From assembly GCF_964019925.1 (NCBI RefSeq), contig NZ_OZ026470.1:806001-870000 (forward strand): a DNA stretch of 64,000 nucleotides, written 5' to 3'. Of this stretch, positions 1 through 64,000 are shown piece by piece. The notes below the pieces were generated by a model, which was not told the origin of the DNA, searched no databases, and saw only the letters and a program-made list of their open reading frames with translations. Source of the DNA: Spiroplasma endosymbiont of Cantharis nigra (lineage in GTDB: Bacteria; Bacillota_I; Bacilli_A; Mycoplasmatales; Mycoplasmataceae). Each line of letters starts with the position of its first letter. Position 1 is the first letter of the stretch. A program made the translations under genes and the position numbers.

Positions 1-1236
1 ATTATTAATTAGTTGAATATTTTTCTTTTCAACTCCTGCTTCAATTGCTGCTCTTTCAGCACTTAAAAAATCTTTATATAAACCCTTAATTGGAATAAAT
101 GATTTTGGTTTCATTATTCTTGTCATCAATTTTATATCTTCATAACTTGCTCTCATAGATCAAATATTTTTATCACTTAATGATATTAATTTTGCATTTG
201 TTCTTGATAATTCATCTAAAATTTCAGCATGTCTTTTTTCTACCCCAGCTGCTGGTGGAGTTGCTAATATAATAGTATCATTCTCTGTAAATTCAACCTT
301 ATCATCATTTCCTGCAGCTATTTTTGCAAGTCTTGCATATAGAAGATCTCCTGCTCCAGTTAAAAGCAAAATACCATCTTGAGATTTCATAAAGTCTTCA
401 ATAGATATAATGTCTTTTTCAGTGATTTGTAAACTTTCTTGTATTACTTTTGATTCAACAACCTTAGTAATTGTTTTTCCATAAATTGCTATTTTTCTAT
501 CATTTGCCTTTGCTTGTTTTATTATTTCAAATAATTTAAAAACATCTTCTTCAAACATTCCTAAAATTAAACGTCTTTTTTTATCTTTCATTGGCGCTGC
601 AATGAATTTTTCAATTCTATGATTTGGAACTGTATATCCAATTCTTGATGCGTATTCTGCATCACTTATTAATGCCAAAACACCCTTTTGAGCAATTTGA
701 TTTAAGTGATTCATATCTGTTGAGAAATATGATTGTTCATTTCCATCAATAATATAATCACCTGCATATACAATTACACCATCTTGCGTATGAATTGCAT
801 AACCATATGATTCTGGAAATGCAGCTGTTGTTCTAAAAGCTTCTATTTTTACATCACCAAAATTAATGATATCTTTATCATTAATAATTTTAAAATTATT
901 TTCTCTATTTTTAATTCTGTATTTTAAATTTCTATATTTCAAAATTGTTGTTGTAAGTTCATTGCAATAAACTGGTACATCTATTTCTCTTAAAATGTAA
1001 CTAATTGCTCCTGAATTATTTGAACTTGGATTTGAAAGAAAAATTCCTTTAATTTTTTTTGAATTTGCTTTCAAAAAGTCAAAATTTGGAATTATTACAT
1101 CAATTCCTAATACACTTCTTTCTGGAAATTTAATTCCAGCATCAAAAATATATAAATTATCATTAACACTAATAACAAAAATATTTTTTCCTCTTTCGTC
1201 TTGACCACCAAGAGCCATAAATTTAATATCTGCCAT
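1..1236 (-). CDS. RNase J-like protein with a degenerate active site (3' end outside the window)
   Basis: This is the N-terminal part of a metallo-beta-lactamase/beta-CASP ribonuclease J family protein. The frame continues past a TGA (Trp) at about position 157 and runs off the left edge. The family fold is visible: a GGQDERGKN segment near residues 10-18, the SDAEYASRIGY segment matching the RNase J SDSTNA region, and GDYIIDG with Asp at residue 160. The zinc-binding HxHxDH motif is replaced by SNPSSNNSG (residues 68-76), and the later conserved His is replaced by Ala (TTAAFPES, about residue 139). Firmicutes and mollicutes often carry an active J1 and a weaker J2, so I read this as a J2-like or non-catalytic partner. 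AGGAG lies 8 bases before the chosen ATG. Confidence 0.85.
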
Positions 1237-1395
1237 ATTTTTTCTCCTTTTTTTAATTTCTTCTTATTATTTTGTTTAATTTTTTAATAAACGTTAACCA
1301 GAATTGAATTCTATTTAATTATAATTTATTTATAGTTAAAGTAAAGTTTTTTTAAATAAAAGAATAAAATCTTAATGAGAGAGGAAGAAATTTAT

Positions 1396-1698
1396 ATGTA
1401 TATTTCAGTAGAAGATTATTCATTAAATTACGATAAATATTTCACTTTAGATGTTAGAACAGAAATGGAATTTAAGACTTTACCTCATTTTGATTGAGCA
1501 ATAAACGTGCATATTGATGAATTTATAAAAAAATTTGAAACTATTTTAAAAGAAAAGAATCCTGAAAATAAGCCAATTGTGACTGTATGTAATGCAGGAA
1601 ATAGAAGTGGCGAAGTTGCTAGATTTTTATTAGAAAATGGTTATAATGCAAAAACACTTGATGGTGGGATTTATAAGTATAAAAGAAAAATAAGATAA
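1396..1698 (+). CDS. Single-domain rhodanese-like sulfurtransferase
   Basis: A 100-residue protein that is nothing but a rhodanese domain. The early LDVRTEMEF segment is the typical DVR(T/E)xxEF motif, and the active-site loop CNAGNRS puts the catalytic Cys at residue 65, followed by the usual Arg. A TGA Trp codon lies at 1495. GAGAGGAAG precedes the ATG at a workable distance. Such proteins carry persulfide sulfur in the cytoplasm, for example for tRNA thiolation, but the substrate cannot be told from sequence. It stands alone on the plus strand, divergent from the RNase J-like gene and convergent with the next gene; the two stop codons abut at 1698/1699. Confidence 0.85.
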
Positions 1699-2067
1699 TT
1701 AATTTATCTTATTTTTTAATTCCTCTTCTAATTTTTTTAAAAATAACTTAATTGAAAATTCTTTTGAAGTTAAACTTAATGTTTTTCCTTCAAGTTCTGC
1801 CTTAATTTTTAGTTTCTTTAGATTATTTGTATTTACTAAGTGCTTTGATAAAATTAAAATCTTATCATTATTAATACTATCAATATTTTGAATAGTGCCT
1901 ATTTCATTTAAAATTTTTTCATAAATAGTTCAGCCTTTTTCAATTGAGTTTATCCCAAATTTTTCTTTTCTCTTTCTTAACATACTTAATGTTGAAAAAT
2001 AAAGAAACAAAGAAATGAAACAAATAATAAACAAAATGGCAATAACAATATATAGAATATTATTCAT
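1699..2067 (-). CDS. Hypothetical single-pass membrane protein
   Basis: A 122-residue protein with one hydrophobic segment at residues 4-26, followed by a basic RKRKEK stop-transfer stretch and a charged cytoplasmic tail of about 90 residues. I recognise no family. The ATG overlaps the TAA stop of the NAD kinase gene by one base (TAATG), so it is probably translationally coupled to nadK. It contains one TGA Trp codon. Its last codon abuts the end of the convergent rhodanese gene. Function unknown. Confidence 0.7.
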
Positions 2068-2876
2068 TATTCAATTATCTCCTTATCTTTAATAAAAATA
2101 TCTCTTAAAATTTGAATTTTACTTGTATTTTTAGAATTACTAATATCAGTTACTACTTTTATATTTATTTTTGAAGGTCTTATTTCAATTTCTAAATCAT
2201 TAACTGAATATTCAACAGTATCAATTATCATTATCTCATTTGATTTATCTTCAAATTTTAATTTTAAAATATATTGATCATTTAAAATTAGAGGTGCATT
2301 TAATGTTCTAAATTTATTAGTACTTACAGGAACTAATTCTTGTAGTTGATACAATTGACTATTTCTTGACAAAATCACCGCTCCACCAGCTGATTTCATA
2401 TAACCACTACTTCCATTAGAAGTAGAAACAACAATTCCAGTTCCATGAAATTTTTCCAGAAATTCATTATTTATATAAATTTCAACATATAATGGTGTTT
2501 TTTCATTAAGAATTTTAACTTCATTTGCAGCAATTAAATTTTGAGATTTTGTTTTAATTTCTAATAATTCAAAATTATTTAAACTAAAATTATTTTTTTC
2601 AATTGAATCTATTGTAGCGTCTAAGTTTTCAACTCTATTTTTATTAGTATAGAAACCAATTCCCCCAGACTTAAACGGCACAAATTTAACATCTTTTATT
2701 TGTTCTTTATATTTAGAAACAGCCTTTAGAAAAGTACCATCTCCTCCAAATATAAAGATATAATTTGGTAACTTTTCATTATAAACTCATCCTCTTGATT
2801 CCAACTTTTCTTTTAAATGAAAAACAACTTCTTCTGTTGATTTATAATCATTTTTTATAATACTAAATGAAAGCAT
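2067..2876 (-). CDS. nadK: NAD kinase
   Basis: The 269-residue product matches bacterial NAD kinases, which phosphorylate NAD to NADP. The nucleotide motif GGDGTFLKA is at residues 44-52. The downstream STSNGSSGYMKSAGGA segment matches the conserved T(P/S)TGSTAYxxSAGG substrate loop. The start was chosen because AGGTGAA lies just before the ATG, and the length is normal for the family. One TGA encodes Trp at residue 30. It overlaps the next gene by one base and faces trpS across 97 bp. Confidence 0.92.
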
Positions 2877-2938
2877 TATTTCACCTCTAAACTATTATTA
2901 ATTTTACTTATTTTTGGGAGAAAAATATATAAAGATTG

Positions 2939-2944
2939 TATAAT
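2939..2944 (+). promoter_or_regulatory. Candidate -10 box for trpS
   Basis: A perfect TATAAT hexamer preceded by TG lies 29 bases before the trpS start. No strong -35 is present; TTGGGA at 2914-2919 would give a 19-base spacer. Confidence 0.55.
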
Positions 2945-2973
2945 ATTAAATGTAAATCAAGGAGCAAAGAATT

Positions 2974-3987
2974 ATGACTAAAAAGAGAATGTTGTCTGGT
3001 ATAACCACTACAGGAAAAATGACATTAGGAAACTATATTGGAGCTATGAAAAATTTTGTAGCATTACAAGATGAATTTGAAATGTATGTATTTGTAGCTA
3101 ATCTTCATGGAATAACTACCCCAATTGATAAAGAAACTTTAAGAAAAAATATAAAGGAAATGGTCACTTTATATTTTGCTTGTGGAATGGATCCTAAAAA
3201 ATCAACAATTTTCTTACAAAGTGATGTTTTAGAACACACTCAACTAGGTTGAATTCTTACATGTAATACAACAATTGGTGAATTACAAAGAATGACTCAA
3301 TTTAAAGATAAATCAACTAAAGTAAAATCTGAAAATGGAACTGAATTCATTCCTACTGGTTTACTAACATATCCAGCACTAATGGCAGCAGATATTCTAC
3401 TTTATGATGCTGAATTTGTACCAGTTGGGAAAGATCAAAAACAACATATTGAATTAACAAGAAATATTGCAGAAAGAATGAATAATAAATTTGGAGAAAT
3501 GTTTACAATTCCGGGAGATTACACTCCAAAAGTTGGATCAAAAATAATGGATCTACAAGATCCTACAAAAAAAATGTCAAAATCTGCTGCTAATCCAAAA
3601 AGTTTTATTGCTTTATTAGATGATATTAATGAAGTTAAAAAGAAAATAAAGTCTGCTGTAACTGATTCAGAAAATATTATTAAATATGATATTGAAAAAA
3701 AACCAGGTGTAAGTAACTTATTAACAATTTACTCAGCTTTGAAAAATATTTCAATTGAAGAGGCAGAAAAGTTTTTTCATAATAAGGACTATGGAGTATT
3801 AAAAGAAGAAGTTTCAAATGTAGTTGTTGATTTATTAGAAAAAATTCAACTAAAATTTAAGGAATTATTTAACTCTGATTTAGTAGATTCTTGATTAGAA
3901 CAAGGCGCAGAAAAAGCAAGAAAATTAGCAAGTAAAAAATTAACAAAAGTAAAAAATTTAACTGGTTTAAACTATAAGAGAAAATAA
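2974..3987 (+). CDS. trpS: Tryptophanyl-tRNA synthetase
   Basis: A 337-residue class I synthetase that charges tRNA-Trp. The HIGH-type signature appears as TLGN (residues 17-20, within TGKMTLGNYIG) and the KMSKS loop is exact at residues 200-204. The frame is complete only if the TGA codons at 3250 and 3892 are Trp. In an organism reading UGA as Trp this enzyme supplies the charged tRNAs for both UGG and UGA. The start has an AGGAG ribosome site. The gene stands alone on the plus strand between two minus-strand groups. Confidence 0.97.
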
Positions 3988-4009
3988 AAAAAACTCTTAA
4001 GTAGAGTTT
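3981..4009 (-). terminator. Intrinsic terminator for the 4015-4335 gene
   Basis: AAACTC (3991-3996) pairs with GAGTTT (4004-4009) around a 7-base loop. Read on the minus strand the stem is followed by a run of eight Ts that overlaps the last codons of trpS. Confidence 0.65.
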
Positions 4010-4014
4010 CTAAT

Positions 4015-4335
4015 CTAATCAGCAGCACTTCATTGTGTTGCTTTTATTTTTTTAACAATTTTTGTACAATCATCTTTATGTCTAAATTCTCTACACTGTG
4101 GATGAATTGCAATTAGATTATCTGATGTTAATTTAAAATTTTTAAGATCAATAAATTCACATACTCATGAGAAATCTCCCTTTTCAAATTTTGATTTATC
4201 CATAAAAAATTTACATATAAAACACAATCTAAATTTATCTTCATCTCTATTAATTAATTTGGGAGAATTATTTCAAGCACTAATTATATCCTCTTTTGAA
4301 AATTCAATTTTATTATTCTCTAATATTTTTGCCAT
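4015..4335 (-). CDS. Hypothetical Cys/His-rich protein
   Basis: A 106-residue soluble protein of unknown role. It has CxxC (LCFICKFF), a later single Cys, then HPQC and a final Cys (HKDDC). The arrangement could bind zinc and is faintly like a degenerate HNH-type fold (CxxC, then an NLIAIHPQC segment), but no catalytic His-Asn-His set is convincing. Three TGA codons are read as Trp. AAGAGGT precedes the ATG. It has its own terminator and seems to be a one-gene unit. Confidence 0.7.
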
Positions 4336-4373
4336 AAGGTACCTCTTTTAATCATTATAATATTAACACAATT

Positions 4374-4400
4374 AAAAAAATGAGCTAAAATTGCTCATTT
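4374..4400 (-). terminator. Terminator of the infC-rpmI-rplT operon
   Basis: AAATGAGC (4378-4385) pairs with GCTCATTT (4393-4400) around a 7-base loop, and on the minus strand a run of Ts follows. It lies directly after the rplT stop codon. Confidence 0.85.
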
Positions 4401-4402
4401 CA

Positions 4403-4768
4403 TTATTTTTTAGCTTCTAAAGCCTTTTTAGATGAAGTTACGATTGATTCAAATTGTTTTGGTTCGTGAATTGCTAATTCAGATAACATTTTTCTGTTAA
4501 TATCAATTCCTGCTAATTTTAAACCATTCATAAATTTTGAATAACTTAATCCTAATGGTCTAACTGCTGCATTTATACGAATAATTCATAATTTTCTAAA
4601 ATCACGTTTTTTAAGTTTACGTCCAACAAAAGCATAAGCCATAGAACGTACAACTTGTTCATGAGCCTTTTTATAGTTTGCTTTTTTTGTTCCATAGTAA
4701 CCTTTTGCTCTTTTAATTCAACGTTTTCTTCTTGCTCTAGTTACTTTACCAAATTTTACTCTTGCCAT
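4403..4768 (-). CDS. rplT: 50S ribosomal protein L20
   Basis: A 121-residue, strongly basic protein with the classic L20 start [15 protein letters not shown] and the [25 protein letters not shown] core (two TGA Trp codons). L20 binds 23S rRNA early in large-subunit assembly, and in Firmicutes it represses its own operon through the leader. It is the last gene of infC-rpmI-rplT, 13 bases after rpmI, with AGGAGGTAG as ribosome site. Confidence 0.97.
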
Positions 4769-4781
4769 ATTGTTCTACCTC

Positions 4782-4976
4782 CTAATTTTGTAATAATCCT
4801 TTTAGACGTTTCATATCTCCAGCTGAGACGAAAGTTGCTTTTTTCAAATGTCTTTTTCTTTTTGTTGATTTATTTTGTGCTAAATGAGATCTATAAGCTT
4901 TACCTCTTTTTAATTTACCTGCACCAGTTTTTTTAACTCTTTTTGCTAAAGAGCTTTTTGTCTTCATTTTTGGCAT
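4782..4976 (-). CDS. rpmI: 50S ribosomal protein L35
   Basis: A 64-residue basic protein beginning [13 protein letters not shown], the conserved L35 N-terminus, with the KRGKAYRSH and [10 protein letters not shown] segments. It is a structural protein of the large subunit. It sits between infC and rplT in the order found across Firmicutes and mollicutes, with AGGAGAG before the start. Confidence 0.97.
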
Positions 4977-4995
4977 AAATTCTCTCCTCCTATAA

Positions 4996-5526
4996 TTAAC
5001 CTTTTTTTGGCACTACATACATATCTAAGAATCTTGTATTTAGTTTAGCTTCTTTTTCAACTTTTGCAATATCTTCAATTTTTGTAAAGAATTTATCTAA
5101 TGTTTCTTTACCAAATTCTTGAAAAGTAATCTCTCTACCCTTAAATTTTAATGATACTTTAACTCTATCGCCTTGTAATAAAAATTCTCTTGCTTTTCTA
5201 GCTTTAGTATCTAGATCATGCTCTCCAATTCCTACAGTTAAACGAATTTCCTTATTTTCAACTTTAACTTGATTTTTCTTATTTTCTTTTTGTTTACGTT
5301 TTTGTTCATATTTGAACTTACCATAATCAAGTATTTTAGCAATAGCTGTATTACTATCTTGCATACCAACTTGAAATAGGTCTAAACCTGCTTCTTCTGC
5401 TAATTTTAAAGCTTCAAATTTATTTAATGGACCATTTTTAGTCCCATCATCATTAATAATTAAAATTTGTTTTGCTCTAATTTCTCTATTTACAAAATCT
5501 GTTATTATTTTTTTATTGTCTGCCAT
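4996..5526 (-). CDS. infC: Translation initiation factor IF-3
   Basis: The 176-residue product has the normal IF-3 length: an N-terminal half with [21 protein letters not shown], a lysine-rich linker around residues 75-90, and a C-terminal half with [27 protein letters not shown]-3 binds the 30S subunit and checks start codon and initiator tRNA. It heads the rpmI-rplT operon, is preceded by GGAGG, and lies behind a structured leader, so expression is probably limited by L20. Confidence 0.97.
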
Positions 5527-5540
5527 TTGTCCTCCGAAAT

Positions 5541-5665
5541 AAAAAGTGTGCCGTTAAAAGATTAGGAGCACACTTAAAATTTATTTATTTTATATATAGA
5601 TAATAAATAAGTTTTATACCGTTTCTTTACAAATTACGGTGAGCTGTGCGCTTCTTTCTTTAAAC
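5541..5665 (-). promoter_or_regulatory. infC leader with terminator/antiterminator arms (L20-leader type)
   Basis: Read on the minus strand, the leader carries arm a (GCGCAC, about 5647-5652), a small ACCGT/ACGGT hairpin, arm b (AAGTGTGC-type, 5568-5575) and arm c (GCACACTT, 5544-5551) followed by TTTATTT and then the GGAGG of infC. Arms b and c form an 8-bp terminator-like stem. Arm a can pair with arm b (one G-U), giving a mutually exclusive antiterminator. In Bacillus the same operon is attenuated when L20 binds such a leader. The pairing is seen here; the control by L20 is inferred. Confidence 0.7.
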
Positions 5666-5672
5666 CTTAATT

Positions 5673-5700
5673 ATTATAATATAGTTTTTTGAAATTTCAA
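5673..5700 (-). promoter_or_regulatory. Promoter of infC-rpmI-rplT
   Basis: On the minus strand TTGAAA (5700-5695) is followed after 16 bases by TATAAT (5678-5673), a near-consensus sigma-A promoter placed just upstream of the structured leader. Confidence 0.8.
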
Positions 5701-5738
5701 ATTTTTTTTGAAATTTATATTATTCTAACTGAAACTGC

Positions 5739-6113
5739 TTATTTTTTAGCAATGACTTCTATTTCAATTAGCCCATTTTTAGGTAGTTTTGAGACCTCAA
5801 AGGCACTTCTGGCTGGTTTATGTTCTTCAAAATAATCTGCATAAATATGATTAATTACATCAAAATTTGCAATATTTTCAATTAATACTGTAGTTTTAAT
5901 TATATTTTTTTTAGTAAAATTAGCTTCTTTTAATATCTCATCAATATTTTGTAAAGCTCTTTTTGTTTGTAACTCAATATTTTCTTCTAAATTCATTGTC
6001 TCAGGATTTAATCCTAATTGTCCAGAAATATATAAAAAATTTTCTTCAGTTAATATGGCTTGTGAATATGGGCCTATTGCTTTGGGTGCCTTTAAAGTGT
6101 TAATAATTTTCAT
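5739..6113 (-). CDS. ridA: RidA (YjgF/YER057c/UK114) enamine/imine deaminase
   Basis: A 124-residue protein with the family signature: GPYSQAIL near the start, YISGQLGLNPET, the RALQNIDEIL helix, and the C-terminal active-site segment with Arg in PARSAFEVSKLPKNGLIEIEVIA. RidA hydrolyses reactive 2-aminoacrylate and related enamines released by PLP enzymes. Its start overlaps the end of the upstream PLP lyase/aminotransferase gene by 14 bases, so the two are made together. The ribosome site AGGAG lies inside the upstream gene. Confidence 0.95.
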   Translation of the reverse strand: MKIINTLKAPKAIGPYSQAILTEENFLYISGQLGLNPETMNLEENIELQTKRALQNIDEILKEANFTKKNIIKTTVLIENIANFDVINHIYADYFEEHKPARSAFEVSKLPKNGLIEIEVIAKK

Positions 6114-7305
6114 TTTTTTCTCCTTTTGTAATTAATAATACTAATTTTATTTTCTTAATTACCTCTTTTAAATTTCTTTTATTTATACCTATATTTAATC
6201 TAATTCAGATATCTTTACAATCTGCAAAGTCATCTGAATAGCTTAAAATTAAGTTATTTTCTATAAAGTGTTGTTTTAGTTCCTTTAAATCCAAATTTAA
6301 TTTCAGTTTTATTCAAACTAGATAGGAAGCTTCCATTTCCATAATTTCTAAACTCTTAAAACTAGATAATTCTTGAGTTAAAAAAATATAATTCGAATAT
6401 ATATATCTTTTTAGAGTTTGTAATCAATTATAAGAATAGGAATTTGTATATGCGCTTACCAAGGCTGGTTGAAAAAAGATATTTGAAGAGGTTAAGGAAT
6501 CAGACTCGTATTGATTTGAGATTTGTTCCAAGATTTTTTTATTAGAACAAATCATATACGACCCCTTTAAACCTCCCAAATTAAAAGTTTTATTTGGCGA
6601 ATTACATACTATAAAATTATTAAATTGAGACGAATAATTTAATAAAGAATTATGCTTTTGATTTAAAACCAAATCCCCATGAACCTCATCAGAAAATATT
6701 AGAACATTATGTCTATTACATATCTCTATAATTTTAAGTATTTCTGTTTGTTCTCAAACCCTTCCTCCAGGATTATGAGGATTACATCATAAAAATAGTT
6801 TTATTTTATTTTTAACAATTTGACTTTCAAAATTTTCAAAATCAATATAATAATTATTATTTCTATAAATTAGATTATTATATATTACATTTCTTTTTGT
6901 TTTAATAATTGATCTTTCAAATGGTTGATATATTGGTGATTGAATCAAAACTGATTCATTTTTCTTAGTAAAGCACTTTACTACTTCAAACATTGCATTT
7001 ACTGTTCCATGAACTAACTTTATTAAGTCAATTTCTAAAATTATATTATGCATTTTTTCATATCAAATTTTAATTGCTTCAAGAGACTCTCTTTTTGTGT
7101 AAGTATAACTATAAGTTTTTTTCTTAGCTCTAGAAATTATTGATTTGACAATGGGTTTTGGTGTTTGAAAGTCTAAGTCCGCAATTGAAAGATTATAAAA
7201 TTTTTTTGAAAAATCAATTTTGTAATTTTGTTCTAAGTATTCAATAGATCATTTTCTTTCATTGTTTTTTGATCTATCAATTTTTCTATTAAAGTCTTTA
7301 TTCAT
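6100..7305 (-). CDS. patB: MalY/PatB-type PLP enzyme (aminotransferase / cystathionine beta-lyase family)
   Basis: A 401-residue fold-type I PLP enzyme. Visible landmarks are SIADLDFQTPKPIV near the N-terminus, LVHGTVNAM, the WCNPHNPGGRVW segment, FSDEVHGDL (PLP-ring Asp) and the Schiff-base lysine in SPNKTFNLGGLKGSY. This pattern matches MalY/PatB, which cleave C-S bonds (cystathionine, cysteine) to ammonia, a thiol and an enamine. Six TGA codons are read as Trp. It lies 9 bases after the EIICB gene and overlaps ridA. Whether the physiological activity is beta-lyase or transaminase is not decidable here. The E. coli pair malX-malY has the same neighbour relation. Confidence 0.88.
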
Positions 7306-7314
7306 TATTTTCAC

Positions 7315-8943
7315 CTAGTTTCTTATTAATTTTGCAATTTCATTTTTTAGCTTCTCAACTTTTGGGCCAATAATTATTTGAATATTATAATCATCGATAT
7401 ACTTAATTGCTATTGCTCCTAAATCTTTTACTGCTTCTTGGGAAATATTCTTAGGATTATTTAAAGTAATTCGCAACCTTGTATAACAATTATTTAAAGT
7501 TTTTATATTTTCTTTTCCCCCTAACAATTCAATATATTTTGCAGCCACCTCATTTGAAGTATCTATTTTTTCATTTTTTTCATTACTTATTAAAGTAATT
7601 TTTTCTTCTTCACTTAATGCTTCTCTACCAATAGTTTTTACATCTCTATATTTTATATAAAAATAAAAGGTTGAGAAATAGAGTGCTCCCCAAATTGGAC
7701 CAACTAGTAGAATATAGTATCATTTAGTTACTAACCCTTGCATTAATCCAAAAACAATAAAATCAATAATATTACCATCTGTATTTCCAATTTTTACTTG
7801 TAATAATCCTACAATCATATATGCTAGTCCAATATAAAAACAATGAACCAAATATAACAATGGAGCAACAAATAGAAATAGAAATTCTAAGGGCTCGGTA
7901 ATTCCCCCTACAACACTTGCAACAATTCCAGGTATTATTACAGACTTTACCATTTTTTTCTGTTCCTTTTCTGCAAGAACATATATGGCAATTGCTGCCA
8001 TTGGTAAACCAAACATTACCGTAGGCATATATCCTTGAGATAGAAATCTAGTTGCTGATGCAGAAATTGGCAATCCTAATTCTAATTCCTTATAAAAAAT
8101 ATTTAAAGCTCCTGTAATTTTTTCTCCACTTGGAAGAACAATTGTTCCTCCAACAGCTGAAAATCTAACGATTGTATTTATAACGTGATGCATCCCTGTG
8201 GGTCTTACTAAACTTTCTGTAAATCTATATAAGAAAGGACCAAATCAGTCTACCTTTTGTACTCCTAAACCAATTCAATATATTAATTGATTAAAACAAG
8301 GTCATATAAAAGTTGTAGGAATTGCTATTGCAGAAAATATTAACAATGAGATTATTGGAACAAATCTAGTCCCACCTCAAAATGATATTGAATTTGGCAA
8401 ACTAATATATTGAAATTTTTCATGTAGCCAATATACTAATAGACCAACAAATATAGCTCCTAATACTCCAATATCCATAGTTTTAATACCCAAAATTGAT
8501 TGTGTTGATTTACCAATAAATGTCCCTTCTGAGGTCAAATTCTCAGGTAAAACATTTAAAGTAAAATTAATAACAAAAAGCATTGTAACATAACCAATAA
8601 AACCACTAAACGCAGCTGATCCTTGATTATCAGAAGCTAAACCTATTGGAATAGCCATAGCAAACATAAATGGCAAAAAAGTAAATCCAATTGCTCCAAT
8701 TGTTTTTAATAAAACAAAAAAATCATATAGACCTCTAGTTTTTAATCAAGGTATTTGTATAATAGTTGCATTAGAAGTAAGCGAAGCACCAATTCCTAAT
8801 AAAATTCCACAAAAAGCCAACATTGCAATTGGAAGCATAAATGTTCTTCCTAACTTTTGAAATTTATTTAATAAACCATTTCTTGATTTTTTAGTATTAA
8901 TTTTTTCCATATTTTTTTGATTTTTAAACCCTAACCTTTTCAT
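7315..8943 (-). CDS. PTS EIICB component, glucose/maltose (MalX/PtsG) family
   Basis: A 542-residue permease in order EIIC then EIIB. About ten hydrophobic segments lie between residues 30 and 440, with the conserved GITEPLEF motif of the glucose-superfamily EIIC. The C-terminal EIIB domain has its phosphocysteine at residue 486 in NNCYTRLRI. It imports and phosphorylates a hexose or disaccharide at the membrane. No EIIA is fused. The ATG at 8943 was chosen over a GTG 18 bases upstream because AAAGGA sits at the right distance. It is bracketed by an RpiR regulator and a MalY-like gene, so it is probably regulated by that RpiR. Confidence 0.9.
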
Positions 8944-9008
8944 ACTTATTATTCCTTTCACTTTAATATTACTTAAAGCAAAAAAATAATTAAGAGTTCT
9001 AGTTAATG

Positions 9009-9037
9009 TTGTACCTTAGTTAATCACCTTGTACCTT
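9009..9037. repeat. Direct repeat upstream of the EIICB gene, possible RpiR operator
   Basis: TTGTACCTT occurs at 9009-9017 and again at 9029-9037, exactly 20 bp apart (two helical turns). Each copy is followed on the minus strand by a related ATTAACT. One copy lies in the last codons of the rpiR gene, the other in the 76-bp gap before the EIICB gene. Confidence 0.55.
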
Positions 9038-9838
9038 CTTAAGTAAATGATTTGTTAAATCCATATAAATATAGTCCAAAATTTGGATTAAACATTGACC
9101 CCTTATTGAAAATGAGTCTCAAATTTTATCTTCAAGTTGTGGTATTTCAATTACATTATCACAATACTTTTTTATTTCTCCATTATCGCCAAGAATTCCA
9201 AAAATATATGTCTTGTCTTTTAACTTTGATGCAAATTCAATTAGATATTTACTATTTCCAGATAAACTCAAAATAAATACAACATCATTTTTATTAATCT
9301 GTTGAACGTAGGACTCTATAGAATTTAAATCTCTTTCTTGTATTATAGTTTTATTTAACCATCTAATTCTTTGAACAAAATTCCTTGATATATTATAAGC
9401 TAAATTCATTCCAAACATATAAATTGAATTTGCTTTAGATATTTTATCTAAGAGTTCTTTTATTTTATCTTCATTTGAAAGATATCTTTTTAAAACAATA
9501 TCAGAAGACTTGTTTTTAATTTCTAAATAATTTAGATATTTATCATTATTATCTATTAATTGCTTTTTGAAATTAAACTGATTATTTAGTTTCAAATTAT
9601 TTTTTACTAAGTTTTTAATTTGAAACTTTAATTCACTATAACCTGATAAACCAGTCTTATTACAAAATCGAATAATGGATGGTTTAGAGGTATTTGTCTC
9701 TAAAGCCAATTTTTCAAGACTATAGTCATTAATAATTTTGAGATTGTTTAGTATGAAATTTGCAATATATGAGTTAATATCTTCAATACTTTTATTGGCC
9801 ATTGATTTTAAGATTGCTAAAAATTTTAATTCTTCCAT
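9020..9838 (-). CDS. RpiR/MurR-family transcriptional regulator
   Basis: The 272-residue product has an N-terminal helix-turn-helix (residues 1-80; EKLALETNTSKPSIIRFCNKTGLSGYSEL is the recognition region, quoted here in part only for its key TSKPSIIRF core) and a C-terminal SIS sugar-phosphate domain (about residues 130-245) with FILSLSGNSKYLIEFA. Such proteins sense phosphosugars and control sugar uptake genes. It is directly upstream of the EIICB gene on the same strand, so that transporter is the likely target. The frame needs one TGA Trp near the end. AGAGGAA precedes the ATG. Confidence 0.9.
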
Positions 9839-9975
9839 ACTAATATTCCTCTATGTATAAATCTATTTGGGAAATTTTATTTCCTAGTTAATCTTATCTT
9901 TAAAAGTAAAGTTTTAAACAATATTTCAAACTTTAAAATTTTTTTAGGAATATAATTTTATTAGGATGTGATTTT
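9839..9975. promoter_or_regulatory. Divergent intergenic region with inverted repeats
   Basis: This gap drives rpiR leftward and an ABC permease gene rightward. It holds a palindrome GGAAAT-TTT-ATTTCC (about 9871-9885), an AAAGTTT/AAACTTT inverted repeat (about 9908-9934), and a TATAAT at 9951-9956 positioned 20 bases before the rightward start. The palindromes could be regulator sites. Confidence 0.45.
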
Positions 9976-10704
9976 ATGTTGGATATAATAAAATTTAATT
10001 TTAAAAGAATGAAAAGTAAGTGATATTTAATACTTGGGTTTTTATTTATTTTTTATTTTTATTTTTTGATTCTTGATATAGCAACTCTTATTATTTCTGA
10101 AATAAGTTTTGAAGAGAAAATGGAATTTATAAATATTAGAGGTCAATTTATAAATATAAGTTTTATTCTATTTTTTATGTTCTTTAATTGATATCTTTAT
10201 AAAGATTATCAAAGCGGAATCTGAAATCATTTAGTAAGTTCAAAAATTAAATCTAAAAAAATAATTCTCGCTTATATATTAACTGGTTTTATTATTTCAA
10301 TAACTAACTTAATAATTTATTTTCTCTGATCTATAATTTTTTATAGAAATTATTTAAATGACTATGGAGTTATTAACTTTTTTATAAATAATTTTTTTAA
10401 ACAATTTTCATTAATTATAACTATTTTTGTTATATTAATATTAATTTTTAAAATCTCTCCTGATAAAAAAGAATTATCATTAATTTTTTTTGCAGTGATA
10501 CTATTGTATTTCACATGAATAGACTATTTTTTGCCATTACTTAGTTTTAGTGTAAATAATAAAATAATAAAAATAATAGTTAACTTAATTCCACTTATTA
10601 ACATATCAATGATTAATAGTTTAAATGAATATATTTGATTAGATATATTAGTTAATTATTCATTAATAGTGTCTGGAGCACTAATATTTACTTTTAGAAA
10701 ATAG
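9976..10704 (+). CDS. ABC-2-type transporter membrane subunit (putative)
   Basis: A 242-residue protein with about six membrane segments: residues 17-40, 55-75, 95-120, 140-160, 168-190 and 215-240. The N-terminus (KFNFKRMKSKW, then hydrophobic) is typical of ABC-2 permeases. It is followed 9 bases later by an ATPase gene, so the two should form one small exporter or peptide-type ABC system. Substrate unknown. TGA is used as Trp eight times. A TAGGATG ribosome site and the upstream TATAAT support the start. Confidence 0.7.
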
Positions 10705-10713
10705 GAGGTTTTT

Positions 10714-11352
10714 ATGAAAATCAATATGAATAAAAAAATATCAGACTTTTTTCAAATTAATATTAATGATTTAGAAATAAGTGAAAATGAAATTATTGGA
10801 GTTATGGGTGCAAATGGTTCAGGTAAAACTACATTTCTAAGACTATTGTCAAATAATTTTAAAAGTAGTAAAAATGTTAAAGTTGATCAAAATTATAGTT
10901 ATTGTATATTACAACAAATAAGTGATTTTGGACTTGTTAAATTAGTAGATTTAGTTATTATGTTTAATAACCTAAATAAGAAAAATATTGATATAAATAA
11001 ATTTTTTGATAATTATGATTTACTACCATTTAAAGAAGCCTATTTTATTAAACTATCTCCAGGACAACAGCAACGTTTTAAATTTATGCTTATTCAGTTA
11101 TTTAAAACAGATATTTTAATTTTAGATGAAACATTTAATTTTCTTGATAGTGCTTGAAAAAATAAATTATTAAATGATATAAAAGAAATAAAAAATAATT
11201 ACAAAAATCTCTTTATTATTGATCATGACTTAGAAAAAATAAAACAAATTTGCAATAGAATCATTTGTTTTAAAAATGGTGAAATTGTAATTGATTCAAA
11301 AGATGTTAATTCAATTAATCAAATAGATATAGACAATATATTAGTTAAATAA
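10714..11352 (+). CDS. ABC transporter ATP-binding protein
   Basis: A short 212-residue ATPase. Walker A is GANGSGKT (about residues 34-41), the signature is LSPGQQQR, Walker B is DILILDE, and the switch His is in IIDHDLEK. All catalytic elements are present although the domain is compact. It energises the membrane protein encoded just upstream. One TGA Trp lies after Walker B. AGGAGG precedes the start, and a bidirectional terminator follows. Confidence 0.88.
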
Positions 11353-11387
11353 AAAATTCAACTAAATTAGGTTAGTTGAATTTTTTT
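11351..11387. terminator. Bidirectional terminator between convergent genes
   Basis: AAAAAATTCAACTAA (11351-11365) pairs with TTAGTTGAATTTTTT (11372-11386), giving U-runs in both directions. It serves the ABC pair on the plus strand and the MuF-like gene on the minus strand, overlapping the latter's stop. Confidence 0.88.
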
Positions 11388-12063
11388 ATCTAAATTTATC
11401 TATATCAGCTATATTAGGATTTTCTCTTTCAATATTCCTTATAAGCTTATTCTTTTTACAATAAATTTCAATCTCCTCTGAAGTAACTTCAATTTTATTT
11501 TTTAAGACATCAGTTGCTTTTACATTATCATATTCATACTTTAAATTTCTAATCCCATTTTCCAATTTATATAATCCTAAAATTTTATTATGCTTCAGTT
11601 TTTGCTCTTCTTTTGTAATATTTTTATCTGGAATTTTTGTTGAACCAGGAAAATAATCAATATCAATATGTTTACAACCTATATGATGATATCCCTTTGA
11701 AATTGCTTCACTCATTGTAATATATTTATTATCATATTGTTCTAAAGATAAAATAGTATTTTCAAAAGGAATACATAACTCACAACTATCTTCTTCTGGT
11801 TGAACATAAACAATTGTTCTTAATCTCAAAGCTTCCTTTTTACCAAATCAATTATAAATCCCAAGCATTGGTCTATTACTTCTATTCTCTTTTGCTTCTG
11901 TTATCTTCTTATCAACTTCAGAATCTATAAACTCTTTTGGATTATTTACTATGTCTTCCTTCTCTTTTACTTTTTTAGTTATTTTGTTTCAAGGAATAAT
12001 AAAATAAAGTAATATAAGAAATAAAACAATAATCAAAATAGCTCATCAAGGAAATTTATCCAT
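11386..12063 (-). CDS. Membrane-anchored protein with a phage MuF-like C-terminal Cys/His domain
   Basis: A 225-residue protein with one N-terminal membrane helix (residues 5-25), a charged linker, then a domain with SCELCIPFENTILSL, a 20-residue gap, and YHHIGCKHIDIDYFPG. The CxxC...HxxxCxH pattern with aromatic and Pro-Gly positions resembles the C-terminal zinc-type motif of phage head-morphogenesis (MuF/minor capsid) proteins. No other phage genes surround it. A basic/acidic helical tail follows. TGA is Trp in four places. I give the resemblance as an inference by eye; the function is unknown. Confidence 0.6.
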
Positions 12064-12071
12064 AATTTCTA

Positions 12072-12281
12072 TTAATTATTATGATCATTAAGATGTTCAT
12101 AATAATCTCTTGCCTCCTTTAAATTTATTCTTTGTTCTTTTTTACAACTCACACAAATTCCATTATAAGAAGACTTTGTTTCAAAATTAATTGGATTTTT
12201 AAAAACAAATTTTTTAAAATCTCAACAACTTTTGCAAAAAGTAAATATTCAATCAGTATCTTGTTCAAAATTAAAAGCCAT
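12072..12281 (-). CDS. Small zinc-ribbon-like protein
   Basis: A 69-residue protein with two CxxC pairs (FCKSC at about residues 16-20 and CVSC at about 46-49), spaced as in small zinc ribbons, and an acidic His/Asn-rich tail. A strong GGAGG lies before the ATG. It is 8 bases upstream of the membrane-anchored MuF-like gene, so the two are probably co-transcribed. Three TGA Trp codons. Function unknown. Confidence 0.65.
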
Positions 12282-12291
12282 ATTTTCCTCC

Positions 12292-12321
12292 AAAAAAAGA
12301 AATGTAACCATTTCTTTTTTT
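12292..12321 (-). terminator. Terminator of the GlcNAc-type EIICB gene
   Basis: AAAAAAAGAAATG (12292-12304) and CATTTCTTTTTTT (12309-12321) form a perfect 13-bp stem around a 4-base loop. The distal T-run runs straight into the GGAGG of the next minus-strand gene. Confidence 0.9.
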
Positions 12322-12322
12322 A

Positions 12323-14107
12323 CTATTTTTTAACTTCTTTTGTTTCTTTAATTTCAACTATTTTTTTCAATGCATTTGCTGCATGTTCTACATCTGGACC
12401 AATAACAATTTGTAAACTTTCATTTCCCAATCGCTTGATTCCATAAGTTCCTGCAGATTTTATTAAGGCATCATCAATTTTACTATTATCTTTTAAAATT
12501 AATCTTAATCTAGTTGCACAATTATCAATACTTACAAAATTATCTTTTCCAATGGCTTCAACAATTTTTGAAGCCATATTTTCATATTTATCTCCCTTTT
12601 GTGAAACCTCTTTTGAAGTTGAAGCTTTACTTGAAGTATTTAAATTACCTTTAGCAGATATTGCCTCAACATTTCTACCTGGTGTAGAAAGATTCATTCA
12701 TTTAATTACAAAGTAGAACACAAAGTAATAAGTAGCTCCAGCTGCTGCTGTAAGAACTAAGATTCATAATGGGTTAGATATTATAGTACCTTGATTATTT
12801 GACAATGCTCATGATTGTGGTAATGAAGCTGCATAATCAATAAATCCGGCACTAAATCCAAATCCAATTTGTATTTTCATAGCTGTAGTTATTGCCATAA
12901 ATATTCCTGTAAGTCCTGCATGAATTCCAAGTAAAACAGGTGCAATAAATACAAATGAGAATTCTAATGGTTCTGTAATTCCTGATAAGAATGAAACCCC
13001 AGCAACTCCTCCAAGGAATCCTGCAATTTCTTTTCTATTATTTTTATCAGCTGTCATTATCATTGCAACAGCTGCCATTGGAAGACCACCCATCATTATT
13101 GGGAAAAATCCTGCTTGAAATAATCCTGAGTTACTAATACCTTTTGCAAATGCATTAATATCTCCCATTTCAGTTACTCATTCATTTCCAACTGAAGGAA
13201 TTGAACCAAAACCTGGTTGAACTATATTTCCACTAACTGGCATTTGGAATCAAAAGAATGTATTCATAATTTGATGTAAACCAAATGGTAACAATAGTCT
13301 ATTTAAAATTGAGTAAGCTGTTGTTCCTGGTATTGCCACAGCTGGGTTTTCTGGATTAGCAACTGCTGTACCAAAACTAATTAAACCTAATTGTATTCAA
13401 GGTCAAATAATTGCAAAAGCTAATGCTGTTGGAATTGTAACTACAAGTGCTATCATTGGTACAAATCTACGACCTCCAAAGAATGATAAAGCAGTTGGAA
13501 GTTTTATATCTTTAAATCTATTATATAAAAATGCTGATAAACAACCAGATACTATTCCACCAAGCACTCCAGTACTTAAAACATAAACTCCTCCAATTAC
13601 ATCTCCCTCTTTAATTTGCTGTACATAAAGTAATTTTGAAAAACTATCTCCATCTTTAGTAGTAAATGTCATTAATTTTCCATAAAGCATTTCAGGAAGA
13701 GTTCCCTCGCCAGTTAATGCTGCAATAGATAAATAAAATATTACGGCTACAAGAGCAACCTCACCCCGATGATCTTTGGCTAATCCAAAAGCACATCCAA
13801 TAGCAAATAATAATGCAAGATTATCAAATGGAATTGAACCTGGCTTTTGAATAATCAACGAAATTCAATAACCTATTTGATTAGTTATTTCACCATCAAC
13901 ATTAGTACTGTATGTAATACCTAAAGCTCCAAAACGATTTAAAATAGCTGCAAATGGTAAAACTGCAATTGGAAATTGTAGTACTTTTCCCAATTCTTGA
14001 AGCATAGTTAAAAATTTACTTCATCCACTACTTGAATTATTTGAATCTTTAACTTTTTTAGTCTTTAACTTTTTTTCATTAGTTAAATGTAAACTTTTAT
14101 TATTCAT
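12323..14107 (-). CDS. nagE: PTS EIICB component, N-acetylglucosamine (NagE) type
   Basis: A 594-residue membrane permease of the glucose/GlcNAc superfamily. The N-terminal 45 residues are polar. EIIC follows with HHRGEVAL-type contacts (AKDHRGEVALVAV), FGGRRFVPM, LPFGLHQIMNTFFWFQ and the GITEPLEFSF motif. EIIB is C-terminal with phosphocysteine 530 in DNCATRLRLI. The long EIIC and the GLHQIMNTFFW segment are closer to NagE than PtsG; glucose cannot be excluded. It is the last gene of the minus-strand sugar cluster and sits behind a promoter with a 15-T tract. Confidence 0.82.
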
Positions 14108-14136
14108 TTTTCATTTCCTTTTCTACTTATAAATTC

Positions 14137-14166
14137 ATAGTACAAAAAAAAAAAAAAATGCAACAA
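14137..14166 (-). promoter_or_regulatory. Candidate promoter whose spacer is a 15-base T tract
   Basis: On the minus strand TTGTTG (14166-14161) and TACTAT (14142-14137) are 18 bases apart, and most of the spacer is T15 (plus-strand A15 at 14144-14158). It lies 30 bases before the EIICB start. Slippage in the tract would change promoter spacing one base at a time. Confidence 0.5.
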
Positions 14167-14206
14167 TTTTCTATAAAAAGTTACATTTTTAGAAAAATTT
14201 TTTAAA

Positions 14207-14470
14207 CTAAATTAATTCCCCTAAACAAATAGCTAAGAAAATTAATGCCATCAAATAACCCACTACTGCTAAAGTAAAAATACCATAATATTGTCAGAAT
14301 CTAAATATTTTAAATTTAGTAGTAATAACTTTAAAAGAATCCTTTTCATCTTTTTTATTACCTTTAAATCTAATAAAAAAGATAGTTGAAAAAATTCCAA
14401 GTAACAATCCTAAAATACCAAAACTAAACAATGTTCAAAATGTTCCTGTACTTAATGAACCTAATAGCAT
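14207..14470 (-). CDS. Small two-helix membrane protein
   Basis: An 87-residue protein with hydrophobic segments at about residues 11-33 and 60-83, separated by a basic cytoplasmic-type loop (RFKGNKKDEKD). I recognise no family. It starts 4 bases after the MupG gene stop and precedes the NagE-type gene. A similar-sized two-helix protein precedes the ptsG-like gene at 59821-60054. Two TGA Trp codons. Possibly an accessory of the PTS permease; that is inference only. Confidence 0.65.
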
Positions 14471-14474
14471 TTTT

Positions 14475-15578
14475 TTAATCCTCTATTCTAAATCTAAAAT
14501 GGCTTCATGGACCAATAAAGTTAAGTAGTCTATACTCACTTTTTTTTATTGTACCAATTCAATTATACTTTTGATGTTTATCTTCAAATTTATCTTTTAA
14601 AATTATATGACACTCTCCCTTATATTTAATGTCATTATTATTTATTATTACTACATCTCCCTTATTATAAATTTTTTTAGTATTTTGTGAAGGAATTGAA
14701 TCATTTTTAAATTCAACTCTTGAGAAAGTTGATCTTATAAAATATTCTGTAATATCTCCTCTTCTAAAATGATTAAATTCTAATATATTTTGCTCTATTT
14801 TACTAATTTTATAAATCGTTTTTAAATTCAAAGTTATTTCATATTTATCAATATTTGCAAGTTCTTCCAACTCAGATTTTGTTGCATATGCATTCCCAAT
14901 TATAACTGTATCAATTTCGTTTGTATAAAATAAAATTTTTGCTTGTTCAGAAATACTTAGATTTCTTTGTTCTTCTAAAGTAGGTAATTCTTTTCAACCT
15001 ACAGCAGAGGTCATATTTCCATGATGGCTTCCTACAAAAGCTGCAGTAGATAAATTATATTTTAAATATCTTTTATTTGCTTCACTAAAATAGTCAAAAG
15101 GCAAACCAGTATATTCTAAGGGATAAAAATTATGGCATCCACTTAATCTATTTTTTATTGGTTTAAAATCTATTACATTATCAATTAAACTATCATTATT
15201 TGACATATTTAACTGTATATCAATTGCTCCCTTGTTATGAGTAATATTTGCAATTTCAAATGGTAAGCTTGGTGAATCTAATCTTAAACAATCAATTCCA
15301 TATTCTTTACATTTTGATATATCATTAACATTAATTCCAATTAGCTCCATTGATTGATACTCAACATCTAATATAGTATAAAATCCAATTTCCTTTGCAT
15401 ATTTTAAAGATTTTAAAACCATTTCGGCTTTTTTCTTATCATTTTGTGATCCTACAAAATGTAAAATACTTGTAAAGACTACTTCATAGTTTAATTTTTT
15501 TGCTAAATCTAAATATTGCTTATCCTTTTCAAAAGTTGATTGCTCTGGATAAATTGATATTCCTAATTTTCTTTTCAT
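14475..15578 (-). CDS. mupG: MupG-type (DUF871) 6-phospho-N-acetylmuramidase family protein
   Basis: A 367-residue protein that begins KRKLGISIYPEQSTFEKD and continues as a TIM-barrel (residues 1-235: FTSILHF, LDVEYQSMELIGIN, CLRLDSP, GCHNFYPLEYTGLPFDYF, AFVGSH), then a C-terminal beta domain ending FIGPWSHFRFRIED. This is the DUF871 family. Its characterised member MupG of Staphylococcus splits MurNAc-6P-GlcNAc inside the cell. It directly follows a cellobiose-family EIIB gene, so it probably acts on the imported phospho-disaccharide. The exact substrate is uncertain, and a mollicute has no peptidoglycan of its own. Confidence 0.85.
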
Positions 15579-15610
15579 AAATTACCTCACTAGTATAATC
15601 TTATCAATAA

Positions 15611-15636
15611 AAAAATCACTTTTTGAAGTGATTTTT
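15611..15636. terminator. Terminator after the cellobiose-type EIIB gene
   Basis: AAAAATCACTT (15611-15621) and AAGTGATTTTT (15626-15636) form an 11-bp stem with a TTTG loop. On the minus strand a T-run follows. A TATACT just downstream (about 15596) could restart transcription for mupG. Confidence 0.85.
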
Positions 15637-15934
15637 ATTTACAGTTTTTTAAAGCAAATTTTAAAACTTTTTCTCCATTTGCTTTACCATAATCTTCTTT
15701 TTCTATAACAAAAACAGGCATATTAAGATATGATTTCATTTCGTCAAGTTCATAACCAACTTGAGGACCTAATAGAACTATATCTCAGTTTTTTCCATTA
15801 AGTTTAGCTTCATTTATCGAAACAGCTTTGATTTCAACATTTATATCTTCTTCAAATGCATAGTTTTGCATATTTTTAACTAAAATTGATGTGCTCATTC
15901 CTGCATTACAAGCTAATAGTATTTTTTTATTCAT
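15635..15934 (-). CDS. PTS lactose/cellobiose-family EIIB component
   Basis: A 99-residue cytoplasmic phosphocarrier. The phosphocysteine is residue 9 in LLACNAGMSTS, the exact family motif, and the later LLGPQVGYEL is also typical. It passes phosphate from EIIA to the sugar on EIIC. It lies 29 bases after the EIIC gene; the matching EIIA gene is at 21984-22301, beyond an insertion element. One TGA Trp. Family members transport cellobiose, chitobiose or other beta-disaccharides. Confidence 0.93.
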
Positions 15935-15963
15935 ATTTGATTTCCTCCCAAGATAATTTAACT

Positions 15964-18162
15964 TTATGAATTTAAATTATTTATTCTATTATTATTTTCT
16001 AATATATTTAATTCGTCTAATTTTGGTTTTTTTGTAAACTTGCTTAATAGTTCACGTTGTTCTATTTTATTTGCCATTAAAATAAAAGGCGCATAACATC
16101 CCATTAATATAACTAGATTTATCCCAGCAACAAAGCCACCCATAATACTTTTTGTTGTTAAGATTCCACCAAGTATTGGTGGTGTTGTTCATGGAACCAT
16201 AACACTTGAATGTGGCATAATTCCTGCTACTGTTGCAAAATAAGCAAATGATCCTGCTAATAGTGGTCCAACAATAAATGGTACAAATAATATTGGATTT
16301 AAGACTAAAGGCAACCCAAATAGCAATGGCTCATTAATACAAAATAAAGCTGGAATTAAAGTTACTTTTGCCATAGATCTATAATCGCCCCGTTTGGAAA
16401 ACATTAATATGACAAGAATTAAACCAATAGTTCCTCCAGTACCTCCCATAAATATGAAGTTATTCATAAATGGATTTGTAAAAACATATTCTGGATTTAA
16501 TCCTTCAGCTAACGATTGTTGATTTTGAGTAAGTCCGTCTAGTTGAATTGGTTCTAATATTGGTGAAAGTACTCCACTAGCGTGAATTCCCATAAATCAC
16601 AATATTTGTCATAAAAGAACTATTGCTATCATTCCACCAAATCCGGAAACTGCATTAACCATAGGTTTTTGAATTGCTACAGTTATTAAACCATTTAAAT
16701 CAATGAATGTAACTTTTTCAGTTCCAATAGAAATCTCTCCTACGCTTTGACCAATTCAAGTAATTGAAAATGCAATAATTCCAAAAAACACTGCTGAGAT
16801 TGTATAAGGAATTAAAATATTAAATGATTTAGAAACTCCATCAGGAACTGATTCAGGCATTCTAATTTTAAATTTTTCATTTTGTGAAAGTCTACCAAAT
16901 AAAACAGTAGAAGTAATACTTATAATCATGGCAGTAAACATTCCTGAAGTTCCAAAAACTCCTATATTTGTTCAAAATGACGGACTCATAATAAGAAATG
17001 CTACAAATGCAACAACAGCCGCAGATCATTGATTAACCTTATAATAAGGTGCTAAATGGTATGCAATTGCCCCTGCTAGTAAAAATCCAAAGAATGCATA
17101 AGTTCCATTCCAAATATAGGAACCAATTGTTTTAAATTTATCTAAAATAGCTAATTCGTCAGCAGTTAAATAAAAGAAGTTAAAAAATCCACCATTGGCT
17201 GCTCCTAAAATTATATTATTAATTAAAATAAAAACAGCACCAACTATTACTAATGGCATTAATGAAAAAAATCCATTTTTTAATGCAACCATAAATTTTC
17301 AATTCGAAAGTTTTCCAGAAGCATTAGTTACTTTATCTACAGTTATTTTTATATTTAAAGGATCTGCTTTACCAGCATTGTATCTAATTAAAAGTTTTTG
17401 ATGTTTTATTCTGAATTTTTCTTCTTTTATTTTATTTTCATAAAAAATTTTATTTTCATTAATTTTTAATGAAAGATCATAAATTGTTTCATCTAATTCA
17501 TTTTGAAAAGGTTTAATTCTTCTGGCTTTTCTTTGTTTTTTTAAGATATCATCAATATCAGCAAGACTTTGATTATCCTTTTTTCATTTTTCCATTAGAT
17601 TTTCAGATTCAATTTTATAGTTTTTTCTATAATTCAATATTTTAGTTGTAACATCTAATTTAATTTCTTTGAGTTGTTCCTTTAATTTTAAGTGCTCCTC
17701 TTTAATTAAAGTCTTTTTATCATTTCATTCTTTTTTAATTTTTATTTTAAGTTCCTTATTTTTGGAATTCATAGAGGTTTTTTGAGACTTTATAAAAGAA
17801 ATTTTACTTTTAGTTTGCTCAATATCCAATTTATTTTTTTCAAGCCTATTTATTTTTTTCTCTTCATATTCTGAATCCAAATTTTGAATGTTCTTTTCAT
17901 AATCTTCATAGAGTTTATTTATATCAGTCTTTTGATATTTTGCAATTGAAAGTGATAAATCAAAACTTGCTTTTAAATCCTTTTGTTTTTCTTTTTTAAT
18001 TTTATTAAAAGTTGAAGATACCAACTTTAACTTTCTTTTCTTTTGATGAAGTTCATTAGATAATTCAAATAATTCTTTTCTATTATTTTTTAACTTTATT
18101 TTGTTTTCTTTAATAATTTTTGTTGCTTCAAAAATTTCAGGATAATTTTCATACTTTTGCAT
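15964..18162 (-). CDS. PTS cellobiose-family EIIC fused to a long N-terminal coiled-coil domain
   Basis: A 732-residue frame, in register throughout with only TGA Trp interruptions. Residues 1 to about 275 are almost entirely K/E/D/N/L helix with heptad-like spacing and no membrane segment. From about residue 282 (SNWKFMVALKNGFFSLMPLVIVG) it is a standard lactose/cellobiose EIIC with about ten membrane helices, ending near residue 700 (KFTKKPKLDELN). A conventional EIIC would start about at the Met of residue 291, but that would lack part of the first helix, and no ribosome site is obvious there. The ATG used lies 2 bases after the lipoprotein gene stop and has a GGGGGT in front. Confidence 0.85.
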
Positions 18163-18164
18163 AA

Positions 18165-19370
18165 TTAAAAGTTACCCCCATCATCTGTTTCTTGGAAACC
18201 ATATTTAAAGAATTTTTGAACTTCTTCACTATTTAAACTTCCTTCTAACCCATTAAAATGAACTCTAGGAACAATTATTATTTTTTCTTCAAGACCAAAA
18301 TCTTTTTCGACTATTGCATCATTAATTTTTCCATCTTCTTTTTTTATACCCAAAGACATTACTTCAATTAAATTATCATCAATTTCTAATGCCTCTTCAT
18401 TGTTTAATTGCTCTGGAGGTTTTCCTTTATAATCTTCACATGCTCTTCAACTATTTAAATAAGCAATTTTTTCTTCTTCTTTCATTGCTATATAATTTAA
18501 TTCACTATTGCTTTTTGAAGTATGTTCGCAACTTCAATTATAAGTTAAGATCCCGCTAGTATCTTTATTTTTTGAATCATATCAATAACCAGTATAATTT
18601 TTTAATGAATCTTCTCCTTTTTGACCAACATTAAGATATTCAATAATACTCTTATCAAATTTAAGTTTTGTTAAAGAGTTTCCACTACTAATTACTTTTT
18701 CCATTACTATAAACTTTAGCATTGGTACAAAAAAACCATTTTCAACGTATTTATTCATTTCTTGAATACTCTCAATATAAGCCTTATTTTGAGATGTTTG
18801 TTGATAATTATTATAAATATCTTTTGTTATTACTTCATAATAGGCTTGTGTAAATTTTAAGTTATTTTTTAGAACTGCAAATCTAGCTGCATTTGATTGA
18901 AATTCAGGCTTTATTATCTCATCTCCAAAAAAATCCAAAAAATTCTTTTCTGATTCATAATTCATTATTTTAGAAGAATTACCATAAATTTCCTTATCTT
19001 GAAGCACATAGTAATAATAATCATTATTGTTATCACTTTCCTCATCAATTACTACCATTGAATCAAAATAGTTTTTGGCTATTGAAAATAGTTGTAATGA
19101 CTCATTAGTTATTTCCTTTAACAGAGCATTATTTCTTTTAATTTCACTATTAATATCCAATGAGAATAAGTTTCTACGTACCTTATTTGATAAATCAATT
19201 TTACTTGTAATATTGAAATATTTGTTCTCAGCAATTGATTGTGCATCTTTTTTTAGAATTGCTTTAAATTCTAACGCTCAAGTTGCATTACATGAAACAA
19301 CTTGAGTAGTTAGTAAAATCGAAGAAGTACTTAATCCTAAAGCACCAATTACAGATATTAGTTTTTTCAT
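18165..19370 (-). CDS. Surface lipoprotein co-transcribed with the EIIC gene
   Basis: The 401-residue protein starts MKKLISVIGALGLSTSS and has a lipobox TTQVVSC with Cys at residue 27, so it should be exported and lipid-anchored. The mature part is acidic, rich in Asn/Lys/Glu, with a YYYYV patch and no family I recognise. It is followed after 2 bases by the EIIC fusion gene, which argues for coupled expression and a role near that transporter, for instance ligand capture or adhesion; this is inferred. Three or more TGA Trp codons lie in its C-terminal half. AGAAAGAG precedes the start. Confidence 0.82.
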
Positions 19371-19531
19371 ATAATCAACTCTTTCTATATATATTTTATA
19401 ATATTTAAGGCATTAAATACAAATAAATAAATTCAAGATTTAGTTTTTATAAATAATAAACCTTTTTCTTATTTTATACTTCTAATAAAAAAATAACTAA
19501 AATATAGAATAATTAATAATATAAGTATAAA
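19371..19531. other. Intergenic region between the lipoprotein gene and the IS
   Basis: About 160 bases, extremely AT-rich. On the minus strand a TATTAT near 19400 could be the -10 of the lipoprotein operon. I see no ORF, RNA gene or strong hairpin. Confidence 0.5.
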
Positions 19532-19582
19532 AAATAAGTACTTTAAATTTAAGTGAATATAATTCTCTAAGTATACATAATG
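19532..19582. repeat. Left terminal inverted repeat of the IS
   Basis: About 51 bases matching the reverse complement of 20878-20928 with roughly 80 percent identity by eye. Confidence 0.85.
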
Positions 19583-19622
19583 TTAAAAAAAACATAGAAT
19601 GTATACAAGGAGAATTTTTTAT

Positions 19623-19970
19623 ATGTCAAATGTTACAGGTAATAAATCAAATATTTTAAGTATCAAACAAAAGCAAGAGTTAGTAAATAGACACTATAAT
19701 GAAAATAGAACTTTTAGAGAGCTTTCAATTGAATATGGTGTATCTTATTCAACAGCAAGAAACCTTTGCATAAATTATAAAATATATGGAGCTGAATGTT
19801 TAATTTCAAAAACAGGAAAGCACAACAAGCATTCTAGTGTTAGACCAAATTCTTTAGACCCAAAAGATAAGGAACTAGCAATTCTTAAAAAGAAAATTAA
19901 ATGATTAGAAATGGAAAATGAAGTTATAAAAAAGTTCAATGAAATGATGGAAAATCAAAAGAAAAAATAA
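19623..19970 (+). CDS. IS3-family transposase orfA
   Basis: A 115-residue protein with a helix-turn-helix (LSIKQKQELVNRHY, then FRELSIEYGVSYSTARNL) and a C-terminal leucine-zipper-like helix (WLEMENEVIKKFNEMM), the usual orfA plan for end recognition and multimerisation. An AAGGAGAA ribosome site selects the ATG at 19623. The last codons are AAG AAA AAA TAA. The six-A run at 19962-19967 is a likely -1 slippage site for making the orfA-orfB fusion transposase. Confidence 0.92.
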
Positions 19971-20872
19971 ATTATATTTATAAAATCATAGAAGAATTTA
20001 AATACAAATATCGTATTTCGGATTTATGTAAGCTTTTAAAAATTACTAGATCAAGTTACTATAGGTGAGTTAGCAATGGTAAAAAGGATTATATTATAAA
20101 AATAGACATTAATATTGCAAAAGAAATAAAGTTTCACTTTTTTAAATATAAAGGTATTTATGGTAGTCCAAGAATAACAATATGTTTAAAAAATAAGGGA
20201 ATAAAGATTAGTCAAAATAAAGTAGCAAGAATAATGAGAATATATAAGATGTATTCAGTAATTAGAGTTAAAAAGATGATTAGAAAACCTAAGGAAAAGA
20301 AAAGTATTACTCATGGACCCAATATTGTTAATAGAAAATGAGAAATTTATGAGAAGAATGAATGCTGAGTGACTGACATTACTTATTTACCATTAAATAA
20401 TAAATTTGCTTATCTTAGTATTTTAAAGGATGTTAAGACAGGATTTATAGTTGGTTATAAATTGTCTAAAATAAATGATATAAAAATTTATAGAGATACT
20501 CTTATTAATTCAACAAAATATAGAAATGACATAAGTAAATCGCTTATAATTCACTCTGATAATGGTTCTCAATATACATCATTTTTTGCAAAAAACTATT
20601 CAAAAAAGAATAATATAATTATTTCTTTATCAAGACCTGGAAATTCAATAGATAATGCAATGTGTGAAACATTTTTTTCTTCATTAAAAGAGGAATGAAA
20701 AAAAGAGTTAAAAGTAAACTCTTTTGAAAAATTGGAAAGCTCTATTAGTAAATATATTCACTTCTATAATTATGAAAGAATACGAGTTAAAACTTCTAAC
20801 CCTCCATCTTATGAATACTTTAATAATTGAAACAAAATAAAAGTAATTGCATTAAATGCAATTACTTTATAA
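19961..20872 (+). CDS. IS3-family transposase orfB (DDE integrase domain)
   Basis: The frame is -1 relative to orfA and opens before the A6 run. The HTH_21-type region (EEFKYKYRISDLCKLLKI, cited by its core RISDLCKLL, and GIYGSPRI) precedes the rve core. Catalytic residues are D in WVTDITYLPL, D in IHSDNGSQYTS and E in MCETFFSSLKEE, followed by HFYNYERI. All three are intact. No good start codon or ribosome site serves it alone, so expression by frameshift from orfA is expected. A 14-bp perfect hairpin (20840-20868) lies in the final codons and may stop transcription. Confidence 0.92.
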
Positions 20873-20877
20873 AAAAA

Positions 20878-20928
20878 CATTTTGTATACTTGACAAAGTA
20901 TATTCACTTTAAATTTAAGCACTTATTT
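20878..20928. repeat. Right terminal inverted repeat of the IS
   Basis: Mirror of the left end; GTATACTTG and TATTCACTTTAAATTTAAG are the clearest matching blocks. Confidence 0.85.
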
Positions 20929-20953
20929 AATTACTTAGTTACAGTTATAAAAT

Positions 20954-20990
20954 AAAAAGACAAAACCTATTAAATAAGTCTTGTCTTTTA
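20954..20990 (-). terminator. Terminator after the ROK kinase gene
   Basis: AAAAAGACAA (20954-20963) pairs with TTGTCTTTTA (20981-20990). A T-run follows on the minus strand, just before the IS end. Confidence 0.75.
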
Positions 20991-21004
20991 CTAATAAAAT
21001 AAAT

Positions 21005-21964
21005 TTATTTTATTGTTATTAAATTATCTATACCATATTTGTAAACTCCTCAAGCTCCAACCATATTTCCTAATTGCGCTGTTCTAATAGTTATTCTTGA
21101 GTAAAAATCTGGTAAAACGTATTTTTTTAATTTTTGTTTAATAATTTTAATTAATGGCTCGCCTAAATTGGAAGGACCTCCACCAATAACAATCATTGAT
21201 AAATCAAAAAAATGAATTAATACTGATATACATTTAGCTAATGGTTCTAAACTATCTTCAAATACCTTTATAACTTCCGGGTCTTTAATTTTAACTAAAT
21301 CTGCTACATCAATAATATGAATATCTCCATTTAACTGATTAAATATTTTACCTAATGGACCCTTAGATTTTGAACCAACCTGTTTTAATTTTTTTTCAAT
21401 ACCTGTCGCTGAAGATACTGGTTCTATACAACCAATTAAACCACAACTACATTGACACTCTGATTGAAAACCACCACCATGTCCTGGTTCACTTGGCAGT
21501 CCAGTGTTATCTCCAAAAACTAACTTTCTATCAAAAATGGCTCCGCCACCAACGCCAGTTCCCAATGTAAACAATGCCATTGAGTCTGGTTTTCCTTTTA
21601 AAGAAATTGCTCATTCCCCATAAGCTGCAGATTTTGCGTCATTTAAGACAAATACATTTTTATTATTAAATAACTTTATTAAATTCTTTTTAGCTGGATA
21701 GTTTTTTCAGCCTAAATTTGTTGAATAAATCACTGTTCCAGTTTTATTATCAACAATTCCACAAACTGCTATTCCAATGAAATCAAGTTCACTCATATTA
21801 ATTTCATTTTCTTTTGCTATTTTAAAAGCTTCTTTTGCAATATTTTCAAGTATTTTATCTTTATTTATAGTATTAAAAATAAAAGTATGACTAATTTTCA
21901 TATTATCAAAAAAAGCACATTTAGCAGTTGTGGCTCCTAAATCTATTGTAAATGCTTTTGGCAT
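21005..21964 (-). CDS. ROK-family sugar kinase
   Basis: A 319-residue protein with the N-terminal phosphate motif DLGATTAKCAFFD, then LNDAKSAAYGEW (catalytic Asp), LGTGVGGGAIF, and the ROK zinc motif CQCSCGLIGCIEP (CxCGxxGCxE). ROK kinases phosphorylate free hexoses such as glucose, GlcNAc or ManNAc. It follows the EIIA gene by 19 bases, so it probably handles the non-phosphorylated sugar left after a phospho-disaccharide is split. GGGAGG favours the ATG at 21964 over one 15 bases upstream. The exact sugar is unknown. Confidence 0.9.
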
Positions 21965-21983
21965 ATTATGCCCTCCCAAAATT

Positions 21984-22301
21984 TTATTTATTTATAATTT
22001 TATACATTTCAATCATTTCTTTTCCAAGATCAATAATTGCTTGAGTAGTTATCATTTGATCTTCAGCATGAATAAATATTAATTTTAAATCAAGCTTTTC
22101 TCCATTTGCTTCTCTTGAGACAATATCAAAATGAAGATTATGAGCTTTTGTCATTTCCAACTCAGCTTCTTGGATTAATTTATTTGCAATATTAAATTCC
22201 TTTACCTTTGCTGAACGAATTGCCTTTATTGCATTCGATTTTGAAGTTCCAATACAAGAAATCATTTCCATTGATATATTTTCTCAATTAATTTCACTCA
22301 T
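21984..22301 (-). CDS. PTS lactose/cellobiose-family EIIA component
   Basis: A 105-residue all-helical phosphocarrier. The phosphohistidine is His78 in FIHAEDQM, which aligns with HAQDHLM of the family; the second His of that motif is Gln here. It takes phosphate from HPr for the EIIB/EIIC encoded 6 kb downstream on the same strand. It lies between the ABC exporter gene (10 bases away) and the ROK kinase gene. AGGAGAG precedes the start. Confidence 0.9.
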
Positions 22302-22311
22302 TTTTGCTCTC

Positions 22312-24120
22312 CTATTTCATAAGACCTAATGTATATAATTTTTTAAAACGACCTTCTTTTTCTTTAAGTTCGTTAAATGTTCCTCTTTGTGAAACACCAT
22401 TTTTATCAAGAACAATAATTTCATTAACATTTTTTATTGTACTTAATCTATGTGCAATAACAACTGTTGTTCTACCAACCATTAATTTATCTAATTCTAA
22501 TTGAATTTCTTTTTCTACAACATTATCCAATGCACTAGTTGCTTCATCAAGAATAAGTAATTGAGGGTCCTTTAAAAAGATCCTTGCAATTACTAAACGT
22601 TGTTTTTGCCCTCCGCTTAACATAAAACCTCGTTCTCCTAAAATTGTATCATAACCCATTGGGAGTTTTTTTATATAATTATGGATTTTTGCCTTTTTAG
22701 CTGCTTCAATTGCTTGTTGATCTGTTTTATCAAAAAAAGGATATTTAAGATTTTCCATAACAGTTCCATAAAGAATTTGTGGTTCTTGTTCTACATAACC
22801 CACTTTATTTAAATAATTACTTGGTTCTAATAACTTAATATTCTTACCATTAATTAAGATTTGACCTGTTGTTACATCATAAAATCTCAACAATAATTTA
22901 GCAATTGTTGATTTTCCAACTCCAGTTTCTCCTACAAATGCATAGTTTTTATTTTTTTCAAAAGTTAAATTTATTTCAGCTAATATTTTCTTTTTTGGAG
23001 ATTCAGGATAATTAAATGTAACTTTATCAAAAGTTATTTTTTCAATATCTCCTATTTCCTCAGGTTGATCTGCAAAGTTTAATAACGAATTTGTATCATA
23101 AATATAGTTTAATCTCATTATACAATTAGATAATTTTGTAAGTCCTCTCATTCACATTGGTAATGTTAATAATGAATAAAGAATGTTATTTGTAGCTGAC
23201 GTAAATGCTACAAGTAAGTGTGATAGTTCTGATGGATCCATGGAATTCTTATAAAGACCGATAGCTGAAATAATTGTAATAATCGGTAATGACCATGCAA
23301 AAGTATAAGAAAAAAAAGATAATAAAGATTGAAGTCAAATTACTTTACTTAATTTTTTATCATATTTATCATGTAACTTCATATTTCGTTTAGTTTCTCT
23401 ATCTTCTGCTGCATTTGCTTTTATAGCTCTAATATTAATTAATCGATCTGTAATATCTGCGTCAATTGATTGTTTAACATCAACTGACTCAATAATGGCT
23501 CTTCTATAATAAATAAATAAAACTCAAATTATTATTACTAAAACAATAAATATCATTAAAACAATTAAAGCAAGATTAACATCTAAAATAAACATAAATA
23601 TCATCATTGCTATAAAACTAACAGTTGTGAACAATAAATTTAATAAAAAATCATTAAATGAATCTCCTGCTCCTTGACTGTCATTAATTACTCTCGACAT
23701 TATTAGTCCTAATTGGTTTTTTGAATAGTAACTAATATCAACCTCAACAAGTTTTTTTAAGGCTTTAACTCGTAAATAAATTTCAACTTTTTTTGAAAAG
23801 TAAGCCGAGTAAATATTTGTCAAATAGTCAAAAATTATAATTAGTACTAATAGTGCTAATCCAACATATGCTCAACTAACTCAAGTCATTGAAAATCATA
23901 AAAAACTATCAGCTTGTTGTCCCTCATTAATAATATTTTTTGTCATTTCACTAACTACAATAGTCATTGAAGAGTAAAAAATTGCATCAATAATTGTAAA
24001 AATAATATAGCCTACAAAAGTAGTAGGATTTTGTTTAATACACTCTCCAATCATTTTAAAAGAGTCTATAAATTTCTTTTTAGAGAATGCTTTATCACTT
24101 ATAAATTTCTTTTTTTTCAT
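22312..24120 (-). CDS. ABC exporter, fused membrane and ATPase domains (MsbA/BmrA type)
   Basis: A 602-residue half-transporter. Six membrane helices span residues 25-320. The nucleotide-binding domain has Walker A GETGVGKS, Q-loop VEQEPQ, signature LSGGQKQR, Walker B LLILDEATSALD and the H-loop in VIAHRLST, so it should be a functional homodimer or heterodimer partner. Drug or lipid export is usual for the family. It is the first gene of the group ending with EIIA and ROK kinase. The frame includes several TGA Trp codons. Confidence 0.93.
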
Positions 24121-24135
24121 AAATACCTCAAAAAT

Positions 24136-24158
24136 AAAAAACCCTTTCTAGGTTTTTT
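24136..24158 (-). terminator. Terminator of the yfcC-like gene
   Basis: AAAAAACC (24136-24143) pairs with GGTTTTTT (24151-24158) around a 7-base loop; Ts follow on the minus strand. It lies 11 bases after the yfcC-like stop. Confidence 0.75.
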
Positions 24159-24169
24159 TGTGGTTCATC

Positions 24170-25687
24170 TTAAAAAATATGAGAACCTGTATAATTCAGT
24201 CCAGTTCCTATTAATAGTAATGCAATATTAATTCCTAATAATGATAAATGGAACTTTCACGTACCTTTCATTATTGTACCATAACTTGTTCTACCAATTT
24301 GTGCTGCACCAACAACAATTCCTGATGCTGGGGATACCATATTTGCCATTCCATTTGCAAATGCAAATGCTGTAATACTTCCAGAAACCATTGTTATTGA
24401 AGAAGAACCAATAGTAACTGAATTTGCTAGTGGTCCTCACACTGGAAAAATGGCAGTTGAAAATCCTGAAGTTGAAGGTAAAGCAAATGATAATGGAATA
24501 AACAATAGGAAAGTAATTATTATAAATGCAAAAGGATTCATTGCATTGCTATTTGACCCATTAATTGAACTTAACATTAAAGACTTAATTCCAGTTTCAC
24601 TCAATAAATAAGTAATAGCTCCAGCTATTGAAATAATAAATGCTACTCCTATCATATCTTTAGAACCTGTTAATAAGTCCTCTACAAAAGTTTCTTCACC
24701 TTCTCAGTTTAAAATAGAAACTATTAATGAACCTATAAGGAAAAAACCAGCTACAACGTACATATCTCCATGTCCAAATCCAGGAACTAATGACGTAAAG
24801 AATGGCATATATTCTTGTACTCAAATACCTGCACCCTCAAAAATATTTTTACCAATTAATGTATCTCAAGGAAATAAATAAGCAATCATTAAAAGGAACA
24901 TAAGCAAGAAGATTATACATACTGTTATTCTTTTCTTTGTCAATGGTACTTCATTAACTTGTTCTTTTAAAAAATATTTTTTATCCTCTTCTAATGTAGA
25001 AAAAGTATATGATAAATGTGGATTTTTTTTAACTTTTCTTGCATAAAACATAATATATGCTGATGTAAAACCTGTAACTAAGAACCAAGCAATAATTCTG
25101 AATGCTAGTCCATCAGTTGGATTAGAAATTCCTTCTTGACTTGAGTTAGCAGCTGCTGAGGCTGTAAAAATTAAGAAAGGATCAAATGTTGCTAGCATTG
25201 GACCAATTCCACCACCAAGAAGCACAGTGATTGTGGCTGTAAAAACATCAAAACCTGCGACAAGCATAAGTGGAATAACTATCATATGAAACCCTAGAGC
25301 CTCTTCAGCCATACCATATGCTGACCCACAAAAACTTAAAAATACTACAATAATAGGAATAGCTCATATTGTTTTATCTTTAAATTTTCATGCAATTTTT
25401 TGAGTTAAAGCATCTAATGATTTAGACTTCATAACAATATAAATAAAAGCACCAATTGCCATAACAAAAACAATGATTTCAACTTTATCATTAAACCCTT
25501 GAAAAATAGAAACAAATAAATCGATGATACCAATAGCTTTAATTTTTTCATCTTCAGCTTTTACACCTGCATAGTGTAAAATTCACGACACTACCATTAT
25601 GATTACTAATACAAAGAAAAGTATTGTAAAAGAAGTAGGAATTTTAAATTTCCTTTTTTTATTAATTTTTAGCTCATTATTATTCAT
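24170..25687 (-). CDS. YfcC/DcuC-family membrane carrier
   Basis: A 505-residue protein with about 12 membrane segments. The conserved features are FGSAYGMAEEALGFH-type (seen as SFCGSAYGMAEEALGFHM core GMAEEALGF), GGGIGPMLATFDPF, and the late FALPSTSGFSTAIFP and MVSPASGIVVGAA segments, all characteristic of the YfcC group. Members are annotated as basic amino acid antiporters or C4-dicarboxylate carriers; the real substrate is uncertain. It is preceded by a 143-base untranslated stretch and a tiny basic ORF. Several TGA Trp codons. Confidence 0.85.
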
Positions 25688-25830
25688 TTTAAGTTCTCTC
25701 ATTCTATAGTTAATATAATTTATTGCTATTTATTATGTGCTAGTGGTTATTATTTATTATTTTATTTGTCTATTAAAAAAATTTAAAGATAAGTATTAAT
25801 TGAAAATTAATTAAAAAACATAGTCTAAAA
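25688..25830. other. Untranslated region upstream of the yfcC-like gene
   Basis: A 143-base AT-rich stretch. It contains a weak AATTAATT-type inverted repeat (about 25797-25817) and a T-rich tract on the minus strand. No GC-containing terminator stem is visible. Confidence 0.4.
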
Positions 25831-25875
25831 CTACTTGCGTTTGCCCTTGCTGTTTTGTTTAATTATTGTTCTCAT
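25831..25875 (-). CDS. Possible 14-residue basic leader peptide
   Basis: On the minus strand AGGAG, six bases, then ATG opens a 14-codon frame reading MRTIIKQNSKGKRK and stopping at TAG. Six of 14 residues are Lys or Arg. A TATAAT lies 29 bases before the ATG. It is 143 bases upstream of the YfcC-like gene on the same strand, the position of a leader peptide. The frame is too short to prove by coding statistics, so the call rests on its ribosome site and promoter. Confidence 0.4.
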   Translation of the reverse strand: MRTIIKQNSKGKRK

Positions 25876-25903
25876 AAAATACTCCTGTGCATTTATCTAT
25901 TAA

Positions 25904-25909
25904 ATTATA
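25904..25909 (-). promoter_or_regulatory. Candidate -10 for the leader ORF and yfcC-like gene
   Basis: Minus-strand TATAAT, 29 bases before the small ORF. No good -35 is seen because a terminator stem occupies the upstream bases. Confidence 0.5.
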
Positions 25910-25913
25910 ATAT

Positions 25914-25939
25914 AAAAAAATGCCATTTCTGACATTTTT
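25914..25939 (-). terminator. Terminator of the formate/nitrite channel gene
   Basis: AAAAATGCC (25916-25924) pairs with GACATTTTT (25931-25939), with one G-U pair, and a run of seven Ts follows on the minus strand. Confidence 0.75.
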
Positions 25940-25967
25940 AAAATATATTTTTTGATTCTAAAATTAT

Positions 25968-27053
25968 TTATTTAATATCCTTTGAATCATTTTCGGCCTC
26001 TTGCTCTTTAATTTTTTTATCAATTCTTTTAATTTGTTTGTCAGCCTTATCTTTAAAACTATTAGTTTTTCCTTCTAAATATTCTAATTTAATTTTTTTG
26101 AATAAAATTGAAACATATTCTTTATTAATATAATATAAAATACCTGGTAATAATAAAGCTCCTGATATTCAGTTACCAATTAATGTTGGAATAGTACTTA
26201 ATGCAATAAATAATAGAACTTGAGAAAATTGAGGTGTTAATCCACTTTCTAAAGTTAATTGTGGATTAAATATTGTTTCAAATAGTAACATTCATAAAAA
26301 GAATGAATTTGCTGGTCCATGTTGAAACCCACCTATTGCAAAGAAAGCAATTGGAAATATTAATAATAGTACTATAGTTGCTGAGTTTTTTGTTGAGCTT
26401 GTTAATGGTAATGTTGAACATACCATCATATTACATAAAATCCCAGAACAGATTCCAATACCTATTGTTGCAAAGATACTAACTGCTTTAATAGAAGTAC
26501 CATTTGATAAATCATCTGCAACTAAATATAATTTATGAATAACCATATCAAAAGTTTTAAGTAAAAATGCTTCATTATTCTTAAGTAAGCCCCCTGCACC
26601 TGCAAAAAGAGCTACAAATATAAAAGTTCCTAAAAAATTTCCTAAAAGAACACCAAAGATTCCCTTTAAGTAAGACCTTTTACTTGCACATCCTTTAAAA
26701 ACAGGAATGCTACTAAAAACATGACTTGTAAATAAACCCCCACCAAGAAATGTAATTAAAATTATACATCCTGGGAAAAGAAAACCCAATAAGAGAGTTC
26801 CTACTTTTTCAAAACCAGTTCCTTGTAGAGAAACCATTGCGATAACACATGCCACATAACCAAAACCAATAATTACACCACTCATAATTCCTAAAAGAAT
26901 TTGCTTAACAAAAGTATAATGTAATTTATGAATTGCTGCCTTGAATCCTCCAAGTGTACCATCAATCATAAATGAATGTTGTGCATCTAATATACCATAG
27001 TCTTGTTCCTTTAGAAGCTTTATTTCTTCTTCAATATTTCTATTCTTATTCAT
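25968..27053 (-). CDS. Formate/nitrite transporter (FNT) family channel
   Basis: A 361-residue protein with six membrane segments in the FocA/NirC pattern: KQILLGIMSGVIIGFGYV, GCIILITFLGGGLFTSHV, LGNFLGTFIFVALFAG, ICSGILCNMMVCSTL and FFAIGGFQHGPANSF. FNT pentamers pass formate, nitrite, lactate or similar small anions; in a fermenting mollicute a formate or lactate exit is plausible. The last 50 residues are a charged K/E-rich helix unusual for the family. AGGAG supports the ATG at 27053. It follows thrS by 25 bases. Confidence 0.88.
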
Positions 27054-27078
27054 AAAAGTTTTTCTCCTAATTAATATA

Positions 27079-29016
27079 TTATTCTTTATCTCTAATTTTA
27101 TTTTCAACCATTTCAATGAATTCTTTTAGTGAAACTGTAGTTTGTTGTTCGCTACCATATCTTCTAAAAGTTACTGTATCATTTTCTGATTCTTTTTCTC
27201 CAAGAACTAATTGATATGGAATTTTTCTTACTTGTGAATCACGAATTTTATAACTTAATCTCTCATCTCTTAAATCAATTTTTGATCTAATTAATTTTTC
27301 TTTAAATTGATCTCTTACTTTTTCAGCATACTCTTTATTTGCTAAATTAACTGGTATAATTTCAACTTGCAATGGTGAACATCAAAGTGGTAATACACCT
27401 TTTGTTTGTTCTAAAAGAACTGAAATAAATCTTTCATAAGTTCCTACAAGTCCTCTATGAATCATAATTGGTTTTTCAAGTTCTCCATCACTGTTGATAT
27501 AACTTATATCAAATCTCTGTGGTAATAAAAAGTCTAATTGTATTGTTGAGACAGTTATTTCATGACCTAAAGCAGTTTTTGCTTGAATATCCAATTTTGG
27601 ACCATAAAATGCTGCTTCACCAACCATTTTTTTATAATCAATTTTTAATTCATTTAAAACATTTTCTAATTCGGCTTCAGCATGATTTCACATTTTTTCA
27701 TCATTAAAGTATTTTTCTTTATCTTTTGGATCTCTTAGAGATAAAGAAAGATAGTCAACTTTAATATCAAAAGTTAATAGTACTTCTGTAATTAAATTAA
27801 AACATCTTATAAATTCTTCTTTTACTTGTTCAGGTGTAACAAAGATATGTGAATCAGTTAATTCCATAGCTCTAACTCTTTCAAGTCCTGTTAAACTACC
27901 TGATGATTCATATCTATGTTGTAAAGCATGTTCTGCAAATCTTAATGGTAAATCTCTATAACTTCTTTGTTTATATTTATATACTGCAATATGATGCGGG
28001 CAACTCATTGGTTTTAAAACCATTTCTTCTTTTGGAAGCATCATCGAAGCAAACATATCATCACGATAATGATCTCAGTGTCCAGAAGTTTTATAAAGAT
28101 CACTAGTACCAATAACTGGAGTTTCGATTTGAATAAAATCGTATTCAAATTCTTTTTGCATTAAATACTTTTTAATCTCTTGTTTTAAAATGGTTCCATT
28201 TGGCAATCAAATTGGTAAACCTTGCCCAATTAAAGGATCTAAATGATAAATTTCTAAAATTTTAGCAATATGTTTATGATCATTTTCCTTAATTTCTTCA
28301 ATTTTTCTTTGTTTTTCTTCAAAGGCTTTCTCAGTAATTGCAGTTAAACCATGAATTTTATATACAAACTTATCTTCTCTTATTTGAAAAGCAGTAACCT
28401 CATTTAATTGAATTTTAAATAAGTCGCTTGTTTTATTAAGAGTTGCAAATCTTGAATAAAATAAAACATCTTTTATAGCAGAAATCGGAAATTTAATATA
28501 TCTTTTTTTGTTTAAATCAACCATACCCATTGTATATTTTTCTTTTACATTCATTTTATTCATCATATCAATATAATCTTTTTCAGTAAAAGTATTTCCT
28601 TTGAACTCAATATCAAGAGCTAATGAAATATATTTATTTGATAATTCTTCAACTTTTTTAACATTTTCTAAAGTTAATTTCTGATCACAATCAAAATAAC
28701 TAAAAAATTCTAATTTATTATATCCTTCTTCTTCAGGGTAAAGACTACCCTCAGGAAAAACTTCCTTAAGTGCTAATCCAACAATCACCTTAGCAGTATA
28801 ATTTATAACAGATTCATATAATTCATGTCTTTCTGTTATTAGTTGTAATTTACAATCTCTATCAATAAGCGCTGTATTTGGTACAACCTCTTTATCGTTA
28901 ATAACTGCACCTACACATTTTTTTCCAAGTGATATTGAAATTTCTTGAGCAACTTCAAGAACAGATTTTGGTTCATCATAATTTATAATATTGCCATCTA
29001 GTAGTGTTATTTTCAT
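27079..29016 (-). CDS. thrS: Threonyl-tRNA synthetase with a degenerate editing domain
   Basis: A 645-residue class II synthetase: TGS domain (residues 1-62), a region where the editing domain should be (about 65-240), the catalytic core (250-540) and the anticodon-binding domain (545-645). Core motifs are present: KPMSCPHH (zinc ligands), [16 protein letters not shown] (motif 2), TIQLDF and [12 protein letters not shown] (motif 3). The editing hallmarks HxxxH and the later Cys-x3-His are missing; [12 protein letters not shown] and [12 protein letters not shown] stand in their places. TGA is Trp four times. The gene heads the thrS-FNT pair. Confidence 0.95.
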
Positions 29017-29109
29017 CTTTTTCCACCTCTGTCTTTATAAAAAATACATAAACTAACATTCTTAATTATACATAATTTTATTAAGCACAAACAACAAAAT
29101 TGACTTTAT

Positions 29110-29115
29110 ATTATA
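29110..29115 (-). promoter_or_regulatory. Candidate -10 for thrS
   Basis: Minus-strand TATAAT about 95 bases before the thrS start. No T-box GGTGG core or specifier-stem is recognisable in the leader. Confidence 0.45.
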
Positions 29116-29160
29116 TTTTATTGAAACTTTTCAAGAAAAAAACCAAATATTAGAATAAAA

Positions 29161-29188
29161 AAATATACTCTTATAGAAGAGTATATTT
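29161..29188 (-). terminator. Terminator of the group ending with nrnA
   Basis: AAATATACTCTT (29161-29172) and AAGAGTATATTT (29177-29188) form a perfect 12-bp stem around ATAG, with seven or more Ts following on the minus strand. Confidence 0.88.
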
Positions 29189-29195
29189 TAAAGAA

Positions 29196-30143
29196 CTATA
29201 TTTTAAAGGCTTTAAGATTTTTATCAAAATAATTTATAACGTCTATACATTCATCAATATTTTCTAATTTGGCTCCTGATGCACTAATATGACCTCCACC
29301 GCCGAATTTAATTGCAATATCTCTGACGTTGCATTTATCTGATCTAAATTCAACTCTAATAAAATCTTTATCTTGTGTAAAAAATACTCAAGCAATTGCT
29401 TCTTTAATTTCACCTAGCATATTAACTCAAAGTGATACCTTATTAAAATTATCCATTTTAAAATCTTGCATTATTTCTTTACTTAATATAATAAAAGCTA
29501 TTTTTTGTTTTGACATTTTATAATTACTTAGAATATAACCTTTTAATTTAAGTTCTTGTTCAGTTAAACCATAAATATTTTTATAAACATTGCTTATATT
29601 AAAACCTTTTTTTAAAAGAATACTTGCCATTTCAAATGTTCTAGAAGTTACATTTCTATACATAAATCTATCTGTATCTGTTACAAGACCATGAAATAAA
29701 TAATAAGCTGTTCGTTCCGAAAAAACTAATTTTGTTTTATTATAAAGTTCTGTTAATAACTCACAAGTTGCTGGATAAGAATCATCAACAATTTCCATTG
29801 TTGCATATTGATCAACATTGACATGATGATCAATTTTAAAAATATTTGAAGCGGATTTTAGTCAATTTAAATCCTCAATATCAATTCTCTGTTTTGTTGC
29901 AGTGTCTGTAATAATTACTAATGAATCTTGAAAATCTTTTTGCTTTAATACTTCTGTTTTGCCAATACATTTATATTCATTTGGTAAAACCCCACCTAGT
30001 TTGATATCCTTATTTTTAAAGTTATCATTAATAAATTGATATAAAGACATTTGTGAACCTATAGCATCAAAATCTGGATAAATATGTCTTAGGAGTATTA
30101 TTTTTTTATTATCATTTATTAGTTTAATAAGTTTTTTAAACAT
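29196..30143 (-). CDS. nrnA: NrnA-type DHH nanoRNase / pAp phosphatase
   Basis: A 315-residue DHH-DHHA1 protein. Motifs: LRHIYPDFDAIGSQ (with Phe where DGDA is usual), IITDTATKQRI, KIDHHVN (the DHH motif), LVTDTDRF, and the C-terminal nucleotide motif FGGGGHISASGA. Such enzymes degrade 2-5-nt RNA left by RNases and/or remove phosphate from pAp. Three TGA Trp codons. It lies 10 bases after the ABC permease gene; a shared transcript is likely. The start has a modest GAGGAAATAAA ribosome site. Confidence 0.92.
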
Positions 30144-30153
30144 TTTATTTCCT

Positions 30154-32766
30154 CTAATATTCTAAACTTTCAATTCTAATTTTTGTTGACTTTTTAATAA
30201 AAGATTTTGATTTTTTTATTTCTTTCCTTAATGTTTTATCTTCTAATAAATTTTTAGAATTTAGATCAAGGTCTTTAATTTGTTGAATCTTATTATTTTT
30301 TAATTCTTTTATAAAGTCAATTCTCTTTTTATTAAATTTTTCTATTAGTTTTTTATATTCCAAATTATGAGTATTATAAATCTTCTTAGCCTCAACTAAA
30401 TCTAACTCTAAATTATCACTTAACTTAAAGTTTTTTATGTAACTCAAATATCATGCATGTTTCTTAGAAACTTTTTTTATTTTAGTAATTGTTTTTGCTT
30501 CTTGAAGAATTTGCTTATTAATATATGCATAGTAAGCTTCTGATTGAATAAATTCCATTCCATCTTTCGATAATCCTAAAACTTCATTTGCTTTGTATTT
30601 TGCAAAATTTTTATGTTTAATTACAAGAATTATTTTTTCAATATATTTAGGATTAATTCCTAAATTAATTTTATTTCTTAAGGTTGTAGAGATATATTCA
30701 ATTAATAAGGTAAATAGTATAATACCAAAAAGTAAAGCACCAAATTCATTAAATAACTTATCTGCAAAATAACTATTTAATAAATAACCCATATTTCCTG
30801 ATGCCACAACACCTAAGATTGCTACTTCTTTAAAGTTTATATCAAATCTATAAATTATGTATGAAATAACACTGCTTGTAGTTTGAGGCATTACGCCATA
30901 TTTAAATCTTTGAAATTTATTTAATCCTGTAGACTCTAATTGATATAGGACTTTTAAATTTATATCATCAAAAACTTCTCTATTATATTTTGTAAGCATA
31001 CCAACGGTTCCAGCTGCAATTGCTAGTGTTGCTGTAAATGGACCCATACCAACAAGTGCTATAAATAAAATTGCATATATGTAAGTTGGAATTGATCTTA
31101 TAATAGAAGTTATTAGCACGAAGAATTTTGCAACATAATAATTTACTATATTCTCTGAGCTTAGTATACCAAAAATATATGCTATGATTGCTCCTATAAA
31201 AGTACCAACAATAGCAATTGATAACGTTTGAAATAATAAATAAATTACTGATTGAGGTGCATATCCATAAGGAATAAATAATGATAATCAATTTATTTTA
31301 AACATCTCTAATATATTATGGTTAGTATCTTTAATAGTTTGTGAACTTTCAATACTAAATTCAATGAAAGTTAATGAATAACAAAAAAGCGCAAAAAGAA
31401 TAAAGTATAAACATAATCTTTTAATGTATCTTTTTGGATTCTTTTTAATAACTTCATCTATAGTTAAATTTTTTAAATAAATTTCATGTTCTAATATAGC
31501 TGAATTATCTAAAGTATTTCTCATTTCTTCTTTTAATTTAAGAACTTCAAAATTAAAATTAGTTAGATAAACCTTATCTCTTCTAACATTTATCGAGTTT
31601 TTTTCATCTCAAATAAATCATGATTTGGAGTTTAAATTTTTCTTTTTAAATTCTTCAAATGAAATTATATCTTCTTTTAATTTTGAATGATGTTCATTTA
31701 AGAACTCAACTCTTTTATTTTTTAAATCGTGTTTAATTTGCTTAACTAAATCATAATTTTTATTTTGTTTTGCAACTTCTAAACTAGAATATAAATCCTT
31801 TTGAATAATATATCTTATATAGAAATTTATATTATTCATCCTTGAGATTTTTTTAATTAAAGTCTTATATTTTTTTTGTTTCTTCTCATCTAAAATATAA
31901 TCCTTATCCAATAAGATATATTTTTTTAATACATATATTATTATTTCCAATAAAATTACTACAGCAACTATTAAAAATAATAAAAATCCAACTCTAGATC
32001 AATCATCGTTATCCCTTGAATTATCAATTAATTTACCAATACCATAATTTGTAACTCCACCAATAACTGAAATATATCTTATATTAGTTTCTAGCGCATA
32101 AAAAGTAGCTGAAGTAATATGATTTGATATTTGTGGTACAACAGCAGATCTAAAAGATCTCATTTTATTAGCCCCTGTTGCTTGTTGTGATATAAAAATT
32201 TTTGTATTTATATGTTCTATTCTCTCAAACAAAATTTTTGAAGTTATTGAAAATGTAAAAATTGATAAAACAATTGTGACTGTTAAAATTGTTTGTCCAA
32301 AATATCCAACAAAAATAAGAGCATAGACAAAAGCAGGAATTGTTCTAAAAATTGCAATAAAGCTTTTAGCAGTATTATTAATAAATTTATTATTTACAAT
32401 ATTTCCTGCAGCTAAAATTGCAACAGGAATTGCTATAAGCACACCAATTATAGTTCCAGCAAAAGCCGTTATCATAGTCATAAAAATAGAGTTTAGAGCA
32501 GTATTTAAGAAAACTATTCCTACAGTATCTGGTTTAAGAAAATCTTCTCAATCCCATTTAAATAAATCTCCAATTCTCTCAAAAAATAAACCAAAAGATG
32601 AAAAAAATTCAGGTCAATTGGTTTCTAACATATTGAAACCAAATATTATTAATATAAAAACTATAATAGATAGAGTTATAAAAAATGTTTTTTTAGGAGC
32701 TTTTGTGTAGCTATTATTTATTGCAAAAACATTTCTAGAAGTAATCGCACTAATTTTTCTATTCAT
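30154..32766 (-). CDS. P69/PhnE-like ABC importer permease, two permease domains fused
   Basis: One continuous frame of 870 residues, interrupted only by TGA. Domain A (about 1-285) and domain B (about 430-700) are each PhnE-type permeases: both have an initial helix, an EAA-like loop (AIPVAILAAGNIVNNK; GTVGMLTKYNREVFDD) and a matching late segment (RSAVVPQISNH; KYGVMPQTTSS). Between them lies a 140-residue charged linker, and after domain B a 160-residue Lys/Glu-rich tail. The order and context match the mycoplasma P37-P29-P69 transporter, whose lipoprotein binds thiamine compounds in M. hyorhinis; alkylphosphonate is the other family substrate. The start is 1 base after the ATPase stop. Confidence 0.88.
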
Positions 32767-32767
32767 T

Positions 32768-33523
32768 TTAATAATTTTCTCCATAAACTTCTTTTAATAT
32801 TTTCTTTGTCAACTGTTCAGGTTTTCCATCAAAAATTATTTTTCCATCTTTTAATCCAATAATTCTTGAAGCATATTTTTGTGCTAATTCAACATGATGT
32901 ATATTTAAAATTATTGTTATTTTTTCAGTTTTATTAACATTTTGAAAATCTTTAATAACTTGATTAGCAAGTATTGGATCTAATGCAGAGACAGGCTCAT
33001 CTGCAATAATTAATTGAGGTTCTTGAGATAAAGTTCTTGCTAGTGCAATTCTTTGTTGCTGACCCCCACTTAAATTTTCAGCTCTAATATATGCATAATC
33101 TAATAAATTTAGTTTTTCTAAAGACTTTAATGCTATCTCCTTATCTTTTTTTGAAAATATTCCAAAAAGAGATCTTCAAAAATTTACTTTTGAGATTCTT
33201 GAGTTTAATACATTTGTTAAGACTGTTTGTTTTTCTAAATTATTATATTCTTGAGACATAAGACCAATCTTACTTCTTAATTCTCTTAATTTTTTATTTT
33301 TTATTTTACTTAAATTATATTCTTCAATATCATTTCAACTAATTAATATTTCTCCCGAAGATATTTTATTTATACCATTAATGGTTTTTAAAAGTGTAGT
33401 TTTACCAGCCCCTGATAATCCAATTACTGCAACAAACTCGCCATCCTCTATTTTTAAATTAATATTTCTTAAAACATGTTTACCATTAGGTCAAACCTTG
33501 TTTACATTTATGAATTTTATCAT
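32768..33523 (-). CDS. P29/PhnC-like ABC importer ATPase
   Basis: A 251-residue ATPase: Walker A GLSGAGKT (about residues 34-41), Q-loop LMSQEYN, signature LSGGQQQR, Walker B LIIADEP, H-loop INIHHVE. All catalytic motifs are intact and the sequence type is PhnC. It works with the fused permease (1-base gap downstream) and the lipoprotein upstream. There is no recognisable Shine-Dalgarno sequence before its ATG, and a terminator-like hairpin lies in the 48-base gap to the lipoprotein gene. Confidence 0.93.
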
Positions 33524-33532
33524 ATTAAAAAA

Positions 33533-33560
33533 ATACAAAAAAGCTTTAAGCTTTTTGTAT
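33533..33560 (-). terminator. Terminator-like hairpin between lipoprotein and ATPase genes
   Basis: ATACAAAAAAGCTT (33533-33546) pairs with AAGCTTTTTGTAT (33548-33560), slightly imperfect. On the minus strand it is followed by a run of Ts reaching the ATPase start region. It probably lets only part of transcription continue. Confidence 0.75.
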
Positions 33561-33571
33561 TATATTATTTT

Positions 33572-34825
33572 CTATCAGTTTTTCATCTTATCTAATAGAG
33601 TTTGTGTTGCGTTTGTTGTTTGAGTAATTGATTTATCTGTTGTTAATTCAAAATCAAAACTATTTTCCTTACTTGCTGGTCCTACATAACCTGTATGATT
33701 GTAAATTTCAAATATGCTTGCATTTTCTTTATCTTCAATTAAATTTTTAAATGCAGTTCTTAAATCATCTTTAAAAGTTTCATCTTTTATAGTTTTTTTA
33801 GAATAAGCTATTAAATCATTAATAATTGGGTCAGTTGCTCCAATTATTGTTGTGTTTTTAAAGCCATTTTCTACATCATTTGAAGATTTACTTTCCATTC
33901 TTATATCACTAAAACCAACTGCATAATTTGAAGTTGCATTTGAAACTTCTTGAGAGGCTTGAGGATAACTACCTTGTTCATGCTTATTTTGTCATAAATC
34001 CTTTAAATTATTATCTTCAATTTTTAAAACATCTTGTAATCAAAGCATTGGGTATAAAACTCCTGCACTTGATGTTTTGCTAGCTCCAAAAGTAAATTGA
34101 AATTTTTTGTCATTTGTTCCTTTTAAAATTAATTCTTTTAATGCTTCATGATAACTAGCAGAATCTTCAAATGAATCAATGTTAAAATTGTTATCACTTA
34201 GAAATTGATTATTAGCATATATATATGATCTATAGTATGATGCTTCATTCTCTTGATCTAATAAAAGTCCCTTTGCTTTTTCTTGAGTTTTTAATTCATT
34301 AAGATTATCTTTAACCATTTTATTATAATGTTTAGATAATTCTCACGAAGTTTCTAAAGTAATTTTTTCCATTGCTAATGTCGAACTAAATTTGTCATCT
34401 TCACCTTTAAACTTTTCAAAAGTAGTCTCGGGTTTTGCTCCTGCTCTTGAAGCATTTAAAAGAATTCCTTGTTTATCAAATACTCCATCTTTATCTGTTC
34501 CTCTATATTTTGTATATGTATTTACAGGTAAGAAAGCTAAATGAGCTTTACCATCTTGTAAAGTTTTTCCAGCAACTTCATAATTTGTTGAAGTTGATAT
34601 CTTAACTTTCTTTGTAGATGTTCTATTATCTGCCTGAGCTATTTTTGATAACTCATTTGCTAATTTTTCCTCTAATGGTTTTACAGTACTTATGATTTCT
34701 GTACTATTTTGAGATGGTACAAATAATATGTTTATTGTATCCTTATTTGGATTACAAGATACTACATATGTACCTGAAGATATAACTATTGATGATGATC
34801 CTAAAATTGAAAGTAGTTTTTTCAT
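33572..34825 (-). CDS. P37/PhnD-like substrate-binding lipoprotein
   Basis: A 417-residue lipoprotein. The signal peptide is MKKLLSILGSSSIVISS with lipobox TYVVSC, Cys at residue 24. The mature part starts with a strand INILFVPSQNSTEI, then VKPLEEKLANELSKIA, and later GAKPETTFEKFK, KFQFTFGASKTSSAGVLYP and YAVGFSDIRM: the plan of PhnD/P37 binding proteins. It catches ligand at the cell surface for the adjacent permease and ATPase. The gene is first in the operon and separated from the rest by a terminator. TGA Trp codons occur three or more times, the last directly before TAG. Confidence 0.88.
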
Positions 34826-34865
34826 TTTTTTCTCCTATTAATTATGTTGAAACTATAAAGAAAAA

Positions 34866-34904
34866 GAAAACATACTAACTATATTTTTATAGATGTATGT
34901 TTTC
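34866..34904 (-). promoter_or_regulatory. Long hairpin in the leader of the P37-like gene
   Basis: GAAAACATAC (34866-34875) pairs with GTATGTTTTC (34895-34904), and inside it CTATA (34879-34883) pairs with TATAG (34888-34892) around TTTT. On the minus strand a broken T tract (CTTTTTCTTT) follows, 20-40 bases before the start codon. It could be an attenuator or an mRNA-stabilising element. It has no TPP-riboswitch consensus. Confidence 0.5.
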
Positions 34905-35000
34905 TCCTATTCCTTATTAATTTCAAAAAAATAATAACATTTATTCAATAAAAATTTAAAAAAATACATAGAAAATTTTCTATTTATTATTTTAAGTAAT

Positions 35001-35030
35001 AAAAAAACCTAAACTTTGAGGTTTAGGTTT
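35001..35030 (-). terminator. Terminator of the first pyk gene
   Basis: AAACCTAAAC (35005-35014) pairs with GTTTAGGTTT (35021-35030); a run of seven Ts follows on the minus strand, 5 bases after the stop. Confidence 0.88.
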
Positions 35031-35034
35031 ATGA

Positions 35035-36471
35035 TTATCCTACTGTAATTTCTTTAATATCTTCATTTCTAACAAATAATATTCTTTCACCCTTTTTTGC
35101 TCCTCATGATTTTGCAACTTCTGATATTGCTTTATTATCTTTCATAAAGGCATCTAAGTTATCAACTTTATTCATGAAAATTGAGTGCATTGATCCAAAA
35201 CCAGTTCATAATTTTTCACTGTCACAAACACCTAAGATTGTAACATTTGGTCTAAATTTTGAAATAGTTCTTAATAATTCACCAGTTCTTGAAACCACAA
35301 TTGCATACTCATAACTTCCACTAATTGTAGTATTAGCTAATTGATTTGCAATTTCTGCTCTTTTACCTGAGCTTGATTTTCTAGCTTTTTCTAATTGCTT
35401 TGTATAGTAATTTTTTTCATAAAATTCTACTTCAGCACGCTTATTAATTGTTGACATAGTTTCAACAGTAATAAATGGGAAATCTCCATTTGCTGATTCA
35501 CCACTTAACATAGTTGCATCAGCTCCTAATTCAGTAGCATAATAAACGTCAGTAACTTCAGCTCTTGTTGGTTGTGGATTATCAGTCATTGATTCTAACA
35601 TTTGAGTTGCTACAATAACTAATTTTCCTTTATCTCTACATTTTCTAATTATTTGTTTTTCTCAATATGGTACATCATAATATGGGATTTCTAATCCTAA
35701 ATCTCCACGAGCAACCATAATTCCATCAGAAGCATCAATAATTGAATCAATATTATCACATCCAACTTGTGATTCTATTTTTGAAATAATTTGAATATGT
35801 TCAGCATTTTTCTTTTTTAAGATTTCTCTTATTTCATTAACATTATCTGCTGAGTTAACAAATGACGCTGCAATATAATCAATATTATTATCAATACCAA
35901 AATTTATATCGTTATAATCTTTTTCTGCTAAAAATGGTAATGTAAATTCAATACCTGGTAAATTAACTCTTTTATTAGTTTTTACTAAGTGATTATTAAA
36001 TGCTTTACAAATAACTTTAAATTTTTCAACTTTTGTTACATGCATTGTTAATTTTCCATCATCAACTAAAACAGTATCTCCTACTTTAACATCTTGTGAC
36101 ATATCATATGACATTTGCATTTCAGTTGCACTACATTCTCTAGTAGAAAAATCTTTTGGATTTGTGTAAACAATTACTTCTGTTCCAACTTTAACTTCTT
36201 GTTTTCCATCTTTCATTTTACCAATTCTAATTTCTGGACCTTTTGTATCCAATAAAATTGAGATTGGTTTATTAATTTCTTTTCTTAAAGTTTTTACTCA
36301 TTCAAATCTTTCACCATGTTCTTGAAAATCTGCATGTGAGAAATTTAAACGAATTGTTGTCATTCCTTTATCAAACAATTCCTTTATAGCTTCTTTTGAG
36401 TGAACACTTGGCCCAATAGTTGTAATAACCTTTGTTCTTTTCATTTTTTCATTTAAATTAAATTTATTCAT
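35035..36471 (-). CDS. pyk: Pyruvate kinase, copy 1
   Basis: A 478-residue pyruvate kinase (PEP + ADP to pyruvate + ATP). Motifs: TTIGPSVHSKEAI near the start, [20 protein letters not shown], the catalytic IISKIES, and [31 protein letters not shown] and [15 protein letters not shown]. The length is the standard form without the extra C-terminal domain of Bacillus. It is separated from its upstream paralogue by a terminator and has its own TATAAT promoter and AAGGAG site, so the two can be expressed independently. Confidence 0.96.
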
Positions 36472-36498
36472 TTTTTTCTCCTTGTTAATAACAAAAAA

Positions 36499-36504
36499 AT
36501 TATA
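36499..36504 (-). promoter_or_regulatory. Candidate -10 for pyk copy 1
   Basis: Minus-strand TATAAT, 27 bases before the pyk start and downstream of the terminator of the second pyk gene. Confidence 0.6.
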
Positions 36505-36542
36505 TCACTTTATTAGAGTAATTGCTTAAATACACAATTCTA

Positions 36543-36576
36543 TAAAAAAATACCACATTTAAGTGGTATTTTTTTA
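36543..36576 (-). terminator. Terminator of pyk copy 2
   Basis: AAATACCAC (36548-36556) pairs with GTGGTATTT (36563-36571), with Ts following on the minus strand. Confidence 0.88.
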
Positions 36577-38028
36577 TACTTGATAAACCTTAATATCTTC
36601 ATTTTTTACAATTAAAATTTCTTCGCCTTTTTTTGCCCCTCAAGATCTTGCGATCTCTATTAGGACATCTTTATTGTTAATAACTTGATCAATGCTCTTT
36701 ACTTTATTCATAAAGATTGAATGCATTGCTCCAAAACCAGTTCATAATTCCTCTTTATCACAAACCCCTAAAATTGTAACATTTGGTCTAAATTTTGAAA
36801 TAGTTCTTAATAATTCACCAGTTCTTGAAAGAACAAGAGCAAATTCATATTTACCATTTCTTGTAATATTTGCTAATTCATCAGCAATTTCTGCTCTTTT
36901 ACCAGTAGTTGATTGACGAGCTACTTCTAAAGCTCTATCATAATAAATTTTTCCATAAAACCCTAATTCTGCTCTTTTATTAATTGTTGCCATAGTTTCT
37001 GTAGTAATAAATGGATAAATTCCTGCAGCTGATTCACCACTTAGCATAGTTGCATCAGCTCCTAATTCAGTGGCATAATAAACGTCAGTCACTTCAGCTC
37101 TTGTTGGTTGTGGATTATCAGTCATTGATTCCAACATTTGAGTTGCTACTACAACAACTTTTCCAGCTTTTCTACACTTTCTAATCATTTGTTTTTCTCA
37201 ATATGGTACTTCATAATATGGTATTTCTAACCCTAAATCTCCACGAGCAACCATAATTCCATCTGATGCTTCAATTATTGAATCTATATTAAAAATTCCT
37301 ATTTTTGATTCTATCTTTGAAATAATTTGAATATATTCTGCCTTTTCTTTTTTTAGTATTTTTCTAATTTCATTAACATTATCTGCAGAGTTAACAAATG
37401 ACGCTGCAATATAATCAACTTTTACCTTAGCTCCAAATTTAATATCATCAATATCTTTTTGAGCTAAAAATGGTAAAGAGAATTCAACACCAGGCAGATT
37501 TACTCTTTTATTTGTTTTAACAATATGACTATTAAAAGCTTTACAATTTACTAATCCCGGTTCTACATTAATAACATTCAATGTTAATTTTCCATCATCT
37601 ACTAAAACACTATCTCCAGGTTTTAAATCAATACTCATATCATATGAAACTGTCATTTCATTTGATTTGCATTCACGATTTAAATATTCCTCTTGCGTTG
37701 TAAAAACTCTAATATCCGTTCCAGCTTTTATTTCTTGAGCACCATCATGAACTTTTCCAATTCTAATTTCAGGTCCTTTTGTATCTAACATTATTGAAAT
37801 TGGTTTTTCTAACTCATCTCTTAACTCAATAACTGATTTAATTTTTTCTGCTTGTTCTTCTTGTTTTCCATGTGAAAAGTTCAATCGAACAACATTCATA
37901 CCAGCTTCAAAAAGTTTTCTAATATCATCTTTTGAATGTGTACTTGGTCCAATTGTTGTAACAATTTTAGTTCTTTTTATTTTTTTTGCTATTTTACTTG
38001 GTTCATAAAATTCTATTTCTTTATTCAT
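36574..38028 (-). CDS. pyk: Pyruvate kinase, copy 2
   Basis: A 484-residue pyruvate kinase, closely similar to copy 1 over its whole length; the blocks from KRVNLPG to [10 protein letters not shown] and [16 protein letters not shown] are nearly identical. It differs by a longer N-terminus ([20 protein letters not shown]). The catalytic residues are all present. It follows pfkA by 20 bases, so pfkA-pyk forms the usual glycolytic pair, and copy 1 looks like the later duplicate; the direction of duplication is an inference. Confidence 0.96.
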
Positions 38029-38048
38029 TATATCTCTCCTTGTTAAAA

Positions 38049-39017
38049 CTATACTGCTTTATTAATTTCTCTTAATTTTTTATATTCTTCATTTTTATCT
38101 ACTTTTGGCATATTTAATGTTGATTCTATATCTCTTGCAACTAAATTATTGTTGCTCATTCCAATATATAAACCACCTTTACCAGCTATTAATTCTTCAA
38201 CTGCAAAGATACCTGCCTTTACTGCTAAATATCTATCCATAGCAGTTGGTTTACCACCTCTTTGAATATGGCCAAGTATTGTGGCTCTTGTTTCATAACC
38301 TGTTTGCTTTTCAATTTTTTTTGCTAATTCATTAACATCATAAATTTTTTCAGCAACAGCAACAATCACACTTCTTTTATTTTTATCATGAAGTACTTTA
38401 ACTTGTTCAATGATTTCTGCTTCTGATAAGCAATTTTCCTTTGTAGAAAATACTTCAGCTCCACTTCCTGTTGCAGCATATAATGTTAAGTCTCCACAAC
38501 CATTTCCCATTATTTCTACTATTATACATCTGTTATGAGATTGTATAGTATCTCTCACTTGATCTAAAGCATTAATAACTGTATTTAATGCTGTGTCAAA
38601 ACCAATTGTATAATCTGAAGAAACAATATCATTATCAATTGTTCCTGGAAGACCAACACAATTAATTCCCATTTTTGTTAATTTTTCAGCTCCTTGATAA
38701 CTTCCATCTCCACCAATTACAACTAATGCTTCTATTTTTAAAGCTTTTAAATTGGCAACAGCTTTTTGTCTAACTGACTCCTCTTTGAATTCAGGTAATC
38801 TAGCTGAACCAATTACTGTTCCACCTTTTGAAATAATATCTGCTGCAAAATTAATATCTACTTTTTCAATTCAATTATTAACAAGACCTTTATAACCATC
38901 TCTTATAATATAAGGCTCTATTCCTTTTGAAACTGCAGTTTTAATAACTGATGCAACAGCTGCATTCATTCCAGGAGCATCTCCTCCTGAAGTTAATACT
39001 CCTATTTTTTTTATCAT
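38049..39017 (-). CDS. pfkA: 6-phosphofructokinase
   Basis: A 322-residue ATP-dependent phosphofructokinase. Motifs: [14 protein letters not shown] at the N-terminus, [20 protein letters not shown] (catalytic Asp), [19 protein letters not shown] and [14 protein letters not shown]. It commits fructose-6-phosphate from the PTS systems to glycolysis. A GGAGG ribosome site lies before ATG 39017, and pyk copy 2 follows. Two or three TGA Trp codons are in its N-terminal third. Confidence 0.97.
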
Positions 39018-39082
39018 AATAACTTCCTCCATATATAGATTATATACTTTTTAAAAATCTAATTAAATAATAGAAAATGCTA

Positions 39083-39655
39083 TTATTTTCATTTTCAATT
39101 ATTTATTTTTTCAACATCACAAACTGCAATGTAAGGAAGATTTCTCAATCTTTCATCATAATCTAAACCATAACCAATTACAAATTCATTTGCAATTTCA
39201 AAACCAACTCAATCTGATTTAATTGGAACAACTCTACCTTCTTTTTTATCTAAAAGAGTCACTATTTTGACTTCCTTAGCACCTTTAAAAGAAATATACT
39301 TTTTAATATAATTTAGTGTTATTCCTGAATCAATTATGTCTTCAATTATTAAAACATGCTTATCTTTAATTGATAAATTTAAATCTAAATTAATCTTTGG
39401 TTCTCCACTAGTTTTTGTTCCACCCATATATGATGAAACAACCATATACTCTGTTTGACACTCATGATTAAAATGCTTAATAAAATTTGCCATAAAAGGA
39501 ACACAACCTTTTAATAGTCCTACAATTATAACTGTATTATCCTTTACATTTTGTTTTCTATAATAACTTTCAATTTCTGTTGCCAATTCACTAGTTCTTT
39601 TGTCAATCTCTTCTTGATTAAATAAAATCTTTTTGACTAAAGGATGTGTTTTCAT
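39083..39655 (-). CDS. hpt: Hypoxanthine phosphoribosyltransferase
   Basis: A 190-residue purine salvage enzyme that joins PRPP to hypoxanthine or guanine. It has [18 protein letters not shown], the PRPP loop [13 protein letters not shown], and the C-terminal [21 protein letters not shown] run of TGA codons at the end adds WKWK, an unusual tail. ATG 39655 is preferred over GTG 39667 because GGGGGT precedes it. It lies between ruvX and pfkA. Salvage fits mollicutes, which cannot make purines from scratch. Confidence 0.95.
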
Positions 39656-39689
39656 TGATACCCCCACTTATTTATATTGTAATTATATA

Positions 39690-40112
39690 CTACTTAATTG
39701 AGTTCAAATAGGTTTCTAAAATTAATTTAGCTGCTAATTGGTCTTTATTTTCTTTTTGTTTTTTTCTACTAAAATCAGCTGAGATCATTATTTGTTTTGC
39801 CAGTCTTGTAGTTAATCTCTCATCGACTCTTTTAATTTGTTCTTCATTCACAATTTTTTGTTCTAAAAAAATTTCAATAAATTGTTCCACCATTTCAACT
39901 CTTTCACCAGAAGAGCCATTCATATTTTTAGGATAACCTATAACTATTTCTTCAAAACCTTCCTTATTTAAAAAAATACTTAATTTAGTAACTGCCTCTA
40001 AAAAGTTATACTCTTGAAATCTAATTGTTTCTTTTGGATTTGAGAAATAGCCTTCACTTGTTGCAATACCAATTGTTTTACTCCCAATATCTAATCCGAT
40101 ATATTTAGCCAT
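39690..40112 (-). CDS. ruvX: YqgF/RuvX-type nuclease
   Basis: A 140-residue RNase H-like fold protein: YIGLDIGSKTIGIA at the start (catalytic Asp), EIVIGYPKNMNGSSGERVEMVEQF in the middle (cited core GYPKNMNGSSG), DERLTTRLA and a final AAKLILETYL helix. The family processes 16S rRNA precursor ends and is also annotated as a Holliday-junction resolvase. It starts 2 bases after the PAP2 gene stop. Confidence 0.93.
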   Translation of the reverse strand: MAKYIGLDIGSKTIGIATSEGYFSNPKETIRFQEYNFLEAVTKLSIFLNKEGFEEIVIGYPKNMNGSSGERVEMVEQFIEIFLEQKIVNEEQIKRVDERLTTRLAKQIMISADFSRKKQKENKDQLAAKLILETYLNSIK

Positions 40113-40114
40113 AA

Positions 40115-40996
40115 TTATTTTTTCCTTTCATAAATTTTTTTTACTATTATTTTTGATAAGAAATAATAAATACTTACCAATAAAATAGAAAATAGAACAT
40201 CTGTTAAAAAATGCTTTGACATTAATACTCTTGAAATACCTGTAAGTAATATTAAAGAAACTATGGAAATAGTAAAAATTATTTTTGAAACCCTTTTATT
40301 ATCTAAAAAATAAATTAGACTTAACATTGCTCCTGCTGCTGCTGTATGACCAGAAGGAAAACTACTTCCTCTTACTTTTGAAAAATTTATTTGCAATAGT
40401 CATTGAAAATTTTCTTCCTCTATTAATACATCATAAGGTCTATTTCTCCCAAAAAGAATTTTAAAAATTCCTACATTGATAAATAGTAATGATATAAAAA
40501 GTGCTGCTGACAAAGCTTGTTGAAAATATATATTAATATAATTATTTTTACCATCAAATAAATCTCTTAAATATATATTTATGAAAATAATAAAAATAAC
40601 TAGTAAGACTAAAAGAAATATGGAGAAACTAAATTTTGAAATATCAAATGAGTTATTTTTAAAAGAAAATTGTTTTTTAAAGTAAAGAAAAATAGTTAGA
40701 CTCGCAAAATAAATAAGATTAAATAAAATGACATAAACTATTTTTACATTTCTATTTGTTTTTAAGTAACTTAAAAATTTTAATAAAAATATAAATAGAA
40801 ATAAATAAATTGGAAAGAATAAACAAACTCTACCATATGTATCAAAAACTGATGTAAATCATGTTTTGTTTAAGCTTTCATTTATTAGTTTAGATATTCT
40901 AAGATCAAAAATAGAACTTAAAATAAAAAAAGTTAAAATTACTAGAAATAAAGTTAATATTAAATATTTATTTTTAAGCATAGGTTTTTTACTCAT
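40115..40996 (-). CDS. PAP2-family membrane phosphatase
   Basis: A 293-residue integral membrane protein with about six helices. The three phosphatase motifs are present: KILFGRNRP (KxxxxxxRP), SSFPSGHTAA (PSGH) and SRVLMSKHFLTDV (SRxxxxxHxxxD). It probably dephosphorylates a lipid phosphate such as phosphatidic acid or an isoprenyl pyrophosphate. It shares an operon with ruvX. TGA Trp codons occur before the PSGH motif. Confidence 0.88.
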
Positions 40997-41025
40997 AATT
41001 TAATTATAAATAAAAAAACTACAAC

Positions 41026-41050
41026 AAAAAAAGAATCCTTAAGATTCCTT
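41026..41050 (-). terminator. Terminator of eno
   Basis: On the minus strand AAGGAATC pairs with GATTCTTT (one G-U) around a 4-5-base loop, followed by seven Ts. Confidence 0.8.
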
Positions 41051-41056
41051 TATAAA

Positions 41057-42421
<1,365 letters not shown>

Positions 42422-42497
42422 TTACATTTCTATAATAAACCTATTTTTGTATATTTAAATAATTTTTTCTAATATAATAGTGGAACTTTTTCTAAAA

Positions 42498-42516
42498 AAA
42501 ATCCATAATGGAATTT
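42498..42516 (-). terminator. Terminator of typA
   Basis: An imperfect ATTCC/GGAAT-type stem with eight Ts following on the minus strand, directly after the typA stop. Confidence 0.6.
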
Positions 42517-44340
42517 TTAGTGTGGATCATTTCTATGTTGTTTTCTTTCGTTCTCTGTAAGTCATTTTTTTCTTAATCTAATATCTTCTGGTGTCACTTC
42601 AACAAGTTCATCTCATTCAATAAATTCTAATGCTTCTTCTAAAGTGAATTTTCTTGCAGGAGTTAATTTAACTGAATCATCACTTCCTGATGCCCTTGTA
42701 TTTGTTAATTTTTTACCAGTCGTTGGATTAACATTTAAGTCGTTATCTCTTGAATGTAAACCTACAATCATTCCATCATAAACCTCAACTTGAGGTCCAA
42801 CAAATAATATTCCTCTTTCTTCAAGATTATTTAGTGCATAAGGAAGTGTTATACCATTTGCCATTGAAACAAGAGTACCATTTTGTCTACCTTCAATTTT
42901 TCCTTTATATTCTTCATAACCAACACTTGATTTTACCATTACACCTTCACCACGAGTATCATTAGTAAACTCTGATTTAAATCCAATTAAACCTCTTGTT
43001 GGTATATGGTAAGTTACTTTATCTCTTAAACCATCTGAATCCATGTCAACCATCATACCTTTTCTTAAGTTTAATTTATTAATAACTGTTCCAGAAAATT
43101 CTGTTGGTACGTCAATAATAACTTTTTCCATAGGTTCAAATTTTTGACCTTTTTCATCAATTCTTACAACAACTTCTGGTCTTGATATTCCAAGTTCAAA
43201 TCCTTCTCTTCTCATTGTTTCAATTAAAACAGACAAGTGAAGTTCTCCTCTACCTAAAACTTTAAACCCATCTGCTGATGAATCAGTTAAAGCCTCAACT
43301 TTTAAACCAACGTTTACTTCCAGTTCTTTATCTAATCTCTCTTTGATATTTCTTGTAGTAACATATTTTCCAACTCTTCCAGCAAATGGAGAAGTATTAA
43401 CTAAAAAATTCATACTCATTGTTGGCTCTTCAATAATAATTGGAGGTAAAGCATCAATTTTATCAATTTCACAAACTGTATCTCCAATTGTTAAATCACC
43501 AATACCTGAAATAACAACAATTTCACCAGCTTGTGCTTCTTTAACAGCAACTCTTTTCATTCCTTCATATATAAATAAACCTGATATTTTTCCTTTAGTT
43601 ACTGAACCATCATTTTTAGAAATTGCAACTTGTTGGCCTTCCTTGATTACACCTTTAAATAATCTTCCAACTCCTAATCTTCCAATAAATGAGTCATAAG
43701 CTAAAGATGATATTTGTAATTGAATTGGTTCATTTGCTAATTCTAATGGGTAGTTTCCAACTTGCTTAATAATTGTTTCAAACAAAGGTACTAAATTTTC
43801 ACTTGTTTCTTCCATTGAATATTGAACAATACCATCACGAGCTGTACCAAATAATGATGGAAATTCAATTTGTTCATCATTTGCATTTAGTTCCATAAAT
43901 AATTCAAGAACTTCATCAACTACTTCTAATGCTCTTTGATCTTTTTTATCAATTTTATTAATTAATAATATTGGTCTTAACCCCAACTCTAATGCTTTTG
44001 ATAAAACAAATCTAGTTTGAGGCATTGGACCCTCAGCTGAATCAACTAACAAAATAACTGTATCTACAGTTTTCATAATACGTTCTACTTCACTTGAAAA
44101 ATCGGCATGTCCAGGAGTATCAACAATATTAATTTTGTAATCATTATATTCAATAGCACAATTTTTTGAATAAATTGTAATACCACGTTCTCTTTCTTGG
44201 TCATTGCTGTCCATTACTTGTTCTTTTACTTCTTCATTTGCTCTAAAAACGTTAGATTGATTTAAAAAAGCATCTACTAATGTAGACTTTCCAGCATCAA
44301 CGTGAGCAATAACTGCTATATTAATAATTTTTTTATTCAT
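42517..44340 (-). CDS. typA: GTPase TypA/BipA
   Basis: A 607-residue translational GTPase. G1 is AHVDAGKST, the effector region is [12 protein letters not shown]3 DTPGHADF, G4 NKID. The C-terminal part carries the TypA-specific [20 protein letters not shown] and the [18 protein letters not shown] segment. BipA binds the ribosome and helps large-subunit assembly at low temperature. G1 has Ala where many BipA have Val; this does not affect the call. The extreme C-terminus ([12 protein letters not shown]) follows two TGA Trp codons. Confidence 0.96.
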
Positions 44341-44461
44341 GATTCTCTCCTATTTAATAACCTATTGATAATAACAAATATTTAAATATTATACCAACAA
44401 AATGGCTTATTTTATTTTATAAAATTTTGTTGATACATATCGCTTTAGTATTTAATTAATA
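44341..44461 (-). promoter_or_regulatory. typA promoter region
   Basis: A minus-strand TATAAT lies at 44393-44388, about 50 bases before the typA start, and a long AT-rich inverted repeat (ACAAAAT / ATTTTGT, about 44396-44431) lies just upstream, possibly the terminator of the preceding hypothetical gene. Confidence 0.5.
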
Positions 44462-45274
44462 TTAATTTTTTAATGTTTTATAAAAAATTTCTTTAGTTTG
44501 ATCCGATAACATTTTAGTTTCTGCTATTCTTAATTCTTCTTCTTCAATTAAAGGTTTGTTTTCTTCAATAATTGTATTTGTAATTCTTTCCTCTTCAGAG
44601 ACAATATATTCTCTTAATAATAATGAAAAGTAAATTTTTGTTGAGTGATAAATTGCAAAATTATAAAGTATAACTTCTTCATCTGTACCAAATTGAAGGC
44701 TATTATCTTCATCTTCTTCCAGTAAGTCTAATAAATCACTTAATAAGTCATTTATTTTATATGTCTCTTTAATCACTAAATAAAAATCATTTATCTCTTC
44801 ACATCTATGTATAATTTTCTTAATTTCATTTGTCACTATTATGTATTTGTGTGAGATTTTCATAGTATCAATTTCTTCAACAAAACTTTTGTAATTGAGA
44901 TCAATAAGCTCTTTAAATGCATAATCATATATTTTTAGATTATTCATAATTTCTTTTTTTGATTCTAAAAATAATATTCTGCTCGAATCATATAGGTATT
45001 CATACTCAAAAAAATTATCACAAATTGAAATCATTCTTAATAAACAACTTAGGCTATCTCTATCAACTTGATTTTTTTGTTTTACTTCAATCTCTTCAAA
45101 TTTTATTTCAATAAAATCTCTAAATTTTTCAATATCTTTTGTCTCAAATCATTCTTGCTGAATTACTTTTAAGAATTTACTTTCTTCACCAAATACTGAA
45201 TATAAAATAAAAATTTCTTTACTTATTAAATCACTTTGTATAAAATTATATTCTTCATATTCTTTAATAATCAT
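44462..45274 (-). CDS. Hypothetical acidic protein
   Basis: A 270-residue soluble, Glu/Asp-rich, probably all-helical protein; no membrane segment, Cys pair or recognised motif. AGGAGATACTTA precedes the ATG. It sits between the J-domain gene (168 bases upstream) and typA. One TGA Trp codon. I do not recognise it. Confidence 0.75.
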
Positions 45275-45441
45275 TAAGTATCTCCTACTATTAAATGGAA
45301 AAATCCAAGTTAGTTATTTTAAATAAATTAAATATTGATATATTAATAAGTTCTAAAATGAGAACAAATTTTTATTACATTTAAAGAATTATCTATTACT
45401 ATATTTTGAATAATTTTTGGCTTAATTTCTTTTTTTCAAAC

Positions 45442-46425
45442 TTAAATAATTTCATACTTTTCATAATACTTCTCAACAATTTCTTTAAATAAATTAATTT
45501 TTTTCATTTCCATTGCAGAGTTTTGATCTGAATTCAAATCTGGATGAAATTGCTTTGCCATTTTTCTATAAATTTTTTTAAACTCATCAGGCTTCGCCAT
45601 TTTTGATATACCAAAATAATTAAATGCATCATTTACTTCATCATTAAATACAAGAGTTTTTGTTTTTTCAAAGAAAGTATCAAATTCCTCATCTTCATCT
45701 ACTGAGAAAAAATTTGCTTGTATAGTTGAATTATTTGTTGACTTTGCTTTACCATATTTACTTTGAAAGATAAATGTTTCAACTGTTAAATCAATAACTT
45801 GGTCATACATTCTAGCTCAGTGATAAGTGAAATCATCACCTAAATCAATAATTTCTTCAATTAAAAGATGATGCTTATACGGATCTAATTTTCTTTTATC
45901 AATTAATAGAAAAGCCTTCTCAATAATTCCATCCAGTGCTTCTAACGAAGTTCTTTGCATTACTTCAAAAACCCTTATTAGTGGAGTATCATTTATATTT
46001 TTATTTGCAAAAGTATAATTAAATAGCTTTCAAAACTTTTTAGTAATGTAAAAACTAAATTTAGAAAGACTATTAACAATTAATGCAGCTTCATAACTAC
46101 CTAAACGATTAGAAATACTATTATATGTTTCTTTGAAATAACTTGCCATAGGATAAGAATAAAACTTCTCAACTATTGATATTGAACCTAAATTTCAAGA
46201 GTACTTATCCAAGTTTTCAGGTGAAATTTGATTTTTTATTATTTCTTGAATTAAGTCATTAAACTTTGAAATATCAATAACTAAATTATCTATATTTCAG
46301 TGATTAGCAGGTTTCATTGCTCTATCTCAAATAATCAAACTTGAGATATCTTCAGAGTTATCAAAAAAATTTGATGCTTTTTTAGTCTCTTTTTGCATTT
46401 TTTTAAATTCTCGTTTTCATCCCAT
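45442..46425 (-). CDS. J-domain protein with a novel N-terminal region
   Basis: A 327-residue protein. The last 65 residues form a DnaJ domain: AFNYFGISKMAKPDEFKKIYRKMAKQFHPDLN, with the HPD tripeptide intact. The N-terminal 250 residues have six TGA Trp codons, are mainly helical and match nothing I know. There is no Gly/Phe or zinc-finger region, so it is a class III J protein, expected to send DnaK to a specific client. The J domain is C-terminal, the reverse of normal DnaJ. Confidence 0.85.
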
Positions 46426-46452
46426 AAGTTTTCTCCATAAAGTTATTATACT

Positions 46453-47142
46453 TTATAATACATTCACTTTTAGTATTTCACTTATGTTTTTATAATTTGG
46501 CATATATTTTTCAACATATCTTCAAAAGTCCTTTGAATGATTTTTATGAACCAAATGACTTAATTCATGAATAACAACATACTCTAATGCAATAATAGGA
46601 AAATGAATCAATCTTGTATTTAAAACTATTTTTGATTTTTCAGGGAAACAGACACCTCATTTACCTTTCATAACTTTTACTGAAAGATTTTTGAAGTCTA
46701 AATTCATTATTTGCTTATATTTATTAACAATAGATTCAAAATAGAAAAAATAATTAATTGCTATTTTTTTATACATTCTTTTTAATGTTTCTTCCTTAGT
46801 TTCATAAATTTTGAAATCAAGTTTTTCTTTTTTATCAACTTTATCCAAAAATCTTGCAACATATTTTTTATCATTAATCTTGAAAAAGCCATTTTCTGAA
46901 ATCATATAAAACTGGTTTTTTTCTCTATATTCAATTATTTTTTGAATCTTTTGAATATTTTTATAAATTAATTGTTCAATTTCTCAATCATATGCATGAA
47001 ATGGTGCAGAAACATTAATACTAGTATCTTCTAACTTTAATCTAATAAATTTTTGGTCTTTTAAAGTTAAACAATAATCTATTTGTTGACCTTTATAGCT
47101 TAAAGTCTTATTCAGTTTTACCCTTTTTCTTTCTTTTTGCAT
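46453..47142 (-). CDS. YgjP/SprT-like zinc metalloprotease
   Basis: A 229-residue protein with a C-terminal zinc motif VIHELSHLVHKNHSKDFW, the YgjP (DUF45) HExxH with a distal His, and the preceding WGVCFPEKSKIVLNTRLIHFP segment. It is a putative peptidase. The ATG at 47142 overlaps the upstream membrane protein gene by 35 bases; the ribosome site is weak (AAAGAAAGA), so a slightly later start is possible. Four TGA Trp codons. Confidence 0.8.
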
Positions 47143-47992
47143 TTTTTCTTTCTTTTTTTTCTTTCTTTTTATTTAATATTTCTTCTTCCATTTTCTGAAA
47201 CTTTTCAAATTTCTCTCTTTTTTCTTCTTCAATTGTTTCTCGTCTTACTCTTTTAATTTCTTTATTAACTTGATCTGGTTCAAATTCTCCAAACTCAATT
47301 TTTCCCTCTATAACTTGAGTTACTAAACTTCTAGAGTTCTCATCTCTAATAAAAAAATCACTGTAATCTAATTTCATTTTTCTAATCATATGTGCTTCAA
47401 AAATTGAAAATAATCCAAAAATTACTATAACTCCATACATACATTGTAGAGCAATCATTCAACTACTAAATGGAGAAAAACTATCCCTTAATGATTTTCA
47501 TGCTTGATATATTAAATCATAATTGGGATCTGTTGGATTTGTTTCAATTCCTGCTTCAATTAAAGGAATTATAAAGTATATTCCATAGATAAAGCCCACA
47601 AACAATATTGGTCAAAATATTAAACTAAAAGCTAAATAAGCTCTTTGCCTTCATTGTTTTTTATTAAAAAATGGTTTTACATCTGCAAATAGTAAAATTA
47701 GCAAGGTCATTAATCATGAAACAGGAGCTATGATATTAATTACAAGTGTAGTATTGGAAGTTAGTCTATCTGGATATATAAATACTCCAATAAATTTTAC
47801 TAAATTTCTTATTCCATCATCAAAACCTATTGTAAAACCAACAATAATTGGAGCCAATAATCAAAAAATTATCATTAATATTCTAAAAATCAGTAAAATA
47901 GTCATAAAAAAAATTGAACCAGTTTTAAAATTTTTAAAATTGATTTTTTTGACTTTATTTTTTTCTTTTTTTAATGCTTTTTCTTTTTTCAT
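47108..47992 (-). CDS. Polytopic membrane protein with a basic coiled tail
   Basis: A 294-residue protein with a basic N-terminus (KKEKALKKEKNK), about five membrane helices between residues 25 and 200, and a C-terminal 70-residue very basic helix (KKKEKKERKNAKRKKKGK). Nothing else is recognised. AGGGGA lies before the ATG. Its end overlaps the metalloprotease gene start. Seven or more TGA Trp codons. Confidence 0.75.
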
Positions 47993-48020
47993 AAAATCCC
48001 CTAATACTATAATTCTATAT

Positions 48021-48054
48021 AAAAAAAAATTTAAACAAAATAAATGTTTAAATT
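48021..48054 (-). terminator. Terminator after the 48058-48951 gene
   Basis: AATTTAAACA (48028-48037) pairs with TGTTTAAATT (48045-48054), then seven or more Ts on the minus strand. Confidence 0.88.
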
Positions 48055-48057
48055 CTT

Positions 48058-48951
48058 TTAATGTTTATTTTCATCAGTATTAGTTCTTCTTGACATATAT
48101 TTAAATTCCCCTGTATCAAAATTAGAAGAATTAATATTATCATAATCTTTATCTTCATTAGAATTCGCAATTGGATCTTCTAAATTTAATGGTAATTCTA
48201 ATTCATCATCATCTTTAATTGATTCATTTGCTAAATTCTTTTTAATTTCTTCTGGTTTGATTTCCTGTTCAATATCATTTAATATTAGTTGATTTTCCTC
48301 AATTGAATATGGAATTATTTTATTATTTTTAGGTTCTTCCTCTGTAATTAAAGAAGACATATCCATTCCGCTTAAAGCTCCAGTTCTTTCAATTTCTTCG
48401 ATTGCTTCTTCATATGATTTATTTAGACCACTCTTCATATTAAGAATTTTATTTTTTAAATCAGACACATCTTTAAGAGAATCTTGAGATTGATAACTTT
48501 GGTCATTTATTTTTTGAGAAACTGAATCTAATTTTTGAGCATTATTTTTAGCTGAGAAATTTTCTGGATTTATTGAAATATTAATAATTGTAATAATTAA
48601 ATCTACAGTTAAAAGAGAAAGCAATGGCATAAAATAAGTCATTTTAATTTGAATTTCTGCATTTAAATATAAAAAAGTATGAATAGATAAGATAATAATT
48701 ACTCAAAAACTTATAATAATATCAAATACTCCAAATACTTTTTCTACTTTATTTTTTCCTAAACTTGAGAATAGACTAATTCCAAAGTAAGCTAAGCCAC
48801 TAAGCAATAATCCAATTCTGTTTATATTAAGATCTTTAAAAGAGAAAATTATTTTATTATTTAAATCAACAGTTATTCAGGGCAGGATTAGAATAAGTGA
48901 CATAGATATTAATAGCATTATTATAATTTTTCATATTTTAATTTTTTTCAT
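48058..48951 (-). CDS. Hypothetical membrane protein with an acidic cytoplasmic tail
   Basis: A 297-residue protein. Four hydrophobic segments lie at about residues 5-28, 42-60, 72-95 and 103-122. The remaining 170 residues are soluble, polar and strongly acidic (PEEIKKN, DDDELELPLNLEDP, EDKDYDN) with a coiled stretch. It ends with SRRTNTDENKH. No family is recognised. One-gene unit. Upstream (48952-49095) is AT-rich with an imperfect ATAATTC hairpin and no gene. Confidence 0.72.
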
Positions 48952-49095
48952 CTAAATACCGCCTATATTTTTAATTATATAATTTTATTAATAATAAATA
49001 TATAATAATTCCTAAAGAATTATATATTTATTACCATAAAAATTCAATTCATAAAATAATATCTGAATTTATTAATTATCAAATAAAATTAACTA

Positions 49096-49539
49096 TTAAA
49101 TAGAACGACCTAAAACTTTTTTCATTTTGTAGTGTCATATTTCACCATCTAAAAATTTGTTTGAAATAACTTCAAAACCATTTTTTTTATATAAATTTAA
49201 AGCAGATTCTTGAGCATTTAAGAAAATTTCTTGAGCATTTAAATTATTTTTTATAAATTCTTCTAAGAAATTAATAATTTTATTTCCTATACCTTTACCC
49301 CTAAATTCTTTTAAAACCGCAATCCTTCCAATATATCATTCGTTTGCTTTCTTTAGAATTCTTGCACAACAAACAACTGTATCATTTTCAAAACCAATAA
49401 CATGAAAACTTTGTGAATCATACTCATCATACTCATCAGCTTCAGGGTATTTTTGTTCATCACAAAATACCTTTTTTCTAATTTGACATGCTTGATTGAA
49501 AATATCATTTTGTGTTGAGTACTCAATTAAAAAATTCAT
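49096..49539 (-). CDS. GNAT-family N-acetyltransferase
   Basis: A 147-residue acetyltransferase. The acetyl-CoA site is IGRIAVLKEFRGKGIGNKII (R-G-K-G-I-G, the Q/RxxGxG/A motif), followed by AQEIFLNAQESALNLYKKNGFE. The front half (ACQIRKKVFCDEQKYP, DEYDSQSFHVIG) resembles the ElaA/YjcF subgroup. Acceptor unknown. It lies 11 bases after lepA and is probably co-transcribed. Confidence 0.88.
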
Positions 49540-49550
49540 TAATTATCCTC

Positions 49551-51353
49551 CTAATCATCTAATTTAAGAACAGCTATAAAAGCTTCTTGTGGTACTTCTA
49601 CAGAACCTATTGCTTTCATTCTTTTTTTACCTTCTTTTTGTTTTTCCAATAATTTTTTCTTACGTGAAATATCTCCACCATAACATTTTGCTAAAACATT
49701 TTTTCTCATTGCCTTAATAGTTTCACGAGCTATTATTTTTCCACCAATAGCAGCTTGAATTGGAACTTCAAAATTTTGTCTTGGAATTATTTCTTTTAAC
49801 TTTTCAGTTAAAATTCTTCCTCTTGTTTGAGCAAAATCCCTATGAACTATTGTTGATAAAGCATCAACAATATCTCCATTTAATAAAATATCCATTTTTA
49901 CTAATTTTGATTGCTTATAACCTATTAATTCATAATCAAAAGACGCATAACCCTTTGACATTGATTTTAATTTATTGAAAAAATCAAAAACAATTTCGTT
50001 TAATGGCATATCATAAACTAAAGTTCTTCTCATATCATCAATATATTCTATATCAATATAATTTCCTCTTCTATCTTGACATAGACTCATTAAATCTCCT
50101 AAATATTGATCTGGGGTCATAATTGTCACTTTAACAAAAGGTTCTTCAATAAATTTTATTTTTTGAGGATCTGGTAAAAAAGCCGGATTATCAATTTGAA
50201 TTGTTTCATCATTTGTTTGAGTAACTTTATAAATAACAGATGGAGCAGTAGCAATTAATATTAAATCATATTCTCTTTCAAGTCTTTCTTGAATAACATC
50301 CATATGTAATAAACCTAAAAAACCACATCTAAAGCCAAATCCCAAAGATTGAGAACTTTCAGGTTCATAAACTAAACTTGCATCACTCAATGAAATTTTT
50401 TCTAATGCTTCTTTTAGATCTTTATATCTTGCTGTATCAACAGGATATATTCCACAATAAACCATAGGATTTAATTTTTTATATCCATCAAGGGCAACTT
50501 TTGCGCTATTTTCTTTTGTTGTTATTGTATCTCCAACTTGCACATCTCTTACTGTTTTAATTGCTGCAGCAATTCACCCAACCTCTCCAGCTTCAAGTTT
50601 GTCTTTCTTTACTTCATAAGGTGTTTTAACTCCCAACTCTGTAACTTCATATGTTGCTTTTGATTGCATCATTTTAATTGTTTCGCCAACTTTTATTGTT
50701 CCCTCCATAATTCTTACAGAGACCATTACCCCTCTATATTTATCATAATAAGAGTCAAAAATTAATGCTTTTAATGGTTTACTGTCATCAGGGTCTAAAG
50801 GTGCAGGAATAAACTTTACAATTGCCTCCAAAACATCTTCAACATTTAAGCCAGTTTTTGCACTTATCATTGGAGCATTTGAACAATCTATTCCAATCAC
50901 CTTTTCAATTTCTTCTTTTACTCTTTCTGGATCTGCTGCAGGTAAATCCACTTTATTAATTATTGGTACTATTTCTAAATCATTGTCTAATGCCAAATAA
51001 ACGTTAGCTAATGTTTGTGCTTCAATACCTTGACTGGCATCAACAACTAGTAATGCTCCCTCACAAGCAGCCAAACTTCTAGAAACTTCATACGTAAAAT
51101 CAACATGACCTGGTGTATCAATTAAATGAAAAATATATTCTTCACCATCTTTAGCTTTATACTTTAATTGAACTGAATTAAGTTTTATTGTAATTCCACG
51201 TTCTCTTTCAATATCCATTGAATCTAAAAGTTGTGCTTGCATATCTCTTTTTTGAACAGTTCCAGTTAATTCAAGTAATCTATCTGCTAAAGTTGATTTT
51301 CCATGATCAATATGAGCGATTATACTAAAATTTCTAATTTTTGATTTATCCAT
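49551..51353 (-). CDS. lepA: Elongation factor 4 (LepA)
   Basis: A 600-residue translational GTPase. G1 [30 protein letters not shown] and NKVDLP. The LepA-specific C-terminal domain ends [43 protein letters not shown] (core [13 protein letters not shown]). It back-translocates or rescues stalled ribosomes. One TGA Trp at the junction of the G domain and domain II. A minus-strand TATAAT at 51388-51383 lies 30 bases before the start, with an AGGCGA ribosome site. Confidence 0.97.
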
Positions 51354-51382
51354 TTTTAATCGCCTCGTAGTTTTCTTTAAAT

Positions 51383-51388
51383 ATTATA
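51383..51388 (-). promoter_or_regulatory. Candidate -10 for lepA
   Basis: Minus-strand TATAAT 30 bases before the lepA ATG, preceded by TTGGT. The rest of the 162-base gap (51389-51515) holds a short AGTTCTTAAAAGGACCT inverted repeat but no gene. Confidence 0.55.
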
Positions 51389-51489
51389 ACCAATAATCTA
51401 TTAATAAAAATTAATTTATTGTGAGTCACTAAAAAATAGTTCTTAAAAGGACCTAAAATTATATTCTCGAAATTATAGAAAATAAATTC

Positions 51490-51509
51490 AAAAAAAACTT
51501 TAGTTTTTT
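51490..51509 (-). terminator. Terminator of the DUF402 gene
   Basis: AAAAAACT/AGTTTTTT stem with Ts on both sides, 6 bases after the stop. Confidence 0.7.
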
Positions 51510-51515
51510 ACTGTA

Positions 51516-52049
51516 TTATTTTTTAGTTTTTATTTCTAAGTATTTTTTTCAAATTTCATTTACATAATCATGAGTAAAAGGTTTTTGTCTAGTTTTTATC
51601 ATTTCTTTAATTTCATCAACACTTTTTCATACTTTTTCTATAATATCTCTTGAATAGTTCCAACTAATTCTATTTCTATTAAATTCTTTTAAATCCAATA
51701 TTTTATAACTATAGTCATTAAAAACTTTAAAATCTAAATCATAATCTATATATTTTACTGTACGTTCTTCAAAAATATAAGGTGATGCTAAATTACAATA
51801 GTAATTAATTCCACGTTCCTTAAACATACATATTATGTTATATCATTCCTTCTTAAAAAAGAATCATATAGCTGGTTCATTTGTTTTTCATTTTCTACCA
51901 TTAATTTCAGTAATTAGTACTTCCTCATTAATTAATATTATATGATTTTCTGTTTCTTCAAAAATACTAACTTTTTCTCATGATCTATATATTTTGCCAT
52001 TGTGTTTATACGCATGAACAAAAACTAAATCTCCAGTTTTTGATTTCAT
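51516..52049 (-). CDS. DUF402/Ntdp-type nucleoside phosphatase family protein
   Basis: A 177-residue protein. LVFVHAYKHNGKIYRSWE at the start, [28 protein letters not shown] in the middle (core [11 protein letters not shown]) and YIDYDLDFKVFND with its acidic cluster are the hallmarks of DUF402, whose studied members hydrolyse nucleoside tri- and diphosphates. AGGAGG precedes the start. Terminators on both sides make it a single-gene unit. Confidence 0.85.
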
Positions 52050-52130
52050 TCAAAAACCTCCTTTCAGTACCCATTCTATATTATTATTAATATACAAAAT
52101 AATTATAACTTCAATTCAAGCCTTATTTAA

Positions 52131-52156
52131 AAAAACAAATACTTTCATATTTGTTT
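52131..52156 (-). terminator. Terminator of proS
   Basis: AAACAAATA (52133-52141) pairs with TATTTGTTT (52148-52156) around a 6-base loop, followed by Ts on the minus strand. Confidence 0.8.
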
Positions 52157-52171
52157 GTTTAAATAATATTA

Positions 52172-53596
52172 TTAATATGCTCTTGCAAAATATACCATTA
52201 AATTTGATTCTTTATTACAATTAAAACATTTTGATTTGATTTGATCTACACCATCAGGAATACATCTTGAGTTTGTTGAAGTTTTTTGTTTTACATCATT
52301 TTCACATTCAATTTCTCCACAAAAAGGCACTAATACAAATCCTGGTGTTTTTTCAATAATTGATAAATATTGCTTTACACTATCTGCTTTAAAAGTTTTA
52401 TCAAGTCTATTTTTTAAAGCCTTTTGATAAAGGTTTTTATCGTGCTCTAAAATTTCATTATTTATATAATTTTCAACATCCTCTAATTTTACTTGTACTT
52501 TATTTCTTAAGTCTCTTCTAGAGATAGTAACAACTCCATCTTTTAAGTCTCTTGGTCCAACTTCTACTCTAATTGGAACTCCCTTGATTTCAGCTTCAGA
52601 GATTTTAAAACCAAAAGACTTATCACTTTTATCTAATTCAACACGATAATTTGAATTTAAATTCTTTTGCAAATTATTTGAAATATCCATTACTTCCTTA
52701 GAATCATTAATTGCAATAATTGATATTTGAATTGGTGCCACTTTGCTTGGTAAAACAAGTCCAAAATCATCTGAATGAGTCATAATAATTGCACCGATTA
52801 ACCTTGTAGATATTCCCCAACTTGATGAATATGCATATTCTTCCTTTTGGTTTTTGTTTTGAAACTTAATATTAAAAGCTTTTGCAAAGTTATCTGCAAA
52901 ATAGTGACTTGTTCCAGACTGCAATGATTGTCCATCATACATTAATGATTCAATTGTATAAGTTTCTTTAGCTCCAGCAAATTTCTCTTTTTCAGTTTTT
53001 CTTCCAGAAATTACAGGTAACAAAAGAATATCATTTGCTAACTTTTTATAAATTTCTAAAATATCCAAAGTCATTTCCTTAGCCTCAACTTTTGATGAAT
53101 GAAAAGTATGACCCTCTTGTCATAAAAACTCACTACTTCTTAAAAAAGGTCTTGTTGTTTTTTCTCATCTCATAACATTTGCTCATTGATTATATTTAAC
53201 TGGTAAATCTCTGTATGAATTTATTTCCCTAGATAAAAAATCAGCTACCAGAACTTCGCTTGTTGGTCGAATGAATAAGTTTTCTCCTAAATTTTTATCT
53301 CCAACTTTAGTAACAGTTGCAAGTTCTGGAGCAAATCCCTCTACATGTTCTTTTTCAGCAAGAAAAAGTTTCTCTGGTATTAAAAGTGGAAAATAGACAT
53401 TCTGAATTGCTATTTTTTTAAATTCAATATCTACAATTTTTTGAATTAGTTCTCAAATAGCATAACCATGTGGTTTAAAAATCATTGTTCCTTTTACAGG
53501 CCCATATTCCATAAGTCCAGCATTTTTAACAACGTCTGTATATCACTTACTAAAATCTACATCTCTAGAAGTTATTTTTTCCATTTTATTTGCCAT
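52172..53596 (-). CDS. proS: Prolyl-tRNA synthetase, eukaryote/archaeal-like type
   Basis: A 474-residue class II synthetase. Motifs: [52 protein letters not shown] (core [15 protein letters not shown]), [19 protein letters not shown]. The C-terminal zinc domain has four Cys and the usual terminal Tyr (ARAY). There is no inserted editing domain, which is typical for this type, common in mollicutes. Seven TGA Trp codons, six of them in the N-terminal third. It begins 3 bases after the preceding gene. Confidence 0.95.
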
Positions 53597-53599
53597 TAA

Positions 53600-54184
53600 T
53601 TATTTTCTCTCTTTCTTTTTATCAATATTTCCAGTTTCTCCAAAGAAAACATCAATATCAATATCATTTGCTTCTACATATGTTTGAATTCTTTTCAAAT
53701 TTGCCTTATCTTTAATTAATATAAATTCAATTGCCTCTAAAGGTACTGTTTCATATATATAAACAATATTTTTTGCCTCATCAAATGCTCAATCATTTTT
53801 AGTTAATTTAGCTAAATTATGAGGGTTAATTCCAATAACACTAATTTTTTCAATATCTACTTTTGACTCACTTGCTCATTTTCAAAAATGAGCTCTTGTT
53901 GATGAATCAAATTCTAATCCAATTGAGTTTTCATTTTCTAGATAAGTTCAGACAATATATTCTTCATTTTTTTTAAGATTTTGATCTTTTAAAAGTCTAA
54001 TACCGCGCTCTAAAATTAGTAATATATTATTTACATCAGTATAAAAATATAAGTTATTAATATTTTTAGTCTTAATAATATTTAAAACTTTTTTTTGTTG
54101 TTCTTTACCTTTAAATAATTTTTTGAAAAAACCCTTTTTAGGTTTATTTTCACTTAATTCCTTATTCTTATCATTTTTTTTCAT
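53600..54184 (-). CDS. Hypothetical protein, possibly an ADP-ribosyltransferase-like fold
   Basis: A 194-residue protein. Residues 1-40 are basic (KKGFFKKLFKGKEQQKK). Then comes YFYTDVNNILLILERGIRLL, FDSSTRAHFWKWASES and, near the end, IYETVPLEAIEFILIKD. The order 'location strand, NILxILERGI, later PLEAIEFI' faintly recalls DarT/DUF4433 ADP-ribosyltransferases, but the catalytic residues cannot be assigned. AGAGG precedes the start, and a TATAAT lies at 54239-54234. It is directly upstream of proS and likely co-transcribed. Confidence 0.6.
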
Positions 54185-54250
54185 GTTATAAACCTCTTAA
54201 CATATTTCATATTACTTATTCTATATCTAATACATTATATATTCAAATAA

Positions 54251-54278
54251 AAAACCAAGATTTTAAAATCTTGGTTTT
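54251..54278. terminator. Terminator of the tRNA-Ser gene
   Basis: AAAACCAAGATTTT (54251-54264) is followed directly by its complement AAAATCTTGGTTTT (54265-54278). The stem has T-rich flanks on both sides. Confidence 0.85.
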
Positions 54279-54291
54279 ATTTTTTAAAAAA

Positions 54292-54382
54292 TGGCGGATT
54301 GAGAGAGACTCGAACTCTCGCGCCAGTTACCCGGCCTAACACCTTAGCAGGGTGCCCTCTTCACCAACTTGAGTACCAATCC
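54292..54382 (-). tRNA. trnS: tRNA-Ser(GCU)
   Basis: A 91-base class II tRNA. Acceptor strands GGATTG and CAATCC pair, CCA is encoded (plus TGG at 54292-54294), the T-arm is GAGAGTTCGAGTCTCTC, and a long variable arm is present. The anticodon loop CCCTGCTAAGG has GCT, reading AGC/AGT Ser codons. Confidence 0.97.
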
Positions 54383-54479
54383 ATTTACATTTTTAATTAT
54401 AACAAAAATATTGCTTTAACATAAATAGATTTTTTTAAATTATTAAAAACAATTTAGTTTAATAAAATGACAACATTTT

Positions 54480-54516
54480 TTGAAAAAAAAAAAAAAAATG
54501 TAAATGCCTATATAAT
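54480..54516 (+). promoter_or_regulatory. Promoter region with an A16 tract
   Basis: TTGAAA begins at 54480 and merges with a run of 16 As (54483-54498). A TATAAT -10 lies at 54511-54516, 20 bases before the ABC ATPase start. The TTGAAA is 25 bases from the -10, too far as written. Confidence 0.5.
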
Positions 54517-54536
54517 AAAACACTGGAGAAAAACAA

Positions 54537-55292
54537 ATGATAGAAATTAAAAACTTAACAAGGGTCTTTAAAAACGATACTGGTATAAAAAATGTCAGCT
54601 TCAATATTAATGACCAAGATATTATTGCCTTTGTTGGTGATAATGGTGCTGGAAAAACAACAACAATAAAAGCAATTTTTGGTGAACTTCACTTAAAAGA
54701 AGGAGAAATTTTAATAAATAATGAAAATTTATTTATTAATAATAACTTACAAAAATTGGCTTTCTTTCCAGATACTAACAATATTCCACTAGACATGAAA
54801 CTTCACGAATATATATTATTTTTATGTGCTGCTAATGGAATCAACAAAAAACAATTAGAAAATAAAATTAAAAATATCTATGAAATGCTTGATTTAAATA
54901 AATTTAAAAATAAAAAGATTAAAGAGTTATCTGCTGGATGAAAGAAAAAGGCAATTATGGCAAGTGTACTTGTTCGTTCTCCAAAATATATTATTTTAGA
55001 TGAACCAACAGCAAATCTAGATGTTGAATCAAAAATAGAGTTTATTTCAATTCTTAAGGAGTTAAATAAACTAGGTGTTACAATTCTTATCACAAGCCAT
55101 ATCATTGAAGAACTTCAAGAAATAGCAAATCATTTAGTTCTTATCAAAAACGGAGAAATTGTTTATGATAAACAATTTGATAATAAGAAAGAGTTAATAA
55201 TTAATATTTATAAAAAGTTTATTGATCCAAAAAAAGTAAATATTGAATTAATTTCAAACTTATATAAGGAGGATAAAGAAAATGAAAAATAA
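54537..55292 (+). CDS. ABC-2-type exporter ATPase
   Basis: A 251-residue ATPase. Walker A is GDNGAGKTTT, the signature is LSAGWKKKA (where LSGGQxxR is normal; the Trp is a TGA codon), Walker B YIILDEPTANLD, H-loop ITSHIIEEL. It belongs to the CcmA/NatA-like group. It overlaps the permease gene by 11 bases. Substrate unknown. Confidence 0.9.
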
Positions 55293-56988
55293 AAATGTAA
55301 AAAGTTTATTTATAATTTATTTTTTAAACTTAAAATTAGCTTTAAGAAATAAATCTATTATTATCACAGGTTTAATTTTCATTTTTGTTAGTTCCTTATT
55401 TATTCTTATGCAATCACTTTCAAGTAGTTATCCTAAAATGCAACTAATGAATTTATCATTATTTAAAACAGTGTCATATATTTGTAGTGGATTTTGCTTT
55501 AGTATTTTTCTCACTTTAATTTCATTCTTCTTTTTTAAAAAGCAAAAGGATGATGGAATTCAAAATATAGAGTTAAGAGCAGGAATACCAATTTGACAAT
55601 CATTTTTGTATAGATATTCACTTGCAATATTAATTTCAATATTATATGTTTTAATAAACTTTATTTTAGGTACTTTATTTACACTAATTTCAAACTATGA
55701 GCAAGTTATTGTCAATGATATATTACTAACTCAATTGGCTTTTTATTTCTTTTTACCCATAGTATTAATTCCTTTTATAATAGCTATTTCAATGACTTTT
55801 AGTGTAGCAATTGGGATTTTAAACAATTTATTATTAGCATTGTTAATTTTTATATATCCCTTTGGTGCTGCAATAAGTAGTCAATTAAATGGAACTTTCA
55901 ACAAAATATCAGAAACTAGTTATCTAAATGCCAATATTAATATGTATCTTGGTCACTCATTCTATAATAATTTAAAAAATGTTGAGAACTATAGTGAGAT
56001 TTTCAAAGAAAGTGAAATTGATTTTAGTTATAAAGATTTTGATAATATTAAAAAAAGAGCTTTTTTAAATGGTCAATCTAATTTACTAAACAGTAAAAAT
56101 GAAGTTCTAAGTGAAAATGAAGTTCTAAGTGAATATAAAATTTCTAGTCTTATGAGTGAAATTTTTGAAAAAGCACAAGATCTTGAACCTTATAATTCAA
56201 ATATTGAAAATAAATATTGATTGCTCTCTAAAGAAGGATGATCAGAAAAACAAGTATATATTGAAATTCAACCAACTTTAGAACATTTAAAAAAACAGTT
56301 GCCAGAATTATTAAGCTTATTCAATTGAATTGAATATACTTATAATAATTATTTAACAATTATTAAAGACGGTGAACCTGGAGATTCAAACGGATTAGCC
56401 TATTCAATTTTTAAAAAAAACTCTTTGGATATTAAATCTACTTTCAAATTTGAAAATGAGGATTTAAATGAAAAAAATGAAAAAATATTTGATATTTATA
56501 AAAATCATCCTGAAATTATGATAATTAATTGACTAATTATGTCAGGTTATAGAGCATCAATGTACAATGATTTTAATAACTCAGACAATGATATTTTAAG
56601 TATTAAAAATAATGGTATTAACTATGATTCTGAATTTAAATCAAATAATAGTTCTGCTAATGGTAATTTTTTAAACAACTGATGATATATTTATAGAGGT
56701 AATAATACAAAGCCTTTTGTAAATGATTATGTTTCTTCAATTTCAGCTATGATGCAACCCACTAAGCCTTTAAAGTATTATTCAAAAAATGATATTGAAG
56801 AGATTATTAAAAGAACAAAACCAAAAGAAGAAAAATTAAACGATGAAGATTTATCTCTTTATAAAGATTTAGATATGAAATTAATTGGTGGATTTAATAT
56901 GACATTATGCATAATATGCTGAATAGCTTTTTCTGCAATATTGACATATTTAAATTTATTAATTTATAAGAAAAAATCAAAAATATAA
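55282..56988 (+). CDS. ABC-2-type exporter permease with a large extracellular domain
   Basis: A 568-residue protein. N-terminal helix at 20-42, helices at about 60-85, 108-135, 150-180 and 185-205, then a hydrophilic domain of about 320 residues, then one last helix at about 540-560. It thus looks like an ABC-2 permease with a big loop outside the membrane between helices 5 and 6. It pairs with the ATPase upstream, whose last codons it overlaps. A 6-residue tandem repeat NEVLSE lies in the loop. AGGAGG is in the upstream frame. About nine TGA Trp codons. Confidence 0.82.
56098..56133 (+). repeat. 18-bp perfect tandem repeat inside the permease gene
   Basis: AATGAAGTTCTAAGTGAA occurs twice head to tail, coding NEVLSE twice. 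It keeps the frame, so copy number change would vary the extracellular loop. Confidence 0.85.
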
Positions 56989-57011
56989 ATATTTATATAT
57001 TTTCTAATTTT

Positions 57012-57044
57012 AAATCCAACATTTATCTATGTTGGATTTTTTTT
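57012..57044 (+). terminator. Terminator of the ABC exporter operon
   Basis: AAATCCAACAT (57012-57022) pairs with ATGTTGGATTT (57029-57039), followed by a T8 run. Confidence 0.92.
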
Positions 57045-57076
57045 CATTTAACTAATAAAAATATAATTTAGAATTA

Positions 57077-57571
57077 TTAAAGGTCTTTTTTAAAAATGAA
57101 ATGCTTCATTTCTTTTTCATTATAAATTTTTTTAAACTCTCCTATTTTAATAAAATCATTTTTTAAAACAACTTTTTGAGAGATTAAATTATCATATTTT
57201 ATTAAAGAATAAACTTGCTTTAATCCATATTTATTTTTTGCAATATTTAATAAATCTAAGACTGCTTTTGTAGCATATCCCTTTTTTCAAAATTCATATT
57301 TAATAATATATCCAATTTCATATACAGTATTTCCATTTACTTCTTGTAGTGTTATTCCTGCTTGACCAACTACTAAATTATTTTTTGAGTCAGTAATAAG
57401 TTTATAACCTAATTCATTTTCTAAATATCTTTTTTGTTGTTTTTTTATTCAGTCATGTACATCTTTTTCATTGAAGTCATGTTCTCAAGCTTTCATAACT
57501 TTTTTATTTAAAAGCATATCAGCAATATCTTGATAATCTTCAATACTCATTTTTTTATAAGATAATTTCAT
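57077..57571 (-). CDS. GNAT-family acetyltransferase, RimJ/RimL type
   Basis: A 164-residue acetyltransferase: EIGYIIKYEFWKKGYATKAV (W-x-K-G-Y-A-T motif, core WKKGYATKAV), then IAKNKYGLKQVYSLIKYDNLISQKVVLKNDF. The Met at 57571 is chosen over 57589, because GGAAAGAG lies 8 bases before it. Substrate unknown; members acetylate ribosomal proteins or antibiotics. Three TGA Trp codons. Confidence 0.85.
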
Positions 57572-57608
57572 ATTATAAGCTCTTTCCATTTTATTTAATT
57601 ATAAAGTA

Positions 57609-57657
57609 TAAAAAACCTTATTAGTATGCTCTTGTAAGACATACTTAATAAGGTTTT
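57609..57657 (-). terminator. Terminator of the ptsG-like gene
   Basis: AAAAACCTTATTAGTATG and CATACTTAATAAGGTTTTA form an 18-bp stem with a single bulge around an 11-base loop, ending in Ts on the minus strand. Confidence 0.88.
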
Positions 57658-57685
57658 ATCCTTTAATTTAAAATATTTTTATTTA

Positions 57686-59785
57686 CTAAGCCTCATTGTT
57701 TTTTTTGGCTTTTCGTTGTTCACCTAAAATTTTTATCATACGTGGTTTAATGGCTTCTTGTTCTCCACCATAAACAATCTGAACATTTGTTCCTCTAATA
57801 AGAGCTCCATTGGCTCCTCCTAAAGATATGATACCTTCTTTATCAACAACACTTCCGTCTTTTACAGTTACACGTAAACGACTTGCACAAGCATCAACAT
57901 CGACAATATTGTTTTCTCCACCTAAAAACTCAATTATCTTTGTAGCTTTTTGAACTCTTGCATTTTCAGAAGAGCTCTTATTATTTTCAATTTTTATATC
58001 ATCAACATTCTGACCTTTTGCTTCTTTGTAATCAGCTTTTGTTGCTAATTTAACATCACTACTTCCATCTCTTCCTGGAACCATTACATTTCCATATTTT
58101 ACTGCAAAGTAGAATGAGAAGAAGTAAGCTGGTGCCATAATACCTGCAACCCCTAGAATTGCAAATACTGATGTTGCACTCATAGCTTTACTTCCAAAGA
58201 ATGGAATTATTCCAAATACTATATAATCAATAAATCCTCCTGAAACTGTCATTGAAACGTGAGTTCTAAATAGTCCAGATAATAAGAATGAAATTGATGC
58301 TAATGGCATATGTACACCATAGAATAATCAAGGTGCTAAGAATAAGAATGTGTATTCTATTGGTTCTGTAATTCCTGTTAGGAAACAAGTAAAGGCAGCT
58401 GAGAAATAAATTCCCATTACTGATTTTCGATTTTCCTTAGGAACATTTAATCACATTGCTAATCCCGCCATTGGTAATCCTAACAACATAAATCCAAACT
58501 TACCAGATTGGAATCTTCCAATATTTAATCCTAAAATATCTAAATCTTTAAAATTTAAAACTTCAGAATTAGCAATAACTTTATAAGCCATTGTCTGATC
58601 TCCCATTGATTTTCATAAATCAGTATAATTAGTACTTATTAAATTTCTAATTTGTTCAAATGATGGTGTTGCTGTTCCTAATAATTTAACTGCATCATGA
58701 TTTTTAGCTCATAGATCTGCAAATTGTTGTTGAACAATTGGATCAATTGTTTTTTCAAAAGCTTCAGCAATTGAACCTCCGGCGTTTGTTCATCACAACG
58801 GTGCATAGAACACATGGTGTAATCCAAATGGAACTAATGAACGTTCTGCAACTTCATAAATTAATGAATCCACACCATAAGGAAGTTTTCCTGATACTTG
58901 TCCAAATGCTGCTAATCCCATACCTAGATATGGTCATAAAAACATAAATATAAATGACAATGGAATAACTGCAACAAATGTTACAATTGGAACTAATTTT
59001 GTTCCACTAAAGAAACTTATTGCAGAAGGTAATTGAGTATCATGAAACTTATTGTAGCATTTTGCTGCAATTGCCCCAACAAATATACCTGCAAATACTC
59101 CTGTATTTAATGAATTAACTCCAATGTTTGAAGTGATTAATCCATTTGGAATTCAATTAATTCATAATAATGAATAGTAAACACTTCCAGCAGCATCAAT
59201 AAATTCTAGATTCGAATTAATTGTTGAACCTTTTCCAGCTTCAGCAATTTGTTGACTAGCTGCAGATACATATTTGGCAATATCTTGTAATCCAAATTCT
59301 AAGTCTTCTCAAATAATTTCTCATTTATTATCTCCAATATTTGTATAAAGTTGATGTCAAGTTTGGTCATTTAATTGTACTCAAACTGTACTTTGATCTA
59401 CTGTGCTTGTATGTAATAATGCAGCTTGCATCCCATTCATAACAAGAAAACCAACAACTGCTGTTAAAGCTGCTATACCTGAGTCCTTAGTATAAGCTAA
59501 TGCAACTGATATACAAAATAATACTGGTAAATTTCCAAAACAAACATCACCCATTTTATTTAGAAGTGATCCAAAATAAAATAGAAATGCAACATCACCA
59601 GCATTAGATGAAATCGCTGCACCAACACCAAGAAATACACCCGCTATTGGTAAAAGTGCTATAGGTAATAAGAACGCTTTACTTAATTTTGAAAGTGTGG
59701 GCATAATATTTTTACCCATGCTTTTCATTTTAGCAGTAAACTTATTTGAAGACTTTTCACCAGTTTTTTGAGTAATATTTTTCAT
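57686..59785 (-). CDS. ptsG: PTS EIICB component, glucose (PtsG) type
   Basis: A 699-residue permease. EIIC (about 35-560) has [39 protein letters not shown] and [16 protein letters not shown] is C-terminal, with phosphocysteine 633 in [13 protein letters not shown] hydrophilic insertion of about 90-100 residues around residues 130-230 makes EIIC longer than usual. It probably takes up glucose with the EIIA-Glc encoded elsewhere. It is preceded 35 bases upstream by a small two-helix membrane protein gene and a strong promoter. Confidence 0.9.
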
Positions 59786-59820
59786 TTAGTTTATTTCCTT
59801 TCTTTTGTTGTGGTTGCTAA

Positions 59821-60054
59821 CTAGAACATCATCATTAAGCCAGTAAATGCCATTATAAAACCAAAAATCGCAACAAAAAGAGGAAAGTTTTTTTTAGTAA
59901 ACTCCCAAATCGTCTGACTTTCTTGATTTCCAGTTTTAAAATTTGAATTATCTTTTACTTTATTTTTGGCATAATATGCCCAATATCCAAAACCTACAAT
60001 TATTAATAATCCAATTATTAATAATGACAACCCTATAATTTGATTTTGTTCCAT
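59821..60054 (-). CDS. Small two-helix membrane protein preceding ptsG
   Basis: A 77-residue protein with helices at about 7-29 and 56-76 and a polar, charged middle (KNKVKDNSNFKTGNQES). No family is recognised. GGAG is 10 bases before ATG 60054, which is preferred to a GTG 18 bases upstream. It is in one transcription unit with the EIICB gene, mirrored by the 14207-14470 gene next to the other EIICB. Two TGG Trp codons, unlike most genes here. Confidence 0.72.
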   Translation of the reverse strand: MEQNQIIGLSLLIIGLLIIVGFGYWAYYAKNKVKDNSNFKTGNQESQTIWEFTKKNFPLFVAIFGFIMAFTGLMMMF

Positions 60055-60076
60055 TTTTAAAATTCTCCACACTTTT

Positions 60077-60105
60077 ATTATATAGTGGAAATTTTTTTAT
60101 TGCAA
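60077..60105 (-). promoter_or_regulatory. Promoter of the small membrane protein-ptsG operon
   Basis: On the minus strand TTGCAA (60105-60100) is followed after exactly 17 bases by TATAAT (60082-60077). This is the best-formed promoter in the window. Confidence 0.85.
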
Positions 60106-60159
60106 TACTATTTTTTTAAATTTTAAATATATAAGTGTTGCTAAAAAAATTTTTTAATT

Positions 60160-60636
60160 TTATATATTAAAACCTCTAGTATCAGCTTTAGTTTTTTCTA
60201 TTCAATACTTAAATTTATTCTTGTCTTGATTTTTTTCTAATTCAATGAACCTAATATCTTCATTTTTTAAACCCTTTTCATTCATATAGTCTTCTATATT
60301 TTTATATTCCTTATGTTCAATTTTATTTACAATTTCTAATGTTGTTTCACTAAAATTGCTACTTTTGAATATTAATATTGGTCAAAAATACTCTTTTGAA
60401 TTAAAATTATTAAAAATTAGGGCATAAATACCTGACTTATTTTCAAATTCATCCCCAAATTTTACTACCCTTTTATTTTTAAATATTTTTTTAATGTCAT
60501 TATTTTCTATTTCTTTTTTTAATTTAAAAACAGAAGAAGCACCTCAAACTGAAACAACTAGACCAATAACAAATAAAATTATTATTAATGATAAAGCTCA
60601 TACTGGCATACTTGTACCTTTATTAATTTCATTCAT
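60160..60636 (-). CDS. Hypothetical single-pass membrane protein
   Basis: A 158-residue protein with one membrane helix (about residues 12-34) and a soluble C-terminal domain of 120 residues without recognised motifs. It is downstream of tsaB by 18 bases and likely belongs to the tsaE-tsaB unit. Four TGA Trp codons. Confidence 0.75.
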
Positions 60637-60654
60637 ATAATAAAACTCCTTTTC

Positions 60655-61221
60655 TTATATAAAACTTTTTATATACAATGGTTTAATATCTTTTAAATCC
60701 TTTATTTCAACAAAAAGTGACTTAGTTTCAAAATAACATTTTTCAAAATCAATATCCTTATAATCTGTAACTAAACTAAAATCTAGAAATTGTTTTTGAA
60801 AATCTTCAAGATATTCAAAAGGTAATAATTGATCTTCAATAATATTTTTACCACCATCATAAATTCCTAAATATATTTTAGCTCCCCTTGCATCTAATAT
60901 ACTTATGGCCTTATTATTGCCAGCTTGAAATGCTAATGAGGATAAAGTAAAGACATTAAATTTCTCATTTAAAGTTTTCAATGTTTTTACAATAGTAATA
61001 GCCACTCTTACGCCTGTGTAACTTCCTGGACCCTTTATTGCATATAAATTCTCTATTTCTTTTATAGTTAAGTTATTCTTATTTAAAAAAATAATAAGTT
61101 CATTCATCACAGTATCACTTACTCTTATTTGATTGTCTAAAAATAAAGTATCGATAACTTTATTATTTTTTTCTAAAATGATAATCAATTTATTATTACT
61201 AGTATCTAAAAAAAGATTCAT
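60655..61221 (-). CDS. tsaB: tRNA t6A synthesis protein TsaB
   Basis: A 188-residue protein of the ASKHA fold: NLFLDTSNNKLII at the start, YAIKGPGSYTGVRVAITIVKTL (the GPGSFTGxR motif) and LDARGAKIYLGIYD. TsaB is the scaffold for TsaD in making N6-threonylcarbamoyladenosine at tRNA position 37. It is shorter than E. coli TsaB, as in other mollicutes. It starts right after tsaE (TAAATG). Confidence 0.93.
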   Translation of the reverse strand: MNLFLDTSNNKLIIILEKNNKVIDTLFLDNQIRVSDTVMNELIIFLNKNNLTIKEIENLYAIKGPGSYTGVRVAITIVKTLKTLNEKFNVFTLSSLAFQAGNNKAISILDARGAKIYLGIYDGGKNIIEDQLLPFEYLEDFQKQFLDFSLVTDYKDIDFEKCYFETKSLFVEIKDLKDIKPLYIKSFI

Positions 61222-61638
61222 TTAATTATTCTCCTCTATAGAAAAAATTCTTTTGCTTTCAGAAATTATTTCAATTGATATTTTTATTACATTAAAATAT
61301 CTAAAATAATCAATTGCTAAATTTTGACTTCATTCAACTATATTAAAGGAATTAAACATTTCTTCTAAATACATTTCACCATCTTCTTTTGGAGTTAACC
61401 TATAAGCGTCAATATGATTTATTTTTAATTTATCAATTTGATATTGGTGCATTATTGTAAAAGTTGGTGAAGTCACCAATTCTTTTAATCCCATTGCTTT
61501 AAGCAAATATTTACTAAATGTAGTCTTTCCAGAACCCATTTCTCCCTCAAGAATTAAGCAACTATTTTCCTTAATTTTAGGCAAAATTAAGTTAATAATT
61601 GTAGTTAATTCATCAAGATTGCAAATTTCTAATCTCAT
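61222..61638 (-). CDS. tsaE: tRNA t6A synthesis ATPase TsaE
   Basis: A 138-residue ATPase: ILEGEMGSGKTTFSKYLLKAMG (Walker A GEMGSGKT), TSPTFTIMHQY (the switch region), HIDAYRL and the EEMFNSFNIVEW segment where the final EW uses TGA. It drives the TsaB/TsaD t6A machine. It is the first gene of the pair and is divergent from the reductase gene. Confidence 0.94.
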
Positions 61639-61672
61639 TTAGCAATACTCCTTTGCCTATATGTATATATGA

Positions 61673-61678
61673 TATAAT
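61673..61678 (+). promoter_or_regulatory. Extended -10 promoter for the reductase gene
   Basis: TGATATAAT (extended -10, TATAAT at 61673-61678) lies 27 bases before the ATG. No -35 of quality is seen. Confidence 0.6.
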
Positions 61679-61704
61679 GAATTTGCACTATTTTGGAGGT
61701 AATT

Positions 61705-62688
61705 ATGGTTAAAGATATTTTAATAATTGGCTGTGGTTCTGCGGGACTATATGCTTGAAAAATGGCAGCCGAATTAAAATTAACTGGTGATATAGTTGAG
61801 TCAAAAGACACATATGGTGGTCAAGTTAGTACCTATTATCCAGAAAAATATATTTATAATTTTCCAGCAATTCCAAAAATTCAAGCGCAAGAAGCTATGG
61901 ATCAAATGTATGAGGCAATTAAAAAAGAAGATAATGAAATTATGGCAATTTATAATACCTATGTTTTAGAAATAAATATAATAAAACCAGAAGAAATTGG
62001 CCATGATAATTGATTTGAAGTTAAATTTTCTAATAAAAAAAAGAAAAAATATAAAAGAATTCTTTTTACAGATGGTATGGGCTTATCTAAACCAATACCA
62101 CTAGTTAAAAAAGATTATGATAATATATTTTATTCAATTACAAATATGAGTGGTTTTAAAGACCATAATGTATTAATTTTTGGTGGAGGTGACTCATCAC
62201 TTGATTGAGCAAATGAACTTAGCAATAATATTGCTAAATCAGTTACTATAATTCACAGAAGAGAAGAATTTAGAGCAAAACCAGCAAGTATTGAAGAGGC
62301 ACAAAAAAATAATGTTGTATTTTTAACACCATATAATTTTGTTAAAATTTTAGAGCATAATAAAGATATTGCAAAAAAAATAAAAATAAGCAATATTAAT
62401 ACAAATGAGGAGTTAGATCTAGAATTTGACTCAATTATTGTTCAATTTGGACAAACAATTGAGAAGCAAAAATTTGAAAATTTAAAATTAAATATAAATA
62501 ATTTAAATAGATTTGAAGTAGATTATACTATGCAAACTAATGTAGTTGGAATTTATGCAGCTGGTGATTGTTGCATTTATCCTACAAAAGTTAGAAACTT
62601 AGTTTCTGGAGTTTATGAATCTATGCAAGCAGTTATACATATTGAAAAAACTCTAAAAAATAGAAAAGTTGTAAATAATGGTTGATAA
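61705..62688 (+). CDS. YumC-like ferredoxin/flavodoxin-NADP reductase
   Basis: A 327-residue FAD/NADPH enzyme of the thioredoxin reductase fold. FAD site: LIIGCGSAGLYA; NADP site: FGGGDSSLDWANE; second FAD motif: VGIYAAGDC. There is no redox CxxC between the two domains, so it is not a thioredoxin reductase; it fits the YumC-type ferredoxin-NADP reductases. The preferred start has GGAGG upstream. Three TGA Trp codons. Confidence 0.88.
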
Positions 62689-62739
62689 AAAATAAAAATT
62701 TAATGTTCAATAAAAATTTAATTAGAGGTAGAGAATAAA

Positions 62740-63918
62740 ATGAAAAACAGAATGAAAATAATAGCATGATATATCTTTTTTATTTATTTTTTTGCTTTTT
62801 TAATGCTCTCTGCAACTATGGCTCAGATTGATCCTGCACCTAGATATCATATTTTTGCATGATGAAATAAGATTTTTGCAGATATGGCTTTTTGAACTAC
62901 GCAAACAAACTGAATGTTTTTTATATTCTTTTTATTTGTTGCTTTAAATGGAAAATGGGGTTTATGAAAACCAGGAAAAGTTGCCTGAATTAATTTTTTA
63001 AGTTATTTTACTTTAACAATGGTGCTCTTTTGGTCTGCTTTATCAGGTTCAAAAGAATATCCATTAGTATTATGATCTAATCAATATAATACTTTTATTA
63101 AGTGATTTATTACAGTTACTACACATCTTGTAACATATTTAATTGCTATGGGTTACTATTTTTTTATAGTAAAAAAAGAACAAATTGATATAAAAAGTTG
63201 ATATAAAAAAAATTTATTAATAGGTTGAATATATCCAATGTTTTATTTATTTTTTGTTTTAATTAGAATGCTGATAATGAATAATTTAGGTACTGAGCAT
63301 TTTATTATGCAAACTCCAAATAATGAAATTATTTGGATTCAGGAAAACCATGAATGAGTTTTAGATTTATCTGTTAGTGTTCTGTCAACCCCCTATTTTT
63401 TCTTTAACCCATTTGTTCTTAATGGATTAGAACTTATTGTAATTGGTTCTATAGGTTGTTTACTTTTAATTACTTTGTGTCAATATTTATTAATATGAAT
63501 TAATAATACTTTTTTAAAAGAAAAAAAAGTAACTAAAAATAAAGAGATAATTGTTTTATCTCAACAAGAAAAAATAATTGCTTATTCAAAAATTTTTCTG
63601 GGTTTAATTTTTATCTCAACTTCAATTTATAAGTTAACAATATTTTCAAATTATAACTTCAGTGAAAAAGACAATCAATTATATTATATAGCATATATTC
63701 TCTTATACTTATTCTCATTGGGAACTAATCTCATAATGACAATAGTTACAATATTAAAATTACTTAAAATATATGAAAATAAAAATATTGAATTCGTCTC
63801 ATCAGCTTTTTCTGGTTTCTTTTTAATACATATTTATTTTTTATCTTTAATAATTTTTATTCCTATTATCTTTGACAGAGTTACAGAAAATAAAAAAAGT
63901 TTGTTACTCAATAAATAA
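62740..63918 (+). CDS. Hypothetical polytopic membrane protein
   Basis: A 392-residue protein with about ten hydrophobic segments and many Trp (over 15 TGA codons). It includes MAQIDPAPRYHIFAWWNK in the first loop, LWKPGKVAW and TVTTHLVTYLIAMGYYFF. I recognise no family; it could be a carotenoid- or lipid-handling protein, but no motif shows this. It lies 51 bases after the reductase gene on the same strand. Confidence 0.75.
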
Positions 63919-63928
63919 CAAATTTTTT
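63900..63928 (+). terminator. Terminator of the reductase-membrane protein unit
   Basis: TTTGTTA (63900-63906) pairs with TAACAAA (63916-63922) and six Ts follow. It overlaps the stop of the gene. Confidence 0.7.
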
Positions 63929-63949
63929 AAATAAAACTTTAAAATTAAT

Positions 63950-64000
63950 TTAAAACTCGCCTTTTAGTATCATTTTAAGTAAAATTTTATCAATAGCTGA
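63950..64000 (-). CDS. C-terminal end of an unidentified gene (runs off the right edge)
   Basis: On the minus strand a 16-codon open frame reads SAIDKILLKMILKGEF and stops with TAA. The Leu/Ile pattern and K-G-E-F end look like the C-terminus of a real protein, convergent with the preceding gene. Too short to identify. Confidence 0.4.
   Translation of the reverse strand, partial: SAIDKILLKMILKGEF

Follow-up and report, generated by a model that had tools for sequence, protein, structure and literature searches.

A conserved N-terminal extension, predicted to be a helical rod, on a lactose/cellobiose-family PTS permease of a Spiroplasma endosymbiont

Introduction

What might some 275 additional residues, predicted to be largely helical, be doing at the N terminus of a sugar permease? 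The question is raised by a gene in a 64,000-nucleotide stretch of DNA (the window) from the Spiroplasma endosymbiont of Cantharis nigra, whose genome is a single contig of 1,237,520 bases in which TGA is decoded as tryptophan. The gene encodes an EIIC of the phosphotransferase system (PTS). PTS permeases transfer phosphate from EIIA via EIIB to the sugar bound in EIIC, and PTS proteins are thought to work in clusters or relays. ChbC-type EIICs are dimers with cytosolic N termini. No rod or coiled coil was described on any PTS EIIC in the papers searched. If rods of this kind hold PTS partners or place transporters, their deletion would provide a simple genetic handle on membrane organization in wall-less cells; if they do nothing, they would reveal the extent to which long helical tails are tolerated in AT-rich genomes.

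Results

A single, conserved reading frame joins the extension to EIIC

Translated with genetic code 4 (table 4), the gene runs on the minus strand from an ATG at 18162 to a stop at 15964 and encodes 732 amino acids, with nine TGA codons read as W. Under table 11, the stretch 15964-18162(-) appears as a broken gene; this reading was rejected and code 4 is right. The features of the gene are as follows.

15964..18162, minus strand: whole gene, 732-aa EIIC with N-terminal helical rod (genetic code 4)
18174..18179, minus strand: ribosome-site-like GGGGGT, 11 nt 5' of the start, with equivalents in all orthologs
17338..18162, minus strand: N-terminal extension, residues 1-275, basic (net charge about +25), matching no known domain
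18133..18162, minus strand: conserved motif MxKYEKYPEI, residues 1-10, the best-conserved stretch of the extension (ortholog alignment)
16054..17319, minus strand: EIIC domain, residues 282-703, lactose/cellobiose/chitobiose family (TIGR00410, ChbC alignment)

The first-pass annotation of this DNA had described an in-frame fusion to an EIIC and suggested a search for the same fusion in relatives. An intact fusion was found in 13 of 20 same-genus genomes, the window's own included. The 12 other copies are 26.6 to 96.7% identical to the window protein over residues 1-272 and 45.7 to 99.8% identical over EIIC, and the 272 rod columns contain a single one-residue indel across all intact copies. 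For the two closest pairs, dN/dS was 0.143 and 0.156 in the rod and 0.029 and 0.066 in EIIC; more distant pairs are near synonymous saturation. Judged from these alignments, the extension is under purifying selection. Its conservation peaks at residues 1-10 (entropy, 0.83 bits), 71-80, 221-240, and 251-270, the shaft being variable, and the rod is about 48% identical at distances where EIIB is 85 to 88% identical. Two more same-genus genomes, G013 and G004, carry broken copies: the G013 copy (L064:6618-8660) shows an internal rod deletion and an interrupted EIIC, and the G004 copy (L013) has several stops. Both copies fit a loss of the use of that sugar in these genomes.

We also considered whether a sequencing error or a misread start might conceal a working protein of ordinary EIIC length, about 440 residues, given that internal ATG codons occur at positions 291 and 302. 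The start at 18162 is preceded by a GGGGGT-, GGAGG-, or AGGT-like sequence in all 13 intact copies, whereas no ribosome-site-like sequence precedes Met291 in any of them, and Met291 is not conserved. Before ATG 302, the ribosome-site match in the window genome is 3 nt at most, and initiation there would cost EIIC residues. The identical frame is open in 13 genomes, and no intact ortholog needs a frameshift. As comparators, we fetched 79 other bacterial EIICs (one with a broken frame) from 84,980 genomes; these are about 415 to 459 aa long, in agreement with the 420 to 460 residues previously given for normal members, and have 11 to 39 residues ahead of the EIIC match. In a Spiroplasma sp. TIUS-1 EIIC, 278 residues lie between the start and the match. 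Taken together, the open frame, the selection, the start signals, and the norm of 11 to 39 residues make both a gene-joining error and a late start near residue 291 unlikely, and we regard this explanation as hardly credible. On sequence grounds, the fusion is a real single gene and is conserved.

The EIIC domain resembles ChbC

The protein matches PF02378 (PTS EIIC) over model positions 2-319 of 319, with 120.3 bits against a gathering score of 30.7, and the model of the lactose/cellobiose EIIC subfamily, TIGR00410, scores 279.9 bits over residues 282-703 (cut-off, 236). The cut-off of the cellobiose EIIC equivalog TIGR00359 was missed (279.9 versus 434.45 bits), and thus the substrate cannot be called cellobiose. 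Members of TIGR00410 usually, but not by definition, have 415 to 460 aa and a short N terminus; this protein is 732 aa long and begins with about 280 residues that are not part of EIIC. The N,N'-diacetylchitobiose EIIC of Bacillus cereus (bcChbC; PDB 3qnq) aligned end to end with residues 278-699 (phmmer, 6.7e-46) and was the best structural match of EIIC (VIA Z 27.7 over 385 aligned residues; rmsd, 9.2). The likeness, at 27 to 29% identity and with the same fold, lies in the EIIC domain: ChbC has no rod, whereas the Spiroplasma protein has about 275 extra N-terminal residues.

The extension is predicted to be helical, with two breaks

Residues 1-272 contain 22% K, 11% E, just 1 G, and 3 P. 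A Pfam search of the extension gave no significant match, and a comparison of the rod profile with PDB sequences returned only chance-level, composition-biased matches. Pfam matches found with single members (for example, ApoLp-III in 1 of 13 members) were set aside as chance.

AlphaFold2 predictions, in which two or three sequences cover the rod, were obtained for the whole protein (from 28 sequences, with a mean pLDDT of 79.9) and for the N-terminal 277 residues together with one relative. The full-length model has helices at residues 8-77, 81-196, 203-212, and 222-262. In the N-terminal model, where pLDDT is 92 to 97 over residues 11-145, helices 8-77 and 82-196 recur and helix 3 is uncertain.

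17932..18141, minus strand: predicted helix 1, residues 8-77 (AlphaFold2)
17920..17931, minus strand: predicted hairpin turn, residues 78-81, within the conserved motif AKYxKxDIN (AlphaFold2, alignment)
17575..17919, minus strand: predicted helix 2, residues 82-196 (AlphaFold2)
17377..17499, minus strand: predicted helix 3, residues 222-262, beyond the KPF loop, at lower confidence (AlphaFold2)

The extension had previously been described as a continuous coiled-coil helix. The models support its helical nature, but both interrupt the helix at about residues 78-81 and 197-221. Residues 2-150 are predicted to be hairpin-like. A COILS-type score of 1.60 for the window sequence, calculated with an unvalidated matrix, did not stand apart from that of composition-matched shuffles (1.53 ± 0.08). 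Alignment-averaged hydrophobic periodicity was significant in no 42-residue segment, and the classical heptad signal of the rod appears weak. Residues 2-150 align to the antiparallel hairpins of p85 iSH2, an Smc arm, and an LXG domain with Z scores of 10.6 to 11.5, which are common for long helices; the overall hairpin layout is shared, but these proteins have no sequence relation to the rod, and the likeness is typical of any long hairpin. A Foldseek search with the rod alone gave no match at E ≤ 0.001, which does not prove a new fold.

In the predicted arrangement, helices 8-77 and 82-150 would pair as an antiparallel hairpin of about 10 nm (at 1.5 Å per residue). Helix 2, itself about 17 nm long, would continue to residue 196, and helix 3, whose packing is of low confidence in the models, would probably fold back along it to give a bar of roughly 17 nm. 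The helix lengths (70 + 41 versus 116 residues) suggest such packing of helices 1 and 3 along helix 2.

The operon points to a probable chitobiose-type substrate

The rod EIIC gene belongs to a cluster with the conserved order ABC-ABC-EIIA-ROK-lipoprotein-EIIC-EIIB-MupG-small protein-EIICB, in which EIIA and EIIB are encoded separately from EIIC.

21984..22301, minus strand: EIIA, lactose/cellobiose type (PF02255), same operon
21005..21979, minus strand: ROK-family sugar kinase, same operon
18165..19370, minus strand: lipoprotein, 2-nt gap upstream of EIIC, conserved in position, matching no family
15635..15934, minus strand: EIIB, lactose/cellobiose type (PF02302), same operon
14475..15578, minus strand: MupG/GH170-family phosphoglycosidase (PMC12791066 for ChbE, PMC6262408 for MupG)
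14207..14470, minus strand: small conserved operon protein, probably membrane-bound (by inspection), matching no family
12323..14107, minus strand: EIICB, closest to GlcNAc-type IIBC, last gene of the conserved cluster

The gene set of a chb operon, comprising EIIA, EIIB, EIIC, and a GH170 phosphoglycosidase, is present together here. In Lacticaseibacillus paracasei, a GH170 enzyme (ChbE) adjoining cellobiose-type EII genes (ChbC/A/B) is required for the use of N,N'-diacetylchitobiose (PMC12791066). The Spiroplasma operon shares the cellobiose-type EIIC, EIIA, and EIIB and the MupG/GH170 phosphoglycosidase with that chb operon, but adds the lipoprotein, the ROK kinase, the GlcNAc-type EIICB, two ABC genes, and the rod; no equivalent of ChbD or ChbR was found among the Spiroplasma operon genes examined. 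The MupG-family GH170 enzymes of Staphylococcus act on MurNAc-6P-GlcNAc (PMC6262408). A search for the MurQ etherase gave no TIGR00274 match in the endosymbiont genome and matches in 2 of 20 same-genus genomes, so that a chitobiose-type phosphate, and not MurNAc-6P-GlcNAc, is the probable substrate of the GH170 enzyme here. NagA is present in the endosymbiont genome. From the gene context, the substrate is probably N,N'-diacetylchitobiose, (GlcNAc)2, which fits better than MurNAc-GlcNAc, and chitobiose, a product of chitin, would be a plausible sugar for an insect symbiont.

The lipoprotein gene lies directly ahead of the rod EIIC gene in nearly all relatives; its product is fast evolving (24 to 80% identity) and is possibly a sugar-binding or hydrolase partner. 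A 225-aa protein encoded at 11386-12063 is conserved at the cluster end and gives a weak match, at 24.0 bits under the cut-off of 26.3, with phage minor capsid protein 2. Between the ROK and lipoprotein genes lies an IS3-type element (19532-20928; open reading frames at 19599-19970 and 19901-20872) with imperfect terminal inverted repeats of 53 nt. It is missing from this site in relatives that include the very close genome G009 (L167), which points to a recent insertion that split the operon. A terminator-like hairpin (20955-20989, minus strand) directly follows the ROK gene, ahead of the element. An RNA study of S. diminutum reported high expression of celA/B (PMC5726471); celB may be an ortholog of the rod EIIC.

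Other EIICs of related genomes carry extensions of similar composition

Matches to the rod profile over the rod itself were found in 19 of 60 genomes, all of the window's family and mostly of the same genus; outside that family only G187 gave a match, and a weak one (5.9e-6). A scan of genome contigs with the rod as the query gave no match. Other lactose/cellobiose-type EIICs of the window's family and order bear basic, G/P-poor extensions of 168 to 337 aa at the N terminus (L019/L036, L031, L032, L040, L041, and L048) or of 110 to 231 aa at the C terminus (L020, L021, L024, L026-L028, L030, and L033), and these are mostly not homologous in sequence. The N-terminally extended proteins (748 and 815 aa in TIUS-1; L036, L040, L041; L048) thus share with the window protein a basic, G/P-poor extension on a lactose/cellobiose-type EIIC, but their rods differ in length and most have no detectable homology to the window's. 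The 815-aa EIIC of TIUS-1 has the hairpin motif AKxxxKDINK in common with the window rod. The window rod is thus one example of a type of extension that has recurred on these permeases, a tendency that may be either selected or a by-product of AT-rich composition. In genus g11, rod-bearing EIICs occur as tandem pairs (L031, L032), of 748 and 815 aa in TIUS-1 and of 712 and 699 aa in G029.

Within the endosymbiont's own genome, most other long N-terminal EIIC extensions look, on inspection, like EIIA/EIIB-type domains. These fusions have about 260 to 300 residues before EIIC, as the rod EIIC does, but their extension is of EIIA/EIIB type and not a rod. Some EIICs in this genome have charged C-terminal tails; at G000:C1:402631-403593, EIIC and EIIB are apparently fused already and a charged tail is present too.

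Discussion

Our leading interpretation, held tentatively and with nearly an even chance of being right, is that the protein is an ordinary PTS EIIC of the lactose/cellobiose/chitobiose type, most likely importing N,N'-diacetylchitobiose, to which a lineage-specific cytosolic rod has been added that clusters the transporter or holds soluble partners. A cytoplasmic rod on a PTS permease, as proposed in the first-pass annotation, agrees with the conserved fusion and its predicted helicity, and the cytosolic placement follows from what is known of ChbC. The catalytic mechanism would not differ from that of other PTS permeases. If the protein dimerizes as ChbC-type EIICs do, two rods per transporter would lie under the membrane. 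The conserved ends (MxKYEKYPEI, the AKYxKxDIN tip, and the KPF loop) may contact a putative partner while the variable shaft acts as a spacer, a pattern expected of a spacer with contact points. The likeliest role would be to cluster transporters or to keep EIIA, EIIB, HPr, or pathway enzymes nearby. Clustering with EIIA/EIIB, as suggested earlier, may occur, but the rod has diverged much more quickly than EIIB, and this speaks, though not decisively, against EIIB as a tightly docked partner. Also weighing against our interpretation, at least one EIIC of the endosymbiont genome (G000:C1:402631-403593) has a charged tail even though EIIB appears to be fused to it already.

A simpler role, in which the rod just oligomerizes or spaces the transporter (as a dimer of dimers or in a membrane microdomain) with no other partner, is a serious but less probable contender. 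A shaft of fixed length and variable sequence would suit it, and a generic spacer or cluster function fits the finding that some EIICs have a rod at the N terminus and others at the C terminus; the specific conservation of terminal and tip motifs suggests defined contacts instead, and the classical heptad signal is weak. The extension could also be close to neutral, an AT-biased tail that the cell tolerates without using it. Its high K, N, and I content is what an AT-rich genome would give, K-rich helical sequence can arise through AT-rich mutation bias, which counts against a selected role, and its dN/dS is two- to fivefold above that of EIIC in the closest pairs. Yet these ratios (0.14 to 0.16) are far below 1, there are almost no indels over 13 orthologs, the motifs are conserved, and in the two broken copies the rod decays along with the transporter and not alone; we consider a neutral tail very doubtful.

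The remaining proposal is that the rod ties the transporter to Spiroplasma's internal cytoskeletal ribbon (MreB paralogs and Fib); an MreB/Fib cytoskeleton has been described in this genus (PMC9663586). Our test of it was the co-occurrence of MreB among genomes. Several MreB-like proteins are encoded in all genomes with a homologous rod (the g1 carriers, G036, G029, and G025), but MreB is found just as well in G005, G007, G011, G012, and G016, genomes of the same genus without the rod EIIC gene. Conversely, the L048 EIIC, with a nonhomologous N-terminal rod of 337 residues, occurs in G043 and G049, in whose assemblies (77 to 88% complete) MreB was not detected, and no known cytoskeletal linker is related in sequence to the window rod. 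MreB co-occurrence gives no positive evidence for the cytoskeletal link raised in the first-pass annotation, and we judge that link improbable, although these observations are not decisive.

Returning to the tentatively favoured role in clustering or partner holding, a broader version would be that Spiroplasma and its relatives have repeatedly added long, basic helical rods to either cytosolic end of PTS permeases, forming a submembrane scaffold that organizes sugar uptake and soluble enzymes in wall-less cells. We think this broader version unlikely.

A separate group of EIICs, at L035, L042, and L043, has a charged linker and a small, uncharacterized C-terminal domain. The motif YGGYKIRI.GK.VA.AL is present in this domain in L035 and L043, and the L042 domain is similar by length.
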